From positions 1,116,001-1,180,000 of the forward strand of contig NC_022438.1 of NCBI RefSeq assembly GCF_000470775.1: a stretch of DNA of 64,000 nt. The letters run 5' to 3'. Origin of the DNA: Leifsonia xyli subsp. cynodontis DSM 46306 (lineage in GTDB: Bacteria; Actinomycetota; Actinomycetes; Actinomycetales; Microbacteriaceae). The notes below the pieces were generated by a model. It did not search any database. It was not told where the DNA came from and saw nothing but the letters and a program-made list of their open reading frames with translations. The first letter of the stretch is position 1, and the number at the start of each line of letters is the position of its first letter. Of this stretch, positions 1 through 64,000 are shown in pieces. The translations under genes and the position numbers were made by a program.

Positions 1-2
1 AG

Positions 3-977
3 CGTCCGCGCCTGGCGGTGCTCGGTTCGCCGATCGGGCACTCCAAATCCCCCGACCTCCACCGCGCCGCCTACGAGGTGCTGGGGCTCGACTGGGAGTA
101 CGGCCGCGAAGAGGTCGTCGAAGCCGCCTTGCCCGCCTACCTCGACGGGCTCGGAGAGGAGTGGCGTGGACTCTCGCTGACGATGCCGCTCAAGAAGGCG
201 GTCATCCCGCTGCTCACGGATATCGACAGGGTGGCCGCGGAGACCGGTGCTGCGAACACGGTGCTGTTCGACGGCGAAGAGGTCCGCGGGTTCAACACCG
301 ATGTCGGCGGCATCGTGCGCGCGCTGTCGGCCGCGGGGCTCGAACGCGTCCGCTACGTCCACATCCTGGGTGGAGGGGCAACGGCCGCCTCCGCCCTCGT
401 GGCGGCCGCCGAACTCGGGGCCGAGCGGGTCGACCTGCACGTCCGTGACCTGGAGAAGAGCCTGTCGCTCGAGCCGCCGGCTCACGGGCTGGGGCTGCGC
501 ATTCGCATCCGGTCCTTCCTGCAGGCCGACCGCTCGCTCGACATCCCCGAACTCGTGATCAGCACCCTGCCGGGCGACGTCTCCATTCCGGTGCTCTACA
601 CAGACTCGACGCGGCGCAGAGCCGTGCTGCTCGATGTGGCCTACGAGCCGTGGCCGACGCCCCTGGCGAGGGCATGGCAGTCCGTCGGCGGCACCGTGGT
701 GTCGGGGCTCGGCATGCTGGTGCATCAGGCGCTGCTCCAGGTGCGCGTGTTCGTCTCCGGCGACCCGCTGGAGCCGCTGCCCGACGAAGAGGCTGTGCTC
801 CGGGCGATGCTCGCTGTTGCGGGGGTGGACGCTGCGGGGGCGCCGCTGGAGGCGGCGGCGGACACACCCGGAACGTCGCTGGACGGCGCGGCGGTGGACG
901 CCGCGGCGGCGTCGCTGGACGGTGTGGGCGTGGACGCCGTGGGAACGCTCCCCGAGGAGGCAGCGGCGGGAGCGTAG
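3..977 (+). CDS. aroE: Shikimate dehydrogenase (5' end outside window)
   Basis: Reduces 3-dehydroshikimate to shikimate with NADPH in the cytoplasm. The reading frame is open from base 3, and the substrate-site motif [10 protein letters not shown] lies only about eight codons in, so the true start is just upstream of the window. Other family marks are SLTMPLKK with the catalytic Lys, NTDVGG, the nucleotide-binding HILGGGATA and a C-terminal GLGMLVHQA. The last ~50 residues are an Ala/Gly/Asp-rich tail with a roughly 12-residue imperfect duplication ([12 protein letters not shown] then [12 protein letters not shown]), which family members normally lack. It heads the aro cluster, with aroC 41 bp downstream. 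Identity is secure; the tail looks like low-complexity slippage growth. Confidence 0.93.
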
Positions 978-1018
978 TGCGGGCGGGGAGGCCCCTGCCG
1001 CTGTGCCAGAATCGAATC

Positions 1019-2227
1019 ATGCTTCGTTGGCTCACGGCCGGGGAATCCCACGGCCCGGAACTCATCGCCGTCCTCGAGGGGCTCCCCGCGGGGGTCCCGG
1101 TCTCGCTCGACGCCATCCGCGCCGACCTAGCCCGCCGGAAGCTCGGCTACGGGCGCGGAGCGCGGATGAAGTTCGAGCAGGATGCGCTCGAGGTCTCGGG
1201 CGGTGTCCGGCACGGGCTGAGCCTCGGCAGCCCGGTCGCCCTGCGCATCGGCAACTCCGAGTGGCCCAAGTGGGTGGACCTCATGAGCCCGGAGCCGGTC
1301 GCGGCGGAGAAGCTGGCGGGCGCCCGCGGCGCCCCGCTCACGCGTCCGCGTCCGGGCCACGCCGACCTGGCCGGGATGCAGAAGTACGGTTTCGACGAGG
1401 CCCGTCCGGTCCTGGAACGCGCCAGCGCCCGTGAGACGGCCGCGCGGGTGGCCCTCGGCGCGGTGGCGCGCTCCTTCCTCGGCGAACTCGGCATCACACT
1501 CGTCAGCCACACGCTTTCCATCGGTCCGGTGCGCGTCCCCGAGGACGCCGTTTGGCCGACGCCGGCGGATGTCGCCGCGCTCGACGCCGACCCGCTGCGC
1601 TGCTTCGACCCCGCGACCTCCGAGTGGATGGTCGCGGAGGTGGATGCCGCGCACAAGGACGGCGACACGCTCGGTGGCGTGGTCGAGGTGCTCGCCTACG
1701 GGCTTCCGCCGGGGCTCGGTTCGTATGCTCACTGGGACCGCCGGCTCGATGCGCAGCTCGCGGCGGCTCTCATGGGCATCCAGGCGATCAAGGGCGTCGA
1801 AGTCGGCGACGGTTTCCTGACGACGACCCGCCGCGGTTCGCAGGCCCACGATGAGCTGGTGGCGGAGGACGGCGCGATCGTCCGTCAGAGCGATCGGGCC
1901 GGCGGTACCGAGGGCGGGATGAGCACCGGCGGCGTGCTGCGCGTGCGCGCGGGCATGAAGCCGATCGCGACGGTTCCGCGCGCTCTGCGCACGATCGACG
2001 TCGCCACCAGTGAGCCCGCGCCCGCGCACCACCAGCGTTCCGATGTCTGCGCTGTGCCCGCCGCGGGCATCGTCGCGGAGGCGATGGTCGCCCTCGTGCT
2101 CGCGAACGCGGTCCTGGAGAAGTTCGGTGGAGACTCGATCGGCGAGACGGCGCGCAACCTGCGCGGCTATCTGGACGCCATCCCGCAGAACCTGGTGACC
2201 GAGCGTGTCAGCGCACCGTATGCCTGA
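1019..2227 (+). CDS. aroC: Chorismate synthase
   Basis: Converts EPSP to chorismate, the branch point feeding trpE further along this window; needs reduced FMN. At 402 residues it has the usual actinobacterial length. Diagnostic segments are [11 protein letters not shown] at the N-terminus, [30 protein letters not shown] and [14 protein letters not shown] chose the ATG because the protein then starts [12 protein letters not shown], as the family does; an in-frame upstream extension overlaps aroE and has no family similarity. Its 3' end overlaps aroK by 8 bp. Confidence 0.97.
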
Positions 2228-2768
2228 GCGCGAGGCGATCTCTGGACGAACGCCATCGCCGACAGTCGTGCTGATCGGACCGCCGGCGGCCGGGAAGACG
2301 CGCGTCGGCAAGCGGCTCGCGAAGCGGCTCGGAGCATCGTTCACCGATTCAGACGCCGTGATCGTCGCGCGGCACGGCGCTATCGCCGACATCTTCGCGG
2401 AGCACGGCGAGCCGCATTTCCGCGCTGTGGAGCGTGCGGTCGTGGCCGAGGCGGTGCAGCGGCCGGGCGTGGTCTCCCTCGGCGGCGGCGCCATTCTCGA
2501 TCCCGCCACCCGCGCCGATCTGGCGGGCAAACGCGTCGTTCTGCTGGCGGTGCTGCCGGAGGCGATCGCGAAACGGATACAGAACGGCAAACGGCCGCTG
2601 GTCTCCGACCTGGAGGGCTGGAAGCGGCTGGTCGCCTCGCGGCAGGACCTCTACACGGCGCTCGCGGACTTCACCGCGGACACGTCGAGCCGGCCGATGG
2701 AGACCATCGTGGAGGAGATCGCCCGCTGGGTCGAGCAGGCCGGCGTCGCGGAAGAGGAGAATCGATGA
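2220..2768 (+). CDS. aroK: Shikimate kinase
   Basis: Phosphorylates shikimate at the 3-hydroxyl. P-loop NTPase with Walker [13 protein letters not shown] near the N-terminus, DSD in the shikimate-binding position, the GGGAI loop and the lid segment GKRPL. Two starts are possible: a GTG at 2205 and the ATG at 2220. The ATG is preferred because it gives a short lead to the P-loop and an overlap of 8 bp with aroC, like other couplings in this operon. The 3' end overlaps aroB in an ATGA. Confidence 0.95.
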
Positions 2769-3844
2769 CCGACGAGACCACCGAGATCCTGGTGGCCGGA
2801 GCGAACCCGTACGCGATCGTCATCGGCCGCGGCCTGCGGTTCGATCTCGCGCGCCATCTCGGCTCCGCGGTCAGCAAGGTGCTCGTGGTCCACCCGCCGA
2901 CGCTCGGGGCGGCCGCGGCGGAGCTCCGGGAGTCGCTCGCCGGGCAGTACGAGGTGCTCCTCGCCGAAGTGCCGGACGCGGAGGCGGCGAAGCGCATCGA
3001 GGTCGCCTCCTTCCTCTGGGGCATCATGGGCCAGGCCGACTTCACGCGCTCGGACGCCGTGGTCGGCTTCGGCGGCGGCGCCGTCACCGATCTGGCCGGC
3101 TTCGCCGCGGCGACGTGGCTGCGCGGCGTGAAGCTGGTTCAGGTGCCGACGACGCTGCTGGGGATGGTGGACGCCGCGGTCGGCGGCAAGACCGGCATCA
3201 ATACGGCGGAAGGCAAGAATCTCGTCGGGGCGTTCTATGCGCCGGCCGCCGTCGTCTGCGATCTGGACACGCTGAGCTCCCTGGGGCGGAACGAACTGCT
3301 CGCGGGCTTCGCCGAGGTCGTCAAGTACGGCTTCATCGCCGAGCCGGAGATCCTCGACATCATCGAGCGGGATGTGGACGTCGCCACCGATCCGGAGTCT
3401 GCGGAGTTCCGGCGACTGGTCGAACTGTCGATCGGCGTCAAAGCGCGCGTGGTCGGCGAGGACTTCACCGAGCAGGGCCTCCGTGAGATCCTCAACTACG
3501 GGCACACCCTCGGGCACGCGATCGAGCACGCCGAGCGCTACCAGTGGCGGCACGGCGCCGCGATCGCGGTCGGCATGGTGTTCGCGGCCGAGCTCGGTCG
3601 CCTCAGCGGGCGGCTGAGCGAGGCGGCCGTGGAGCGGCATCGCCGCATCCTGACCTCCCTCACGCTGCCGACGAGCTACCCCCTTGGCCGCTGGCAGACG
3701 CTGCTGGCCGCTATGCAGCGCGACAAGAAGGCGCGCGGGAGCCTGTTGCGCTTCATCGTGCTCGACGAGGTGGCGCGGCCGACGGTGCTCGCCGGTCCGG
3801 ATCAGAGTCTGCTGTTCGCCGCCTACCAGGAGATCGCATCCTGA
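2765..3844 (+). CDS. aroB: 3-dehydroquinate synthase
   Basis: Cyclises DAHP to 3-dehydroquinate using NAD+ and a divalent metal. The 359 residues show GGGAVTDLAGFAAATWLRG (NAD-binding), PTTLLGMVDAAVGGKTGIN, and the metal/substrate block NYGHTLGHAIEH. The start ATG overlaps the aroK stop by 4 bp, which fixes it, and the stop overlaps the next gene's ATG by 1 bp. Translational coupling through aroK-aroB-DUF3052 is therefore likely. Confidence 0.97.
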   Translation: MTDETTEILVAGANPYAIVIGRGLRFDLARHLGSAVSKVLVVHPPTLGAAAAELRESLAGQYEVLLAEVPDAEAAKRIEVASFLWGIMGQADFTRSDAVVGFGGGAVTDLAGFAAATWLRGVKLVQVPTTLLGMVDAAVGGKTGINTAEGKNLVGAFYAPAAVVCDLDTLSSLGRNELLAGFAEVVKYGFIAEPEILDIIERDVDVATDPESAEFRRLVELSIGVKARVVGEDFTEQGLREILNYGHTLGHAIEHAERYQWRHGAAIAVGMVFAAELGRLSGRLSEAAVERHRRILTSLTLPTSYPLGRWQTLLAAMQRDKKARGSLLRFIVLDEVARPTVLAGPDQSLLFAAYQEIAS

Positions 3845-4233
3845 TGACCGCCAAGACCGTCGCGCACAAGCTGCTCATCAGGCCGGGCGACGCTCTGAGC
3901 GTCGTCGGGGGGACGCCGGAGGCCCGCGCGCTCCTCGGCCCGCTGCCGGAGGCCGTGACGGAGGTGGAGCCGGGGCGAGCCGCTGTGGCCGTCACCTTCG
4001 TCGCCTCCCGCGCCGAGCTGCTCGAACGCTTCGCCTCCGAGTTGCCCGTGCTGGGCGCGGCCCGCGCCGTGTGGTTCGTATACCCGAAGGGCGGGCGCGC
4101 CGATGTGAACCGGGATGCGATCATCGCCGAGTCGGGCGCGTTCGGCTGGCGGCCGGTCGCCAATGTCGCCGTGGACGAGAGGTGTGGTCGGCCGTGCGCG
4201 TCCGTCCGCTCGCGGCGGGGGAGACGCCGGTAG
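3844..4233 (+). CDS. DUF3052-like protein with frameshifted C-terminus
   Basis: Small cytosolic protein of unknown function in the aro operon, coupled to aroB by TGATG. The N-terminal two thirds ([26 protein letters not shown]) resemble the DUF3052 family, whose members end in a conserved D-E-x-W-S-x-x-R-x-R stretch. Here the frame reads [11 protein letters not shown] and ends in an Arg-rich tail. The other frame downstream reads [18 protein letters not shown] and stops at 4238. Removing the two bases AG at 4180-4181 would restore the expected ending. This is a 2-bp insertion (GAG-AG) in the gene or a sequence error. The damage is limited to about the last 17 residues, so partial function is possible. 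Confidence 0.7.
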
Positions 4234-4243
4234 GGTGACCGGT

Positions 4244-4681
4244 ATGAGCAGCATCCTGGTCCTGAACGGTCCGAACCTCGGCCGCCTCGGCACGCGCGAA
4301 CCCGATGTCTACGGCTCGGGCACGCTCGAGGATCTGCGCGCGACGCTGCAGGAGGACGCGGGCGGCCTCAGCGTCGAGCTGCGGCAGACCGACGCCGAAG
4401 GCGAACTGCTCGGCTGGCTGCACGAGGCCGCCGACACGGGTGCGCCGGTCATCCTGAACGCCGGGGCGTGGACGCACTACTCGCTCGCGCTGCGGGATGC
4501 GGTTGCGCTCGTCACGACGGCGGGTGGCACGGTGATCGAGGTTCACCTGTCCAATCCGCACGCCCGGGAGGAGTTCCGGCGCACCTCGGTGATCAGCGCT
4601 GTGTCGACGGGCGTCATCGCCGGATTCGGCTTCGAGTCGTACCGGCTGGCGCTCGCGTTCATTCGCCGAAACGTCCGCTGA
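4244..4681 (+). CDS. aroQ: 3-dehydroquinate dehydratase, type II
   Basis: Dehydrates 3-dehydroquinate to 3-dehydroshikimate by the anti-elimination mechanism of type II enzymes. The 145-residue length fits. The N-terminal [16 protein letters not shown] is diagnostic, followed by [28 protein letters not shown], and [14 protein letters not shown]. Some positions are unusual (NAGAW for the common NPGAY, and QTD where many have ESN), but the fold and the EVHLSN motif are intact. The ATG lies 10 bp after the frameshifted DUF3052-like gene. It completes the aro cluster aroE-C-K-B-Q. Confidence 0.94.
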
Positions 4682-4783
4682 CGTCTAGAATCTTCTGGGG
4701 TCGCCGCTCGCTGGCACCTGCCGTGGACGGCGCGGTGCGCCGCATCCACCCGAATCTTCCCGCATATCGAATGGAATTCGCGC

Positions 4784-5347
4784 ATGGCTTCGACTGCTGA
4801 CATCAAGAACGGCATCGTCCTCAATATCGACGGACAGCTCTGGAGCGTGATCGAGTTCCAGCACGTCAAGCCGGGCAAGGGCGGGGCGTTCGTGCGCACC
4901 AAGCTCAAGAACGTCACGACCGGCAAGACCGTGGACCGCACCTACAACGCGGGCGCGAAGATCGACATCACCAATGTGGACCGCCGCGACTACCAGTACC
5001 TCTACCAGGACGGCGCCGACTTCGTGTTCATGGACACGAGCGACTACGACCAGATCACCATTTCCGGGCCGATCGTCGGCGACGCCGCCAACTTCATGCT
5101 CGAGAACCAGAACGTCACCGTCGCGCTGCACGAGGGCTCGCCGCTGTACGTCGAGCTCCCCGCTTCGGTCGTGCTGGAGATCACCTACACCGAGCCCGGT
5201 CTGCAGGGCGACCGCTCCACGGGTGGCACCAAGCCGGCGACGGTGCAGACCGGCTACCAGATCCAGGTCCCGCTGTTCCTGGAGACCGGCACCAAGGTCA
5301 AGGTCGACACCCGCACCGGCGACTACCTCGGCCGCGTCAACGACTAG
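4784..5347 (+). CDS. efp: Translation elongation factor P
   Basis: Binds between the P and E sites of stalled ribosomes and promotes peptide-bond formation at polyproline. The protein has the family length of 187 residues and the three-barrel layout: N-terminal KOW-like domain with [20 protein letters not shown] (the modifiable Lys position is the K of PGKGG), then the middle and C-terminal OB domains ending with [13 protein letters not shown] 102-bp gap after aroQ probably carries its own promoter. Its TAG overlaps the nusB GTG. Confidence 0.97.
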
Positions 5348-5781
5348 TGAGCGCTCGCACCAAGGCGCGCAAGCGCGCCCTCGATCTGTTGTTCAGCGCC
5401 GATGTGCGCCAGCTTTCGCTGGCGCACGCCCTGGCTGTCGAAGCGGAGCGAGCGGCGAACGAGCCGGCGCGTGAGGCGTCGTGGCTCTACGCTCGCGAGA
5501 TCGTGGACGGCGTGATCGACAACCAGGAGGAGATCGACGAGCAGATCGAGACCTACGCGCAGGGGTGGACGTTCGCGCGCATGCCCGCCGTCGACCGCGC
5601 CATCCTGCGCATCGGCGTGTGGGAGCTCCTGTTCAACGACCAGGTTCCGGACGGCGTCGCCATCGCGGAGGCCGTCGAGGCCGCCACGGTGCTGTCGACC
5701 GACGACTCGGCGGGATTCGTGAACGGCCTGCTGGCGAAAATCGCGCAGAACAAGCCCCAGGGCGGAGAGGCAGACCGATGA
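5347..5781 (+). CDS. nusB: Transcription antitermination protein NusB
   Basis: Partner of NusE (S10) in rRNA antitermination. The 144 residues start SARTKARKRALDLLFSADVR and contain the helical-bundle signature ending in VNGLLAKIA. The GTG start overlaps the efp stop (TAGTG); no better start exists. The stop overlaps the next gene's ATG in an ATGA. The efp-nusB pairing is typical of actinobacteria. Confidence 0.95.
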   Translation: MSARTKARKRALDLLFSADVRQLSLAHALAVEAERAANEPAREASWLYAREIVDGVIDNQEEIDEQIETYAQGWTFARMPAVDRAILRIGVWELLFNDQVPDGVAIAEAVEAATVLSTDDSAGFVNGLLAKIAQNKPQGGEADR

Positions 5782-6485
5782 AGCGGACACTGCGCATCCT
5801 GATCGCTGCCGCGCTCGCGGCCGCTGTGACCACCGGGGCCGCGGCGTGCTCCCTGCTCGGTGGCAGCGCGAATGTGCCGCTCGCGACGGCCAAACCGCCG
5901 ACGGGCGCCGATGGGGCCGTGAACTTCGACGGACGTTTCATCAGCGCCGGGTCGGGTGTGAAGAAAGTCGATGTGTGGTTCGATCCGATGTGCCCGGTGT
6001 GTGGCGCCTTCGAGAAGTCGAACGGCGAGACGCTCGCGAACGCGGTCAAAGACGGTTCGATCACGCTCCGGCTGCACCCGCTGACTTTTCTCGACGCCCT
6101 CTCCAACGGCACCGGATACTCGACGCGTGCGGCCGCGGCGCTGACCTGCGTCGGGGTCCACGACTCCGACAAGGCGCTCGACTACTACCAGGCGCTCTTC
6201 ACCGACCAGCCCGAGGAGAACTCCAACGGTCTGACGGACGCTGAGCTCGCCAAGCGCGCGACCGATCGCGGGATCGCCGATATCTCCGGTTGCGTCGACC
6301 GCAGCGGACCGTACCGGGCGTGGGCACAGGCGAACACCGCGCACTCGCAGTCCGGGCCGATCGAGGTGGATGGCAAGAAGGTCCTCGACTCGATCGAGGG
6401 CACGCCGACTGTCCTGGTGAATGGGAAGCAGTTCACCGGCTCTATCACGGACGCGAAGGCGTTCGAGACGTTCCTGGGGAACTGA
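5778..6485 (+). CDS. Thioredoxin-fold lipoprotein (DsbA-like, CPVC)
   Basis: Predicted membrane-anchored extracytoplasmic thiol-disulfide protein of 235 residues. A positively charged N-terminus and hydrophobic stretch end in GAAAC with the lipid-accepting Cys at about residue 24. The redox motif CPVC lies at residues 72-75 after WFDPM, in the pattern of DsbA-like thioredoxin_4 proteins, and the cis-Pro region is GTPTVLVNGK. The ATG overlaps the nusB stop (ATGA), so it is co-transcribed with nusB although functionally unrelated. Lipidation would depend on the Lgt encoded at 53.1 kb. Confidence 0.85.
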   Translation: MKRTLRILIAAALAAAVTTGAAACSLLGGSANVPLATAKPPTGADGAVNFDGRFISAGSGVKKVDVWFDPMCPVCGAFEKSNGETLANAVKDGSITLRLHPLTFLDALSNGTGYSTRAAAALTCVGVHDSDKALDYYQALFTDQPEENSNGLTDAELAKRATDRGIADISGCVDRSGPYRAWAQANTAHSQSGPIEVDGKKVLDSIEGTPTVLVNGKQFTGSITDAKAFETFLGN

Positions 6486-6566
6486 CCACGGCGGCCCGCT
6501 TTTCTCCCTACCCGAAGGTGGGCCGGGGCGATGGGGTCAGTTGTGTCGGCGGTTGCGCCGACGCAC

Positions 6567-6649
6567 CTAGATGGTCAGCGCGGTAATCCCGCCGACGATG
6601 ACGACCAGGCCGACGGCGTTCCAAAAGTTCCACCAGAAGAGTGCCCCAT
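6567..6649 (-). pseudogene. Broken small membrane-peptide gene
   Basis: On the minus strand a ribosome site (AAGGAG) sits 7 bases before an ATG at 6649, exactly as for the intact gene at 7106-7225. The frame set by that ATG gives a short polar peptide. Moving to the neighbouring frame gives ALFWWNFWNAVGLVVIVGG and a hydrophobic end, which aligns with LWNTLVVVGAVIVVTAVV of the intact copy. One base appears to be missing from the GGGG run right after the ATG. I read this as a frameshifted paralogue. Confidence 0.5.
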
Positions 6650-7021
6650 GATCTTTCTCCTTATCTCAAGGTGGACCAGCTCGCGTTAGATTGGGACGAC
6701 CAGCTTACAGATCAGGTTCCCGCTGAGTACAAGTCAGCCCTGAGGAAGGCGGCAACCTACTCCGACACTATGCACATGAGCATGGCTGGTATCTACGACC
6801 AGCTGACCAGCGAGTACGGCGAGAAGTTCAGCGCCGAAGCTGCCCAGTATGCGGTCGACAACGTGCAGGCCGACTGGAATGCAAACGCCCTCGCGAAAGC
6901 CAAGAGCTACCAGGAGACCATGAGCATGTCACCCGAGGCGATCCGTGACCAGCTCGTCAGCGAGCACGGCGAGAAGTTCACTGCAGAACAGGCTGACTAC
7001 GCCATTCAGAACCTCAACTGA
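6641..7021 (+). CDS. Ltp-type lipoprotein repeat fragment
   Basis: The 126-residue frame holds two tandem copies of the Lipoprotein_Ltp repeat (host-cell-surface lipoprotein domain). The first runs from SALRKAATYSDTMHMS to QYAVDNV and the second from NALAKAKSYQETMSMSP to DYAIQNL. Full-length family members carry a signal peptide or membrane anchor before such repeats; none is visible here, and the GTG start lies inside the control region of the opposite small-peptide gene. It is probably the 3' remnant of a longer surface protein. Base composition is lower in GC than the flanking operons, which suggests transfer. Confidence 0.6.
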   Translation: MPHDLSPYLKVDQLALDWDDQLTDQVPAEYKSALRKAATYSDTMHMSMAGIYDQLTSEYGEKFSAEAAQYAVDNVQADWNANALAKAKSYQETMSMSPEAIRDQLVSEHGEKFTAEQADYAIQNLN

Positions 7022-7053
7022 TACGACGGTACCCATCGCGCAACGACAGACGA

Positions 7054-7083
7054 GCCCCGGCCCATCCGAAGGTGTGCCGGGGC
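7054..7083 (-). terminator. GC-rich hairpin after small membrane-peptide gene
   Basis: GCCCCGGC and GCCGGGGC form an 8-bp stem closing a partly paired loop. It lies directly 3' of the minus-strand gene ending at 7106 and also downstream of the Ltp fragment, so it could serve both strands. The same CCCCGG/CCGGGG style recurs at 24.6, 25.6 and 27.2 kb. Confidence 0.5.
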
Positions 7084-7105
7084 GACAGGGACGCCTGAGA
7101 CGCTG

Positions 7106-7225
7106 TTAGCGCGTACTGGACTGGTGGCCGTTTCGGTTTCGGCGGCGCACCCAGACCACCGCGGCGACCACGGCCGTCACAACGATCACCGCACCCACCA
7201 CCACAAGCGTGTTCCAGAGGATCAT
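7106..7225 (-). CDS. Small single-span membrane peptide (39 aa)
   Basis: The frame reads MILWNTLVVVGAVIVV, continues hydrophobic for about 25 residues, then ends with a basic tail containing VRRRNRN. AAGGAG precedes the ATG by 8 bases. One transmembrane segment plus a positively charged C-terminus is all that can be said; size and shape recall small toxin-like or regulatory membrane peptides, but nothing in the sequence proves a role. A frameshifted paralogue lies 0.5 kb away, with the Ltp fragment on the opposite strand between them. Confidence 0.5.
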   Translation of the reverse strand: MILWNTLVVVGAVIVVTAVVAAVVWVRRRNRNGHQSSTR

Positions 7226-7304
7226 GATGGCAACTCCTTAGTGGTCGTTCCAGCTGACTCGCGCCGACTCGCCGCTCACAGTGAGCTGCAACCAGAAGAC
7301 GGTG

Positions 7305-7892
7305 CTATAGGGGCATGGCGCACATCTGCGCGTTGATGCTGAGGCGGGCGATGTTGCCCGCGGGTCTGGCGAGGCTCGGGGATGCGCCGCATGCGCCGAT
7401 GATCGTGTATTCGTAGCCGTATGCGTTGGTGACCTGGTTTGTGCCCAGGTTGTAGGAGGCGCGGAACGCCAGCTGCACAACACCGACCCACGTGTCGATC
7501 TTGCAGTTGCTGTATGTTCTTCCGCTGACGCTGCATCCGCTGATCCCCCGACCTGCTCGAGGTCCCTCGGCCGTCGGGGTCTCCAACCGGGTCACCGCGA
7601 TCGAACCATCCTCGTAGGTGCTGACCGTGTATTCGCCGTCCGCCGCCGAGCGCTCATCCACGGTTACGGGCTTCGAACTGCTCGACAGCGAATCCCAGGT
7701 CTCACCAGCGAGATAAGTTTCAATCAGCCGGTCTTGCGTCGCCTGCGAGGCGCCGTACTCGGAGAGGAAACCGCGTGCCGACGCAAGGGCGGGGTCCTCG
7801 CTCGCAGCTGCCGGTGCTGAGGGCAGTGCTGTCAGTGATGCCGCTGTCGCCAACCCGGCCAGAGCAGCCATTGTCTTCGTCATCGTGAACAT
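7305..7892 (-). CDS. Secreted protein of unknown function
   Basis: The 195-residue product starts with a Sec signal peptide (hydrophobic AALAGLATAASL, cleavage probably after SAPAAA). Mature residues 30-100 are helical and polar. The C-terminal third has four Cys (SGCSVSGRTYSNCKI, later GACGA and MCAMPL) and a WVGVVQLAFRASYNLG segment, suggesting a small disulfide-bonded beta domain. GGAAGGA lies 7 bases before the ATG at 7892. I do not recognise a named family. It is transcribed away from pyrR, and the 299-bp gap holds both promoters. Confidence 0.7.
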   Translation of the reverse strand: MFTMTKTMAALAGLATAASLTALPSAPAAASEDPALASARGFLSEYGASQATQDRLIETYLAGETWDSLSSSSKPVTVDERSAADGEYTVSTYEDGSIAVTRLETPTAEGPRAGRGISGCSVSGRTYSNCKIDTWVGVVQLAFRASYNLGTNQVTNAYGYEYTIIGACGASPSLARPAGNIARLSINAQMCAMPL

Positions 7893-8149
7893 GCTGTCCT
7901 TCCATCCGAGGCTCCATTGGCTCAGATGAAAAACAGGATGTCAGAGATTCCATACCTTATCGAGGGGCGCATCGACCCCAAGCGCAATTCCCCAGGATCT
8001 CCAAAGAAACCGCGGCGCGTGGACATCCTCGTCCTCTCCCGTCCGAATGACGTCCGAACCGGCCCGTCGTGTGGATCCGAGTCGATTCCAAGGCGTGGGT
8101 CCGGCCGGATCTGCACTGGCTGCCTGCTAAGCTGCTCTCTCGGTAGACA
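7893..8149. other. Intergenic region, divergent promoters expected
   Basis: No convincing gene. It must contain the minus-strand promoter for the secreted protein and the plus-strand promoter for the pyr operon. I see no clear -35/-10 pair that I would name. Confidence 0.4.
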
Positions 8150-8187
8150 TCCTTTAACGAGCCGTCCTGTGAGGCGGGGAAGGAGGT
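8150..8187 (+). promoter_or_regulatory. PyrR-binding leader element
   Basis: Just before the pyrR GTG the leader contains GTCCTGTGAGGC (8164-8175) followed by GGGGAAGGAGG. This matches the PyrR anti-antiterminator/binding-loop pattern (GUCCxGxGAGGC with downstream AAGG) known from actinobacterial pyr leaders, where the loop overlaps the ribosome site. I infer that PyrR-UMP binding hides the AAGGAGG and blocks translation of pyrR and the coupled operon. Confidence 0.7.
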
Positions 8188-8191
8188 CGGC

Positions 8192-8743
8192 GTGACAGTG
8201 CGCACTGTGCTGCAGCAGGCTGACATCTCCCGGGCATTGACTCGGATCTCGCACGAGGTCCTGGAGTCCAACCGGGGCACCGACGATCTGGCGATCCTGG
8301 GCATCCCGACGCGCGGCGTCGTGCTCGCCCGGAGGATCGCCGAGAGCATCCAGCGGATCGAGCCGGAGGCGGTCGGGGCGTCCGCTGACATCGTGGGGGC
8401 GCTCGATGTGACCATGTATCGAGACGATCTGGCACGGAACCCCACGCGAGCGCCGCAGCCGACCTCGCTGCCGGGGCCGATCGACGGCAAGACCGTGGTG
8501 CTGGTGGATGACGTGCTCTTCTCCGGGCGTACCATCCGGGCCGCTTTGGATGCGCTCAGCGATCTGGGGCGGCCGCGGGCGGTCCGGCTGGCGGTGCTGG
8601 TCGATCGCGGGCATCGGGAGTTGCCGATCCGGGCCGACTTCGTGGGCAAGAACCTGCCCTCCGCCGCGTCGGAGCGGATCTTCGTGCGGTTGGCCGAGGT
8701 GGACGGCGAGGAGGCCGTGACGATCGAGGAGGGCGGCGCATGA
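8192..8743 (+). CDS. pyrR: PyrR bifunctional regulator / uracil phosphoribosyltransferase
   Basis: UMP-responsive RNA-binding regulator of the pyr operon with weak uracil phosphoribosyltransferase activity. The PRPP-binding loop [14 protein letters not shown] lies at residues 102-115 and the N-terminal RISHEVLE is typical. At 183 residues the length fits. GTG start, preceded by the AAGGAGG that is part of the leader element. It overlaps pyrB by ATGA, so autoregulation would reach the downstream genes. Confidence 0.95.
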
Positions 8744-9687
8744 GGCACCTGCTGTCGACCAAGACGCTGGGGCGCGAGGACGCGATCCGGCTGCTGGATG
8801 TGGCCGAGGACATGGCGGACGTGCAGGAGCGGGAGGTGAAGAAGCTGCCGACGCTGCGGGGGAAGACGGTGGTGAACCTCTTCTTCGAGGACTCGACGCG
8901 CACTCGGATCTCGTTCGAGGCGGCGGCGAAGCGGCTCTCGGCGGATGTCATCACTTTCTCGGCGAAAGGGTCGAGCGTGTCCAAGGGCGAGAGCCTGAAG
9001 GACACCGCCCAGACGCTCGCGGCGATGGGGGCCGACGCCGTCGTCGTCCGGCACCACTCGTCCGGCGCGCCGCAGACGCTCGCGGCGAGCGGCTGGATCG
9101 ACGCGGGCATCGTCAACGCGGGCGACGGCACGCACGAGCACCCGACGCAGGCGCTGCTCGACGCGTTCACGATGCGCAGACGGCTGCACGGGGCCGGCTC
9201 GCGCGGCCGCGACCTCGACGGGGTCGCCGTGACGATCGTGGGCGACATACTGCACTCCCGCGTGGCGCGCTCGAATGTCTGGCTGCTGCGCACGCTCGGC
9301 GCCGAGGTGACGCTGGTCGCCCCGCCGACGCTGCTGCCGGTGGAGGTGTCGGGCTGGTCGGCGACGATCGGCTACGACCTGGACGCGGTGCTGGCCGACG
9401 GCCCGGATGTCGTGATGATGCTGCGCATCCAGGCGGAGCGGATGAACGCGGCGTTCTTCCCGACCACGCGGGAGTACTCGCGGCGCTGGGGCCTCGACGA
9501 CGAACGGCTGGCCCGGCTCGGGGCGGATAGCATTGTGATGCACCCGGGGCCGATGAACCGCGGGCTGGAGATCTCGGCGGCGGCGGCCGACTCGCCGCGC
9601 TCGACGGTGAGGGAGCAGGTCGCGAGCGGCGTGTCCGTGCGGATGGCCGCCCTCTACCTTCTGCTGTCCGGCGACCGAGAAGTGTGA
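8740..9687 (+). CDS. pyrB: Aspartate carbamoyltransferase
   Basis: Condenses carbamoyl phosphate and aspartate. Carbamoyl-phosphate site [23 protein letters not shown], and the C-terminal [13 protein letters not shown], a classic class-B pyrB signature. The 315 residues match the catalytic chain. No pyrI regulatory chain is present, as usual in actinobacteria. Overlaps of 4 bp on both sides couple it to pyrR and pyrC. Confidence 0.97.
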
Positions 9688-11021
9688 ATGAGGCGAGCGA
9701 GAAGATGAGCGACGAAACATTTGTGATCACAGGCGCGACGCTGGCCGACGGCTCCCGCACCGACCTGCTCCTCTCCCAGGGCCGCATCCAGGAGACCGGA
9801 GTCGGTCTCTCCGCGGCGGGCGCGACCGTGGTGGACGCGGACGGGCTGCTGGCGCTGCCCGGGCTCGTCGACCTGCACACGCACCTCCGCGAGCCGGGCT
9901 ATGAGCAGAGCGAGACCGTCTTGACCGGAACGCGCGCGGCGGCGGCCGGCGGGTTCACCGCGGTGTTCGCGATGGCGAACACCTCGCCGGTGGCCGACAC
10001 GGCCGGGGTCGTCGAGCAGGTGCTGAGCCTGGGGGAGGCGGCCGGGTACGCGACCGTGCGCCCGATCGGCGCGGTGACGGTGGGGCTGGAGGGCGAGCGG
10101 CTGGCGGAACTCGGCGCGATGGCCGACTCCCGCGCCCGCGTGCGGGTGTTCTCCGACGACGGCAGATGCGTCTCCGACCCGCTGCTGATGCGCCGGGCGC
10201 TGGAGTACGTCAAGGCGTTCGACGGCGTGATCGCCCAGCACGCGCAGGAGCCGAGGCTGACGGCCGGGGCGCAGATGAACGAGGGGGCCCTCTCCGGCGA
10301 ACTCGGGCTGGCCGGCTGGCCGGCGGTGGCCGAGGAGTCCATCATCGCGCGGGATGTGCTGCTCGCCGAACACGTCGGCTCCCGCCTGCACGTCTGCCAC
10401 GTCTCCACCGCGGGCTCGGTGGATGTCATCCGCTGCGCGAAGGCGCGCGGGATCGAGGTGACCGCCGAGGTCACTCCCCACCATCTGCTGCTGACCGAGG
10501 AGCTCGCGAGCGGGTACGACGCCCGCTACAAGGTCAACCCGCCGCTGCGCCGCTCCGAGGACGTCGAGGCGCTGCGCGCGGGGCTCGCGGACGGCACGAT
10601 CGACATCGTCGCGACCGATCACGCGCCGCATCCCGTCGAGGCGAAGGACTGCGAGTGGGACGCCGCGGCGTTCGGGATGGTCGGGCTGGAGTCCGCGCTC
10701 TCGGTCGTGCAGTCGTCGGTGGTCGACACGGGGATGCTCGACTGGGCGGACATCGCCCGGGTGCTCTCGGCGGTCCCCGCGCGCATCGGCCGGCTGGCCG
10801 GGCACGGCACGCCGATCGAGGCGGGCGCGCCCGCCGAGCTGTTTCTCTACGACCCGGCGGTCTCGCGAGAGTTCTCCGTCGGCGACCTGGCCGGCAAGGG
10901 CGTCAACTCACCGTACCTCTCGATGGCGCTGCCCGGCCGGGTGGTCGCGACTTTCCACCGTGGGTACGCCACGGTGCTGGACGGGAGGGTCGTCGACGGC
11001 CTGGGGGCGACGCGTGGATAA
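9684..11021 (+). CDS. pyrC: Dihydroorotase
   Basis: Type I zinc dihydroorotase that cyclises carbamoyl aspartate. Metal ligands are seen in [10 protein letters not shown], in TPHHLLLTE, in [10 protein letters not shown] and in [11 protein letters not shown] use the GTG that forms GTGA with the pyrB stop; an ATG seven codons later (9705) is equally possible and would start [13 protein letters not shown]. The 3' end overlaps the next gene by 8 bp. Confidence 0.95.
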
Positions 11022-11541
11022 GCTCCTGCCCGTTCTCGGGACACTGGCGGTCGTCGCCCTCGCGTTCGCGCTCGCGCTCGCCGGCTGGCGCCGCCGGGTG
11101 CGCCGCGATGCGCTCGCCGGCGGCGGCTACCCCGCTCCGGAGACACCCGCGGCGTCGGCCGCGACGGCCGATGTCCTCTATGTCGCCACCACGAGGGCCG
11201 GTGAGCATCTGGAGCGCCTGGCGCTGCCCGGGCTCGCCTACCGGGGCAAGGGCACGGTCGACGTCTCCTCCGACGGGTTGTGCCTCGTCGTCGCGGGGGA
11301 GCAGCCGGTGTTCATCCCGGCCTCCGCCCTGACCGGCACCGGTCCGGCGTCGGTCGCGATCGACCGGGCGGTGGAGCCCGGCGGTCTCCTCCGCGTCGGC
11401 TGGACGACCTCCGGCGGCGTTCCCTCCGACAGCTACTTCCGGGTCGTGGACCCGGCGCTCCGCGGTTCCCTGACCGTGGCGATCGACAGAATCCTCCCCG
11501 GCTCGGCGAGCCCGGCGGACACGAGTGAAAGTGAGGAGTGA
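11014..11541 (+). CDS. Conserved membrane protein between pyrC and carA
   Basis: A 175-residue protein with one N-terminal transmembrane segment ([20 protein letters not shown]) followed by a basic stop-transfer WRRRVRR. A cytosolic beta-rich domain follows, resembling the PH-like proteins found at this place in actinobacterial pyr operons (the position of Rv1382 in Mycobacterium). The GTG at 11014 overlaps pyrC by 8 bp. Role unknown; conservation of position suggests a link to pyrimidine or carbamoyl phosphate synthesis, but this is inference. Confidence 0.75.
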
Positions 11542-11542
11542 C

Positions 11543-12693
11543 ATGGGCGCATTCGACCCAGCGGTCCTGGTCCTCGAAGACGGCAGACGCTATCCGGGAC
11601 GGGCCTACGGCGCCCGTGGGCGGACGTTCGGCGAGGCCGTGTTCGCGACCGGGATGACCGGCTACCAGGAGACCGTGACGGACCCGTCCTATGCGGGCCA
11701 GATCGTGCTGATGACGGCCCCGCACATCGGGAACACCGGCGCGAACGACGAGGATATGGAGTCCCGCCGGATCTGGGTCGCCGGTTTCGTGGTGCGCGAG
11801 CCCAGCCGCGTCGTCTCGAACTTCCGCGCGCAGCGCAGCCTCGACGACGACCTGATCGATGAGGGCGTCGTCGGCATCAGCGGCATCGACACGCGCGCTG
11901 TGACGCGCCACATCCGTTCGGCCGGCGCCATGCGCGCCGGCATCTTCTCGGGTGAGGACGCCGAGCTGAGCGAGGGGGAGCAGCTCGACCTCGTGCTCGA
12001 GGGAGCCCGGATGACCGGGCGGAGCCTCTCGGCGGAGGTCTCCACGGTCGAGCCCTACACGGTGCCCGCGGTGGGCGAGCGGATCGGCTCGGTCGCCGTG
12101 CTCGACCTCGGCGTCAAGAAGTCGACGCTGGAGAACCTCGCGGGCCGCGGCCTCGACGTCCACGTCCTGCCGCAGCAGGTCTCGGCGCGCGATGTGCTGA
12201 GTCTGAGTCCGGCCGCGCTGTTCTTCTCGAACGGCCCCGGCGACCCGCAGGCGTCCGATCGGCACGTTGCCCTGCTCCAGGAGACGCTGCGCGCGGGTCT
12301 GCCGTACTTCGGCATCTGCTTCGGCAACCAGCTGCTCGGCCGCGCGCTCGGCCTCGGCACGTACAAGCTGCCGTTCGGGCACCGCGGGATCAATCAGCCG
12401 GTGCTCGACAAGCGCACGGGCCGCGTGGAGATCACCGCGCAGAACCACGGGTTCGCGGTCGAGGCGCCGATCGAAGGCACCTTCGACTCGCCCGCCGGCT
12501 TCGGGCGGGTCGAGGTGAGCCACTTCAGCCTCAACGACAACGTCGTGGAGGGGCTCAACTGCCTCGATCTCCCGGCGTTCAGCGTGCAATACCACCCAGA
12601 GGCGGCGGCGGGACCGCACGACGCCAACTACCTGTTCGACCGGTTCCTCACCATGATCAAGGATCGCACCGCAACCCAGGAAGGCGCCGACTG

Positions 12694-12694
<1 letters not shown>
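11543..12694 (+). CDS. carA: Carbamoyl-phosphate synthase small subunit (glutaminase)
   Basis: Releases ammonia from glutamine and passes it to CarB. N-terminal domain with [19 protein letters not shown]; the class I amidotransferase domain carries the nucleophile in [12 protein letters not shown], the actinobacterial form of GICLGHQ, and the His/Glu pair in FSVQYHPEA. The ATG at 11543 lies 1 bp after the preceding stop and is well placed behind GAGGAG; an in-frame GTG at 11525 is less likely. It joins carB by TGATG. Confidence 0.96.
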
Positions 12695-15971
<3,277 letters not shown>

Positions 15972-15975
<4 letters not shown>

Positions 15976-16850
15976 CGGAGGGCGCCCGGGGCGTCGTCCC
16001 CTTCGGCGACCGGCTGGCCGCGGTGTTCGATGCGCGCGGACGGCTGTGCGTCGGGATCGATCCGCACGCCCATCTGCTCGCAGCGTGGGGCCTGCCGGAC
16101 TCGGCCTCGGGCGTACGCGAGTTCGGATTGCGGGTGGTGGACGCTGCCGCTGGCCGTGCCGGGACAGTGAAGCCGCAGGTGGCGTTCTTCGAGCGGTTCG
16201 GCGCCGCCGGATACGCTGCTCTGGAGGAGGTGCTCTCCGCCGCCCGGGCCGCCGGCCTGCTCGTGATCGCCGACGCGAAGCGCGGCGACATCGGCACGAG
16301 TGTGGCCGCATACGCCGAATCGTGGCTGACCCCAGGCTCCCCGCTGGAGGCGGACGCGCTCACCATCGCCGCTTTCCAGGGCGTCGGCTCGATCGACGCG
16401 CCCATGCGCCTCGCCGAGGCGACCGGAAAGGGCCTGTTCGTGCTGGCGGCGACCTCGAATCCGGAGGCCGCCACACTCCAGCAGGCGGTCGTGGCCTCGG
16501 GTCCGAATACCGGGTACACCGTGGCGCGTGCCATCATCGAAGACGTGCAGGTCTTCACCCAGGGGCAGCCCCCACATCCCTTCGCCTCCGTGGGCCTCGT
16601 GCTCGGCGCGACCCTCGATCTCCCCGCGTTCGGAATCGACACCGAACGGGTCTACGCGCCGGCGTTCCCGGTGCTCGCACCGGGCTTCGGCCACCAGGGC
16701 GCGCTGGTCGCAGACGCCCCTCGCCTGTTCGGCTCGCTGGCCCCCGGGGTCATCGTGAGCGAGTCCCGCGGGCTCCTGGCCACCGGTCCCGACGGTATCG
16801 CCGCAGCGATCGCCGGCCGCTCCGAGGAGGTGCGCGCCGCGCATGCCTGA
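15972..16850 (+). CDS. pyrF: Orotidine 5'-phosphate decarboxylase, type 2
   Basis: Last step of UMP synthesis. Type 2 (about 290-residue) class with the catalytic [10 protein letters not shown] motif and [11 protein letters not shown] at the substrate phosphate end; C-terminal region APGFGHQGA and [11 protein letters not shown] start overlapping carB. The last 8 bp overlap the start of the mIHF-Gmk fusion gene. pyrE and pyrD are not in this operon. Confidence 0.95.
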
Positions 16851-17805
16851 CCCCGTCGCCGAGGCAGCCACCGGGTCCGCGGACCGGCGTCGTCCCGCTC
16901 CGCCCGAGGTGGATCGGAAGGCCGCCAGCGCCGCCGCCGTCGCGGCCCGCCGCGCCCGCGCGAGCGTCAAAGCCGCCATCGCCGCCCGCGAGCTCTCGCC
17001 GCTGATCGTCCTCGACCACGCCACGGCCGACCCTGGGGGCGTGGAGGGACGCATCCGGGTCACCGAGTTCCTGCTCAGCGTCCCGGCCATCGGAACGACC
17101 AAGATGCAGGACGCCCTGCGCCGGCTCGGCATCGCCCCCTCCAAGCGGCTCGGCGGGCTCGGCCGGCACCAGCGGCTCCGGCTTCGCGACTTCCTCATCG
17201 AGCGCGAGGAGCGACCGGTCCGGCGGCGCAATCGCCTCGTGGTGCTGGCGGGCCCCACCGCTGTCGGCAAGGGCACGGTCTCGGCCTACATCCGGGAGAA
17301 CTATCCCGAGGTGCTGCTCTCGGTCTCCGCGACCACCCGCTCGCCGCGTCCCGGCGAGATCGACGGCGTCAATTACTACTTCGTCGACGATGCCGCGTTC
17401 GATCGGATGATCGCGGCCGGCGACCTCCTCGAGCACGCGACCGTACACAACGCCTACCGCTACGGAACGCCGCGGGCGCCGATCGAGAAGGCGCTGGACG
17501 AGGGCAGGAGCGTCCTCCTCGAGATCGACCTCCAGGGCGCGCGCCAGGTGCGTGCGTCGATGCCGGAGGCCCGCCTGATCTTCCTGCTGCCCCCGACCTG
17601 GGAGGAGCTGGTTCGCCGGCTCGTCGGCCGGGGCACCGAAGGCGCCGTCGAACAGCAGCGCCGTCTGGAGACCGCGAAGGTCGAACTGGCCGCCCAGAAC
17701 GAGTTCGACCACCGCGTTGTGAACCACACGGTCGCCGATGCCGCCCGGGAGGTCGTAGACTTGATGATGCTTCGCCCGGCGCCGGTACGTCCGTCAACCG
17801 CCTAG
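16843..17805 (+). CDS. gmk: Fused mIHF (DNA-binding) and guanylate kinase
   Basis: One uninterrupted 320-residue frame. Residues 25-118 match actinobacterial integration host factor (mIHF): [16 protein letters not shown], then [20 protein letters not shown] with the helix-two-turns-helix that binds DNA, and [12 protein letters not shown]. Residues 130-310 are a full guanylate kinase: Walker [10 protein letters not shown] at 137-145, [31 protein letters not shown], and DLQGARQVR. In mycobacteria and streptomycetes mihF and gmk are separate neighbours, so this looks like a true gene fusion. The ATG overlaps pyrF by 8 bp. The fusion should make GDP from GMP and may also bind DNA. Confidence 0.9.
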
Positions 17806-17893
17806 GCTGTCCGCCCTCGTCGTGCCGCATCCCGGCGGCGCCGCTTTCGTTCCGCGCAGCGCACGTTCTGCCTCAAGCAAGGAGACCTTCCGC

Positions 17894-18157
17894 ATGGCCA
17901 CCAGCACCAACGGCATCATCGACCCGCCCATCGACGACCTCCTCTCCAAAGTCGAGTCCAAGTACGCGCTCGTGATCTTCGCCTCGAAACGCGCTCGGCA
18001 GATCAACGATTACTACGCAGACCTGCACGAGGGCAGCCTGTTCGACAACGTCGGACCGCTTGTGGACTCGTCGGTGGACGACAAGCCCCTCTCGGTGGCC
18101 ATGCACGAGATCAACGAGGACAGACTCGTTCTCAAACCGATCGCCGCCGCCGAATAA
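17894..18157 (+). CDS. rpoZ: RNA polymerase omega subunit
   Basis: The 87-residue product stabilises RNA polymerase beta'. It reads [19 protein letters not shown], then [15 protein letters not shown] and the actinobacterial C-terminal extension ending in [16 protein letters not shown] and HEINEDRL. The ATG after AAGGAG at 17879 is preferred; an in-frame upstream ATG (17822) would add a non-homologous leader. Located after gmk as in most actinobacteria. Confidence 0.96.
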
Positions 18158-18243
18158 GACAAGCACCGGGGCTTCCGCCGGGCACGGCCTGGCCGTCGCG
18201 GCCGATGGCCGCGGAAGGACCCTGCCGTTGAGGGGGTGACGCC

Positions 18244-19539
18244 GTGAGCGCGCGCTTGACCATCGTCGTCGGAGTGACCGGCGGCATCGCCGCCTACAAA
18301 GCCGTGGGCGTGATCCGGGCGCTCGTGCTCGAGGGCCACTCCGTCCACGTCGTCGCGACGGAGGCCGCGCTGCGGTTCGTTGGCCGGCCGACGTTGGAGG
18401 CGATCAGCAGGAACCCCGTCGCGACCGATCTGTACGAGGGCGTCGCGGAGGTGCGGCATGTGGCCATCGGCCAGTCCGCCGACCTCATCGTGATCGCTCC
18501 GGCGACGGCCAACACCATCGCCAAGCTCGCCGCGGGGCTCGCCGACGATCTGCTCGGCAACACCGTCCTCGCCTCCACCGCCCCCCTCGTGATCGCCCCG
18601 GCGATGCACACCGAGATGTGGCAGAACCCGGCGACGGCGGCCAACATCGCGACGCTCACCGACCGCGGTGTGATCGTCGTCGGTCCCGCGTCCGGTCCGC
18701 TGACGGGCAGCGAGAGCGGACCGGGCCGTCTCGAGGAGACCGAGACCATCGTCCGGACGGCGTTGCGCGCCGTCGGCATCGCGCCGCGCCCGGTCGTCTC
18801 GGCGGTCCCCGAGCTCGCGGCCGACATCGTCGTGCTCTCGGAGCGCCGGCGTGCGAACGAGGCCGCGCGGCGGCCGCGCGGCGGGGTGGACCTCCGCGGC
18901 AAGCGTGTCGTGATCACCGCCGGCGGGACCCGCGAGCCGTTGGACCCGGTGCGCTTCTTCGGCAACCGCTCCAGCGGCCGGCAGGGCGTCGCGCTCGCCT
19001 GGGCGGCGCAGGCGCGGGGAGCGGAGGTCGTGCTGATCGCGGCGTATCTGGAGATCGAGCCGCCGGACGGTGTCGAGTTCGTTCCGGTGCGGACCGCGCT
19101 GGAATTGCAGGAGGCCGTGACCGAGTCCGCCCGTGCCGCCGACATCGTGGTGATGGCGGCCGCCGTGGCCGACTACCGTCCGGCATCGAGTCGCGACAGC
19201 AAGATCAAGAAATCCGAGACAGGGGAGACCCTGACGCTGGAGCTCGTCGCCAATCCCGACATCCTCGCCGGGCTCACCCGCGAGAAGCGTCACGGGCAGG
19301 TGATCGTCGGCTTCGCGGCCGAGACGGAGCCCGACCCGTCGGCTCTCATCGAACGGGGCCGCGGCAAGCTGGCGGCCAAGGGCGCGGACTTCCTCGTGCT
19401 CAACCAGGTGGCCTGGGATCAGGGCTTCCAGACGGAGAACAACGCGGTCGTCGTTCTGCGCAGGGGCGGAGATATAGTGATGGAGGCCTCCGGGAGCAAA
19501 CTGTCGGTGGCCGATCGTATTCTCGACGTCATCGTCTGA
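18244..19539 (+). CDS. coaBC: Bifunctional phosphopantothenoylcysteine decarboxylase/synthase
   Basis: Makes 4'-phosphopantetheine for CoA. The N-terminal FMN flavoprotein (CoaC) part has [13 protein letters not shown], the [12 protein letters not shown] loop and [14 protein letters not shown]. The C-terminal CoaB part begins near residue 215 with [17 protein letters not shown] and NRSSGRQG and includes AAVADYRP. The 431 residues equal the usual fusion. GTG start with AGGGGGTGA upstream. A gap of 41 bp separates it from metK. Confidence 0.94.
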
Positions 19540-19580
19540 GACCCGGCAGCGAACAGAGGCCGGCACCGAACAGGAGCACT

Positions 19581-20774
19581 ATGGCCGATCTGCGTCTCTT
19601 CACGTCCGAGTCTGTGACCGAGGGCCACCCGGACAAGATCTGCGATCAGATCTCCGACAGCATCCTCGATGCCCTGCTCGCCGTCGACGAGCACAGCCGT
19701 GTCGCCGTCGAGACGCTCGTGACCACCGGTCTCGTGCATGTGGCCGGTGAGGTCACCACCAAGGGCTATGTCGAGATCCCGGCGCTCGTGCGGGACACCA
19801 TCGTAGAGATCGGCTACGACTCCTCCGATGTCAGCTTCGACGGCACGCAGTGCGGTGTCTCCGTCTCGATCGGCGCCCAGTCGCCGGACATCGCACAGGG
19901 CGTCGACAATGCGCTGGAGACGCGATCCGAGCAGAGCCGGGACGACCTCGACCGGCAGGGCGCGGGCGACCAGGGCATCATGTTCGGCTTCGCCACCACC
20001 GAGACCCCGCAGTACATGCCGCTGCCGATCTGGCTGGCTCATCGGCTCGCCGAACGTCTTGCGGCGGTGCGCAAGGACGGCACGCTCGGCTATCTGCGCC
20101 CGGATGGCAAGACCCAGGTCACGATCGGCTACGAGGGCTATGTGCCGAAGAGCGTGCAGACCGTCGTGCTGTCCACCCAGCACGCGTGGGACATCCCCAG
20201 CGAGCGCCTGCGAGCGGAGGTGATCGAGCAGGTCATCGAGCCTGTCATGCATGCCGCGGGAGTGGAGACCTCGCACATCCGCACTCTGATCAACCCCACC
20301 GGCCGCTTCGAGATCGGTGGGCCGAAGGGGGACGCCGGTCTCACCGGCCGCAAGATCATCGTCGACACCTATGGCGGCGCGAGCCGTCACGGCGGCGGCG
20401 CGTTCTCCGGCAAAGACCCGTCGAAGGTGGACCGCTCGGCCGCGTACGCTCTGCGCTGGGTGGCGAAGAACGCGGTCGCCGCGGGGCTCGCGGACCGGCT
20501 CGAGGTGCAGATCGCCTACGCGATTGGCAAGGCCGCCCCGGTCGGGCTCTACGTCGAGACCTTCGGCACCGCTCACGTTCCGGACGAACGCATCATCCAC
20601 GCCATCCGTGAGGTCTTCGATCTGCGACCGGCCGCCATCGCGCGCGACCTCGACCTGCTCCGTCCGATCTACGCGCGCACGGCGACGTACGGCCACTTCG
20701 GCCGCGAGCTCCCGGACTTCACCTGGGAGCGGCTCGACCGCGTCGACGACCTGCGCTCGGCCGCGGGGCTGTAG
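19581..20774 (+). CDS. metK: S-adenosylmethionine synthetase
   Basis: Forms SAM from methionine and ATP. Start ATG gives [19 protein letters not shown], the canonical N-terminus. Further signatures are [12 protein letters not shown] (signature 1) and [16 protein letters not shown] (signature 2). Length 397. CAGGAG precedes the ATG. The priA GTG follows after 2 bp. Confidence 0.97.
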
Positions 20775-20776
20775 CC

Positions 20777-22750
20777 GTGCCGGCGGCCGCCCGGGTCGCT
20801 CGCGTCGTCCTCGATTCGCCGCTCCCGCAGCTCGACCACTTCTTCGACTATCTCGTCCCCGAGGAACTGGCCGCCCAGGCGTTCCCCGGCGTCCGTGTGC
20901 GCGTTCCGCTTCGCACCGCGGGACGGGTCGCCGACGGCTACCTCGTGGAATGGGCCGGGCCCGAGGGCGCCTATGAGGGTCGGCTCAGCCTGATCGAGTC
21001 GGTCGTCTCGCCGGTGCCGGTGCTCACGCCCGGGGTGTGGCGGCTGGCGCGGCGGCTGGCCGACCGCAGCGCCGGGACGGCCAGCGACATCCTGCGCCTG
21101 GCGATTCCCGGGCGGATGGTGCGCGTCGAGAAGCAGTGGCTTGCCCAGCCGGAGAGCGAGCGCAACCCGGCAGCGTCCCCCCCGGCGATCGGCGTGCGCG
21201 GGTACGGCGAGTGTACGCTGGAGACCGCCGTCGCGCGCGGCGAACGCCTAGCCCTCCGCGCCCTGCCCCGGCTCAGCCCGCTGCCGGACGGCACCTGGGT
21301 GGGCGAGTGGGCGATCACCCTCGCTGCGCTCGCGGCCGCGACCTGGAGCACAGGGCGTTCGGCGATCCTGGCTGTGCCCGATCACCGCGATCTGGAGCAG
21401 CTGTCGGCAGCCCTGGCTGCGATCGTGCCGGCCACGGCGGTGGTCCGCACCGATGCGTCACAGGCCAACGCCGACCGCTACCGCGGTTTCTTGGCGGCGC
21501 TGGCCGGGCCGCGCATCCTGATCGGCAACCGCTCGGTGGTGTACGCTCCCGCGGACGACCTGGGACTGATCGCGGTCTGGGAGGACAGCGACCCCCTGCA
21601 CGCGGAACCGCTCGCGCCCTATGTCCACACGCGGGACGCGGCCCTCGTCCGGCAGGAGCTGACCGGCTGCGGGCTCGTCGTGAGCGGGCTCGTCCGCAGC
21701 GTCGAGGCTCAGCGGCTGGTCGAGCTGGGCTGGCTTCGGGACACGGCTCCCGAACGGGCGTCTGCGCCGAAAGTCGTTCTGACCTCGGCGCAGCAGGCGG
21801 ACGAGCCCGCCGCCCGCGCGGCGCGCATCCCCTCGGGAGCCTGGCGGGCGGCCCGGAAAGCCCTGGATCACGGCCCCGTGCTCGTGCAGGTGGCGCGCCC
21901 CGGTTACGCCCCGCTGCTAGCTTGCGCGAGCTGTGGCCAGGCCGCGCGCTGCACCCGCTGCACCGGGCCGCTCGGCCAGAGACAGGCGGGGGCGAGGCCC
22001 TCGTGCCAGTGGTGCGGCGCGCTCGCGACCGACTGGAGCTGCTCGCGCTGCGAGCACACGGCGTTCCGGATGGTCACGCCCGGTTCGGGACGCACAGCGG
22101 AGGAGCTGGGCCGGGCCTTCCCCGGTACGCGCATCGTCCTGGCGGACGGCGACCATCCGGTGCGGCGTATCGGGCCGGCCCCAGCGCTCGTGGTCGCCAC
22201 CCGCGGGGCCGAGCCGATCGCGGACGGCGGCTACCGCGCTGTCCTGCTGCTCGACGGAGAGCGGATGCTCGCCCGGGAGAGCCTGCGCGTGGCCGAGGAC
22301 TGCCTTCGCTGGTGGACCAGCGCCGCCGTCCTCGCCGCGCCCGGCGCGCCCACCGTGCTCGTCGGGGTGTCCGGCGCTCTCGCGCGGGCCTTCGCGACCG
22401 GCCGGCTGGTGGACTTCGCCCGCGAAGAGCTCGCCGACCGGCGCGGACTCCGTTTTCCGCCCGCGGTGCGGCTCGCCTCGATCACGGGCGCTCCGGCGGC
22501 CGTGGACGCGGTCGTCGCCGCGGTGGGTCCCGGTCTGCTCATCGACGTGCTCGGTCCGGTGGAGGTGGGCGAGAAGACGGTGCGCAGCATCCTGCGCTTC
22601 GAGTACGCGCGTGGAGCCGAGATCGCGGCAGCTGTGCGGGGCCAGGTGGTGCGGAACGCGACGCAGCGCCGGAAGGCGCCGGCCGGACGCGGCGGCTACC
22701 GCCCCGCTCCGTCGCTGCGCGTGCGCTTCGACGATCCGGAGATCCTCTGA
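20777..22750 (+). CDS. priA: Primosomal protein N' (PriA-like, helicase motifs absent)
   Basis: 657 residues. The N-terminal 3'-DNA-binding domain (VARVVLDSPLPQLDHFFDY, FPGVRVRVPLR) is clear. A zinc-binding block of paired Cys follows (CASCGQAARCTRCTGPLG, CQWCGA, CSRCEH). The position of Walker A reads ATWSTGRSAIL with no GKT, as is typical of actinobacterial PriA, which are thought to lack helicase activity. Its stop codon lies inside the attL core of the prophage, so the insertion left the coding sequence whole. Confidence 0.88.
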   Translation: MPAAARVARVVLDSPLPQLDHFFDYLVPEELAAQAFPGVRVRVPLRTAGRVADGYLVEWAGPEGAYEGRLSLIESVVSPVPVLTPGVWRLARRLADRSAGTASDILRLAIPGRMVRVEKQWLAQPESERNPAASPPAIGVRGYGECTLETAVARGERLALRALPRLSPLPDGTWVGEWAITLAALAAATWSTGRSAILAVPDHRDLEQLSAALAAIVPATAVVRTDASQANADRYRGFLAALAGPRILIGNRSVVYAPADDLGLIAVWEDSDPLHAEPLAPYVHTRDAALVRQELTGCGLVVSGLVRSVEAQRLVELGWLRDTAPERASAPKVVLTSAQQADEPAARAARIPSGAWRAARKALDHGPVLVQVARPGYAPLLACASCGQAARCTRCTGPLGQRQAGARPSCQWCGALATDWSCSRCEHTAFRMVTPGSGRTAEELGRAFPGTRIVLADGDHPVRRIGPAPALVVATRGAEPIADGGYRAVLLLDGERMLARESLRVAEDCLRWWTSAAVLAAPGAPTVLVGVSGALARAFATGRLVDFAREELADRRGLRFPPAVRLASITGAPAAVDAVVAAVGPGLLIDVLGPVEVGEKTVRSILRFEYARGAEIAAAVRGQVVRNATQRRKAPAGRGGYRPAPSLRVRFDDPEIL

Positions 22751-22755
22751 CCCTC
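22737..22755 (+). repeat. Candidate attL core
   Basis: CGGAGATCCTCTGACCCTC contains the priA stop TGA. It matches CGGAGGGCCTCTGACCCTC at 40189-40207 at 17 of 19 positions, with 12 consecutive identical bases (CCTCTGACCCTC). Location at a gene 3' end with the stop preserved fits site-specific integration. Confidence 0.72.
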
Positions 22756-22846
22756 CGAATGGTGGCTTGCTGCCGTTGCTTCCGCGGAATGACGGGCCGG
22801 TTGACCTCGTTTGGGGTCGGTTGGAATCGGTTGGTCTCGGGGTGTT

Positions 22847-22865
22847 TGTGGGCAAAGTGTGGGCA
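22847..22865 (+). repeat. Paired TGTGGGCA boxes, left arm (candidate integrase arm sites)
   Basis: Two TGTGGGCA octamers start 11 bp apart (22847 and 22858), one helical turn, about 92 bp inside the attL core. The same pair with the same spacing lies about 87 bp inside the attR core. I infer arm-type integrase binding sites. Confidence 0.55.
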
Positions 22866-22964
22866 GGGTGGACCGGGGTACACGCGAGTGGGGGTACCCA
22901 GTAGTTCTTGTGTGTGCGATGCTGTGCAGTACACAAACCCGCTGCTCAGGAAAGGGCAATAGGC

Positions 22965-23486
22965 TTGCATCATGACGAACCTAGCGATGACCACACTTCG
23001 GGGGGTCGCGCATGGAGCGATCATCGGAGTGACGGGGAACACGAGCCGAGCGACAGCAATGCGGGAGAGCTTGCAGGCATTCCAGGCGCAGAAGTCGAAC
23101 AGCCAGATGCAGGCGGCGAAGCGGAAGGGTCGCAAGGGCTCCAAATAGCCCTCTCTCACACGGGTCCCCTTCCTTCACCGGCAACTCTCGCCGGTTACGA
23201 CCAGCTTGTTCCGGGCACTGCTCAGCGGATGATCGAGCAGCAGCTATACAACGAGTCCGTGACGAGTGAGGCTATTCGACGTCTCACGAAGGCAGAGGCT
23301 TTCGGAGTTGTCACCGGTGCTGTTGGGGCGCAGCTCCTGACGATTGGTGGTCTGGTTGCGGCCGTGACGTTGATCGTTCTGGGCTATCCGGCCGCATCGA
23401 TCGCTGGCATCATCCCTGCGATCCTGGGTGCCAGCACGCAGGTTGTTACCGCTTGGCGGAGTAATCGCCCGCCCGACGAGGACTAG
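22965..23486 (+). CDS. DUF2335 predicted membrane protein
   Basis: The first ~60 residues are acidic and disordered-looking. From about residue 69 comes the DUF2335 pattern: HTGPLPSPATLAGYDQLVPG, then RMIEQ, then two hydrophobic segments (QLLTIGGLVAAVTLIVLGY and AASIAGIIPAILGA). No ATG is available in frame; the TTG at 22965 follows AGGAAAGGG and is my choice, with a GTG at 22908 as alternative. A competing 58-codon frame from ATG 22972 ends at 23148. DUF2335 proteins are frequent in phage and accessory DNA; function unknown. Confidence 0.65.
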   Translation: MHHDEPSDDHTSGGRAWSDHRSDGEHEPSDSNAGELAGIPGAEVEQPDAGGEAEGSQGLQIALSHTGPLPSPATLAGYDQLVPGTAQRMIEQQLYNESVTSEAIRRLTKAEAFGVVTGAVGAQLLTIGGLVAAVTLIVLGYPAASIAGIIPAILGASTQVVTAWRSNRPPDED

Positions 23487-23822
23487 CGCTCGCCGAGGAA
23501 GCCGTCCGCACGGGTGTAGCACAGCTGATCATCGAGCGAGATGAATCCCTCGAAAGCGCCGATGAGCGGAATAGGTTATTAGAGGTTCGGTTCCCTTTAT
23601 CCGAGGTGGCAGCCTTGTCGGGTGTGGGCAGGGGGGTGTTTGTGGGCAGAGTGTGGGCAAGGGTGTGGCTTCTGAAGAACGCCTGTGCGGTCACCCGGCG
23701 GCACGTCATGTGATGTAGGGCCTAATGTCTGGGTAGACGATGGTGTAGCCTGTAGATGCGCGGGTGATCGTCAGCAACTGTCAAGTTGCACCCGCTGAGC
23801 GGTTCATGCCGGTCGACGCGCA
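23487..23822. other. Gene-poor stretch with a third TGTGGGCA cluster
   Basis: A plus-strand frame stays open from about 23487 to 23713 but has no recognisable start or similarity. The stretch holds three TGTGGGCA octamers (next entry). I see no other gene. Confidence 0.4.
23623..23659 (+). repeat. Three TGTGGGCA boxes
   Basis: Octamers start at 23623, 23641 and 23652; the last two are 11 bp apart. The context GGTGTTTGTGGGCA repeats that at 22841-22854, so about 30 bp is nearly duplicated. It could be an additional arm-binding cluster or the left-over attachment region of another element. Confidence 0.5.
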
Positions 23823-24555
23823 TCACAAGGCCGCGATCCACGGATACGCGGCCTTCGTGCTGTCACTCCACGGATGCATCTTGAGGCCATAGGAAGTCAG
23901 TGGACTCCGCCGTCGCCGATATAGCCGCGGCGCAAGTGTCGATAGATAGCGCGGCTCCGAGTTGCCCCAGTGATCGGAATGAAACGCAGCTGCAGTTGCT
24001 GAGGTAACTAAGTCCGCGAGCTGCAGTTCTTCCAGTCGCTGAGGCTGTTCGATCGTTCCTCCGCCGGCTGCGAGAGCGGGCCAGTAGATCTCGCAGCCAG
24101 GAAGACGACGCAGTATGTTTTCGTACTTGCGTAAGTCGGATAGCTTCACATTGGATCTGCGCCATCGTATAGTCCAGGATTTCTCCGGCGTCGCGCGCCA
24201 ACCATGATAAGCGCTCAAGCAAGAACCTCAGCTGGTATAGATACACCTGGCTCTGGTTCAAGGTGGCCGGCGGCAGATGTCGTTTGCATGCGACGACACT
24301 GATCACCCGGAGCCACTGTTGTCCGGCTATGACTTGCGCTATCCGCATCCGATCCGTGTGAGAGCGGATGTTTTTCCACGTGAGGTAGTTCCCGGAGGGC
24401 TTCCGAAGATCCGCCCGAAGACCCTCAAGCAGCCCGTTGATTTTGTCACTGTTCGAGTCGCGCACGACAACCGCGGAGAGAATGAAATGGTCACTCGCCT
24501 TCGGGGTGTGGCCCCGGTCTCCTGACTCGTCGATGTAAGCGTGAAGCACGGACAT
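23823..24555 (-). pseudogene. DUF3800 protein, frameshifted
   Basis: The N-terminal part in one frame reads SVLHAYIDESGDRGH and continues to the middle of the domain (LSWLARDAGEILDYTMAQIQ). From about 24150 the family continues in the other frame: VKLSDLRKYENILRRLPG, LQLADLVTSAT, and LTSYGLKMHPW near the end. A 1-2 base indel near 24147-24155 therefore splits a DUF3800 gene of about 240 codons. DUF3800 has an RNase H-like fold, with the conserved Asp in the DESGD motif. The stop overlaps a hairpin (AAGGCCGCG...CGCGGCCTT, 23827-23855) that could terminate transcription. A second DUF3800 lies next door. Confidence 0.72.
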
Positions 24556-24634
24556 CAAACTGCCACCGAATGCCGCGCGCGCGCAAACCCGAGCACTACT
24601 GCAATATCTAAGCGCGGAAATGAAACGCCGAAAC

Positions 24635-24699
24635 GGCCCCGGCCTACCGCCTCAATTGAGGGGTAGGCCGGGGCGTGGTGGGTGTTAGGGGTTGGCGGG
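24635..24699 (-). repeat. Hairpin repeat copy A
   Basis: GCCCCGGCCTACC (24636-24648) pairs with GGTAGGCCGGGGC (24662-24674), with an inner palindrome CCTCAATTGAGG. The 65 bp match copy B at 27193-27260 apart from a 3-bp indel and a few substitutions. They include the last codons and stop of the holin gene found intact beside copy B, so copy A is a duplicated holin 3' end plus terminator. Confidence 0.75.
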
Positions 24700-24777
24700 C
24701 GCGCTGATTCTCGACTTCCTGGGCGTGTTGTGGTATTTTCCACGTATGGCGGGCCTTGTAGGAACGTCATCCGCCTG

Positions 24778-24798
24778 GGGCCTCGCTGAGCGAGGCCC
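24778..24798 (-). terminator. Hairpin 3' of second DUF3800 gene
   Basis: GGGCCTCGCT/AGCGAGGCCC forms a perfect 10-bp inverted repeat around one base. It lies 25 bp past the stop of the minus-strand DUF3800 gene, so a terminator is the simplest reading. Confidence 0.55.
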
Positions 24799-24822
24799 TC
24801 AGTGCTTTACGGGGTCCAGGCT

Positions 24823-25536
24823 TTAAGGTGTCCACACGTAATACGAGTGGAGGAAGGGGCGCGCGAGGTCACTGAGCTTCGCCACTTCCCGCGTCGGTCG
24901 CGGATGGGCGTTCTGGACGAACCTCTTGCGGAGGTAGACGTAGGTGAGCATGTCGACTGCTTGGAGCGCCCGATGTGCCCGCGAGTCCTCCCACCTGAAG
25001 TCGGGCAGTATCGTTGAGAGATCCCGAGGGTTGTAGCCGGGCGTGCGACCCCTGGCCTGGAACTGGTTGATTCGAGCCTGATGATGCGCCGCGTCTGGCA
25101 CCTGATCTGCCGTGATGACGACTTTCTCGTCCTGCGAAGATGCGTAGTCATGAACGCGCTCGAGGGCGTACTGCAGTGCGATCTCGTGCGGAGGCGTCGG
25201 GTTAGTGTACCGCTGGGCGAGCCGATCAATGCGTCGGACTCCGCCGACGATCCACACACCTCCGGAGGCGCAGATCTTGCCGACCGCGGCCCGGTAGATG
25301 CTGAAGGCCACCTGAGGCGTCTGTCTGAGACATGCCCACTCTCCGCTGCGCTGAAAGAGCTGCTGGCCGTGGAACTCGATGCCCATCGGCACATGGGAGT
25401 GCCGCTTGTTGGTCTCGAAAACGATTTTATCAAGAGCGAGGCCCAGCATCCGATTCTGGTGCGCGGTTAGCACAAGCACACCGATGAGATAAACGTCTCC
25501 CTCGATGTATGACTCATCGACATAGGCATAAAGCAC
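24823..25536 (-). CDS. DUF3800 domain protein
   Basis: Intact reading frame of 237 residues from the GTG at 25536, giving the family N-terminus VLYAYVDESYIEG. Other family features: GVLVLTAHQN, ITADQVPDAAHH in the middle, and a C-terminal EDSRAHRALQAVDMLTYVYLR. The frame is open 25 codons further upstream without similarity. DUF3800 is an RNase H-like fold family common in prophages and accessory islands; a nuclease or anti-phage role is suspected for some members but not shown by this sequence. It differs strongly from the neighbouring broken copy, so it is not a recent tandem duplicate. Confidence 0.75.
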   Translation of the reverse strand: MLYAYVDESYIEGDVYLIGVLVLTAHQNRMLGLALDKIVFETNKRHSHVPMGIEFHGQQLFQRSGEWACLRQTPQVAFSIYRAAVGKICASGGVWIVGGVRRIDRLAQRYTNPTPPHEIALQYALERVHDYASSQDEKVVITADQVPDAAHHQARINQFQARGRTPGYNPRDLSTILPDFRWEDSRAHRALQAVDMLTYVYLRKRFVQNAHPRPTREVAKLSDLARPFLHSYYVWTP

Positions 25537-25598
25537 AGCCGCTATTTTCCCGTACAACGCGACGCTGACGCTAACATCGAACGCTACCGATACGAGAC

Positions 25599-25634
25599 CG
25601 CCCCGGCCCACCCGTAAGGGGGTGGGCCGGGGCG
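25599..25634 (-). terminator. Hairpin repeat copy C
   Basis: CGCCCCGGCCCACCC pairs with GGGTGGGCCGGGGCG, a 15-bp perfect stem with loop GTAAGG. It belongs to the same hairpin style as copies A and B but lacks their shared flank. On the minus strand it would end a gene formerly located upstream. Confidence 0.65.
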
Positions 25635-25843
25635 TGGCGGCATCCAGCGCTATCCGGTAAATGTTGCGGAGTGTGAGTTGGGGTTGCCTGGGGTAGGTGG
25701 TTGTTTTGTCGGTGGTCGAATCGTTGTGGGTGGTAAGCGCCCGGGTTTCGGTGAAACGCCGCAGATAGTACGCAAAAGTCCCGAGAATGCGTGCATTCTA
25801 TGCTGTAAGTAAGCATTCGGGATGAAAAGAGCGGAGCGCCGAC
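25635..25843. other. Gene-poor stretch, probable gene remnants
   Basis: Minus-strand frames here encode Pro/Thr-rich text (TKQPPTPGNPN) like the C-terminal tail of the holin at 27246, suggesting a relic of a similar gene. No complete gene is visible. Confidence 0.3.
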
Positions 25844-25924
25844 ATGACGGAAACCAGCCCCACCGGCCGCGCAAAAGGCGGCGCCGCAAGAGCAGCCAAT
25901 GGGAGTACACGTAGACCATGTTGA
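25844..25924 (+). pseudogene. Remnant of small phage protein with GRAKGG N-terminus
   Basis: A 26-codon frame starts MTETSPTGRAKGGAARAA and then stops. The GRAKGGxARA start is common in small basic phage proteins that continue with a repeated Arg/Lys/Ala helix, which is missing here. It overlaps the start of the SGNH hydrolase gene. Low confidence. Confidence 0.3.
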
Positions 25925-27027
25925 TAAAAAGTGATGTTATGGCTCGTGTAAAAGACGGCACTCATGCCATCCCTTTTCTCGGGTGGTGGTTTCTGGCCTT
26001 AGGCCGAAGGGACCGGTCGAAGCGGAGGGGAATCCGTTCTCTTGCTGTCGTGACCTCGGTCGTAGCGGGTCTGACGTTCTCGCTCGTCGGCGTTCAGTCG
26101 GCGTCCGCCGGTGTGGGTTCTGTGTCATCGGGGCAACGTGTGGTGAGCCCATCTGGGCATGGTCTCGTGAGTATCGGGGACTCTTTCACTGCAGCCTACG
26201 GTGTTGGCGCGGATGTAGGAGGCCCCGCTGCCGTGTGTGGCCAGTCCGATTCCAGCGTGGGACGTCTGGTAGGCAGCGCAGCCGGTTACTCTGTCACTGA
26301 TGTTACCTGCATGGGCGCAACGGCCCGAGGCATGGTCAATGGCCAGGACAGGACCGACAGCGATGGCAAAACGATCCACATTCCACCCCAGATTAACGCA
26401 TTGAACTCCTCCACCGACATGGTTCTTGTCTCCGCTGGAGGCACCGACCTGGGCTTCTCAAGAGTCATTATTTCTTGCCTTGCCGAATCCGGCAAGGGTC
26501 CTGTTGCAGAGACGGGTTCGAGGACGTGTCGTCAGGATTACGTGAAGAATGGTCACGACGAATTGGACCGCAGGATCACTGACGTTGTGGGACCGGCCCT
26601 CGATGCTCTTTATGGTCAGATCAGCGCGCGTGCGCCGCACGCGCGGAAGTTCGCCTACGACTATCCGGATCTGTTCCCTGACCGGGCGAACACTCCGGCG
26701 GCTGGCTGTTACGCGTTCACGACGACCGGGACGGGCGATTTGAAGGAAACCGACATGCCTTTCACGGATGAGGATGTGGTGTATCTTCACCAGGTTCAGG
26801 ACAAGTTGAACGGTCTCATCAAGAGAGAGGCAGAAAAGTATGGCTTCACCCTCCTTCCTGCAAGCAGCCGCAGCCAGGCACGGACTGCTTGTAGCGCTGC
26901 ACCCCATTGGGTGAATGGTCTCAACGCCCTCGGCGCGCCAGACCGTAATGGTGAAGCCTTCCACCCCACACGCGTTGGCATCGCCCACTACGTCGATGTT
27001 TTCAAATACGCAACAAAGAAAAACTGA
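25918..27027 (+). CDS. Secreted SGNH/GDSL hydrolase (prophage cargo)
   Basis: 369 residues. A basic N-terminus (GRRDRSKRRG) precedes a hydrophobic signal segment (LAVVTSVVAGLTFSLVG) ending ASA near residue 64. Block I is VSIGDSFTAAYG with the nucleophile Ser89; a Gly at about 133 (MGATARG) suits block II. Block III reads AGGTD (174-177), so the oxyanion Asn of GGND is Thr; block V is AFHPTRVG with the His. Several Cys suggest disulfides. Predicted esterase or lipase acting outside the cell. It is on the strand opposite to the phage tail genes, has lower GC than the core genome and is followed by a strong terminator: a typical cargo (moron) gene. Confidence 0.8.
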   Translation: MLIKSDVMARVKDGTHAIPFLGWWFLALGRRDRSKRRGIRSLAVVTSVVAGLTFSLVGVQSASAGVGSVSSGQRVVSPSGHGLVSIGDSFTAAYGVGADVGGPAAVCGQSDSSVGRLVGSAAGYSVTDVTCMGATARGMVNGQDRTDSDGKTIHIPPQINALNSSTDMVLVSAGGTDLGFSRVIISCLAESGKGPVAETGSRTCRQDYVKNGHDELDRRITDVVGPALDALYGQISARAPHARKFAYDYPDLFPDRANTPAAGCYAFTTTGTGDLKETDMPFTDEDVVYLHQVQDKLNGLIKREAEKYGFTLLPASSRSQARTACSAAPHWVNGLNALGAPDRNGEAFHPTRVGIAHYVDVFKYATKKN

Positions 27028-27127
27028 CGGGTCCATCCCGAGAAGCCGGCCAGCATCGGCATGGCGTACAGCGGGAACCGGCACCGTAAACGATCGGTGA
27101 TTTCCGGGTGATGATGCAAAGCCCCTG

Positions 27128-27156
27128 AAGGGGTGTCGCATATTGCGACACCCCTT
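27128..27156. terminator. Strong hairpin terminator
   Basis: AAGGGGTGTCGCA and TGCGACACCCCTT form a perfect 13-bp stem with loop TAT, 100 bp after the SGNH hydrolase stop. It is followed by TCTCC rather than a long T run. It can act for the plus-strand gene. Confidence 0.7.
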
Positions 27157-27192
27157 CTCCCATGCCCGGGCCGCCGGCACACGACAAAAACC

Positions 27193-27260
27193 CGCCCCGG
27201 CCTACCGCCTCAATTGAGGGGTGGGCCGGGGCGTGGTGGTGGGTGTTAGGGGTTGGCGGG
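27193..27260 (-). repeat. Hairpin repeat copy B, terminator of lysis genes
   Basis: GCCCCGGCCTACC (27194-27206) pairs with GGTGGGCCGGGGC (27220-27232, one G-T pair), with inner CCTCAATTGAGG. It lies just 3' of the holin stop on the minus strand, so it terminates the tail-lysis transcript. Direct repeat of copy A. Confidence 0.75.
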
Positions 27261-27593
27261 TGGGGTGGTTGTGGGGTCCTGCGTCGGGTTGGCGGGGGTT
27301 TGCGGGTCGGTCTTTTTGATGGTGCCGAGGCCGATGGTTGTCAGCCACCGGTTGATGGTGGGGATGGCCATGATGCGGGTGAGGGCGGCGGCAATCCCGG
27401 TGACGATGCCGGCGAGGCCGACCAGCCACAGGTAGACCTTCGAGGTGAGGGGCAGGCCGAGGGCGTCGATGACCTGCGGGAGGATCACGGCGAAGGTCAG
27501 GAAGGCGGGGATCCCTGTCTGGATGATGGTGCGGAGGACCCGTTGGCCGGTGTGAATAATCTCCGGGATCTCGGCGGTGAGGTGCTTGCTCAT
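27246..27593 (-). CDS. Holin-like protein
   Basis: 115 residues with two hydrophobic segments (IPAFLTFAVILPQVIDALGL and VYLWLVGLAGIVTGIAAAL) and a Pro/Thr-rich soluble C-tail (TPANPTQDPTTTPPANP). Size, topology and position after the endolysin remnant and DUF2746 gene indicate a phage holin that would open the cell membrane. The ATG overlaps the DUF2746 stop by 4 bp. Confidence 0.7.
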   Translation of the reverse strand: MSKHLTAEIPEIIHTGQRVLRTIIQTGIPAFLTFAVILPQVIDALGLPLTSKVYLWLVGLAGIVTGIAAALTRIMAIPTINRWLTTIGLGTIKKTDPQTPANPTQDPTTTPPANP

Positions 27594-28039
27594 GATTCTC
27601 CTTCGGGGAGGTGTGGTCGGGGGTTGTTCTTCTCGATGTCGGTGAGGCGTTCGCTGAGGCGGTGATCGGTGCGGGTTTGTTCTTGGTCGGCGTCGGCGAG
27701 ACGGCCGATATCGCGTTGCATGCCCCGTTGGGTGCGTTGCACCTCATCGAGGCGCTCTCCGTGGGTGTCCTGGGTTGCGCGGACGGCTGTGATCTCGCTG
27801 ATGACCGCTGTGATCTCGCTGATGAGTTCGTTGTGGCGGTGGTCGGATTCGTCGCGGAGGTTGGTGGTGTGGCTGTTCGTGACTTGTTCTTTGACCTCGC
27901 GGGTGTCGGATGCGATGTTTTTCACGGCGCGGCGGGTGCGGGCGCCCAGCACGATCGAGATCACGATCGCGGCCATACCACCGGCCGCGGTCACGGCCGC
28001 GGCGATCAACGTCGCCCACCCCATGGGAATGTCGGGCAT
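27590..28039 (-). CDS. DUF2746-like phage membrane protein
   Basis: 149 residues: one N-terminal transmembrane helix (LIAAAVTAAGGMAAIVISIV) then a long hydrophilic, coiled-coil-prone region (SEITAVISEITAVRATQ is an internal repeat). It matches the DUF2746 type found in the lysis cassettes of actinophages. It may assist holin or act as a spanin-like factor; the role is inferred from position only. Confidence 0.65.
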   Translation of the reverse strand: MPDIPMGWATLIAAAVTAAGGMAAIVISIVLGARTRRAVKNIASDTREVKEQVTNSHTTNLRDESDHRHNELISEITAVISEITAVRATQDTHGERLDEVQRTQRGMQRDIGRLADADQEQTRTDHRLSERLTDIEKNNPRPHLPEGES

Positions 28040-28073
28040 GGTGTTCCCCTCTCATGGGGTTCGGGAGAGGGTT

Positions 28074-28436
28074 CTAGGTGGATGCGTGGGCGAACACGTC
28101 CTTGATCGCGGTCTCGCACGCGGCCTGGACTTGTTCAGGGGTGAGGGAGAGGCCACTGTTGGCCTGGATGCCGGCCAGCACGGCCGGGACGAGAAGGGCG
28201 GACACGGACTTCGCGAGGGCCACGGGGTCGCCGCCCTGTTGTGCGCGGAGGCGTGCGGTGCGGGATGCGAGGATGCCCCATACCGTCCCGTCGCCTTCCG
28301 CGTGGACGGGCTCGATGAGGCCGGTGCGGGTCAGGGCTTGGAACTCGTCCGCGGTCAGCCAGTCGAGGGTCCCGTCCGGGTTCAACGTGCCGATCGCGCC
28401 GGAGGCGTCGCCCGTTTTGATCAGCTGGATTTTCAT
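28074..28436 (-). CDS. Small phage protein 3' of endolysin, in frame with it
   Basis: GGAGGAGG lies immediately before the ATG at 28436, so a 120-residue protein starting MKIQLIKTGDASGAIGTLNP can be made alone, although the frame is also continuous with the endolysin remnant upstream (the ribosome site is read as LEED). It contains a WLTADEFQAL segment and a helical C-terminus (EQVQAACETAIKDVF). Function unknown; similar short proteins follow endolysins in actinophages. Whether it is separate or a C-terminal domain of the endolysin cannot be decided here. Confidence 0.55.
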   Translation of the reverse strand: MKIQLIKTGDASGAIGTLNPDGTLDWLTADEFQALTRTGLIEPVHAEGDGTVWGILASRTARLRAQQGGDPVALAKSVSALLVPAVLAGIQANSGLSLTPEQVQAACETAIKDVFAHAST

Positions 28437-28950
28437 GTCCTCCTCCAGAGGGGTTGGGGTTGTGAACGCTGTGGTCAGCGACGTTTGGGCTTTGTTACGG
28501 TCGATGGGGGTGGACGTGTACTGCCATACCGTCCAGTCAGGCCACCACCGGATGGGTGGTGGGGACGGGGTGTAGGAGGCGATCCACAAGGGCGCGCCGG
28601 CCGCCACGACGGCGGACCAGTCGGCGGCGTCCATGAGCGACTTGTTCAGATACACGCCCGGGACCACCCTGAGACGGGTCTTCACCTGGTTCAGGAAGGC
28701 GAGCGCCTGCGCGGGGCTCCACGCCCGGGTGCCTGTGGATGCCTCGTCCTCGATATCGAGCCACAGCGAATCCCCGGCGACGTAGGCGAGGTTGTCGGCG
28801 AAGAAGTCCGCGCACACCACTGGGTCGAGGTTCCCGTTGAAGAAGTAATGCCCGACATGCCTCCCCGCGGCCCGCGCGAGCGCGACCTGTGCCCGGTAGC
28901 AGGACCCGACGGTGAGTCCAACATTGGCGCGGCTTTGTTGGAGCACACCA
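28437..28950 (-). pseudogene. GH25 endolysin, N-terminal half deleted
   Basis: The residues ARAAGRHVGHYFFNGNLDP, SLWLDIEDEAS (central Asp/Glu pair) and PLWIASYTPSPPP, WTVWQYTST are the middle and C-terminal parts of a GH25 muramidase. The N-terminal strand with the first catalytic Asp (DVSxWQ) is not found in any frame upstream; that DNA encodes a fibre protein instead. A deletion near 28950 therefore joined the two genes out of frame. The enzyme would be inactive as a muramidase. Confidence 0.7.
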
Positions 28951-29203
28951 CTGAGGTTGCTAGGGCGTGGATCCACACTTTCGTCGCGAACGGCGGCACC
29001 ACGATAGCAGCGCCGGCCGTGATCCAGGAGCGGGGGCCGGCCGTGGCTGTGCCGGTCCAGGAGAACCCCGAATAGTAATTCGCAGCCGTGCGGGTTTTGA
29101 GTTTTCCGAGGGGGGCGCCGGAGAGTTGGTCGAGTCGGGCGTTGATGCGTTTGATCTCGCCGAGGATAGAGGCGTTGAACCCGGTCGGGTCGTCCACAGC
29201 CAT
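28951..29203 (-). pseudogene. 5' fragment of a small minor tail/fibre protein
   Basis: Starts MAVDDPTGFNASILGEIKR, continues INARLDQLSG and then a beta-rich SGFSWTGTATAGPRSW and VPPFATKVWIHALA. The start with a short coiled coil before a beta sandwich is usual for small tail fibres downstream of Tal genes. The frame then runs without similarity into the endolysin remnant. It lost its 3' part in the same deletion that removed the 5' end of the endolysin gene. Confidence 0.55.
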
Positions 29204-29269
29204 CGGTCACACTCCTTGCATTGCCAGTTTCACTGTTGTTCATGCGTCATCGCCCTCAGCGGCGACGCA

Positions 29270-30466
29270 TCATGTCATGATGTAGCGTCCCGTTGATGAG
29301 TCAGGGACCCACATGTGGTTTCGAATGTTGACCGGGCGGCCATGGGTTGTAGATCCTTGCATGCTGAGTTTCACTGTTGTTGATGCGTCGCCGCTGAGGG
29401 TGATGATGCGCATGGTGTAGCCGCCGGGTGGGGAGTCGGGGACCCAGATGTGTTCTCGAACGTTGACCGTGCAGAGCTGCCCTAACGTGTAGGTGCCGGC
29501 CAGGGGTGGCTGGGACCCATCGACCTCGAGCCCGAACTGGATTATCGGGTTCTGGGCGAGCGCGAGATCCCCGGCGACAGCGGCGTCCAGTGTGCTCTGG
29601 ACAGTTATGTCTTTGTAGTCTTTCTGCTGCTCCAGGTCGGGCCAGTCGGCGTTGACAAGGGTGTCGTCGCTTGCCGTGGACATGAGCGTGTCCACGTCGG
29701 AGCCGGCCCCGTTGCCCCACTGCCGGGTGGCCATTTGGGAGGCGTCTTCCAGGTGGGTGAGTTTCTTCACCGGTGATCCTGGCTGGGTGGCGTCGAAGGC
29801 TACCGGGGACGGTGTGATCAGCAAGGGCTGTTCGGTGGTGCCGATGCGCATCAGCCAGTTGATCTGTGACCGGTTGCCGTCTGACCAGACCGGGGTGAAG
29901 TCGTGCTCGGGGCCGTTGATCAGACCGGAGAAGTCGATGAGCGCTGACCCGACTGTTTTCAGATTGAACCCGTTGTACGTTTTCACATGGGTGGGGTCGG
30001 TGTCGGTTTCGATCGTCGGGTAGATGATCGGCAGTGTGTTTCCGACGACGAAGGTGAGCATGCTGACGCAAATTGACCCGAGCGACATGCCCGTCCACCG
30101 CTGCGATTGCGTCGCATACGGGGGGACCCAGTTGATGATTTTCCGCCGGTCGAGGAGGCTGCGGAACCCGGCCGCGTTCAACGTCACCGTTTGCCCGTCG
30201 AATGCGCGCGTGGTGATCGGGCCGGCGAACACTGGAACACCGATCGCGTCGTGCGGGTTCTGCCATTCGATCACGAGGGTGGTCCGCCACGGGGTGGTGT
30301 TCAAGCGCATCAGGTCCCTGTTCGCCATGGTGAGCGCCCCAGGGGCGAGCTCGACCGTGGCCGTGTCATTACCGAGCAGTTCCCGCTTCCATGACGTGAT
30401 GTTGCCGTCCAGCGGGGCCAGCATATCCTCGGTGACGGTCTCACACAGGAAAATGGCGTACGACAT
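29270..30466 (-). CDS. Tail-associated protein (Gp37-like, Tal position)
   Basis: 398 residues; the N-terminus SYAIFLCETVTEDMLAPLDG and the mid-part ITTRAFDGQTVTLNAAGFRSLLDRR fit the siphophage Gp37-like baseplate/Tal proteins of actinophages. It precedes the fibre and lysis genes as expected. The 3' end has an imperfect tandem duplication: VNVREHIWVPDSPPGG is repeated as VNIRNHMWVPDSSTGR and the protein stops shortly after. The DNA copies are 29215-29334 and 29356-29470. The original protein probably ended near LSMQG; the added tail is recent growth or damage. Confidence 0.65.
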   Translation of the reverse strand: MSYAIFLCETVTEDMLAPLDGNITSWKRELLGNDTATVELAPGALTMANRDLMRLNTTPWRTTLVIEWQNPHDAIGVPVFAGPITTRAFDGQTVTLNAAGFRSLLDRRKIINWVPPYATQSQRWTGMSLGSICVSMLTFVVGNTLPIIYPTIETDTDPTHVKTYNGFNLKTVGSALIDFSGLINGPEHDFTPVWSDGNRSQINWLMRIGTTEQPLLITPSPVAFDATQPGSPVKKLTHLEDASQMATRQWGNGAGSDVDTLMSTASDDTLVNADWPDLEQQKDYKDITVQSTLDAAVAGDLALAQNPIIQFGLEVDGSQPPLAGTYTLGQLCTVNVREHIWVPDSPPGGYTMRIITLSGDASTTVKLSMQGSTTHGRPVNIRNHMWVPDSSTGRYIMT

Positions 30467-30470
30467 CGAA

Positions 30471-31643
30471 TCACCCCTTGCCGAGCCCGTAGATCCACAG
30501 CTGCCCGGTCATGGTCCCGCTCGTGTTCTGCGAGAGCGCGAATCCATCGTGCGACGCGGCGGTGAGGTACTTTCCCGAGATTTGAGCCGAGTACGGGTAG
30601 GACACGGCGGACGCGGCGATGGTCACGTTCGCGGCCAGAGCGGGACCGTAGAGAGTAACCTCGATGTCGGTCAACGTCTGCGTTCCCGCCTCGAGCTCGA
30701 TAGCTCCAAGGGTGCCCGCGGTGGTGTTGACCACGCGGCCTGTCCCGGTGTCGTAGCCACGGACGGCTTGGTAGTTCGCCGCGGTCGCGTCGGCAGCGCC
30801 ACCGGCCACCATTTGGAGTGCCGTGTTCGACGCCGCCGATTTGCCCGTGTTCGCGATAATCACCTTGTAGTTGGTAAACACTGACGTGAACACCCCGCTG
30901 ATGACGAGCTTGGTGACACCCGAGTACGTGACAGCTCCGCGCGCGCTCACGCTCGCCGTTCCGCCCGTGGCGGCCACCGATGTCGGCGTAATGAGGGTGA
31001 GGCCCTGCTGCTGCGCCACGGCGGCCGACACCCAGCCGCCGCCGCTCCACACATAGTCGCCGTTGTTCGCGTTGTCGTTGTAGATGGTGGCGTGCTGACC
31101 AGCGGTCCCGGTCACCGTGCTCAGCAGGGCGTAGGTCGCAGCGATGATGTCAACGGGCGCGAATGTCGTTGGCGAGCGAAGGGTGAGTGTGCAGGCGGCG
31201 GCGCTGGCGGCGTTCGTCGGCACGGTGATGTCGGCGTAACGGAGATACCCGGCGGGTACAGCCGGCGCGACACCGGGCGCCCCGGCGGTCCCGGCGATGA
31301 GGGAGAACGACGCGCGCGCGTCGGCGTCGCCGTTCTCCGGGTTGTTCTGCTTCGCGACGATCAGGTCAATCCGGGAACCGGTCGCGGGTCCGGCGGCAGG
31401 GGTGAGCACGGTCTGGTCGATGGCGGAGACGAACGATGCCGCCGCGTTCGTCGGATCCGGCAATTGCAGCACAGCGGGCGCGATCGTGAACGCCATCGTC
31501 GACGCTGACTGGCTGACCGTCCCGCCCTGGACCAGTTGGGGGGTCGCACCGATGATGCCAGAGAGCGCCAGGCGGGCATCGATCGGTGCCGTGCCGGCAC
31601 CACTGCTGGTGGGGGCGACGAACAGTCCACTGCGTGCGGTCAC
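30471..31643 (-). CDS. Minor tail protein / tail fibre
   Basis: 390 residues, Ala/Thr/Gly-rich and beta-predicted, starting MTARSGLFVAPTSSGAGTAP. A segment GDYVWSGGGWVSAAVAQQQG resembles the short W-rich linker common in phage fibre proteins, and the C-terminal half looks like a separate beta sandwich. It lies between Dit and the Gp37-like gene, 4 bp from the latter and 3 bp from the former, so it belongs to the tail operon. A receptor-binding role is plausible but unproven. Confidence 0.6.
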   Translation of the reverse strand: MTARSGLFVAPTSSGAGTAPIDARLALSGIIGATPQLVQGGTVSQSASTMAFTIAPAVLQLPDPTNAAASFVSAIDQTVLTPAAGPATGSRIDLIVAKQNNPENGDADARASFSLIAGTAGAPGVAPAVPAGYLRYADITVPTNAASAAACTLTLRSPTTFAPVDIIAATYALLSTVTGTAGQHATIYNDNANNGDYVWSGGGWVSAAVAQQQGLTLITPTSVAATGGTASVSARGAVTYSGVTKLVISGVFTSVFTNYKVIIANTGKSAASNTALQMVAGGAADATAANYQAVRGYDTGTGRVVNTTAGTLGAIELEAGTQTLTDIEVTLYGPALAANVTIAASAVSYPYSAQISGKYLTAASHDGFALSQNTSGTMTGQLWIYGLGKG

Positions 31644-31646
31644 GGC

Positions 31647-32273
31647 TTACCTCCAGAGGTCGGCGATGGTGATCGCCGCGACACCAGCCGCGGCGGAGAA
31701 GAAGACAGAACTGGTGGACGTGACCGCGGAGAACTGGCGCGAGCTCAGCCTGGTGGTCCGGTCGACACCGCCGGTGAGGGTCGCGTAACCGGTTCTGTAG
31801 TCGATGGTCAACGTTTGGCCGGCGGGCACCGTGTCCGTGTAGGTGACCGTGTTCCCGTCGATGACGATCGAGAACCCCGACACCGGACCAGTCACCACCA
31901 CATACGGGAACGCGGGGGTGTTCCCCGCGTTCGTGAGCGTGACCGCCCCCGAGGAGAGGTCCGTCACACCGAAGTCGAGGACGGTGGGCACCGCCTGGAA
32001 CAGCGGGAACGTCATACCGGACGCGCTCGCACCCGACGCCGCGAGTTGCAGGATGCGGGGAGGCGACTGCCAGGCGGGGTCCGGGCATCGGAACTGCACC
32101 GCACCGCTGGCCGATCCGGCATACCATTCCAGGCCGAGAGGGAATGAACGCTTGGCGACCTTCGCAGGGATGCCCTGCGCGACCATGCCGGGCAGTTTCA
32201 CCCACAACGGCCCCGCCGTCGCCTGCGGCGAAAGCACGCCCCGCAGCGCCGACAATGCGTCCGTGAGGGTCAC
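31647..32273 (-). CDS. Distal tail protein Dit, C-terminal part
   Basis: Read from a GTG at 32273 that overlaps the stop of the preceding short gene (GTGA), 208 residues: TLTDALSALRGVLSPQA, RSFPLGLEWYAG, then a beta-sandwich (TVLDFGVTDLSSGAVTLTN, FSIVIDGNTVTYTDTVPAG). Together with the 83 residues upstream it equals one siphophage Dit protein of about 290 residues. Either a frameshift split a single gene or the two parts are made separately by coupling. I favour the split. Confidence 0.6.
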   Translation of the reverse strand: MTLTDALSALRGVLSPQATAGPLWVKLPGMVAQGIPAKVAKRSFPLGLEWYAGSASGAVQFRCPDPAWQSPPRILQLAASGASASGMTFPLFQAVPTVLDFGVTDLSSGAVTLTNAGNTPAFPYVVVTGPVSGFSIVIDGNTVTYTDTVPAGQTLTIDYRTGYATLTGGVDRTTRLSSRQFSAVTSTSSVFFSAAAGVAAITIADLWR

Positions 32274-32521
32274 AGCTGGGTGGCATGCACATTCATCGGC
32301 AGGGTCGGCGTCAGAACACCCGCGAAGTCCGGACCCGACCATGAACCATCCGCCCAGACACGCTGCTGGTCCATGGTCTTGATCGCGGCCATATCGAAGA
32401 AGTCACACCCCGGCGGAAGGTCATAGGCGGTGCCCGGCCTCATCAGGAAGCCGTTGAACTCGACCTGATAATCGGCGAGGGTGTTCACCGGCCCAGTCAG
32501 GTAGCCCATCGCAGCATCCAC
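32270..32521 (-). CDS. Distal tail protein Dit, N-terminal part
   Basis: 83 residues with the N-terminal Sipho_tail pattern: YQVEFNGFLMRPGTAYDLPP, TMDQQRVWADGSWSGPDF. It ends at TGA in CTGTGACC, where the Dit homology continues in the next frame. It overlaps the tape measure gene by 25 bp; an ATG four codons later (32509) is also possible. Without its C-terminal half it could not form the baseplate hub ring. Confidence 0.6.
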   Translation of the reverse strand: MDAAMGYLTGPVNTLADYQVEFNGFLMRPGTAYDLPPGCDFFDMAAIKTMDQQRVWADGSWSGPDFAGVLTPTLPMNVHATQL

Positions 32522-33900
32522 CCCAGTTCGTTCGCGATCTCCGCCGGCGACTGGTTCGCCTGCGCGATGAACGTGCCAATATGCATGCCGCCGGCGGACG
32601 GTTGGGTGCCATTCGGGAACACCTGCGCAGCAGTCGGGACGTACATAAGCTCGGGACCCTGCTCACCCACGACGGCGAGACCACCCTGCTGCACATATCC
32701 GCCGGTCGCGAGGTGCGGAAGGTGAACGTCGGGGATCTTCCCGATATGGATACCGACTGCCCCGCCAACCGAGTTCACCGCACCGGTGATCCCGTTGATC
32801 AGATGAATGACATTGTTGATACCGCCGGCGATCCAATCGGCGATGCCATTCCACACATTCTTCACAATCCCGAGCGCACCGTTCCAAATACCCGACCAGA
32901 CATCCCCGATCCACTTGCCGAAACCGGAGATGCTGCCGGTGATCCAGCCGATGAAGCCATTCCACACCGTCGAGATGAAACCAGTGACCTGGCTCCAATG
33001 GGTGGCAAGCAGAACAACAACCGCGATCAGGGCGACGATGCCGGCGATGATCCAGGTGACAGGGGATGCCCAGATGGCGGTGTTCGCGGCGACCTGCGCG
33101 ATCGTATAGACGACGACGGCCGCGGTGATCAAACCGATGGCAATCAGAACCGCGTTCATGGCGCCGGGGGTCTTGTTCAACCAGTTGACGACTTTCACGC
33201 CGGCGTCGGTCACGTGTTCGAGCGCGGGCATAAGCCCCTGCCCAACCTTCTCCTGAATGTCCTTGAACCCGGCGGCGAGGATCTTCGCCTTCCCGGCGGC
33301 GGTGCCGCCCATCGTCTCGGCGGCGCCCTCGACCTTGCCTTTGAGCCCCTCAACGACCTCAGCATAGTTGCCCGCTTTGGTCCCTGTGTCCTTGAAGGCG
33401 ATGCCGACCTGCGCGAGCGCCCGCCCTTTGCCCAGCAGCGCCTTGCCCAGCGATTCCGCGGCGGACACCGTGTCGGTTCCGGTCTTGGAGGCATAGTCCG
33501 CGACCAGCGGCGTCAACTCTTCAAGCTGTTTCCCCGTTACCCCATACATGGCCAATTTCGATTGCGCCGTCGCGAGTTCATTGTGATCGTATCCGGTCTT
33601 CTCCTGGATCGTGTCGTTGAGTTCCTGCAGCTTCTCGATCGACACGTCGGCGATCGCGGGGAACTTCTTGTACGCCTCCTGCAGCTCAGGCTGGCTCTTC
33701 TGCGCCTCCTCATACGCCTCCACCGACTTCGACGCGAAATCCGTCGCCGCCATGGCCGCGCCAGCGAGGGCGAGGCCGCCGGCGACCTTCAACTTGTCGA
33801 GTTTGCCGTGGACACCCTCCAGCTTCGACTCGACCTTCTCCATCGCCTCGGAAACCTGCTCCTTACCGACGATGAGGAACTCAAGAACATTCGTCGACAC
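32497..33900 (-). CDS. Tape measure protein
   Basis: 467 residues, short for a tape measure. Helical N-terminus with coiled coil (VSEAMEKVESKLEGVHGKLDKL), the conserved LEELTPLVADYASKTG region, membrane-like segments at about 245-300 (AVLIAIGLITAAVVVYTIAQ, IIAGIVALIAVVVLLA), W-rich repeats (VWNGFIGWI, VWSGIWNGALG, VWNGIADWI) and a C-terminal GGYVQQGGLAVVGEQGPEL typical of siphophage tape measures. It sets tail length, so a short tail is predicted. Preceded by the frameshift chaperone gene as usual. Confidence 0.88.
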   Translation of the reverse strand: MSTNVLEFLIVGKEQVSEAMEKVESKLEGVHGKLDKLKVAGGLALAGAAMAATDFASKSVEAYEEAQKSQPELQEAYKKFPAIADVSIEKLQELNDTIQEKTGYDHNELATAQSKLAMYGVTGKQLEELTPLVADYASKTGTDTVSAAESLGKALLGKGRALAQVGIAFKDTGTKAGNYAEVVEGLKGKVEGAAETMGGTAAGKAKILAAGFKDIQEKVGQGLMPALEHVTDAGVKVVNWLNKTPGAMNAVLIAIGLITAAVVVYTIAQVAANTAIWASPVTWIIAGIVALIAVVVLLATHWSQVTGFISTVWNGFIGWITGSISGFGKWIGDVWSGIWNGALGIVKNVWNGIADWIAGGINNVIHLINGITGAVNSVGGAVGIHIGKIPDVHLPHLATGGYVQQGGLAVVGEQGPELMYVPTAAQVFPNGTQPSAGGMHIGTFIAQANQSPAEIANELGWMLRWAT

Positions 33901-33909
33901 GGTGTTCTC

Positions 33910-34352
33910 CTACATGGTTTTCATGGCTTCTTCACGGCGGTCGAGGTAGTCGCAGAGCGCGGTAAACTCGCCCATGCTGAGGAGATCGATCTCCCACGGT
34001 CGGATGTGCAGCACCTCAGCGAACCCGCCGAGATAGTGGGCACGCTTGCGCCCTAACCCTCCACCGCGGGCACCGTAGGGTTTTCCGGTGGCGTCCCGTC
34101 ATCCTTTTCGAGGTCGATCTCAATGTCCGTGATGGCGCGGTCGTCGAAGTCGGAGAACGCGACGCCCGGGTGGTGGCGTTTCCACGTCACCCAGATCAGC
34201 GCCTGGATCGACGTCAGCGACTTTGACTTGATCGCCTCGGCGAACTCCTTACCGGTGACCTTCTCGATCGCGCGCCCCTCAGCGAACGTGAGCTTGTCGA
34301 CGTCGATGACGGACTGCTCGCCGTCGACGGCGACCTTGATGATGTTGGCCAT
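33910..34352 (-). CDS. Tail assembly chaperones, expressed via probable -1 frameshift
   Basis: The first frame (34352 to 34053, 99 residues, starting MANIIKVAVDGEQSV) ends in VEG and a TAG. In the -1 frame the text continues as RKRAHYLGGFAEVLHIRPWE to MGEFTALCDYLDRREEAMKTM, stopping at 33910. The second part has no start or ribosome site of its own. This is the conserved G/GT arrangement upstream of tape measure genes, where ribosomes slip by -1 to make a longer chaperone. I could not pin a canonical slippery heptamer; the shift must occur before 34053. Confidence 0.72.
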
Positions 34353-34811
34353 TTACCCTTTTCCAATCGTCTCGAGGTATGCGGAGAGTTCGTTATCCAC
34401 GGTGGCTTTAATGGCTGATGCTTCGGCGTTGATCGTGTCCGAGAAGAACCCGGGTGCGATCTGCTGCTCGTACCAGTAGTTCCGATTCCCATACAGTGGG
34501 TGCCGCAGTCGGCCCCGGTCGATCGCTTCGAGGTCATGGCCGCGTTTGCTGTCGCGGATGATGACCTGCTGGCGGTCGGTGCGGAAGTCGGTGATCAGAG
34601 CGGGCATGACGCCCGCCCATTTCGCCAGACCACCCTTCTGTGGGAGGCGTTCTCGGGCGGCGTCGCGGATCTTTCGCCGTGTCGGTTTGGTCGCGTTCGT
34701 CAACGCCTTCCGCAGCTCTTTCCGGACACCCCCGGTGCGGGCTGTGCGCAGCTTGTCGACCTCCTTGCCGAAGTCACCGCGGAGCATGGCCACATCGAGC
34801 ACCCCGGGCAT
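34353..34811 (-). CDS. HK97 gp10-like tail completion protein
   Basis: 152 residues: helical basic N-terminus (LRKALTNATKPTRRKIRDAA), then IIRDSKRGHDLEAIDRG and LRHPLYGNRNYWYEQQIAPG, the last being the characteristic loop of actinophage gp10-like tail-completion proteins. It joins head-tail connector and tail tube in intact phages. Here it lies after the tail tube gene, an uncommon order, directly abutting the chaperone gene. Confidence 0.65.
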   Translation of the reverse strand: MPGVLDVAMLRGDFGKEVDKLRTARTGGVRKELRKALTNATKPTRRKIRDAARERLPQKGGLAKWAGVMPALITDFRTDRQQVIIRDSKRGHDLEAIDRGRLRHPLYGNRNYWYEQQIAPGFFSDTINAEASAIKATVDNELSAYLETIGKG

Positions 34812-34820
34812 GAGCGCCTC

Positions 34821-35819
34821 CTACAGGGTGGTGTCGGCGGACTGGGTGAAGATCGTCGGCAGGTTGGCGCCGTCGAACAGGGCGGTGAACGGGAACGACC
34901 CGGACACCACATCCGGCCCTTGCAGCGTCGGCGTGTCCCCATCGAGGAAGCACTGCGGCAGCGTGATGCGGAACGTGTCGAAGTTGCCCGAGGCGCCGAT
35001 CTGCAGCCCGTCTGCCTCAAGTACCAAGGAGAACGGCGCGTCGGACGCGAACCGGTCCGCCCAGATCGTCTTGTCGATGAAGTCCGCTTCGATGGTGCCG
35101 GTGATCTTTGTCATCGCGTTCAACAGTGGCTGCGCCTTCAACCCCTGGCCGCCGAGATAGTAGCGGGCGGCATTCTGGGGGCGCTCGATCTTGATCGTGA
35201 CCTTCTTCACACCGGACACGGCCACCTCGGACCCGAACATACCGACCTTGACACTGGTGTCGGTGCCGACGAACGGGCGCATGGTGGTGACGTACGACGC
35301 CGCGGCGAGGGTCTGGCTCTCGATGACATCTTGTGTGTCGAGAGTGAAGGTGGAGGTGACTTCTTTGCCGGGCTCGAACGTGAACGTGGCGTCGGTGACT
35401 TTCGCGCCGAGGAAGGTGTACGGGCGCACCGTCCCGGTCGCATCCGGGATGCCCGCCTGCACGGTCAGGGATTTGTCCACCGTGTCCGCGAGGGCATGCG
35501 TCTGCGTGTACGCCGCAGTCGAGCCGACCTGAATCGGGGTGACGGTGGTTCCCATCAGTGCCTGCAGCAGTAATCCCATGCCCCGGTTGGTGACATCGAG
35601 GTCGAAGGTGCCCTTACCGCCGCGGGTGGTGACGACACGGCCCGCGCCGAGGTCCATCAACCGGCCAGCGCCCAGCCAGGACTGCCCGATCGTGTTCTTC
35701 ACCTTCGTCAGCTGCGCCTTCGAGATGGGAAGGAACCTGGTCGGCGTCTGAAAGGTGCCGTACGTGCCTTCGGGGGCGATACCGACCTGCCCCGCAAGTC
35801 CGGTTCCGGTGCTCATCAT
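34821..35819 (-). CDS. Major tail tube protein
   Basis: 332 residues starting MSTGTGLAGQVGIAPEGTYG, with FDLDVTNRGMGLLLQALMG, FTFEPGKEVTSTFTLDTQD and a repeated beta layout (LTVQAGIPDATG, FRITLPQCFLDGDTPTL). This is the usual look of long siphophage tail tube proteins in actinophages. The ATG overlaps the upstream small gene by 4 bp. The gene appears intact. Confidence 0.75.
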   Translation of the reverse strand: MMSTGTGLAGQVGIAPEGTYGTFQTPTRFLPISKAQLTKVKNTIGQSWLGAGRLMDLGAGRVVTTRGGKGTFDLDVTNRGMGLLLQALMGTTVTPIQVGSTAAYTQTHALADTVDKSLTVQAGIPDATGTVRPYTFLGAKVTDATFTFEPGKEVTSTFTLDTQDVIESQTLAAASYVTTMRPFVGTDTSVKVGMFGSEVAVSGVKKVTIKIERPQNAARYYLGGQGLKAQPLLNAMTKITGTIEADFIDKTIWADRFASDAPFSLVLEADGLQIGASGNFDTFRITLPQCFLDGDTPTLQGPDVVSGSFPFTALFDGANLPTIFTQSADTTL

Positions 35820-36010
35820 TTACCGCCCTTCTTCGCCACGGAGGCGGTCTCCTGGGATGCGCCGCGGGCGACGATCTCCCACACCTCGTACTGTCCGTCG
35901 TATCCGTCGACCCGCTCATCGGGCACGTCGGCAACCTCGTCCACATCGATGACCCGGTTCAGCTCCGGCACATTCCGAGGTTCACCAGACACATTTCTCA
36001 CCTGCCCCAT
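35816..36010 (-). CDS. Small phage protein of the tail operon
   Basis: 64 acidic residues, MGQVRNVSGEPRNVPELNRV to VAKKGGK. I recognise no family. It lies between tail terminator (11 bp) and tail tube (4-bp overlap), as short hypothetical proteins often do in siphophages. Start ATG at 36010 preceded by GGAGG. Confidence 0.55.
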   Translation of the reverse strand: MGQVRNVSGEPRNVPELNRVIDVDEVADVPDERVDGYDGQYEVWEIVARGASQETASVAKKGGK

Positions 36011-36021
36011 GCTGGGCCTCC

Positions 36022-36486
36022 TTAGCTGATTCGGGACCTGACGGTCACATCGAACGGGAGGAACGCGATCGCGCCGTTCTCGTCCTGTAGTTGATGCAGG
36101 GACATACTGGTGACCCCTTGCACATAGAGCACCCCGCTCACGCCGTAGCTGGGATTGTCCTGGATCGCTGTGGTAACCGTGCCGAGCATGTTGAACACGC
36201 TGTCGCGGGCGGTCTTGGCAACGCCGTCACCGTTCCAGGACACGGCCACGCAATGCACGACGACCGTCTCGTCGCGGACCGCATGCCCCAGCCATGGCCA
36301 CGACTGCTGCGATGTCGCCGATTCGGTGATCGAGTCGCCATCCGGGTCAGCGACGCCGACGAGGACATAATCGGTGAGGGTGTTATCGGTGACACCGGTC
36401 CCGTCGAACACATTCGAGTCCCCGAGCGCCGTCCCGAACGATGCGATCAACGCGTCGATGACGACGGGGATCGTTGAGGCAGTCAT
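36022..36486 (-). CDS. Tail terminator-like protein
   Basis: 154 residues from the ATG at 36486 (TASTIPVVIDALIASFG). The middle reads VVVHCVAVSWNGDGVAKTAR and the C-terminus LHQLQDENGAIAFLPFDVTV; the compact alpha/beta pattern and the place before the tail tube gene fit tail terminator proteins. Its start overlaps the stop of a truncated gene (ATGA). Confidence 0.55.
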   Translation of the reverse strand: MTASTIPVVIDALIASFGTALGDSNVFDGTGVTDNTLTDYVLVGVADPDGDSITESATSQQSWPWLGHAVRDETVVVHCVAVSWNGDGVAKTARDSVFNMLGTVTTAIQDNPSYGVSGVLYVQGVTSMSLHQLQDENGAIAFLPFDVTVRSRIS

Positions 36487-36599
36487 GCGATCCCCGGGGT
36501 CCGATAGGACGCGGCGATCTCCTCGACACGATGCGGCCACGCATACACGAGCTGTGGGGACCACACCCGGTATTGACACTCGGCCGGCGCCGGTGGCAT
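36483..36599 (-). pseudogene. 3' remnant of a head-tail connector gene
   Basis: A 38-codon frame, ending RVEEIAASYRTPGIA, overlaps the tail terminator ATG in an ATGA as intact phage genes do. Upstream of 36599 the frame has no further phage-like text, because the plus-strand GH25 gene region begins. I read this as the last codons of a connector protein whose 5' part, with all head genes, has been lost. Confidence 0.45.
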
Positions 36600-36653
36600 T
36601 GTCATAGCTCTCCATAGATACACCGATTTTCTTTGAAAACGAGGTTATTCTTA

Positions 36654-37577
36654 ATGAACGTTCAAAAGATGATGCGAGGACGTCGAGCTCATTCGGTGCG
36701 TGTCGGTATGGTCTCGGCCGTGATGGCCGCGATCCTGGCGGTGGGGCTCGGTGGTTCTTTGTCCGCCGCGGCGGCGGAGCCGGACAGGGGCGGTGGCGAT
36801 CCCACCCAAGACCACGCTGGTAGCACGCTCGCTCGCGATGTAAGCTCCCAAGAGTTGCGGCAACGACCGCGGCCAATTCCGCCTTTGGATTATGTGCGTG
36901 GCGATGATGTGAGCGGCTGGCAGACCGACGTCAACTGGAGCGATGCGGCGTCGAAGGGTGCCCGTTTCGTTTACATCAAAGCGACCGAGGACGACGACTA
37001 CGTGAGCTCCCAGTACGAGAAGCAGTGGAAGGGAGCCCAAAATGCCGGGTTTTATCGCGGGTCGTACCACTTCGGACGGCCGTTCTGGTCGGACGGCACT
37101 TCGCAGGCGAAGCACTTTATGAACACCATCCACAACTGGGAGCCCACTCAGCGTATCCTGCCTCCCATGCTTGACCTGGAGCACCGTTGCGACGACCTGA
37201 CGAAGCCGTGGGCAATCAAGAAATGTAAGGCGATGACCCCGGCGGACATCGTCAAGTGGATACACGATTTTGTCTCCGTGGTGGAGAAGAGGACGGGTGG
37301 TGTGAAGCCGGTCATCTACACCAACCCGTCCTGGTGGAAGGAGTACACTGGCAACACCACGGACTTCGCCTCCTACCCGCTGTTCATCGCCAACTGGGTC
37401 TCGGACGTATCGGACGGCCCCGGCGCATTGCCCGGTGGGTGGAAACACTGGACGCTGTGGCAGCACTGGGACAACACGAGCCCCTACGCGGGCCCAGGCG
37501 GCCTCCTGCCCGGGGACCAGGACTTCTTCCACGGCACCAAGCTGGCGCTCAAGCGATTCTCCAATAACGTTCATTAG
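36654..37577 (+). CDS. Secreted GH25 muramidase (prophage cargo)
   Basis: 307 residues: basic N-terminus (MMRGRRAHSVRVG), signal segment VSAVMAAILAVGLGG with cleavage near SAAAA, a ~35-residue linker, then a complete GH25 domain. The catalytic first Asp is in GDDVSGWQ (residue 85) and the pair in PMLDLEH (Asp174, Glu176); KPVIYTNPSWW and WTLWQHWD complete the barrel. It should cut peptidoglycan outside the membrane with no need of a holin. On the strand opposite to the tail genes, of lower GC, and followed by its own terminator. ATG after GAGG; an in-frame TTG at 36633 is less likely. Confidence 0.88.
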   Translation: MNVQKMMRGRRAHSVRVGMVSAVMAAILAVGLGGSLSAAAAEPDRGGGDPTQDHAGSTLARDVSSQELRQRPRPIPPLDYVRGDDVSGWQTDVNWSDAASKGARFVYIKATEDDDYVSSQYEKQWKGAQNAGFYRGSYHFGRPFWSDGTSQAKHFMNTIHNWEPTQRILPPMLDLEHRCDDLTKPWAIKKCKAMTPADIVKWIHDFVSVVEKRTGGVKPVIYTNPSWWKEYTGNTTDFASYPLFIANWVSDVSDGPGALPGGWKHWTLWQHWDNTSPYAGPGGLLPGDQDFFHGTKLALKRFSNNVH

Positions 37578-37712
37578 GTGGCCATCTCTTCCAGCATTGT
37601 CAAGCCCGGTGTCCACTGATCACAGTCAGCGCCACGAGCCTCCTCTCGGAGGAGACACTGGAATTGCACTTGGTCGGCCGATGAAACCGGCCCACCAAGT
37701 CTGAATTCCAGC

Positions 37713-37751
37713 AAATGGCCTGCATACCTCTTCAAGGTGTGCAGGCCATTT
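37713..37751 (+). terminator. Terminator of secreted muramidase gene
   Basis: AAATGGCCTGCATACC pairs with GGTGTGCAGGCCATTT (one T-G pair), a 16-bp stem with a 7-base loop, 136 bp after the gene. A second imperfect inverted repeat (37660-37710, TGGAATTG...GAATTCCA) precedes it. Confidence 0.7.
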
Positions 37752-37861
37752 GGGTTTCGTGTCCGCCATGGAACCTCTGCGATCGGGGCAGTGTCGTCAC
37801 GCGCGTAACGCCAAGAACATAGCGCCCATCGCTCAGCTGGCGCACTACAGGCGGTCGTCGC

Positions 37862-38029
37862 ATGACGGAGCGCCCCTACGCATCCCCGCCTACTGACCAA
37901 CGACCATCAACGCGGACAACGACCGGCCAACTCTTCTTACATGCCCTGATCAACAAGATTCCCGCCAACCACGCCGTCACCGAAATGGGATTCCCCGCTG
38001 GTTGGAACACCCCAGAGATTTGGTCGTGA
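37862..38029 (+). pseudogene. C-terminal fragment of an Abi-like protein
   Basis: A 55-codon frame whose last part reads HALINKIPANHAVTEMGFPA then GWNTPEIWS and stops. This resembles the extreme C-terminus of Abi_2-family (AbiD/F-like) abortive infection proteins, which end in a MGFP-x-x-W pattern. The rest of the gene is missing. Recognition rests on a short motif. Confidence 0.45.
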
Positions 38030-38059
38030 ATCGCGCCACTGTGAGACAGACCCTCCCCA

Positions 38060-38974
38060 TTGCTGAGGCCAGCGCAGAACACAAAACCTGCCACGTTCTG
38101 GGCGCTTCTACTCATCGCCATCTGCTTCACAATGAAGCTCGACCCCGTCTACCTGCGCCTGGACCCCTTGATCGGCGGACATAACTACCTCACGCTGGTC
38201 TCCAACCTCGTGCTCCTGGCAGGGATCTTCGTCCTCACGAGCGGGATCGCCCGCGCCGTCGCAGAAGAGACCACAACCCCAACGTGGATCGTCATCTGCA
38301 TGATCCTCTCGGGCGTCATCCTTACCGTTCTATTCCTCCTGCTCACTCCGCAACCAACAACGACAACGTTCAACATCAGTTACCGAAACCAGCCGCTCAC
38401 GCTCGTCCATACCTCGTTTCTGGCCCTGGTCATGGCACTCGCGTTCTCAGGAACCGCTATCGTCTGTCTCCGCGAGTTCTCCTCGCTCACCGCCCTCACG
38501 TCCCGCATCGGTGTCGCGTTCATCGTTGCCGGATGTGTCTCGGTCGTCGTCTTGACCGTATCGACCTTCTTCCTCAACTTCGGGATGTTCTTCAACGCAT
38601 CCAGTGCCGTGAAATTCGGAAACATCGTGTATAACTTCACGCGCCCGCTGTCCATCGTCCTTCTCGCCATCGGTATGGCGCTCCCGCCTGCTGCCGCCTG
38701 GCCCTCTAACCAAAATGCTGACCGTGTGATCCACCGCAACATCGAATCACTCAAGCCCATCCATGAACGGCTCGAAACTGCCCCGATCCCCGACGACGCA
38801 ACCTCGCGTCAAAGACTCACTCGCATGATCGTGGACATCAACGACAAAATCCTTCGCCACGGGCAAGAAGCAGTCCTGCAAAACGAATCCCCCAGAGTCC
38901 TCGAACAGGCCGAAACCGCCCTTCTCACCCAAACCCGTCACACCGCCTACCCCCACAACACCAAGGACTCTTGA
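38060..38974 (+). CDS. Multi-pass membrane protein with cytosolic C-terminal domain
   Basis: 304 residues. Five to six hydrophobic helices (for example NYLTLVSNLVLLAGIFVLTS, VICMILSGVILTVLFLLL, IGVAFIVAGCVSVVVLTV) are followed by a soluble helical region (LKPIHERLETAPIPDDATS, RLTRMIVDINDKILR). The pattern recalls the MAB_1171c/DUF6545 membrane proteins of actinobacteria, usually about 100 residues longer with more helices at the N-terminus. Only a TTG is available as an early start, so the 5' end may be truncated. It ends 1 bp before the integrase gene. Confidence 0.5.
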   Translation: MLRPAQNTKPATFWALLLIAICFTMKLDPVYLRLDPLIGGHNYLTLVSNLVLLAGIFVLTSGIARAVAEETTTPTWIVICMILSGVILTVLFLLLTPQPTTTTFNISYRNQPLTLVHTSFLALVMALAFSGTAIVCLREFSSLTALTSRIGVAFIVAGCVSVVVLTVSTFFLNFGMFFNASSAVKFGNIVYNFTRPLSIVLLAIGMALPPAAAWPSNQNADRVIHRNIESLKPIHERLETAPIPDDATSRQRLTRMIVDINDKILRHGQEAVLQNESPRVLEQAETALLTQTRHTAYPHNTKDS

Positions 38975-38975
38975 G

Positions 38976-40124
38976 GTGGCGGGCACCATCACCTCCTACG
39001 ATACGGTGGCGGGCAGGCGTTACCGTGTGCGGTATCGGAAGCCCGACAAGTCGCAGACCGACAAACGCGGCTTCCGCACGAAAAAGGAGGCCGAGCTGTT
39101 CCTTGCCTCGGTCACCGTCTCCAAAGCCACAGGCGACTACATTGACCCGGCGCTGGCTCGAGTCACGGTCGCGGATCTCGCTGAGACGTGGCTGGCTGGG
39201 AAGCGACCGCCGACACTGAAGCCGTCATCCTTCAAGCCTCTCCTCACGTCGTGGAACGTCCATGTAGAGCCGACGTGGGGACACCGCGAGATCCGCTCGA
39301 TTCTCCCTTCGGAGGTTCAGGGATGGGTCACACGGCTCGGTCAGCCCGTCATCTCCGGTGGTGGAGATAAGTCCGCCACGGTTGTGCTGCGCGCACTCGG
39401 AGTGCTGGCCGGCATTCTCGATATGGCCATCGCCGACCGCCGCATCTCTCGGAACCCGGCCAGGTCTCTCACGAACCTTCCACGGAAGTCCCGGAAGGTC
39501 GGCCGCGCCTACCTCACCCACGACCAGTTGCAGACCCTTGCCGAGAAGTCCGCCCATCCGGCGCTCGTGCTCACGCTCGGCTATTGTGGCCTCTGCTGGG
39601 GCGAAGCGACCGCTCTTCGGGTCCGTAACGTCAACCAGCTACGTCGCCGCCTACACATCGAGGAGAATGCTGTGCTCGTCGGCTCGGATATCCACGTAGG
39701 CACTCCGAAGACGTGGGAGCAGCGCTCCGTCCCGTTTCCGGCCTTCCTCTCGCCCATGCTCGCTGAACTCTGTCAGGGCAAGGGGCCAAATGATCTCGTC
39801 TTCGGAAAGGGGCGCACCCACATGAAGCGCGGGGACTATATTACTGGCTGGTTCGCGACGGCCGTGAGACGTGTTCAAAGCCTCGATGAGACGATGCCGC
39901 GGGTCACCCCTCACGATCTGCGGCACACAGCCGCATCCTTCGCCGTCAGCGCCGGAGCGAACGTGAAAGCGGTCCAAAAGATGCTTGGCCACGCATCCGC
40001 GTCGATGACACTGGACACCTACACGGACCTCTTCGACGACGACCTCGACTCAGTATCGAACCGGATGGAGAAGGCAGTGCGTCTAGCGAGTGTGGGCAAA
40101 ACGTGGGCAAAGCGCCTCGCTTAG
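38976..40124 (+). CDS. int: Tyrosine integrase, first catalytic Arg replaced by Cys
   Basis: 382 residues with an N-terminal arm-binding domain (KPDKSQTDKRGFRTKKEAE), a SAM-like core-binding domain and a catalytic domain. Catalytic residues seen: Lys245 in GTPKTWE, His313 and Arg316 in TPHDLRHTA, His339 in LGHAS and Tyr349 in LDTYTDLF. The first Arg, expected in GLRWGEA, is Cys207 (GLCWGEA; codon TGC at 39594-39596, one C-to-T change from CGC). Recombinases of this class need both Arg, so it is probably inactive. GTG start right after the preceding stop. The last codons contain the TGTGGGCA boxes. Confidence 0.88.
   Translation: MAGTITSYDTVAGRRYRVRYRKPDKSQTDKRGFRTKKEAELFLASVTVSKATGDYIDPALARVTVADLAETWLAGKRPPTLKPSSFKPLLTSWNVHVEPTWGHREIRSILPSEVQGWVTRLGQPVISGGGDKSATVVLRALGVLAGILDMAIADRRISRNPARSLTNLPRKSRKVGRAYLTHDQLQTLAEKSAHPALVLTLGYCGLCWGEATALRVRNVNQLRRRLHIEENAVLVGSDIHVGTPKTWEQRSVPFPAFLSPMLAELCQGKGPNDLVFGKGRTHMKRGDYITGWFATAVRRVQSLDETMPRVTPHDLRHTAASFAVSAGANVKAVQKMLGHASASMTLDTYTDLFDDDLDSVSNRMEKAVRLASVGKTWAKRLA
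40091..40109 (+). repeat. Paired TGTGGGCA boxes, right arm
   Basis: TGTGGGCA at 40091 and CGTGGGCA at 40102, start to start 11 bp, inside the 3' end of int and 87 bp before attR. Mirror of the left pair in distance to the core. Confidence 0.55.
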
Positions 40125-40188
40125 CATTCACCAATGCCTCTTCCCCCTGGAAATAACGCAGTGAAAAGGTTCGCTTCATCGGTTCCCA

Positions 40189-40207
40189 CGGAGGGCCTCT
40201 GACCCTC
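40189..40207 (+). repeat. Candidate attR core
   Basis: CGGAGGGCCTCTGACCCTC, 17 of 19 identical to 22737-22755. It lies 45 bp before fmt. Joining priA through the core to this flank restores a short priA-fmt spacer. Confidence 0.72.
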
Positions 40208-40251
40208 GCGGGTAGACTCGGAGGCCGACCAGACCGAAAGAACCTTCGCCC

Positions 40252-41160
40252 ATGCGCCTCGTCTTCGCCGGCACACCCGCCGCCGCCGTCCCCTCCCTGA
40301 CCGCTCTCGCCGCCCGCTTCGAGGTCGCGGCCGCGATCACCCGGGAGGACGCTCCGCTCGGACGCAAGCGCATCCTGACCCCCTCTCCGGTCGCTGTCGC
40401 GGCCGAGGAGTTGGGACTTCCGGTGATCCACGCCAACCGGCTCCGCGAGGAGGCGACCGAGCGGGTCCGCGCGCTGCGGCCCGATCTCGGCGTCGTGGTC
40501 GCCTACGGCGGGCTTGTCCGCGAGCCCCTTCTCTCGCTGCCGCGCCGGGGCTGGGTGAACCTGCACTTCTCGCTGCTGCCGCGCTGGCGCGGTGCCGCTC
40601 CGGTGCAGCACGCGCTGATCGCGGGCGATCGCGAGACCGGGGCGGCGGTCTTCCAGCTGGTTCCCGAACTGGATGCCGGCGATGTGTTCGGCGAACTGCG
40701 CCGTCCCATCCGCCCCGACGAGACGGCGGGCGAGCTGCTCGAGGATCTCGCGCGCTCGGGCGCCCGGCTGCTGGCTGACACCGTCGCCGCGCTGGCGGAT
40801 GGCACCGCCGTGGCGACCCCGCAGTCCGGAGAGCCTGTTCCGGCGCCCAAACTCGGGATCGCGGACGCGAAGCTCGATCTCACGCGCCCGGCCGATGAGG
40901 TCTATGCGCGTTTCCGCGGGGTGACCCCGGAACCGGGCGCGTGGGCTCTGCTCGACGGCGAGCGGTTCAAGATCCACTCGGTGCGCCCGACGGCCGCCGG
41001 TGTGCTCCCGCCCGGAGCGGTCCTGGCCGACGGCAGACGCATCCTGGCCGGCACCGGGAGCCGCCCGCTCGAACTCGTGACCGTGCAGCCCGCCGGCAAA
41101 CGAGTCATGGCTGCCGCCGACTGGTGGCGGGGCGCCGGGGGAGAGGCGGCGCTCTCGTGA
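40252..41160 (+). CDS. fmt: Methionyl-tRNA formyltransferase
   Basis: Formylates initiator Met-tRNA. N-terminus RLVFAGTPAAAVPSL, folate-binding/catalytic segment NLHFSLLPRWRGAAPVQHAL with the Asn/His pair, and ELDAGDVF. C-terminal OB-type domain from about residue 205. Length 302. In related genomes it follows priA directly; the prophage separates them here. It overlaps rsmB by GTGA. Confidence 0.95.
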   Translation: MRLVFAGTPAAAVPSLTALAARFEVAAAITREDAPLGRKRILTPSPVAVAAEELGLPVIHANRLREEATERVRALRPDLGVVVAYGGLVREPLLSLPRRGWVNLHFSLLPRWRGAAPVQHALIAGDRETGAAVFQLVPELDAGDVFGELRRPIRPDETAGELLEDLARSGARLLADTVAALADGTAVATPQSGEPVPAPKLGIADAKLDLTRPADEVYARFRGVTPEPGAWALLDGERFKIHSVRPTAAGVLPPGAVLADGRRILAGTGSRPLELVTVQPAGKRVMAAADWWRGAGGEAALS

Positions 41161-42554
41161 GCGGCGGCTCCTCCTCCGCCCAGCGCTCGCACGCCCAGCC
41201 CGCGCGCCGGGTCGCGCTCGACGTCATCCTCGCCGTCCGCGAGTCGGACGCCTACGCGAACCTGCTTCTCCCCGGGCGCATCGCCCGCGCCGGGCTCTCG
41301 GCCGCCGACGCGGCGCTGGCGACCGAGCTGACCTACGGGACGTTGCGCATGCAGGGATACTACGACCGGGTGATCGCTCGGGCGGCGGGCCGTCCGGTCG
41401 AGCGCATCGACCCGCCGGTCCTCGATGTCCTCCGTCTCGGCGCGCACCAGCTGCTCTCGACCCGCGTCGCTCCGCACGCGGCCGTCAACGAGTCCGTCGC
41501 GCTGGCCCGGCAGGTCGGCAGCCGCAGCGCCACCGGCTTTGTCAACGGTGTCCTCCGCGAGATCGGCCGGCACGCCCCCGCGCAGTGGCGGCGGCTCGTC
41601 CTCGCTGGTGCGAAGAGCGAGGACGATCGGCTTGCCGCTTCCACCTCGCATCCTGTCTGGATCGTCCGCGCGCTGCGTCGTGCGCTGGAGGCCGAGGGCC
41701 GCGGCGACGAGCTCGAAGCGCTGCTCGATGCCGACAACGCGGCGCCGCGCGTCAACCTGATCGCACTCCCCGGACTCGCGGACGCTCCCGGGGACGCCCG
41801 GCCCGACCGCTTCTCCCCGCCCGGTTTCACGACCGGCGGCGGCGATCCGCAGCGGCTCGTGGCCGAGACCGGGGGCCGCGTCCGCGTGCAGGACGAGGGC
41901 TCCCAGCTCGCCGCGCTCGCCCTCACCCGCTCGCGCCCGATCGCGCCGGGGGAGCGCTGGCTCGACCTCTGCGCCGGGCCGGGGGGCAAGGCGGCGCTGC
42001 TCGCCGCCGAAGCCCTGGCCGGCGGCGCCACCCTTGTCGCCAACGAACTGGTCCCGGCGCGGGCGGAGCTGGTGCGCCGCGCTCTCGCCGCTGTGCCGCT
42101 CGATGTCCCGGTCTGGGAGCGCGACGGCCTTACGATCGGTGAGACGGAGCCCGCGGCATTCGACCGCATCCTCCTCGACGCCCCCTGCACCGGTCTCGGC
42201 GCCCTTCGCCGCCGCCCCGAAGCGCGCTGGCGGAAGACCCCGCGCGATGTGGCCCAGCTAGCGGATCTGCAGGCTGGTCTCCTCGATTCGGCGGTTGCCG
42301 CGCTCAAACCGGGCGGGCTGCTGGCTTATGTCACCTGCTCGCCGCACATCGCCGAGACCCGCAGCGTCGTCACGGACGCGCTGCGCCGCCACGAGGGGGC
42401 GCTGCGGCCGGCGCGCACGGCGGAAGCGGTGCAGGCGTTCGCGAGGGAGCCGCTCGACCTCGCCGGGGACCCCGCTCTCGTGCAGCTGTGGCCGCACCGG
42501 CAGCTGACGGACGCGATGTTCATCGCGCTGCTGACGAAGGCGGAAGCGGGCTGA
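41157..42554 (+). CDS. rsmB: 16S rRNA cytosine-967 methyltransferase
   Basis: 465 residues: N-terminal NusB-like RNA-binding domain (RRVALDVILAVRESDAY, HAAVNESVALARQVG) and a C-terminal SAM methyltransferase with LDLCAGPGGKAALLAAE, DAPCTGLGALRRRPEARW (Cys general base) and YVTCSPHIAET (nucleophile Cys). The GTG start overlaps fmt. The gene appears intact. Confidence 0.93.
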   Translation: MSGGSSSAQRSHAQPARRVALDVILAVRESDAYANLLLPGRIARAGLSAADAALATELTYGTLRMQGYYDRVIARAAGRPVERIDPPVLDVLRLGAHQLLSTRVAPHAAVNESVALARQVGSRSATGFVNGVLREIGRHAPAQWRRLVLAGAKSEDDRLAASTSHPVWIVRALRRALEAEGRGDELEALLDADNAAPRVNLIALPGLADAPGDARPDRFSPPGFTTGGGDPQRLVAETGGRVRVQDEGSQLAALALTRSRPIAPGERWLDLCAGPGGKAALLAAEALAGGATLVANELVPARAELVRRALAAVPLDVPVWERDGLTIGETEPAAFDRILLDAPCTGLGALRRRPEARWRKTPRDVAQLADLQAGLLDSAVAALKPGGLLAYVTCSPHIAETRSVVTDALRRHEGALRPARTAEAVQAFAREPLDLAGDPALVQLWPHRQLTDAMFIALLTKAEAG

Positions 42555-42689
42555 GTCCGAGCCGGGGCCCGGTGCGGGCGCGGCGCACGCTCGCATCGGG
42601 GGAAGCGCCGATGCCCGAGACGCTGTGGTGTACGCGAAGCGGGCGGGAGCCGATCGCCCGGCGTTCCTCCCCTCCCGTAGGCTGAGCCT

Positions 42690-43352
42690 ATGGCAGCGCG
42701 TATCAACCCGAGCATCCTGGCGGCGGATTTCGTGAACCTGGAGCGCGACCTCGGCCGCATCGCGTCGGCCGATCTTGTCCATGTCGATGTGATGGACAGC
42801 CATTTCGTGCCGAACCTGACCTTCGGCCCGCAGATGGTGGGGCGCATCCAGGAGGTCAGCAGCATCCCCCTCGACGTGCATCTGATGATCGACGACCCCG
42901 ATCGCTGGGCGCCCGGCTATGCGGAGCTCGGAGCCCACTCGGTCACCTTCCACGCGGAGGCGGCGGCCGACCCGGTCGCGCTCGCGCGGCGGCTACGGGC
43001 CCTCGGCGCCCGCGCCGGCATCGCGCTCAAGCCTGGCACCGCGGTCGATGGCTATCTGGATCGTCTGCCCGAGTTCGACCAGGTGCTGGTCATGACGGTG
43101 GAGCCCGGCTTCGGCGGGCAGCCGTTCATGCCGGAGACGATGCCGAAGCTGCGCCGTTTGCGGGAGACCGTGGAAGCCCGCGGGTTGGAGGTGTGGCTCG
43201 AAGTCGACGGCGGCATCACCGAGGAGACGATCGCTGTCGCCGCCGAAGCCGGCGCGGACACCTTCGTCGCCGGCTCCTCGGTCTTCCGCGGGGAGCCCGC
43301 GGAGCGGATCGAAGCGCTGCGCGCGGCCGTGCGCGGGCACAGTACGCTGTAA
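42690..43352 (+). CDS. rpe: Ribulose-phosphate 3-epimerase
   Basis: TIM-barrel enzyme of the pentose phosphate pathway, interconverting Ru5P and Xu5P and so tied to PRPP supply. [48 protein letters not shown] and EVDGGIT are all present. 220 residues. A gap of 135 bp after rsmB likely holds a promoter. hisE starts 2 bp after its stop. Confidence 0.96.
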
Positions 43353-43354
43353 CG

Positions 43355-43618
43355 GTGAAAACCTTCGACGACCTCTTCGCCGAACTCAGCGAGAAGGCCG
43401 CGACCCGACCGGAGGGCTCCGGGACGGTGCGCGAGCTGGACGCGGGTGTGCATGCCATCGGAAAGAAGATCGTGGAGGAGGCAGCCGAGGTATGGATGGC
43501 CGCCGAGCATGAGAGCGACGAGGCTTTCGCCGAGGAGGCTGCGCAGCTGCTCTACCACCTGCAGGTGATGATGCTCGCGAAGGGACTGACCCTGGCCGAT
43601 GTGTACCGACATCTGTGA
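43355..43618 (+). CDS. hisE: Phosphoribosyl-ATP pyrophosphatase
   Basis: Second step of histidine synthesis. 87 residues starting [15 protein letters not shown], with the MazG-like metal motif [14 protein letters not shown] and [18 protein letters not shown] start placed 2 bp after rpe. hisG follows after 48 bp. Confidence 0.93.
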
Positions 43619-43666
43619 TGCGCTCTCGCGTCCCTTCGTCCGTCACCTCACGAAAGCCCTGAACCT

Positions 43667-44506
43667 ATGCTCAAGATCGCTGTCCCCAACAAGGGGTCCC
43701 TCTCCGAGACCGCGGCGCAGATGCTGCACGAGGCCGGCTATGCCGGTCGCCGCGACCCCAAGGAGCTGATCGTCTCCGACGCCCGTAACGGCGTCGAGTT
43801 CTTCTACCTGCGCCCCCGCGACATCGCCACCTACGTCGGCTCGGGGGCCTTGGACGTCGGCATCACAGGGCGGGACCTCCTGCTCGACTCCGGCTCGGCG
43901 GCCGCGGAGATCGCCGCGCTCGGCTTCGCCGCTTCCACCTTCCGCTTCGCCGGGCCGTCCGGGCAGTACGCCGCCCTCGCCGCCCTCGACGGCAAGCGCG
44001 TGGCCACAAGCTATCCCGGTCTTGTGGGGCAGTTCCTCGCGGGCGAAGGCGTCGACGCCGCCCTCATCAAGCTGGACGGCGCCGTCGAGTCCGCGGTCCG
44101 CCTCGGTGTCGCCGACGCCGTCGCCGACGTGGTCGAGACCGGCTCAACGCTGCGCAAGCAGGGGCTGGAGATCTTCGGCCCGGTGATCCTGGAGTCGGAG
44201 GCCGTGCTCATCTCCTCGCCCTCGCCGGCGGCGGGAGCCGGAACGCTGCTGCGCCGCCTGCAGGGGGTGATGGTCGCACGCCAGTACGTGCTGGTGGACT
44301 ACAACCTCCCGGTCTCTCTGCTGGAGGAGGCCGTCGCGCTCACGCCGGGGGTGGAGTCGCCGACGGTCTCGCCGCTGGGGGAGCCGGACTGGGTGGCCGT
44401 CCGCGTCATGATCAGAAGCGATCAGACCAATCAGGTCATGGATGCGCTCTACGAGCTCGGCGCGCGCGCCATCCTCGTCACCTCCATTCACGCCGCGAGG
44501 ATCTGA
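43667..44506 (+). CDS. hisG: ATP phosphoribosyltransferase, long form
   Basis: First, feedback-regulated step of histidine synthesis. [33 protein letters not shown], the PRPP loop region [15 protein letters not shown], and a C-terminal ACT-like HisG_C domain ([20 protein letters not shown]) where histidine would bind. 279 residues, so no HisZ is needed. It joins hisF by TGATG. Confidence 0.95.
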
Positions 44507-45270
44507 TGGGCGTCGCCGTGCGGGTCATCCCGTGTCTGGACGTCGCGGCCGGACGAGTGGTGAAAGGCGTTAACTTCCAGAACCTGCGCGACCAGGGCGA
44601 TCCCGTCGAGCTCGCCCGCCGCTATGCGGATCAGGGCGCCGACGAGCTGACCTTCCTGGACGTGACGGCGACGGTGGACGACCGCTCCACCACCTACGAC
44701 GTGGTGCGCGCGACCGCCGGACAGGTTTTCATCCCTTTGACTGTCGGGGGCGGCGTGCGCAGCGCGGAGGATGTCGCGCGGCTGCTCGGCAGCGGTGCGG
44801 ACAAGGTGGGCGTCAACTCCGCGGCGATCGCCCGGCCCGGGCTGGTCGCCGAGATCGCCGACCGCTTCGGCGCTCAGGTGCTGTTGCTCTCCCTCGATGT
44901 CAAGCGTTCGGCGGCAACGGACTCCGGCTTCGCCGTCACGACCCACGGCGGCCGCACCGAGACCGGCCTCGACGCGCTGGAGTGGGCGGTGCGCGCGATC
45001 GAACTGGGTGCGGGAGAGCTGCTCGTCAACTCGATCGACGCCGATGGCACGAAGGAGGGCTTCGACCTGGAGCTCATCCGCGAGATGCGCGCCCTCAGCA
45101 CCGTGCCGGTGATCGCCTCGGGCGGTGCGGGGAGAACCGCCGATTTCCCTCCAGCCCTTCACGCCGGGGCGGACGCTGTGCTCGCCGCGAGCGTGTTCCA
45201 CTCCGGTGAGCTGACGATCGGCGATGTGAAGACAGCACTGGCCACGGCCGGAATGGAGGTCCGCCCATGA
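44506..45270 (+). CDS. hisF: Imidazole glycerol phosphate synthase cyclase subunit
   Basis: (beta/alpha)8 barrel: [19 protein letters not shown] with the catalytic Asp, [28 protein letters not shown] with the second Asp, and VIASGGAG. 254 residues. Needs HisH, which is not in this window. Overlaps hisI by ATGA. Confidence 0.96.
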
Positions 45271-45644
45271 CCGGGCTCGATGAGGCGCTGACGCGCATCC
45301 GCTTCACCGACGCCGGGCTCGTTCCGGCGATCGTGCAGCAGTGGGACACCCGCGACGTGCTCATGATGGGGTGGATGGACGCCGAGGCCTTCCGCCGCAC
45401 GATGACCGAGGGACGTGTGACGTTCTGGTCGCGCTTCCGCCAGGAGTACTGGCGCAAGGGCGACAGCTCTGGGAACATTCAGTTCGTCCGGGGCGTTGCG
45501 CTCGACTGCGACGGCGACACGCTGCTGGTGACGGTCGATCAGGTCGGCGCTGCGTGCCACACCGGAACGTACACCTGTTTCGATGCCGACCCGCTCGCGC
45601 CAGTGCTCGGCGAGCGTCCCGAATCCGCCGCCGGCGGGCGGTGA
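45267..45644 (+). CDS. hisI: Phosphoribosyl-AMP cyclohydrolase
   Basis: 125 residues: [46 protein letters not shown] and the zinc Cys in [12 protein letters not shown]. Monofunctional, as HisE is separate. The stop is 47 bp before trpE. Confidence 0.95.
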
Positions 45645-45691
45645 GCGGCCAGGAGGTCGCGGCACACACGACAACACGACACGGAGGAGCT

Positions 45692-47236
45692 GTGATCGCC
45701 ACATCCAGCGGCACTACCAGCCGCGAGAAGTTCGACGCACTGACCGGCGCACACCGGGTGATCCCCATCGTGCGCGAACTGTTCGCCGACGGGGAGACGC
45801 CGGTCGGCATCTACCGCAAGCTCGCCGCCGGCCGCCCGGGCACCTTCCTGCTGGAATCCGCCGAGCAGGGCGGCATCTGGTCGCAATTCTCGTTCGTCGG
45901 GGCTGCCTCGTTCGGCGTCCTGACCCAGGAGGGGGAGGAGGTCCGCTGGCTCGACTACGGCCTCTCCGCCGAGCGCGCCCTCGGCCCCGACGCATCCGGC
46001 CGTCCGCTCGACGCCCTCGCGGCTCTGCACCGGCGCTGGCAGTCGCCGCGCATCCCCGGCCTGCCCCCGCTCAGCGGGGGTCTCGTGGGCTTCATCGGCT
46101 GGGAGGCGATCCGCCAGATCGAGCGGCTGCCCGACCAGCCCCCGGCGGACTACGACATCCCGGGCCAGGCCCTCGCCTTCGTGGCCGACCTTGTGGCGAT
46201 CGACCACCGCTCCGGCACGGTGTTGCTGATCGCGAACGTGCTGGCCGACGGTGTGGACGACCCCGACGCGCTCTGGGCGGATGGGCAGTCCCGGCTCGAT
46301 CGGATGCAGGGCGAGCTGGCGCAGCCGGCGGAGGCGTGGCTCGCCGAGATGGATCCCGCTGTGCCCGCGCATCCCCCCGTCTCGCGCACGGCCAAGCCTG
46401 ACTTCCTCGCGGCGGTCGAGACCGCCAAGGAGAGGATCGTCGCCGGGGACATCTTCCAAGTGGTCATCTCGCAGCGCTTCGAGCTGGCGTGCGAGGCCGG
46501 CGCCCTCGACGTCTACCGTGTGCTCCGGGCGCTCAACCCCAGCCCGTACATGTACCTGCTGGCTCTGGAACGGCCCGACGGCGGTGTGTACGAGATCGTC
46601 GGATCGTCCCCGGAGGCGCTGGTCAAGGTGCGCGAGGGACGCGCGTTCACGCACCCCATCGCCGGTTCCCGCCCGCGCGGGGCCACGCCGGAGGAGGATC
46701 TCGACCTCGAGGCGTCCCTCCTCGCCGACGACAAGGAGCGCGCCGAGCACCTCATGCTCGTCGATCTGGCCCGTAACGACCTGCTCAAGGTCTGCGCGGC
46801 CGGCAGCGTCGAGGTGACGGAGTTCATGCGCGTCGAGCGGTTCAGCCACATCATGCACATCGTCTCCTCCGTCGAAGGCGATCTCCTGCCGGACGCCAGC
46901 GCGCTCGACGTCTTCCGCGCCACCTTCCCGGCGGGGACCCTCTCCGGCGCGCCCAAGCCGATGGCCCTGCGGATCATCGACGAGCTGGAGCCCGCGCAGC
47001 GCGGTGTCTATGGGGGAGTGGTCGGCTATTTCGACTTCGCCGCCGACGCCGATCTCGCGATCGCGATCCGCACGGCGACGATCATGGACGGTGTGGCGCG
47101 CGTGCAGGCCGGCGGCGGGCTGGTCGCCGACTCCGTTCCGGAGTCGGAGTTCGAGGAGTCGCAGAACAAAGCGGCCGCGCCGCTGCGGGCGGTGGCCGTC
47201 GCCAACGCCCTGAGACGGGTGCAGGGTGCGGACTGA
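45692..47236 (+). CDS. trpE: Anthranilate synthase component I
   Basis: Turns chorismate and ammonia into anthranilate. LLESAEQGG (the Trp-feedback site motif LLES), GGLVGFIGWEA, then the chorismate-binding domain with GDIFQVVISQRFE, GSSPEALV, PIAGSRPRGATPEED, LVDLARNDLLKV and the C-terminal QAGGGLVADSVPE. 514 residues from the GTG preceded by GGAGGAG; a GTG at 45641 overlapping hisI is an alternative. I see no run of Trp codons in the 47-bp spacer, so no classical attenuator. Confidence 0.93.
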   Translation: MIATSSGTTSREKFDALTGAHRVIPIVRELFADGETPVGIYRKLAAGRPGTFLLESAEQGGIWSQFSFVGAASFGVLTQEGEEVRWLDYGLSAERALGPDASGRPLDALAALHRRWQSPRIPGLPPLSGGLVGFIGWEAIRQIERLPDQPPADYDIPGQALAFVADLVAIDHRSGTVLLIANVLADGVDDPDALWADGQSRLDRMQGELAQPAEAWLAEMDPAVPAHPPVSRTAKPDFLAAVETAKERIVAGDIFQVVISQRFELACEAGALDVYRVLRALNPSPYMYLLALERPDGGVYEIVGSSPEALVKVREGRAFTHPIAGSRPRGATPEEDLDLEASLLADDKERAEHLMLVDLARNDLLKVCAAGSVEVTEFMRVERFSHIMHIVSSVEGDLLPDASALDVFRATFPAGTLSGAPKPMALRIIDELEPAQRGVYGGVVGYFDFAADADLAIAIRTATIMDGVARVQAGGGLVADSVPESEFEESQNKAAAPLRAVAVANALRRVQGAD

Positions 47237-47924
47237 GAACCGCCGGGTCAAGCACCTGACGCTCCTCGCCCTCGTAGCGGGGGGCGCGCTCGCGCTGCTC
47301 TCCGCGACGCAGATCTGGTTCAGCGTCCGGTTGACGGACACGGCCGACCACCACGGTGTCGTGACCGTCGCTGGCTCGGCCGCGGCTCCCGCGCTCACGG
47401 CGCTCTCGTTCGCTGGACTTGCTCTGACCGCTGCGCTCGCGATCGCGGGGCCGGCGTTCCGCATCGTCCTCTCCTTGCTCGGCATCCTCCTCGGCGGCTC
47501 GATCGTCTTCTCCTCCCTGTCGGCGCTGGGCGACTTGGCGCGTGCGGTCGGGCCGGCCATCACCGCTGCGACCGGGATTGCCGGGGAGGCGTCCGTACGC
47601 GCGCTCGTGGACGGCCTCGACGCCCTGTTCTGGCCGTGGCTCGCCGTCGCCGGGGGCGTCCTGATCGCTCTGGCGAGCGCGACCGCGATCGTGTCCCTTC
47701 GGGTGTGGCCGGGTCCGTCGCGCAAATACCAGACCCGCTTCGCGGGCGAGGACGGCCGCCCGGCCGAGGACGTGCTCGCCGAGGAGGCGGCCCGAGTGCA
47801 GGAGGCTGGGGACCCCGCCCCCGGCGCCGAAGCGGCTCTCCCCGCCGAGCCGGCGATCCTGGATCGCGACACCGCGATCGACAGCTGGGACGAGCTGAGC
47901 CGCGGCGACGACCCGACGCGCTGA
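47226..47924 (+). CDS. Trp-operon-associated membrane protein
   Basis: 232 residues of the Trp_oprn_chp (TIGR02234) type found between trpE and trpC in actinobacteria. Four hydrophobic helices (LTLLALVAGGALALLSATQ, ALTALSFAGLALTAALAIAG, IVLSLLGILLGGSIVF, FWPWLAVAGGVLIALASAT), then a conserved RKYQTRF and an acidic Ala-rich cytosolic tail. GTG start overlapping trpE by 11 bp. Role unknown. Confidence 0.88.
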   Translation: MRTENRRVKHLTLLALVAGGALALLSATQIWFSVRLTDTADHHGVVTVAGSAAAPALTALSFAGLALTAALAIAGPAFRIVLSLLGILLGGSIVFSSLSALGDLARAVGPAITAATGIAGEASVRALVDGLDALFWPWLAVAGGVLIALASATAIVSLRVWPGPSRKYQTRFAGEDGRPAEDVLAEEAARVQEAGDPAPGAEAALPAEPAILDRDTAIDSWDELSRGDDPTR

Positions 47925-48021
47925 TGACCACGCGCTGACGACCACGCGCTGACCACCCACTAGACTGGGCAGCGATCCACCCACTGTGCGCGCCCGCGCG
48001 CACCCGACGTGCAGGAGTCCC

Positions 48022-48282
48022 ATGAGCACCGAGTCAGTCGAGAACGTGTCGACGGCCCAGGGGCCGGTCGAGCCCGGCCACGGCCACTCCCCGGCGGCCT
48101 GGACGGCCGTGGTCATCATGCTCGTCGCCTTCGCCATCGGCGCGGTCGCGTTCTTCTTCGACCTCCCCGCGATCGTCTGGGCCTCCGCCGGTCTCGCCGT
48201 GGTCGGGCTGCTCGTCGGCTGGATCATGAAGCGTGCGGGCTACGGAGTGGGCGGGGCCAAGTACCAGCCGAAAGGCCACTGA
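48022..48282 (+). CDS. Small conserved membrane protein of the trp operon
   Basis: 86 residues. Conserved HGHSPAAWTAVVIMLVAFAI start of the first of two transmembrane helices, then VWASAGLAVVGLLVGWIM and a basic GGAKYQPKGH end. Known from actinobacterial trp operons as a HGxxPAAW-type protein (DUF6704-like). ATG after CAGGAG. It lies 4 bp before trpC. Confidence 0.8.
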   Translation: MSTESVENVSTAQGPVEPGHGHSPAAWTAVVIMLVAFAIGAVAFFFDLPAIVWASAGLAVVGLLVGWIMKRAGYGVGGAKYQPKGH

Positions 48283-48286
48283 CCCC

Positions 48287-49068
48287 GTGCCCGTCGACCT
48301 GCTCGCCGATCTCACCGCCGGCGCGTTGGAGGATGCGGCCCGGCGCCGGGCGGAGCGCCCCCTGAGCGCTGTGGAGGCCGCGGCCGCCGCGCAGACCCCG
48401 GCGCTCGACGCGCTCGACGCGCTCGCCCCGGCGGACCGTGTGAAGGTCATCGCCGAGGTCAAGCGCGCGAGCCCGTCTCGCGGCGACCTCGCCGAGATCC
48501 CCGATCCCGCCGCTCTGGCGCGCCTCTACGAGACCGGCGGCGCCAGCGCGATCAGCGTCCTCACCGAGGAGCGTCGCTTCCGCGGCTCACTGGCGGATCT
48601 GGAGTCCGTGCGCGCGGCCGTGTCGCTCCCGGTCCTCCGCAAGGAGTTCATCGCGGACCCGTACCAGGTGTTCGAGGCGCGCGCCGCGGGCGCAGACCTC
48701 GTGCTCCTCATCGTCGCCGCGCTGGAGCAGCGGCAGCTGACCGAACTGCACGACCTGATCCTCGAGCTGGGCATGACTGCGCTCGTGGAGGCCCACACGG
48801 CCGACGAGCTGAGCCGCGCGTTCGACACCGGCGCGACGCTCGTGGGCGTGAACGCGCGCGATCTCTCCACGTTCGAGCTTGACCGCGATCTGTTCGGGCG
48901 TCTGGCCGGGCGGTACCCGTCCGATGTCATCCGTGTGGCGGAGTCGGCTGTGAAGTCGGCCGCCGATGTCGCCCACTACCGGGCGGCGGGTGCGGATGTC
49001 GTTCTCGTCGGCGAGGCGCTCGTCACGAGCGACCCCGTCGCGACGCTCGCCGAATTCCGAGGAGTCTG

Positions 49069-49069
<1 letters not shown>
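48287..49069 (+). CDS. trpC: Indole-3-glycerol phosphate synthase
   Basis: 260-residue barrel enzyme: [64 protein letters not shown], and [15 protein letters not shown] start gives [20 protein letters not shown], the actinobacterial N-terminus. TGATG overlap with trpB. trpD and trpF are not present here. Confidence 0.95.
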
Positions 49070-50276
<1,207 letters not shown>

Positions 50277-50280
<4 letters not shown>

Positions 50281-51062
50281 GCCGTGTGGAAGACACCATC
50301 GCCCACCGCAAGGAGGAGGCCGCGGGCGCGCTGATCGGCTACCTCCCCGCGGGTTTCCCCGATCTGCGCACAAGCGTCGACGCTGCGGTCGCGCTGGCGG
50401 AGAATGGCGTCGATGTCATCGAGCTCGGCCTCCCGTACTCGGACCCCGTGATGGACGGTGCGGTCATCCAGGCCGCCACACAGCGTGCGCTCGCGAACGG
50501 CTTCCACTTGCGCGATGGCTTCGCGGCCGTGCGCGAGATCACCAGCCGTGTGGATGCGCCTGTCCTGGTCATGACCTACTGGAACCTGGTGATGCAGTAC
50601 GGCGTCGACCGCTTCGTCGACGAGCTGGCCGCCGCCGGGGGAGCCGGGCTCATCACCCCCGATCTCATCCCCGACGAGGGCGCCGACTGGCTCGCCGCCT
50701 CCGAGCGCACCGGCCTCGACCGGGTGTTCCTCGCCGCCCCGTCCTCCACCGATGCCCGCCTGCGGCAAACCGTCGAGAAGAGCCGCGGTTTCGTCTACGC
50801 CGTCTCCACGATGGGCATCACGGGCGCCCGGGCCCATGTGGACGTCGCGGCCCGCACACTCGTCGGTCGCCTGCGCGAGGCCGGTGCGCTGAGCGCATGC
50901 GTCGGACTCGGCATCTCCTCCGCCGCGCAGGTGGCGGAAGTGCTCGGCTACGCCGACGGGGCGATCGTCGGCTCGGCGCTCGTCAAAGCGCTGGCGGACG
51001 GGGGCGTCGCAGCGACGGGCCGGATCGCCGCCGAACTGGCTCGCGGCGCTGTGTGCGGCTGA
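50277..51062 (+). CDS. trpA: Tryptophan synthase alpha chain
   Basis: Splits indole-3-glycerol phosphate. [30 protein letters not shown] with the catalytic Glu/Asp, [10 protein letters not shown], and [14 protein letters not shown]. 261 residues from the GTG. The last gene of the trp operon; the IS481-family element begins 11 bp after its stop, separating it from lgt. Confidence 0.96.
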
Positions 51063-51174
51063 GGCCGATCTAGCTGTGCTGCTCAGGGACGTTGGTTGAG
51101 GTGTGACGCGATAGATGGGTGAGGACCTCCCGGTCGAGAGTGGGGCTGTCTAGTTCCCCGCACTCGATGACTTA

Positions 51175-52073
51175 GAGATGGTTTCAGTAGTCGTTTTTGG
51201 TGAGTTTGCGGGCGCTGGTGATCGCGATTGCTAGAGCGACGAGCGCCGTGATCGTTGAGGCGGTGCGGTCGTAGCGAGTGGCGAGTTTCCGGAAGGCGAG
51301 GATCCAGGCCATGGTGCGTTCGACTACCCAACAGTGTTTACCCAGTCACTGTTTGGAGTCGACTCCGATTCGTGCGATGCGTGCCTTGATCCCACGACAA
51401 CGCAGGTAACAGCGGACGCGGCGGTTGTCGTAAGCCTTATCGGCGTGGAAGATAACCGGGCGGCGTCTGGGCCGACCGCGGCCGACGCCCTTGATCGCGG
51501 TGATGTTGTCTAACACAGGTTCCACGAGCATGGAGTCGTGTCGGTTGGCGCCGGAGATCTCCACATGCAGCGGGAGTCCGTTGCGGTCGGTCAGGACATG
51601 GTACTTGGTGCCCCGTTTCCCACGATCCGTGGGGTTAGGTCCAGTGAGATCGCCCCCCTTTTCGCCCGGACACTTACGGAGTCCAGGCAGGTTCTTGACC
51701 AGTCGATCATGCCAGCCTGGCCGAGTTCGTCGAGCATGATCTTCCGCAGTGCATCCCACGCGCCCGCTTCGGACCATTCACGCAGACGCCGCCAACAAGT
51801 GACCCCGGACCCATACCCCAACTCGGGCGGGAGCTTCTCCACGGGATCCCCGTCAGCAGCACGAACACGATCCCAGCGAACACCTTCCGGTCAGGAACCC
51901 GAGGCTGCCCAGCCCGCCCATTGACCACAGGCGGCCGAGGCGGAATCAACGGCTCCAGCCGCTCCCACAACATATCCGTAATGAACCGATCCTCAGCAAG
52001 CGTCGACACTCGACCAGCATCCCCGCTAACCAGCCACAACAACCACCGCCACGCCGACTACTGAAACCACCTC
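51175..52073. mobile_element. IS5-family (IS427-like) element
   Basis: 899 bp with 19-bp terminal inverted repeats, left GAGATGGTTTCAGTAGTCG and right, reverse complement, GAGGTGGTTTCAGTAGTCG (one mismatch). TTA is duplicated at 51172-51174 and 52074-52076, fitting the TNA-type target of this group. The transposase is on the minus strand and degenerate. Confidence 0.88.
51184..52009 (-). pseudogene. IS5-family transposase, frameshifted and with a premature stop
   Basis: Starts STLAEDRFITDMLWERLEPL and reaches LLTGIPWR, then the family text moves to another frame (EKLPPELGYGSGVTCWRRLR), indicating one lost base near 51840. A second shift at an AAAAGGGGGG run (MIDWSRTCLDSVSVRAKRG to GGDLTGPNPTDRGKRG) is the programmed -1 site usual in this group. 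Finally a TGA at 51346-51348 replaces the codon before LGKHCWVVERTMAW; a CGA-to-TGA change explains it. The last ~55 residues, with the catalytic Glu region, are cut off. Not functional. Confidence 0.82.
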
Positions 52074-52086
52074 TTAGGAGGTCCTC

Positions 52087-53085
52087 GTGACCCACGCTAA
52101 TGCTGCTTTGACTCCTCGCGAATGCCTCCGCCTGGCCCGCCAAGTCGTCGACGACGGCTGGTCCGTTGCTGCGGCGGCGACCTACTTCCGAGTGTCCTGA
52201 CGCACCGCGGACCGATGGGCTCGTCGTTACGTGGAGATGGGCGAGGCGGGAATGCTGGACCGTTCGTCACGGCCGCATCACAGCCCGAACAAGACCCCGC
52301 GAAGACTGGTCCGCAAGGTCGTGCATCTGCGGTGGAAGAAGCGGCTGGGACCAGTCGGTATCGGCGCCCAGCTCGGCATGCCCGCCTCGACCGTTCACAC
52401 GGTCCTCTCCCGGTGCCGGATCAATCGGCTCAGCCACGTCGACGTCCGCACCGGCGAACCCGCCCGCCGCTACGAGCACGAGCATCCCGGATCGATGATC
52501 CACGTCGACATCAAGAAACTCGGCAACATCCCCGACGGTGGCGGCTGGCGCTACGTCGGACGTCTCCAGGGAGAGCGGAACAAGGCCATCACCGCGAAGC
52601 GGACCGGGAAACACGGGATCACCGGCGACATGATCACCGGCACAGCGTTCGTTCATACCGTCATCGACGATCACTCCCGTGTCGCTTACGCCGAGATCCA
52701 CGACGACGAAACCGCCGCCACTGCAATCGCTGTTCTGCGTCGAGCGGTCGGCTGGTTCGCCAGCCGTGGCGTCACCGTCGAACAGGTGCTCTCCGACAAC
52801 GGCTCCGCATACCGCTCATACGCCTGGCGCGACGCTTGCGCCGAGCTCAGCATCCAACCGAAACGCACCCGGCCCTACCATCCGCAGACGAACGGCAAGA
52901 TCGAACGCTTCCACCGCACCCTCGCCGACGGCTGGGCATACGCCCGGCACTACAACTCCGAATCAGCCCGCCGCAACGCACTCCCGGCCTGGCTGCACTC
53001 CTACAATCACCACAGGCCCCACACCGCCATCGGCAGCCAGCCACCCATCAGCAGATTGACCAACGTCCCTGAGAAACACACCTAG
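52087..53085 (+). pseudogene. IS481-family transposase with premature stop
   Basis: From GTG 52087 the frame reads THANAALTPRECLRLARQVV, passes the first helix-turn-helix (WSVAAAATYFRVS) and hits TGA at codon 38 (52198-52200), then continues as RTADRWARRYVEMG. The rest is complete: second HTH, rve core with HVDIKKLGNIPDGGG, VIDDHSRVAYAEI, LSDNGSAYRS and HPQTNGKIERFHRT (DDE residues). The stop is best explained as CGA to TGA. An internal ATG (52231) could give a 284-residue protein without the first HTH. Its TAG stop is formed by the CTAG target copy. Confidence 0.82.
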
Positions 53086-53097
53086 ACTAGGGTGGCC

Positions 53098-53115
53098 GCG
53101 CGCGACTTCGCGCGC
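53098..53115. terminator. Hairpin between IS481 element and lgt
   Basis: GCGCGCGA and TCGCGCGC form a short GC-only stem before lgt, followed by CCCCCC, not T. It could be the former trpA terminator or a leader structure of lgt; weak evidence. Confidence 0.35.
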
Positions 53116-53143
53116 CCCCCACGATCGAAAGGTGAGTCATCGC

Positions 53144-54160
53144 GTGGTTGCGACGGTGAGCAGCTGGATGGCCAGCATCCCGAGCCCGGGCCCCGAGTGG
53201 GCGCAGATCCATCTGCCCTTCTGGCCGTTCCGGATACAGACGTACGCCCTCATCATCCTGACCGGGATCGTGGTGGCGGCGATGTGGACCTCGCGCCGCC
53301 TCACCAAGCGCGGCGCTGAGCCGGGTGTCGTGCTGGACGTGCTGCTGTGGACCGTTCCGCTCGGCATCATCGGAGCACGGCTCTACCACGTGGTGACGCA
53401 CCCGGCTGACTTCTTCTACCCCGGCGCCAACGTCTGGAACCCGTTCCAGCCGGGTGCGATCTGGAACATCTGGGAGGGCGGCAACGCCATCTTCGGCGCG
53501 CTGATCGGCGGGGCGGTGGGCGTCGGGATCGGCTGCCGCTGGACCGGGCTGCGGTTCTGGACGTTCGCCGACGCGCTCGCGCCGGCGCTGCTCCTCGCTC
53601 AGGCCATCGGCCGGCTCGGCAACTACGTCAACCAGGAGCTGTTCGGCCTGCCGACCGCTCTCCCGTGGGGGCTGGAGATCGACTCCGGCAACAAAGCCAT
53701 TCCGGTCGGTCTGCCGGACGGGACGCTGTTCCAGCCGCTTTTCCTCTACGAGATCGTCTGGAACGTCATCGGGGTGTTCGTGATCCTCTGGCTGGAGCGC
53801 AGGTTCCGACTTCAATGGGGCAGGGTGCTCGCCGTCTATCTGATCTGGTACGGCCTCGGTCGCTCCTACCTCGAGTCGATCCGCATCGACCCGAGCGAGT
53901 TCAGCTTCCTCGGCATCCCCAGCAATGTGTGGGCCGCTTTCGCCGCCGTCGTGCTCGGTGCGATCATCCTCTTCCTCCAAGCGCGGCGCCACACCGGACT
54001 CGAGCCGGGCCCCTACCTGCCGGGCCGTGAGTGGGTCTCTCCGCAGGCTGAGGTAGAATCGGGCAAGACGGACCCGGAAGAAACGCTCCATGGCGACGAT
54101 CACGAAGAACACACCGGAACCGATAAGCCCCAGGCCACAAGCCTCTCCGGCTCGAACTGA
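53144..54160 (+). CDS. lgt: Prolipoprotein diacylglyceryl transferase
   Basis: Integral membrane enzyme adding diacylglycerol to the lipobox Cys of lipoproteins. Seven hydrophobic segments; the Lgt signature is GRLGNYVNQELFG, with the essential His in ARLYHVVTHP and YGLGRSYLESIR near the end. The C-terminal 60 residues are acidic and His-rich, as in actinobacteria. I prefer the GTG at 53144 (GAAAGGTGA upstream); the frame is open to GTG 53132. The IS481 end lies about 60 bp upstream, so its native promoter or trp read-through may be disturbed. Confidence 0.94.
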   Translation: MVATVSSWMASIPSPGPEWAQIHLPFWPFRIQTYALIILTGIVVAAMWTSRRLTKRGAEPGVVLDVLLWTVPLGIIGARLYHVVTHPADFFYPGANVWNPFQPGAIWNIWEGGNAIFGALIGGAVGVGIGCRWTGLRFWTFADALAPALLLAQAIGRLGNYVNQELFGLPTALPWGLEIDSGNKAIPVGLPDGTLFQPLFLYEIVWNVIGVFVILWLERRFRLQWGRVLAVYLIWYGLGRSYLESIRIDPSEFSFLGIPSNVWAAFAAVVLGAIILFLQARRHTGLEPGPYLPGREWVSPQAEVESGKTDPEETLHGDDHEEHTGTDKPQATSLSGSN

Positions 54161-54315
54161 CACCCGTCGAGGCGGTCCCACCAGAGGCACCGGCCGCGCG
54201 AGGACTTCTGAGCCGCACACAGCCCGGAGCGACGGCGAAAACCGTCCCGTGACGGGCCGATGGCGTCCCCGCACCCCAGATCCCACGTCTACGACACTGT
54301 GAGGATGGTCGAACT

Positions 54316-58893
<4,578 letters not shown>

Positions 58894-58932
58894 CACTGCC
58901 TGACCGTGTGGTTTCCGTCGAAGAAGAGGTGA

Positions 58933-60393
58933 GTGGTGGCTGACCCCAAAGGTTTCTTGAAGACGACCGAGCGAGAGCTGCCGAAGCGCCGCCCCGTCCC
59001 GGTCCGGCTGATGGACTGGAAAGAGGTCTACGAGGCCGGGGACCCGGCCCAGCTGCGCCGCCAGGCCGGGCGCTGCATGGACTGCGGCATCCCGTTCTGC
59101 CACCAGGGCTGTCCGCTCGGGAACCTCATCCCGGAGTGGAACGACCTCATGTGGCGCGGGGAGGGCCGCCAGGCCGTCGAGCGTCTGCACGCGACCAACA
59201 ACTTCCCGGAGTTCACCGGGCGGCTGTGCCCGGCCCCGTGCGAGTCCTCGTGCGTGCTGGGCATCAACCAGCCCGCCGTGACCATCAAGCAGGTCGAGGT
59301 GTCGATCATCGATCAGGCTTGGCAGCACGGCTGGGTGCAGCCGCACCCGCCGGAGCGCCTCACGGGCAAGACCGTCGCGGTCGTCGGCTCCGGGCCCGCG
59401 GGTCTGGCCGCCGCCCAGCAGCTCACGCGCGCCGGGCACACGGTCGCCGTGTACGAGCGGGACGACCGGATCGGCGGTCTGCTGCGCTACGGCATCCCGG
59501 ACTTTAAGATGGAGAAGAAGCATCTGGAGGCGCGCATCGGCCAGATGACCGCCGAGGGCACGCGCTTCCGCGCCGGGGTGACGATCGGCGTCGATATCGG
59601 CTGGGACGATCTGCGGGCGCGTTACGACGCGGTCGTGGTCGCCACCGGTGCGATGGTGCCGCGGGATCTGCCCATCCCGGGCCGCGACCTCGCGGGCGTC
59701 CACTTCGCGATGGAGTACCTCGTCCAGCAGAACCGGGCGGGCGCCGGAGACCAGGTCGCCGCCCAGATCACCGCGGACGGCAAGCGCGTCGTCGTTCTCG
59801 GCGGCGGCGACACCGGTGCGGACTGCATCGGCACCGCCCACCGCCAGGGCGCTGCGAGCGTGACCACCCTCGCCATCGGCAAACAGCCGCCGGGCGAGCG
59901 CCCGGATCACCAGCCCTGGCCGGTGACCCCGGTGCTGTTCGAAGTCCAGTCGGCGCACGAGGAGGGCGGTCAGCGCGAGTACCTCGTCTCGACCATCGAG
60001 TTCCTCGCGAATGAGCACGGCGAGGTGCGCGCGGTGCGGGTGGCCGAGACGGAGTATCTCGATGGCCGCCGCGTGCCGAAGACCGGCACCGAGCGGGAGA
60101 TCCCCGCGGATCTCGTCCTCCTCGCTCTGGGCTTCACCGGTCCGGAGCAGGACGGACTCTCCTCCCAGCTGAACCTGCCGTTCGATGAGCGGGGCAACCT
60201 CGAGCGCGACGGCGACTACCAGACCAGCGAGGCTGGCGTGTTCGTCGCCGGGGACGCCGGCCGTGGCCAGTCGCTCATCGTCTGGGCCATCGCCGAGGGC
60301 CGTGCAGCGGCCGCCGCCGTGGACCGGTATCTTGAAGGGGAGACACAACTGCCGGCGCCGGTCCGCCCCACGGACCGCGGCATCCTGGTCTGA
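58933..60393 (+). CDS. gltD: Glutamate synthase small subunit
   Basis: 486 residues. Two 4Fe-4S Cys clusters at the N-terminus (CMDCGIPFCHQGCPLGN and CPAPCESSCVLGI), FAD site VVGSGPAGLAAAQQL and NADPH site VVVLGGGDTGADCIGTA; VFVAGDAGRGQSLIVWAI near the end. It passes electrons from NADPH to GltB. Start GTG 58933 (or GTG 58936) after GAAGAGGTGA. 39 bp from gltB. Confidence 0.96.
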   Translation: MVADPKGFLKTTERELPKRRPVPVRLMDWKEVYEAGDPAQLRRQAGRCMDCGIPFCHQGCPLGNLIPEWNDLMWRGEGRQAVERLHATNNFPEFTGRLCPAPCESSCVLGINQPAVTIKQVEVSIIDQAWQHGWVQPHPPERLTGKTVAVVGSGPAGLAAAQQLTRAGHTVAVYERDDRIGGLLRYGIPDFKMEKKHLEARIGQMTAEGTRFRAGVTIGVDIGWDDLRARYDAVVVATGAMVPRDLPIPGRDLAGVHFAMEYLVQQNRAGAGDQVAAQITADGKRVVVLGGGDTGADCIGTAHRQGAASVTTLAIGKQPPGERPDHQPWPVTPVLFEVQSAHEEGGQREYLVSTIEFLANEHGEVRAVRVAETEYLDGRRVPKTGTEREIPADLVLLALGFTGPEQDGLSSQLNLPFDERGNLERDGDYQTSEAGVFVAGDAGRGQSLIVWAIAEGRAAAAAVDRYLEGETQLPAPVRPTDRGILV

Positions 60394-60456
60394 GGCATCC
60401 CCCCGAACACGAGAACGCGCCCGCGAGTGCGCGAGAATCACGGAGCACTGAAGAGC

Positions 60457-61872
60457 ATGAGAAGGGCGAAAATCGTCGCGACCCTCGGGCCGGCGACCTC
60501 CAGCTACGACAACATCCGCGCCATCATCGACGCGGGCGTCGACGTGGCCCGGATGAATCTCAGCCACGGCAGCTACGAGGTGCATGAGGGGGTCTACGCC
60601 AACGTTCGGAAGGCTGCCGAGGACGCCGGCAAACCGGTCGCGGTCCTGGTCGACCTCCAGGGGCCGAAGATCCGCCTCGGCAAGTTCGAGGCCGGTCCCT
60701 ACGAGCTCGCCGAGGGCGATGTCTTCAAGATCACCACCGAGGACATCATCGGCACCAAGGAGATCTCCTCCACCACGTTCAAGGGGCTTCCCCAGGATGT
60801 GAAGCCGGGTGACTTCCTGCTGATCGACGACGGCAAGGTGCGTGTGCGCGTGCTGGAGACCGACGGCACCGTCGTGACCACGGAGGTCGTCGTTGCCGGT
60901 CCTGTGTCCAACAACAAGGGCATCAACCTGCCGGGCGTGGCGGTCAACGTGCCCGCGCTGTCCGAGAAGGACGAGGCCGACCTCCGCTGGGGCCTGAACC
61001 TGGGCGCCGATCTCATCGCCCTCTCATTCGTGCGCAACGCGGTGGACATCGAGCGCGTACACGAGATCATGGCCGAAGAGGGCCGTAAGGTCCCCGTCAT
61101 CGCCAAAATCGAGAAGCCGCAGGCCGTTGACGCGCTGGAGGGCATCATCGAGGCGTTCGACGGCATCATGGTCGCTCGTGGCGACCTGGGCGTCGAACTG
61201 CCGCTGGAGGCGGTGCCGATCGTGCAGAAGCGCGCGGTCGAGCTCGCCCGCCGTGCGGCCAAGCCGGTCATCGTCGCCACGCAGATGCTGGAGTCGATGA
61301 TCTCCAGCCCGGTTCCGACCCGCGCCGAGACCTCCGACGTCGCGAACGCCGTCCTCGACGGTGCGGACGCGGTCATGCTCTCGGGGGAGACCAGCGTCGG
61401 CGAATACCCGAAGATCACCGTTCAGACGATGGCGAAGATCGTGAAGTCCACCGAAGAGCACGGTCTCGACCGGATCGCCCCGCTCGGAACCAAGCCACGC
61501 ACGCAGTCCGGCGCGATCACCCTGGCCGCGACCGATGTGGCGGACTTCGTCGAGGCCAAGTACCTCTGCGTGTTCACGGAGTCCGGCGAGTCGGCCCGTC
61601 GCATGGCGCGTCTGCGCAGCAAGATCCGGATCCTCGCCTTCACGCCGGAGGAGTCGACCTGTCGCAAGATGGCGCTCTATTGGGGTGTGGAGTCCTTCGT
61701 GGTCGACCGGGTCACCCACACCGACCAGATGGTCGCGCAGGTGGACGAGGCGCTGAAGTCCACGGGCCGTGCGGAGAACGGCGACAAGGTGGTCATCATC
61801 TCCGGCTCTCCTCCCGGGATTCCCGGCACCACCAACGACATCCGCGTACACCGGGTCGGCGACGTCCTGTAG
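60457..61872 (+). CDS. pyk: Pyruvate kinase
   Basis: 471 residues: RRAKIVATLGPATSSYDNI, ARMNLSHGSYE, VLVDLQGPKIRLG, IAKIEKPQAVDAL, VARGDLGVELPLE, and TQMLESMISSPVPTRAETSD. The ATG at 60457 gives the family N-terminus; an upstream in-frame GTG (60427) adds ten residues without similarity. Last step of glycolysis. A convergent 93-bp spacer follows. Confidence 0.96.
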   Translation: MRRAKIVATLGPATSSYDNIRAIIDAGVDVARMNLSHGSYEVHEGVYANVRKAAEDAGKPVAVLVDLQGPKIRLGKFEAGPYELAEGDVFKITTEDIIGTKEISSTTFKGLPQDVKPGDFLLIDDGKVRVRVLETDGTVVTTEVVVAGPVSNNKGINLPGVAVNVPALSEKDEADLRWGLNLGADLIALSFVRNAVDIERVHEIMAEEGRKVPVIAKIEKPQAVDALEGIIEAFDGIMVARGDLGVELPLEAVPIVQKRAVELARRAAKPVIVATQMLESMISSPVPTRAETSDVANAVLDGADAVMLSGETSVGEYPKITVQTMAKIVKSTEEHGLDRIAPLGTKPRTQSGAITLAATDVADFVEAKYLCVFTESGESARRMARLRSKIRILAFTPEESTCRKMALYWGVESFVVDRVTHTDQMVAQVDEALKSTGRAENGDKVVIISGSPPGIPGTTNDIRVHRVGDVL

Positions 61873-61965
61873 CCAGACGGGAGCGAGGGACCTGCGCTTC
61901 TGGGCCGCTCCCGGCGGTGGACCGCTCCCTCGGCGCGGGCGCGGAGTTCCGTCCCGGCCCTGCGC

Positions 61966-62853
61966 TCAGGGGATGGAATCGGCCGTCGACTCGAGTTCGG
62001 AGCGGGGCCGTTCGCGCTGCGTCGCGAGTGTGACAGCAGCGGCGGCGCACACGATCAGGACGCCGGTGAGCTGGACAGCTGTGAAACGTTCGTCCAGCAC
62101 GTAGACGCCGAACACCGTCGCGATGACCGGGCCGAGGCTTGTGATCACCGCGTACAAACGGGGTGTGATCCGCCGCAGGATGAACGTGTCGAGGCTATAG
62201 GGCACCGCCGAGTAGAGGATGCCGGCGGCCAGCAGCAGACCCGCGACCCGCACGTCGATGCGCGAGGAGTCCAGTGCGACCAGGGCGAGGGGCACGGTCA
62301 GGACAGTGGCCACCACGCTCGCGACGCTGAGCCCCTCCAAGCCCGGAAGTCGCATCGCCACCTGCCGGGTCAGCAGGATGTAGGCGGCCCAGGATGCGGC
62401 GGCGGTCAGCGCGAGCACGACGCCGAGCGGATCGACGGCGCCCTCCGTTCCGGTCAGCAGGACGACGTCGGCAGCGGCGGCGAGGGCGCAGCCCACATCC
62501 AGCGGGCGGCGCGAACCGAACAGAGCCAGCGCGAACGGGCCGAGGAACTCGATGGTGGCGGCGATGCCGAGCCCCAGCCGACCGACGGCCTCGTAGAAAC
62601 TGAGGTTCATCGAGGCCAGCACGACGCCGAGTGTGAGCGCCGGCCAGAGCCGTCGCCAGGTGAGTTCCGCGCGCTTCGGCCGGTAGAACGGCAAAACGGC
62701 GACGGCGGTCACGACCTAGCGCACGGCCACCACCAGGGGGGAGCCGACGATCGGGATGAGGAGCCCGGCGACCGAGGAGCCGAAATTGATGCTGACCTCG
62801 GTGGCGACCTGGGTGCCGACCCCGGCGATCACCCGGCTGCGTTGCGAACTCAC
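61966..62853 (-). pseudogene. EamA/RhtA-type exporter with nonsense codon
   Basis: From GTG 62853 the frame has 296 codons, the normal length of a ten-helix EamA (drug/metabolite) transporter. It starts SSQRSRVIAGVGTQVATEV, continues GLLIPIVGSPLVVAVR and meets TAG (62716-62718), then goes on in the same frame as VVTAVAVLPFYRPKRAE. Related proteins have Gln here (VALRQ), so CAG to TAG explains it. The remaining frame (61966-62712) has eight helices, including MNLSFYEAVGRLGLG and RITPRLYAVITSLGP. Probable amino acid or metabolite exporter, now inactive. Confidence 0.8.
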
Positions 62854-63306
62854 TCCACCGATCTTAGTTCCCGCCGCATGATCGCCCGTGTCGCATTGGG
62901 CCGGCGAACCACCTCGAACCCCGCCGAGCGGAACAGCGACACGCTGCCGGTGTTCGGGCTGCACGACGAAACAGGTCACCACCCACGGGTCTTCCGGGTC
63001 GCCGTCGCGCCGCCGGGTGAGGGACGAACGCTGCAGGGCGGGAAAGGCCGAGAACGGCTCCACCGCCGCCCAGCCGACGGGTTCGCCGCCGAGACGCGCG
63101 AGGACACCGGGTGAGCCGGCTTCCAGGGAGGCGTGCAGCCGCTCGGCTTTCTGCTCGGGGCTCTCGCTCTCCCACTCGGTGCGGGAGATCTTGAACCATT
63201 GGCACCAGCAACCCGCGGCGTCGCCCCTCTCGCCGAACACGCTTTTCAGCGTGCCCCAGGAATCCCCGCCCACCGACTCGACAATCACGTCCGTTTTGTC
63301 AGTCAT
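62850..63306 (-). pseudogene. GNAT acetyltransferase with internal deletion
   Basis: ATG 63306 gives TDKTDVIVESVGGDSWGTL, CWCQWFKISRTEWES and VVTCFVVQPEHR, the usual N-terminal two thirds of a GNAT protein up to the acetyl-CoA loop. There the frame changes: another frame carries NTGSVSLFRSAGFEVVRRPN and ends RELRSVE with a TGA at 62850-62852, the usual C-terminus. The loop and helix between PEHR and the C-terminal strand (roughly 45 residues in relatives) are missing. The stop overlaps the exporter GTG (GTGA), so the two formed an operon. Confidence 0.72.
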
Positions 63307-63350
63307 GGGCCGAACCTAGCGCTTCTCGCTTTCGCTGGCGATACCCGCCC

Positions 63351-64000
63351 TCAGAGCGGCCGCGCGCCGGTCGGGTCCACGGGGAGGAGCGTCGCGATCT
63401 TCGCGGCGCGGCCGTCGCCCGAGGAGCGCCCGGTGAGGCGCCGGCCGATCCAGGGCAGAACATAGCGGCGGTAGTAGTCGGCGGTGCGGCGGGCGTGTTC
63501 GCCCACCCGGTCCGCGGCCACCTCGGCGACGCCCCACTCCGCGGGAACCGGGACGCCGAACGCGGTCAGAACGGCACACGCGACCCGGGCGTGCCCCAGC
63601 GCGTTCAGGTGCAGGCGGTCCTCCGACCAGTAGCGGAGGTCTTCGAGGGTCTCGTCTGCCCAGTTGTCCACGAAGGTGACGCCCTCCCGTGGGAGCTGGG
63701 CGCGCACGGCGTCCGCGAGCTGATCTCCCCGCTTGCGCATGAGACGGCCGAGCGGAAGATGACGGCTGGGGTTCGCGCCGCTGAGGAGCAGCATATGGCT
63801 GCCGGATGCGGTCACCCGCTCGGCGATCTCCAGCAGCGTCGCGGCCACCGATGCGATCGACACGCTGGGACGCATGATGTCGTCCCCGCCGCCATTGAGG
63901 CTCACGAGTCCGAGACGCTGCGCGAGCGCAGGTTCCACCTGCTCGGCGGCGATCGGGCCGATCTTCCGGCCGCGCACCGCGAGATTCGCGTAGCGGACGG
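63351..64000 (-). CDS. SGNH/GDSL hydrolase (5' end outside window)
   Basis: The visible ~216 residues cover the middle and C-terminal parts: RYANLAVRGRKIG (block II), VSLNGGGDDIMRP (block III) and RLHLNALGHARVA with the catalytic His and neighbouring Asp (block V). The nucleophile block I lies beyond the window. In block III the usual oxyanion Asn of GGGND is Asp (codon GAC, one base from AAC). No signal peptide can be judged. Probable cytosolic esterase with unknown substrate; activity is uncertain because of the substitution. Confidence 0.72.
   Translation of the reverse strand, partial: VRYANLAVRGRKIGPIAAEQVEPALAQRLGLVSLNGGGDDIMRPSVSIASVAATLLEIAERVTASGSHMLLLSGANPSRHLPLGRLMRKRGDQLADAVRAQLPREGVTFVDNWADETLEDLRYWSEDRLHLNALGHARVACAVLTAFGVPVPAEWGVAEVAADRVGEHARRTADYYRRYVLPWIGRRLTGRSSGDGRAAKIATLLPVDPTGARPL

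Follow-up and report, generated by a model that had tools for sequence, protein, structure and literature searches.

Does the gene at 16,843 in the window (the whole stretch of 64,000 nucleotides of Leifsonia xyli subsp. cynodontis DSM 46306 DNA that was analysed) truly encode one protein in which an mIHF-like DNA-binding domain is joined to a guanylate kinase (Gmk), and, if so, what might such a junction do? The first-pass annotation had described a single frame of 320 codons, and this frame is indeed open from its ATG to its TAG. The landmarks of the gene are the following.

16824..16832, + strand: Shine-Dalgarno-like sequence GAGGAGGTG upstream of the fusion start (read from the sequence)
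16843..17805, + strand: mIHF-Gmk fusion gene, ATG at 16843 to TAG at 17805, one open frame of 320 codons
16912..17190, + strand: actinobacterial-type IHF domain, residues 24-116 (NF041260; matches to PDB 6tob and 4itq)
17143..17163, + strand: H2TH turn KRLGGLG, residues 101-107 (alignment with separate mIHFs)
17197..17229, + strand: linker, residues 119-129 (quickest-changing part by dN/dS)
17230..17769, + strand: guanylate kinase domain, residues 130-309 (TIGR03263; nearest solved chains 1s4q and 1znw)
17251..17277, + strand: P-loop GPTAVGKGT, residues 137-145 (read from the sequence)

Both domains are complete, as had been claimed. The actino_IHF model (NCBIfam NF041260) matches residues 24-116, noted earlier as 25-118, with 70.7 bits and passes its cut-off of 60. 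The NCBIfam equivalog guanyl_kin (TIGR03263) matches residues 131-308 with 206.8 bits, above its cut-off of 160.45, and the Walker A motif lies at residues 137-145 as described. In Pfam, H2TH_5 (59-114) and Guanylate_kin (130-308) each score above their cut-offs. In the set of solved structures, two distinct sequences resemble the N-terminal part, namely mIHF (6tob) and the Streptomyces homologue SCO1480 (4itq/6bek), while the kinase part matches guanylate kinases, with 1s4q and 1znw at the top. A fusion profile built from 27 sequences hits 45 solved sequences, and not one of them spans both domains. The kinase motif residues, including R169, E197, D229, R259 and R263, are invariant in the alignment of 27 fusions, and we take them to serve the P-loop and GMP binding. 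As the mIHF domain is fused in one frame and has no second copy in the genome, the gene is not a stand-alone small nucleoid protein and is classed as a fusion with an mIHF domain rather than as mIHF proper.

The host genome consists of one contig of 2,686,418 bases and is 100% complete. At E 0.001 the fusion is the sole match to itself, and hence the only Gmk found. Gmk is described as essential in an excerpt of PMC5686395; with a single Gmk in a complete genome, GMP kinase activity should come from the fusion. What was noted earlier for the window, the absence of a separate mihF, holds for the genome in full, where the fusion is the sole actino_IHF match above the cut-off. One candidate for a second stand-alone mihF, with 16.4 bits, turned out to be ribosomal protein S13, another protein with the H2TH fold. 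One Lsr2 match and one HU-type match are also present.

The neighbours of the fusion gene are the following.

15972..16850, + strand: pyrF (TIGR02127, OMPdecase), its last 8 bases lying within the fusion gene
17894..18157, + strand: rpoZ, RNA polymerase omega (TIGR00690, RNA_pol_Rpb6)
18244..19539, + strand: coaBC, downstream of rpoZ (profile matches)
ending at 20774, after coaBC: metK (profile matches)
20777-22750, after metK: gene with a PriA 3'-binding domain (profile match)

In a Tsukamurella record the order mihF-gmk-rpoZ-coaBC-metK matches that of the window. A Microbacterium record (L305, 1541-4982) is arranged differently: rpoZ is separated from the fusion gene by two Fic-family genes, coaBC is missing from the interval between rpoZ and metK, and pyrF is annotated as two pieces. 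The core gene region with the fusion sits, in this record, on a replicon labelled as a plasmid.

An assembly error or a frameshift could in principle have joined two neighbouring genes. The spread of the fusion within the family refutes this explanation, whose probability is practically nil. In a sample of 150 genomes of Microbacteriaceae, a large family of soil- and plant-dwelling bacteria, with the window's own included, a fusion-profile match was found in 148 (E 1e-20). A search for the two-domain architecture, proposed in the first-pass annotation, recovered the same single frame over both domains in 137 of the 150 by hand count (132 free of stops, five with a terminal stop only). Those five rows had been flagged for an internal stop; once fetched, the stop proved to be the normal terminal one. 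The linkers of genus g85 genomes, flagged at first for stops, were likewise read as open. Moreover, the frame breaks seen in G009 and L174 split the halves, whereas the supposed artefact would have to join them. The fusion is thus real and widespread, and probably old. Twelve named loci with 82-86% identity to the window protein all belong to Leifsonia.

Thirteen family genomes lack the single frame. Two of them are matchless (75% and 66% complete), one has its two parts split over the ends of two contigs, and one, G009 (86% complete), is frame-broken. Gmk without the mIHF half was found in nine of the 150 genomes: G065, G070, G133, G010, G092, G013, G095, G081 and G144 (loci L072, L073, L075, L077, L078 and L080-L083). 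Eight of these nine form four same-genus pairs, and six are smaller than 1.6 Mb. Completeness is only 78-84% for G065, G081 and G144. G070 and G133 are both 100% complete and gave no actino_IHF match at E 0.01, so the domain is truly lost there. On the Gmk tree the fused group takes in G065, G070 and G133, with modest support, which suggests that the mIHF half was lost after the fusion. No stand-alone mIHF was found among the 150 family genomes, one frame-broken gene apart.

The frame of G009 (L071/L085) breaks at nearly the same glycine codons in the H2TH turn as that of L174 (around 3260), an unrelated genome. Both breaks, coincident as they are, are probably sequencing errors in a GC-rich spot. 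A different break occurs in the draft genome of Naasia lichenicola (L175, around 3300-3600). Here, extra bases lie between the halves, which are in different frames. This is an apparent natural re-split of the fusion, one among 80 named loci, a set chosen for likeness to the window protein and hence biased towards fused genes.

Outside the family, a class-wide search of 394 genomes revealed, among the matches listed, uninterrupted fusions in family f44 and in genus g254 of family f51. Family f44 has genomes of 0.9-2.2 Mb and belongs to an order other than that of Microbacteriaceae; our guess, from genome size, is that it corresponds to the freshwater acI/Nanopelagicales group. Twenty of these uninterrupted loci were read (18 from f44, 2 from f51), and all of them contain the complete fusion. 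The fusion loci outside Microbacteriaceae are L177-L196, L256, L260, L266 and L268 (f44; g254 of f51). By hand count, 68 of 101 f44 genomes are fused: 71 rows extend over both domains, comprising 65 without a stop and six with one (three fused, three separate). In the f44 genera g274, g283, g285, g297 and g299, two matches or a Gmk only were found per genome, and two g283 genomes are matchless. Separate genes were read in f44 at L200, L211, L213 and L216, and at two more loci of g283 and one of g301. The fusions listed are a minimum, and more may exist. The mIHF domain was not found in the phage collection.

The first-pass annotation had held that mihF and gmk are separate neighbours elsewhere in actinobacteria. 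This stands for the other actinobacterial lineages that were read and fails for Microbacteriaceae, in which the fusion is a family trait, and for parts of two further families. Separate mihF and gmk account for 47 rows of the first alignment (L200, L211, L213 and L216 included) and for 38 of the 42 loci of a second set, the remaining four being f44 fusions. Each of the two genes is named in the Tsukamurella and Collinsella records.

Whether the fusion arose once was addressed with two trees. In the Gmk tree of 128 rows, Microbacteriaceae, the f44 fusions and the f51 fusions occupy three separate places, with 49 of the 125 inner branches drawn open. The f51 fusion pair clusters there with a separate-gene relative, L201 (support 96). 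In the two-domain tree, the 42 fused Microbacteriaceae rows form one side of a branch with a support of 100. A single clade of Microbacteriaceae and f44 fusions was not rejected by the AU test on Gmk alone (p 0.083) and was rejected on both domains with 104 rows (p 0.006); neither p-value is clean, because eight long-branch rows were removed ahead of both tests and the groups were defined after viewing a first tree. Judged from the trees, the fusion has more than one origin, having apparently arisen separately in f44 and in one f51 genus.

The arrangement of the separate genes indicates how such a fusion could come about. In some separate lineages, mihF and gmk are a few codons apart and in the same frame across one stop codon; these rows were selected since the match ran through one stop, and they do not represent a frequency. 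In the Collinsella record, the last base of mihF immediately precedes the start of gmk. The simplest route would be that, early in Microbacteriaceae, the stop codon between the adjacent genes was lost. This proximity also favours a neutral fusion, in which the loss of a stop joined two close genes, the domains work as before and the tether has no role, a reading compatible with both halves being functional. The nine sampled family genomes that retain Gmk without the mIHF half point the same way, as does the apparent re-split in Naasia; together, these cases argue against a strict need for coupling. Against neutrality, the fusion is retained in the majority of the family's sampled genera and is fixed in two further lineages. 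Re-splitting, too, seems possible, yet only that one apparent case occurs in the named loci, biased as they are towards fused genes. Taken by itself, the neutral fusion falls a little short of an even chance, and we consider it about as likely as coupling of any kind.

Selection on the two halves was estimated as median dN/dS by the Nei-Gojobori method with 11 Leifsonia relatives (of the 12 chosen, one without the search pattern was left out). Synonymous differences are already high at this distance, which qualifies the values obtained: 0.156 for the mIHF domain, 0.357 for the linker and 0.130 for Gmk between the window and the relatives, and 0.131, 0.366 and 0.115, respectively, among the relatives themselves. 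By this measure, both domains are under purifying selection.

The residues which we take to be the DNA contacts of mIHF are the arginines of the RRxR turn and of the N-terminal helix. All the basic residues of the helix (R36, R39 and K43) are present in the window fusion. In the alignment of 65 fused and 47 separate mIHFs, every row has R36, R39, G84 and Q110 and a basic residue at position 43, which is K43 in all 65 fused ones. The turn is different: it reads KRLGGLG here versus RRxRGLG in most of the aligned separate mIHFs of the class. The complete RRxR is therefore absent, as KRLG keeps the first two basic residues and has a glycine as the third. A basic residue stands at position 101 in 63 of the 65 fused proteins, and likewise at position 102 in 63. 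The third one is lost in 64 of the 65, and in all three fused clades, versus 5 of the 47 separate mIHFs.

The missing residue could mean that the N-terminal domain has given up the role of a general nucleoid protein and now serves the kinase in oligomerisation or regulation, its DNA binding being weak or altered. Several observations speak against this. The difference amounts to three independent contrasts only, too few for a sign test to reach 0.05 (p 0.25). The third residue is also absent in 10 of the 38 separate mIHFs of the second set (7/17 from other classes, 3/21 from the same class), which weakens its loss as a mark of the fusion; it does not define the mIHF family, either, since separate mIHFs without it occur in both sets. 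Furthermore, the domain is no less positively charged in the fusions: the mean net charge is 7.8 in Microbacteriaceae fusions and 9.8 in f44 fusions, compared with 7.3 in separate mIHFs and 10.0 in the separate ones of f44. With the helix residues kept in every fused row and the first two turn positions basic in nearly all, this change of role is considered unlikely. DNA binding by the fusion is likely kept; it may be weakened or altered, given the third basic residue lost in nearly all fused proteins. In separate mIHFs from other classes of the phylum, Q replaces this residue at L273, L275, L276, L278, L280, L282 and L283, and it is therefore not universal among mIHFs.

A further question is whether the gene yields one product or two. 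Fused loci (126 of the 128 offered) were scanned for internal starts from the H2TH turn to the P-loop. An ATG is present in 15 of the 126, in seven of them with a Shine-Dalgarno-like box. Any ATG, GTG or TTG occurs in 108, in 26 with such a box, these being plain counts with no chance control. As an ATG in the linker is rare across the fused loci, a conserved internal initiation of gmk was rejected, and a separate Gmk made by this route is not conserved. Alternatively, the finished chain could be cleaved to give separate mIHF-like and Gmk-like proteins, so that the two need not be present 1:1 where they are used. The linker, as the most variable part, would suit a cleavage site. In an excerpt of PMC6155035, mIHF is among the ten most abundant proteins of a relative, an abundance that fits poorly with a 1:1 ratio to an enzyme. 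Two products by internal starts, the other route to the same end, lack conservation, and cleavage is judged improbable.

The best explanation, which we consider quite probable from these comparisons, is a bifunctional protein: one chain with both activities, a DNA-associated guanylate kinase. Both halves would have been kept by purifying selection since the fusion. The H2TH domain would keep the enzyme at the nucleoid, where its kinase domain would turn GMP into GDP. Should the kinase domain form dimers, as Gmk of other bacteria is reported to do, the DNA-binding part would also become bivalent. According to excerpts of the respective papers, mIHF binds DNA, is a homodimer as a recombinant protein and has been reported to bend or compact DNA (PMC3724605); GMK is a dimer, whose contacts decide inhibition by (p)ppGpp (PMC6783271); and (p)ppGpp inhibits Gmk in most actinobacteria but not that of M. 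tuberculosis (PMC5686395).

A bolder version of the bifunctional protein is a nucleotide-sensing nucleoid protein. Depending on whether the kinase is empty, bound to GMP/ATP or inhibited by (p)ppGpp, and on its dimer contacts, the attached mIHF domain would bind or bridge DNA differently, and the independent fusions would have arisen because separate mIHF and Gmk already cooperate. If this were true, chromosome folding and transcription would respond directly to guanine-nucleotide status. This reading is rather unlikely. More than one independent fusion suggests, without proving it, that a working relation between GTP supply and nucleoid structure lies behind the conserved mihF-gmk-rpoZ linkage. 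The naturally fused, separate, re-split and mIHF-less lineages make this relation testable. In practice, knock-down, drugging or overexpression of gmk in Microbacteriaceae would also alter a likely chromosome protein, and vice versa.

No report of a fusion between mIHF, or integration host factor, and guanylate kinase was found in the open-licence papers, and the same literature gave no papers on Microbacteriaceae with guanylate kinase or on a guanylate kinase gene fusion. Integration host factor together with gmk and rpoZ led to PMC6155035. The NCBIfam mIHF model is typed as an equivalog_domain, hence its curators may know of longer proteins. In a public Microbacterium record, the fusion is one 897-base CDS named gmk alone: the annotated record seen hides the fusion under a single gene name. 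The finding thus offers a cheap annotation fix, an mIHF domain inside a record named guanylate kinase.

Compared with known systems, the N-terminal half is closest to mIHF/sIHF (NF041260; 6tob, 4itq, 6bek), with which it shares the sequence family, the H2TH core, the basic N-terminal helix and the position ahead of the kinase gene and rpoZ. The annotated members that were read are stand-alone genes of 103-105 codons with a stop, whereas here the domain forms the N-terminal end of an enzyme and has a glycine in place of the third basic RRxR residue. Like bacterial Gmk (TIGR03263; 1s4q, 1znw), the fusion has a complete kinase domain, with the P-loop and the conserved motifs, but it adds some 118 N-terminal residues that include the mIHF domain. 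A guanylate-kinase-like domain within a multidomain chain is also seen in eukaryotic MAGUK-type proteins, which are among the structure matches of the kinase part and in which such domains are mostly not kinases. The partner domains of these proteins are unrelated to mIHF, and nothing is in common with the fusion beyond the kinase fold.
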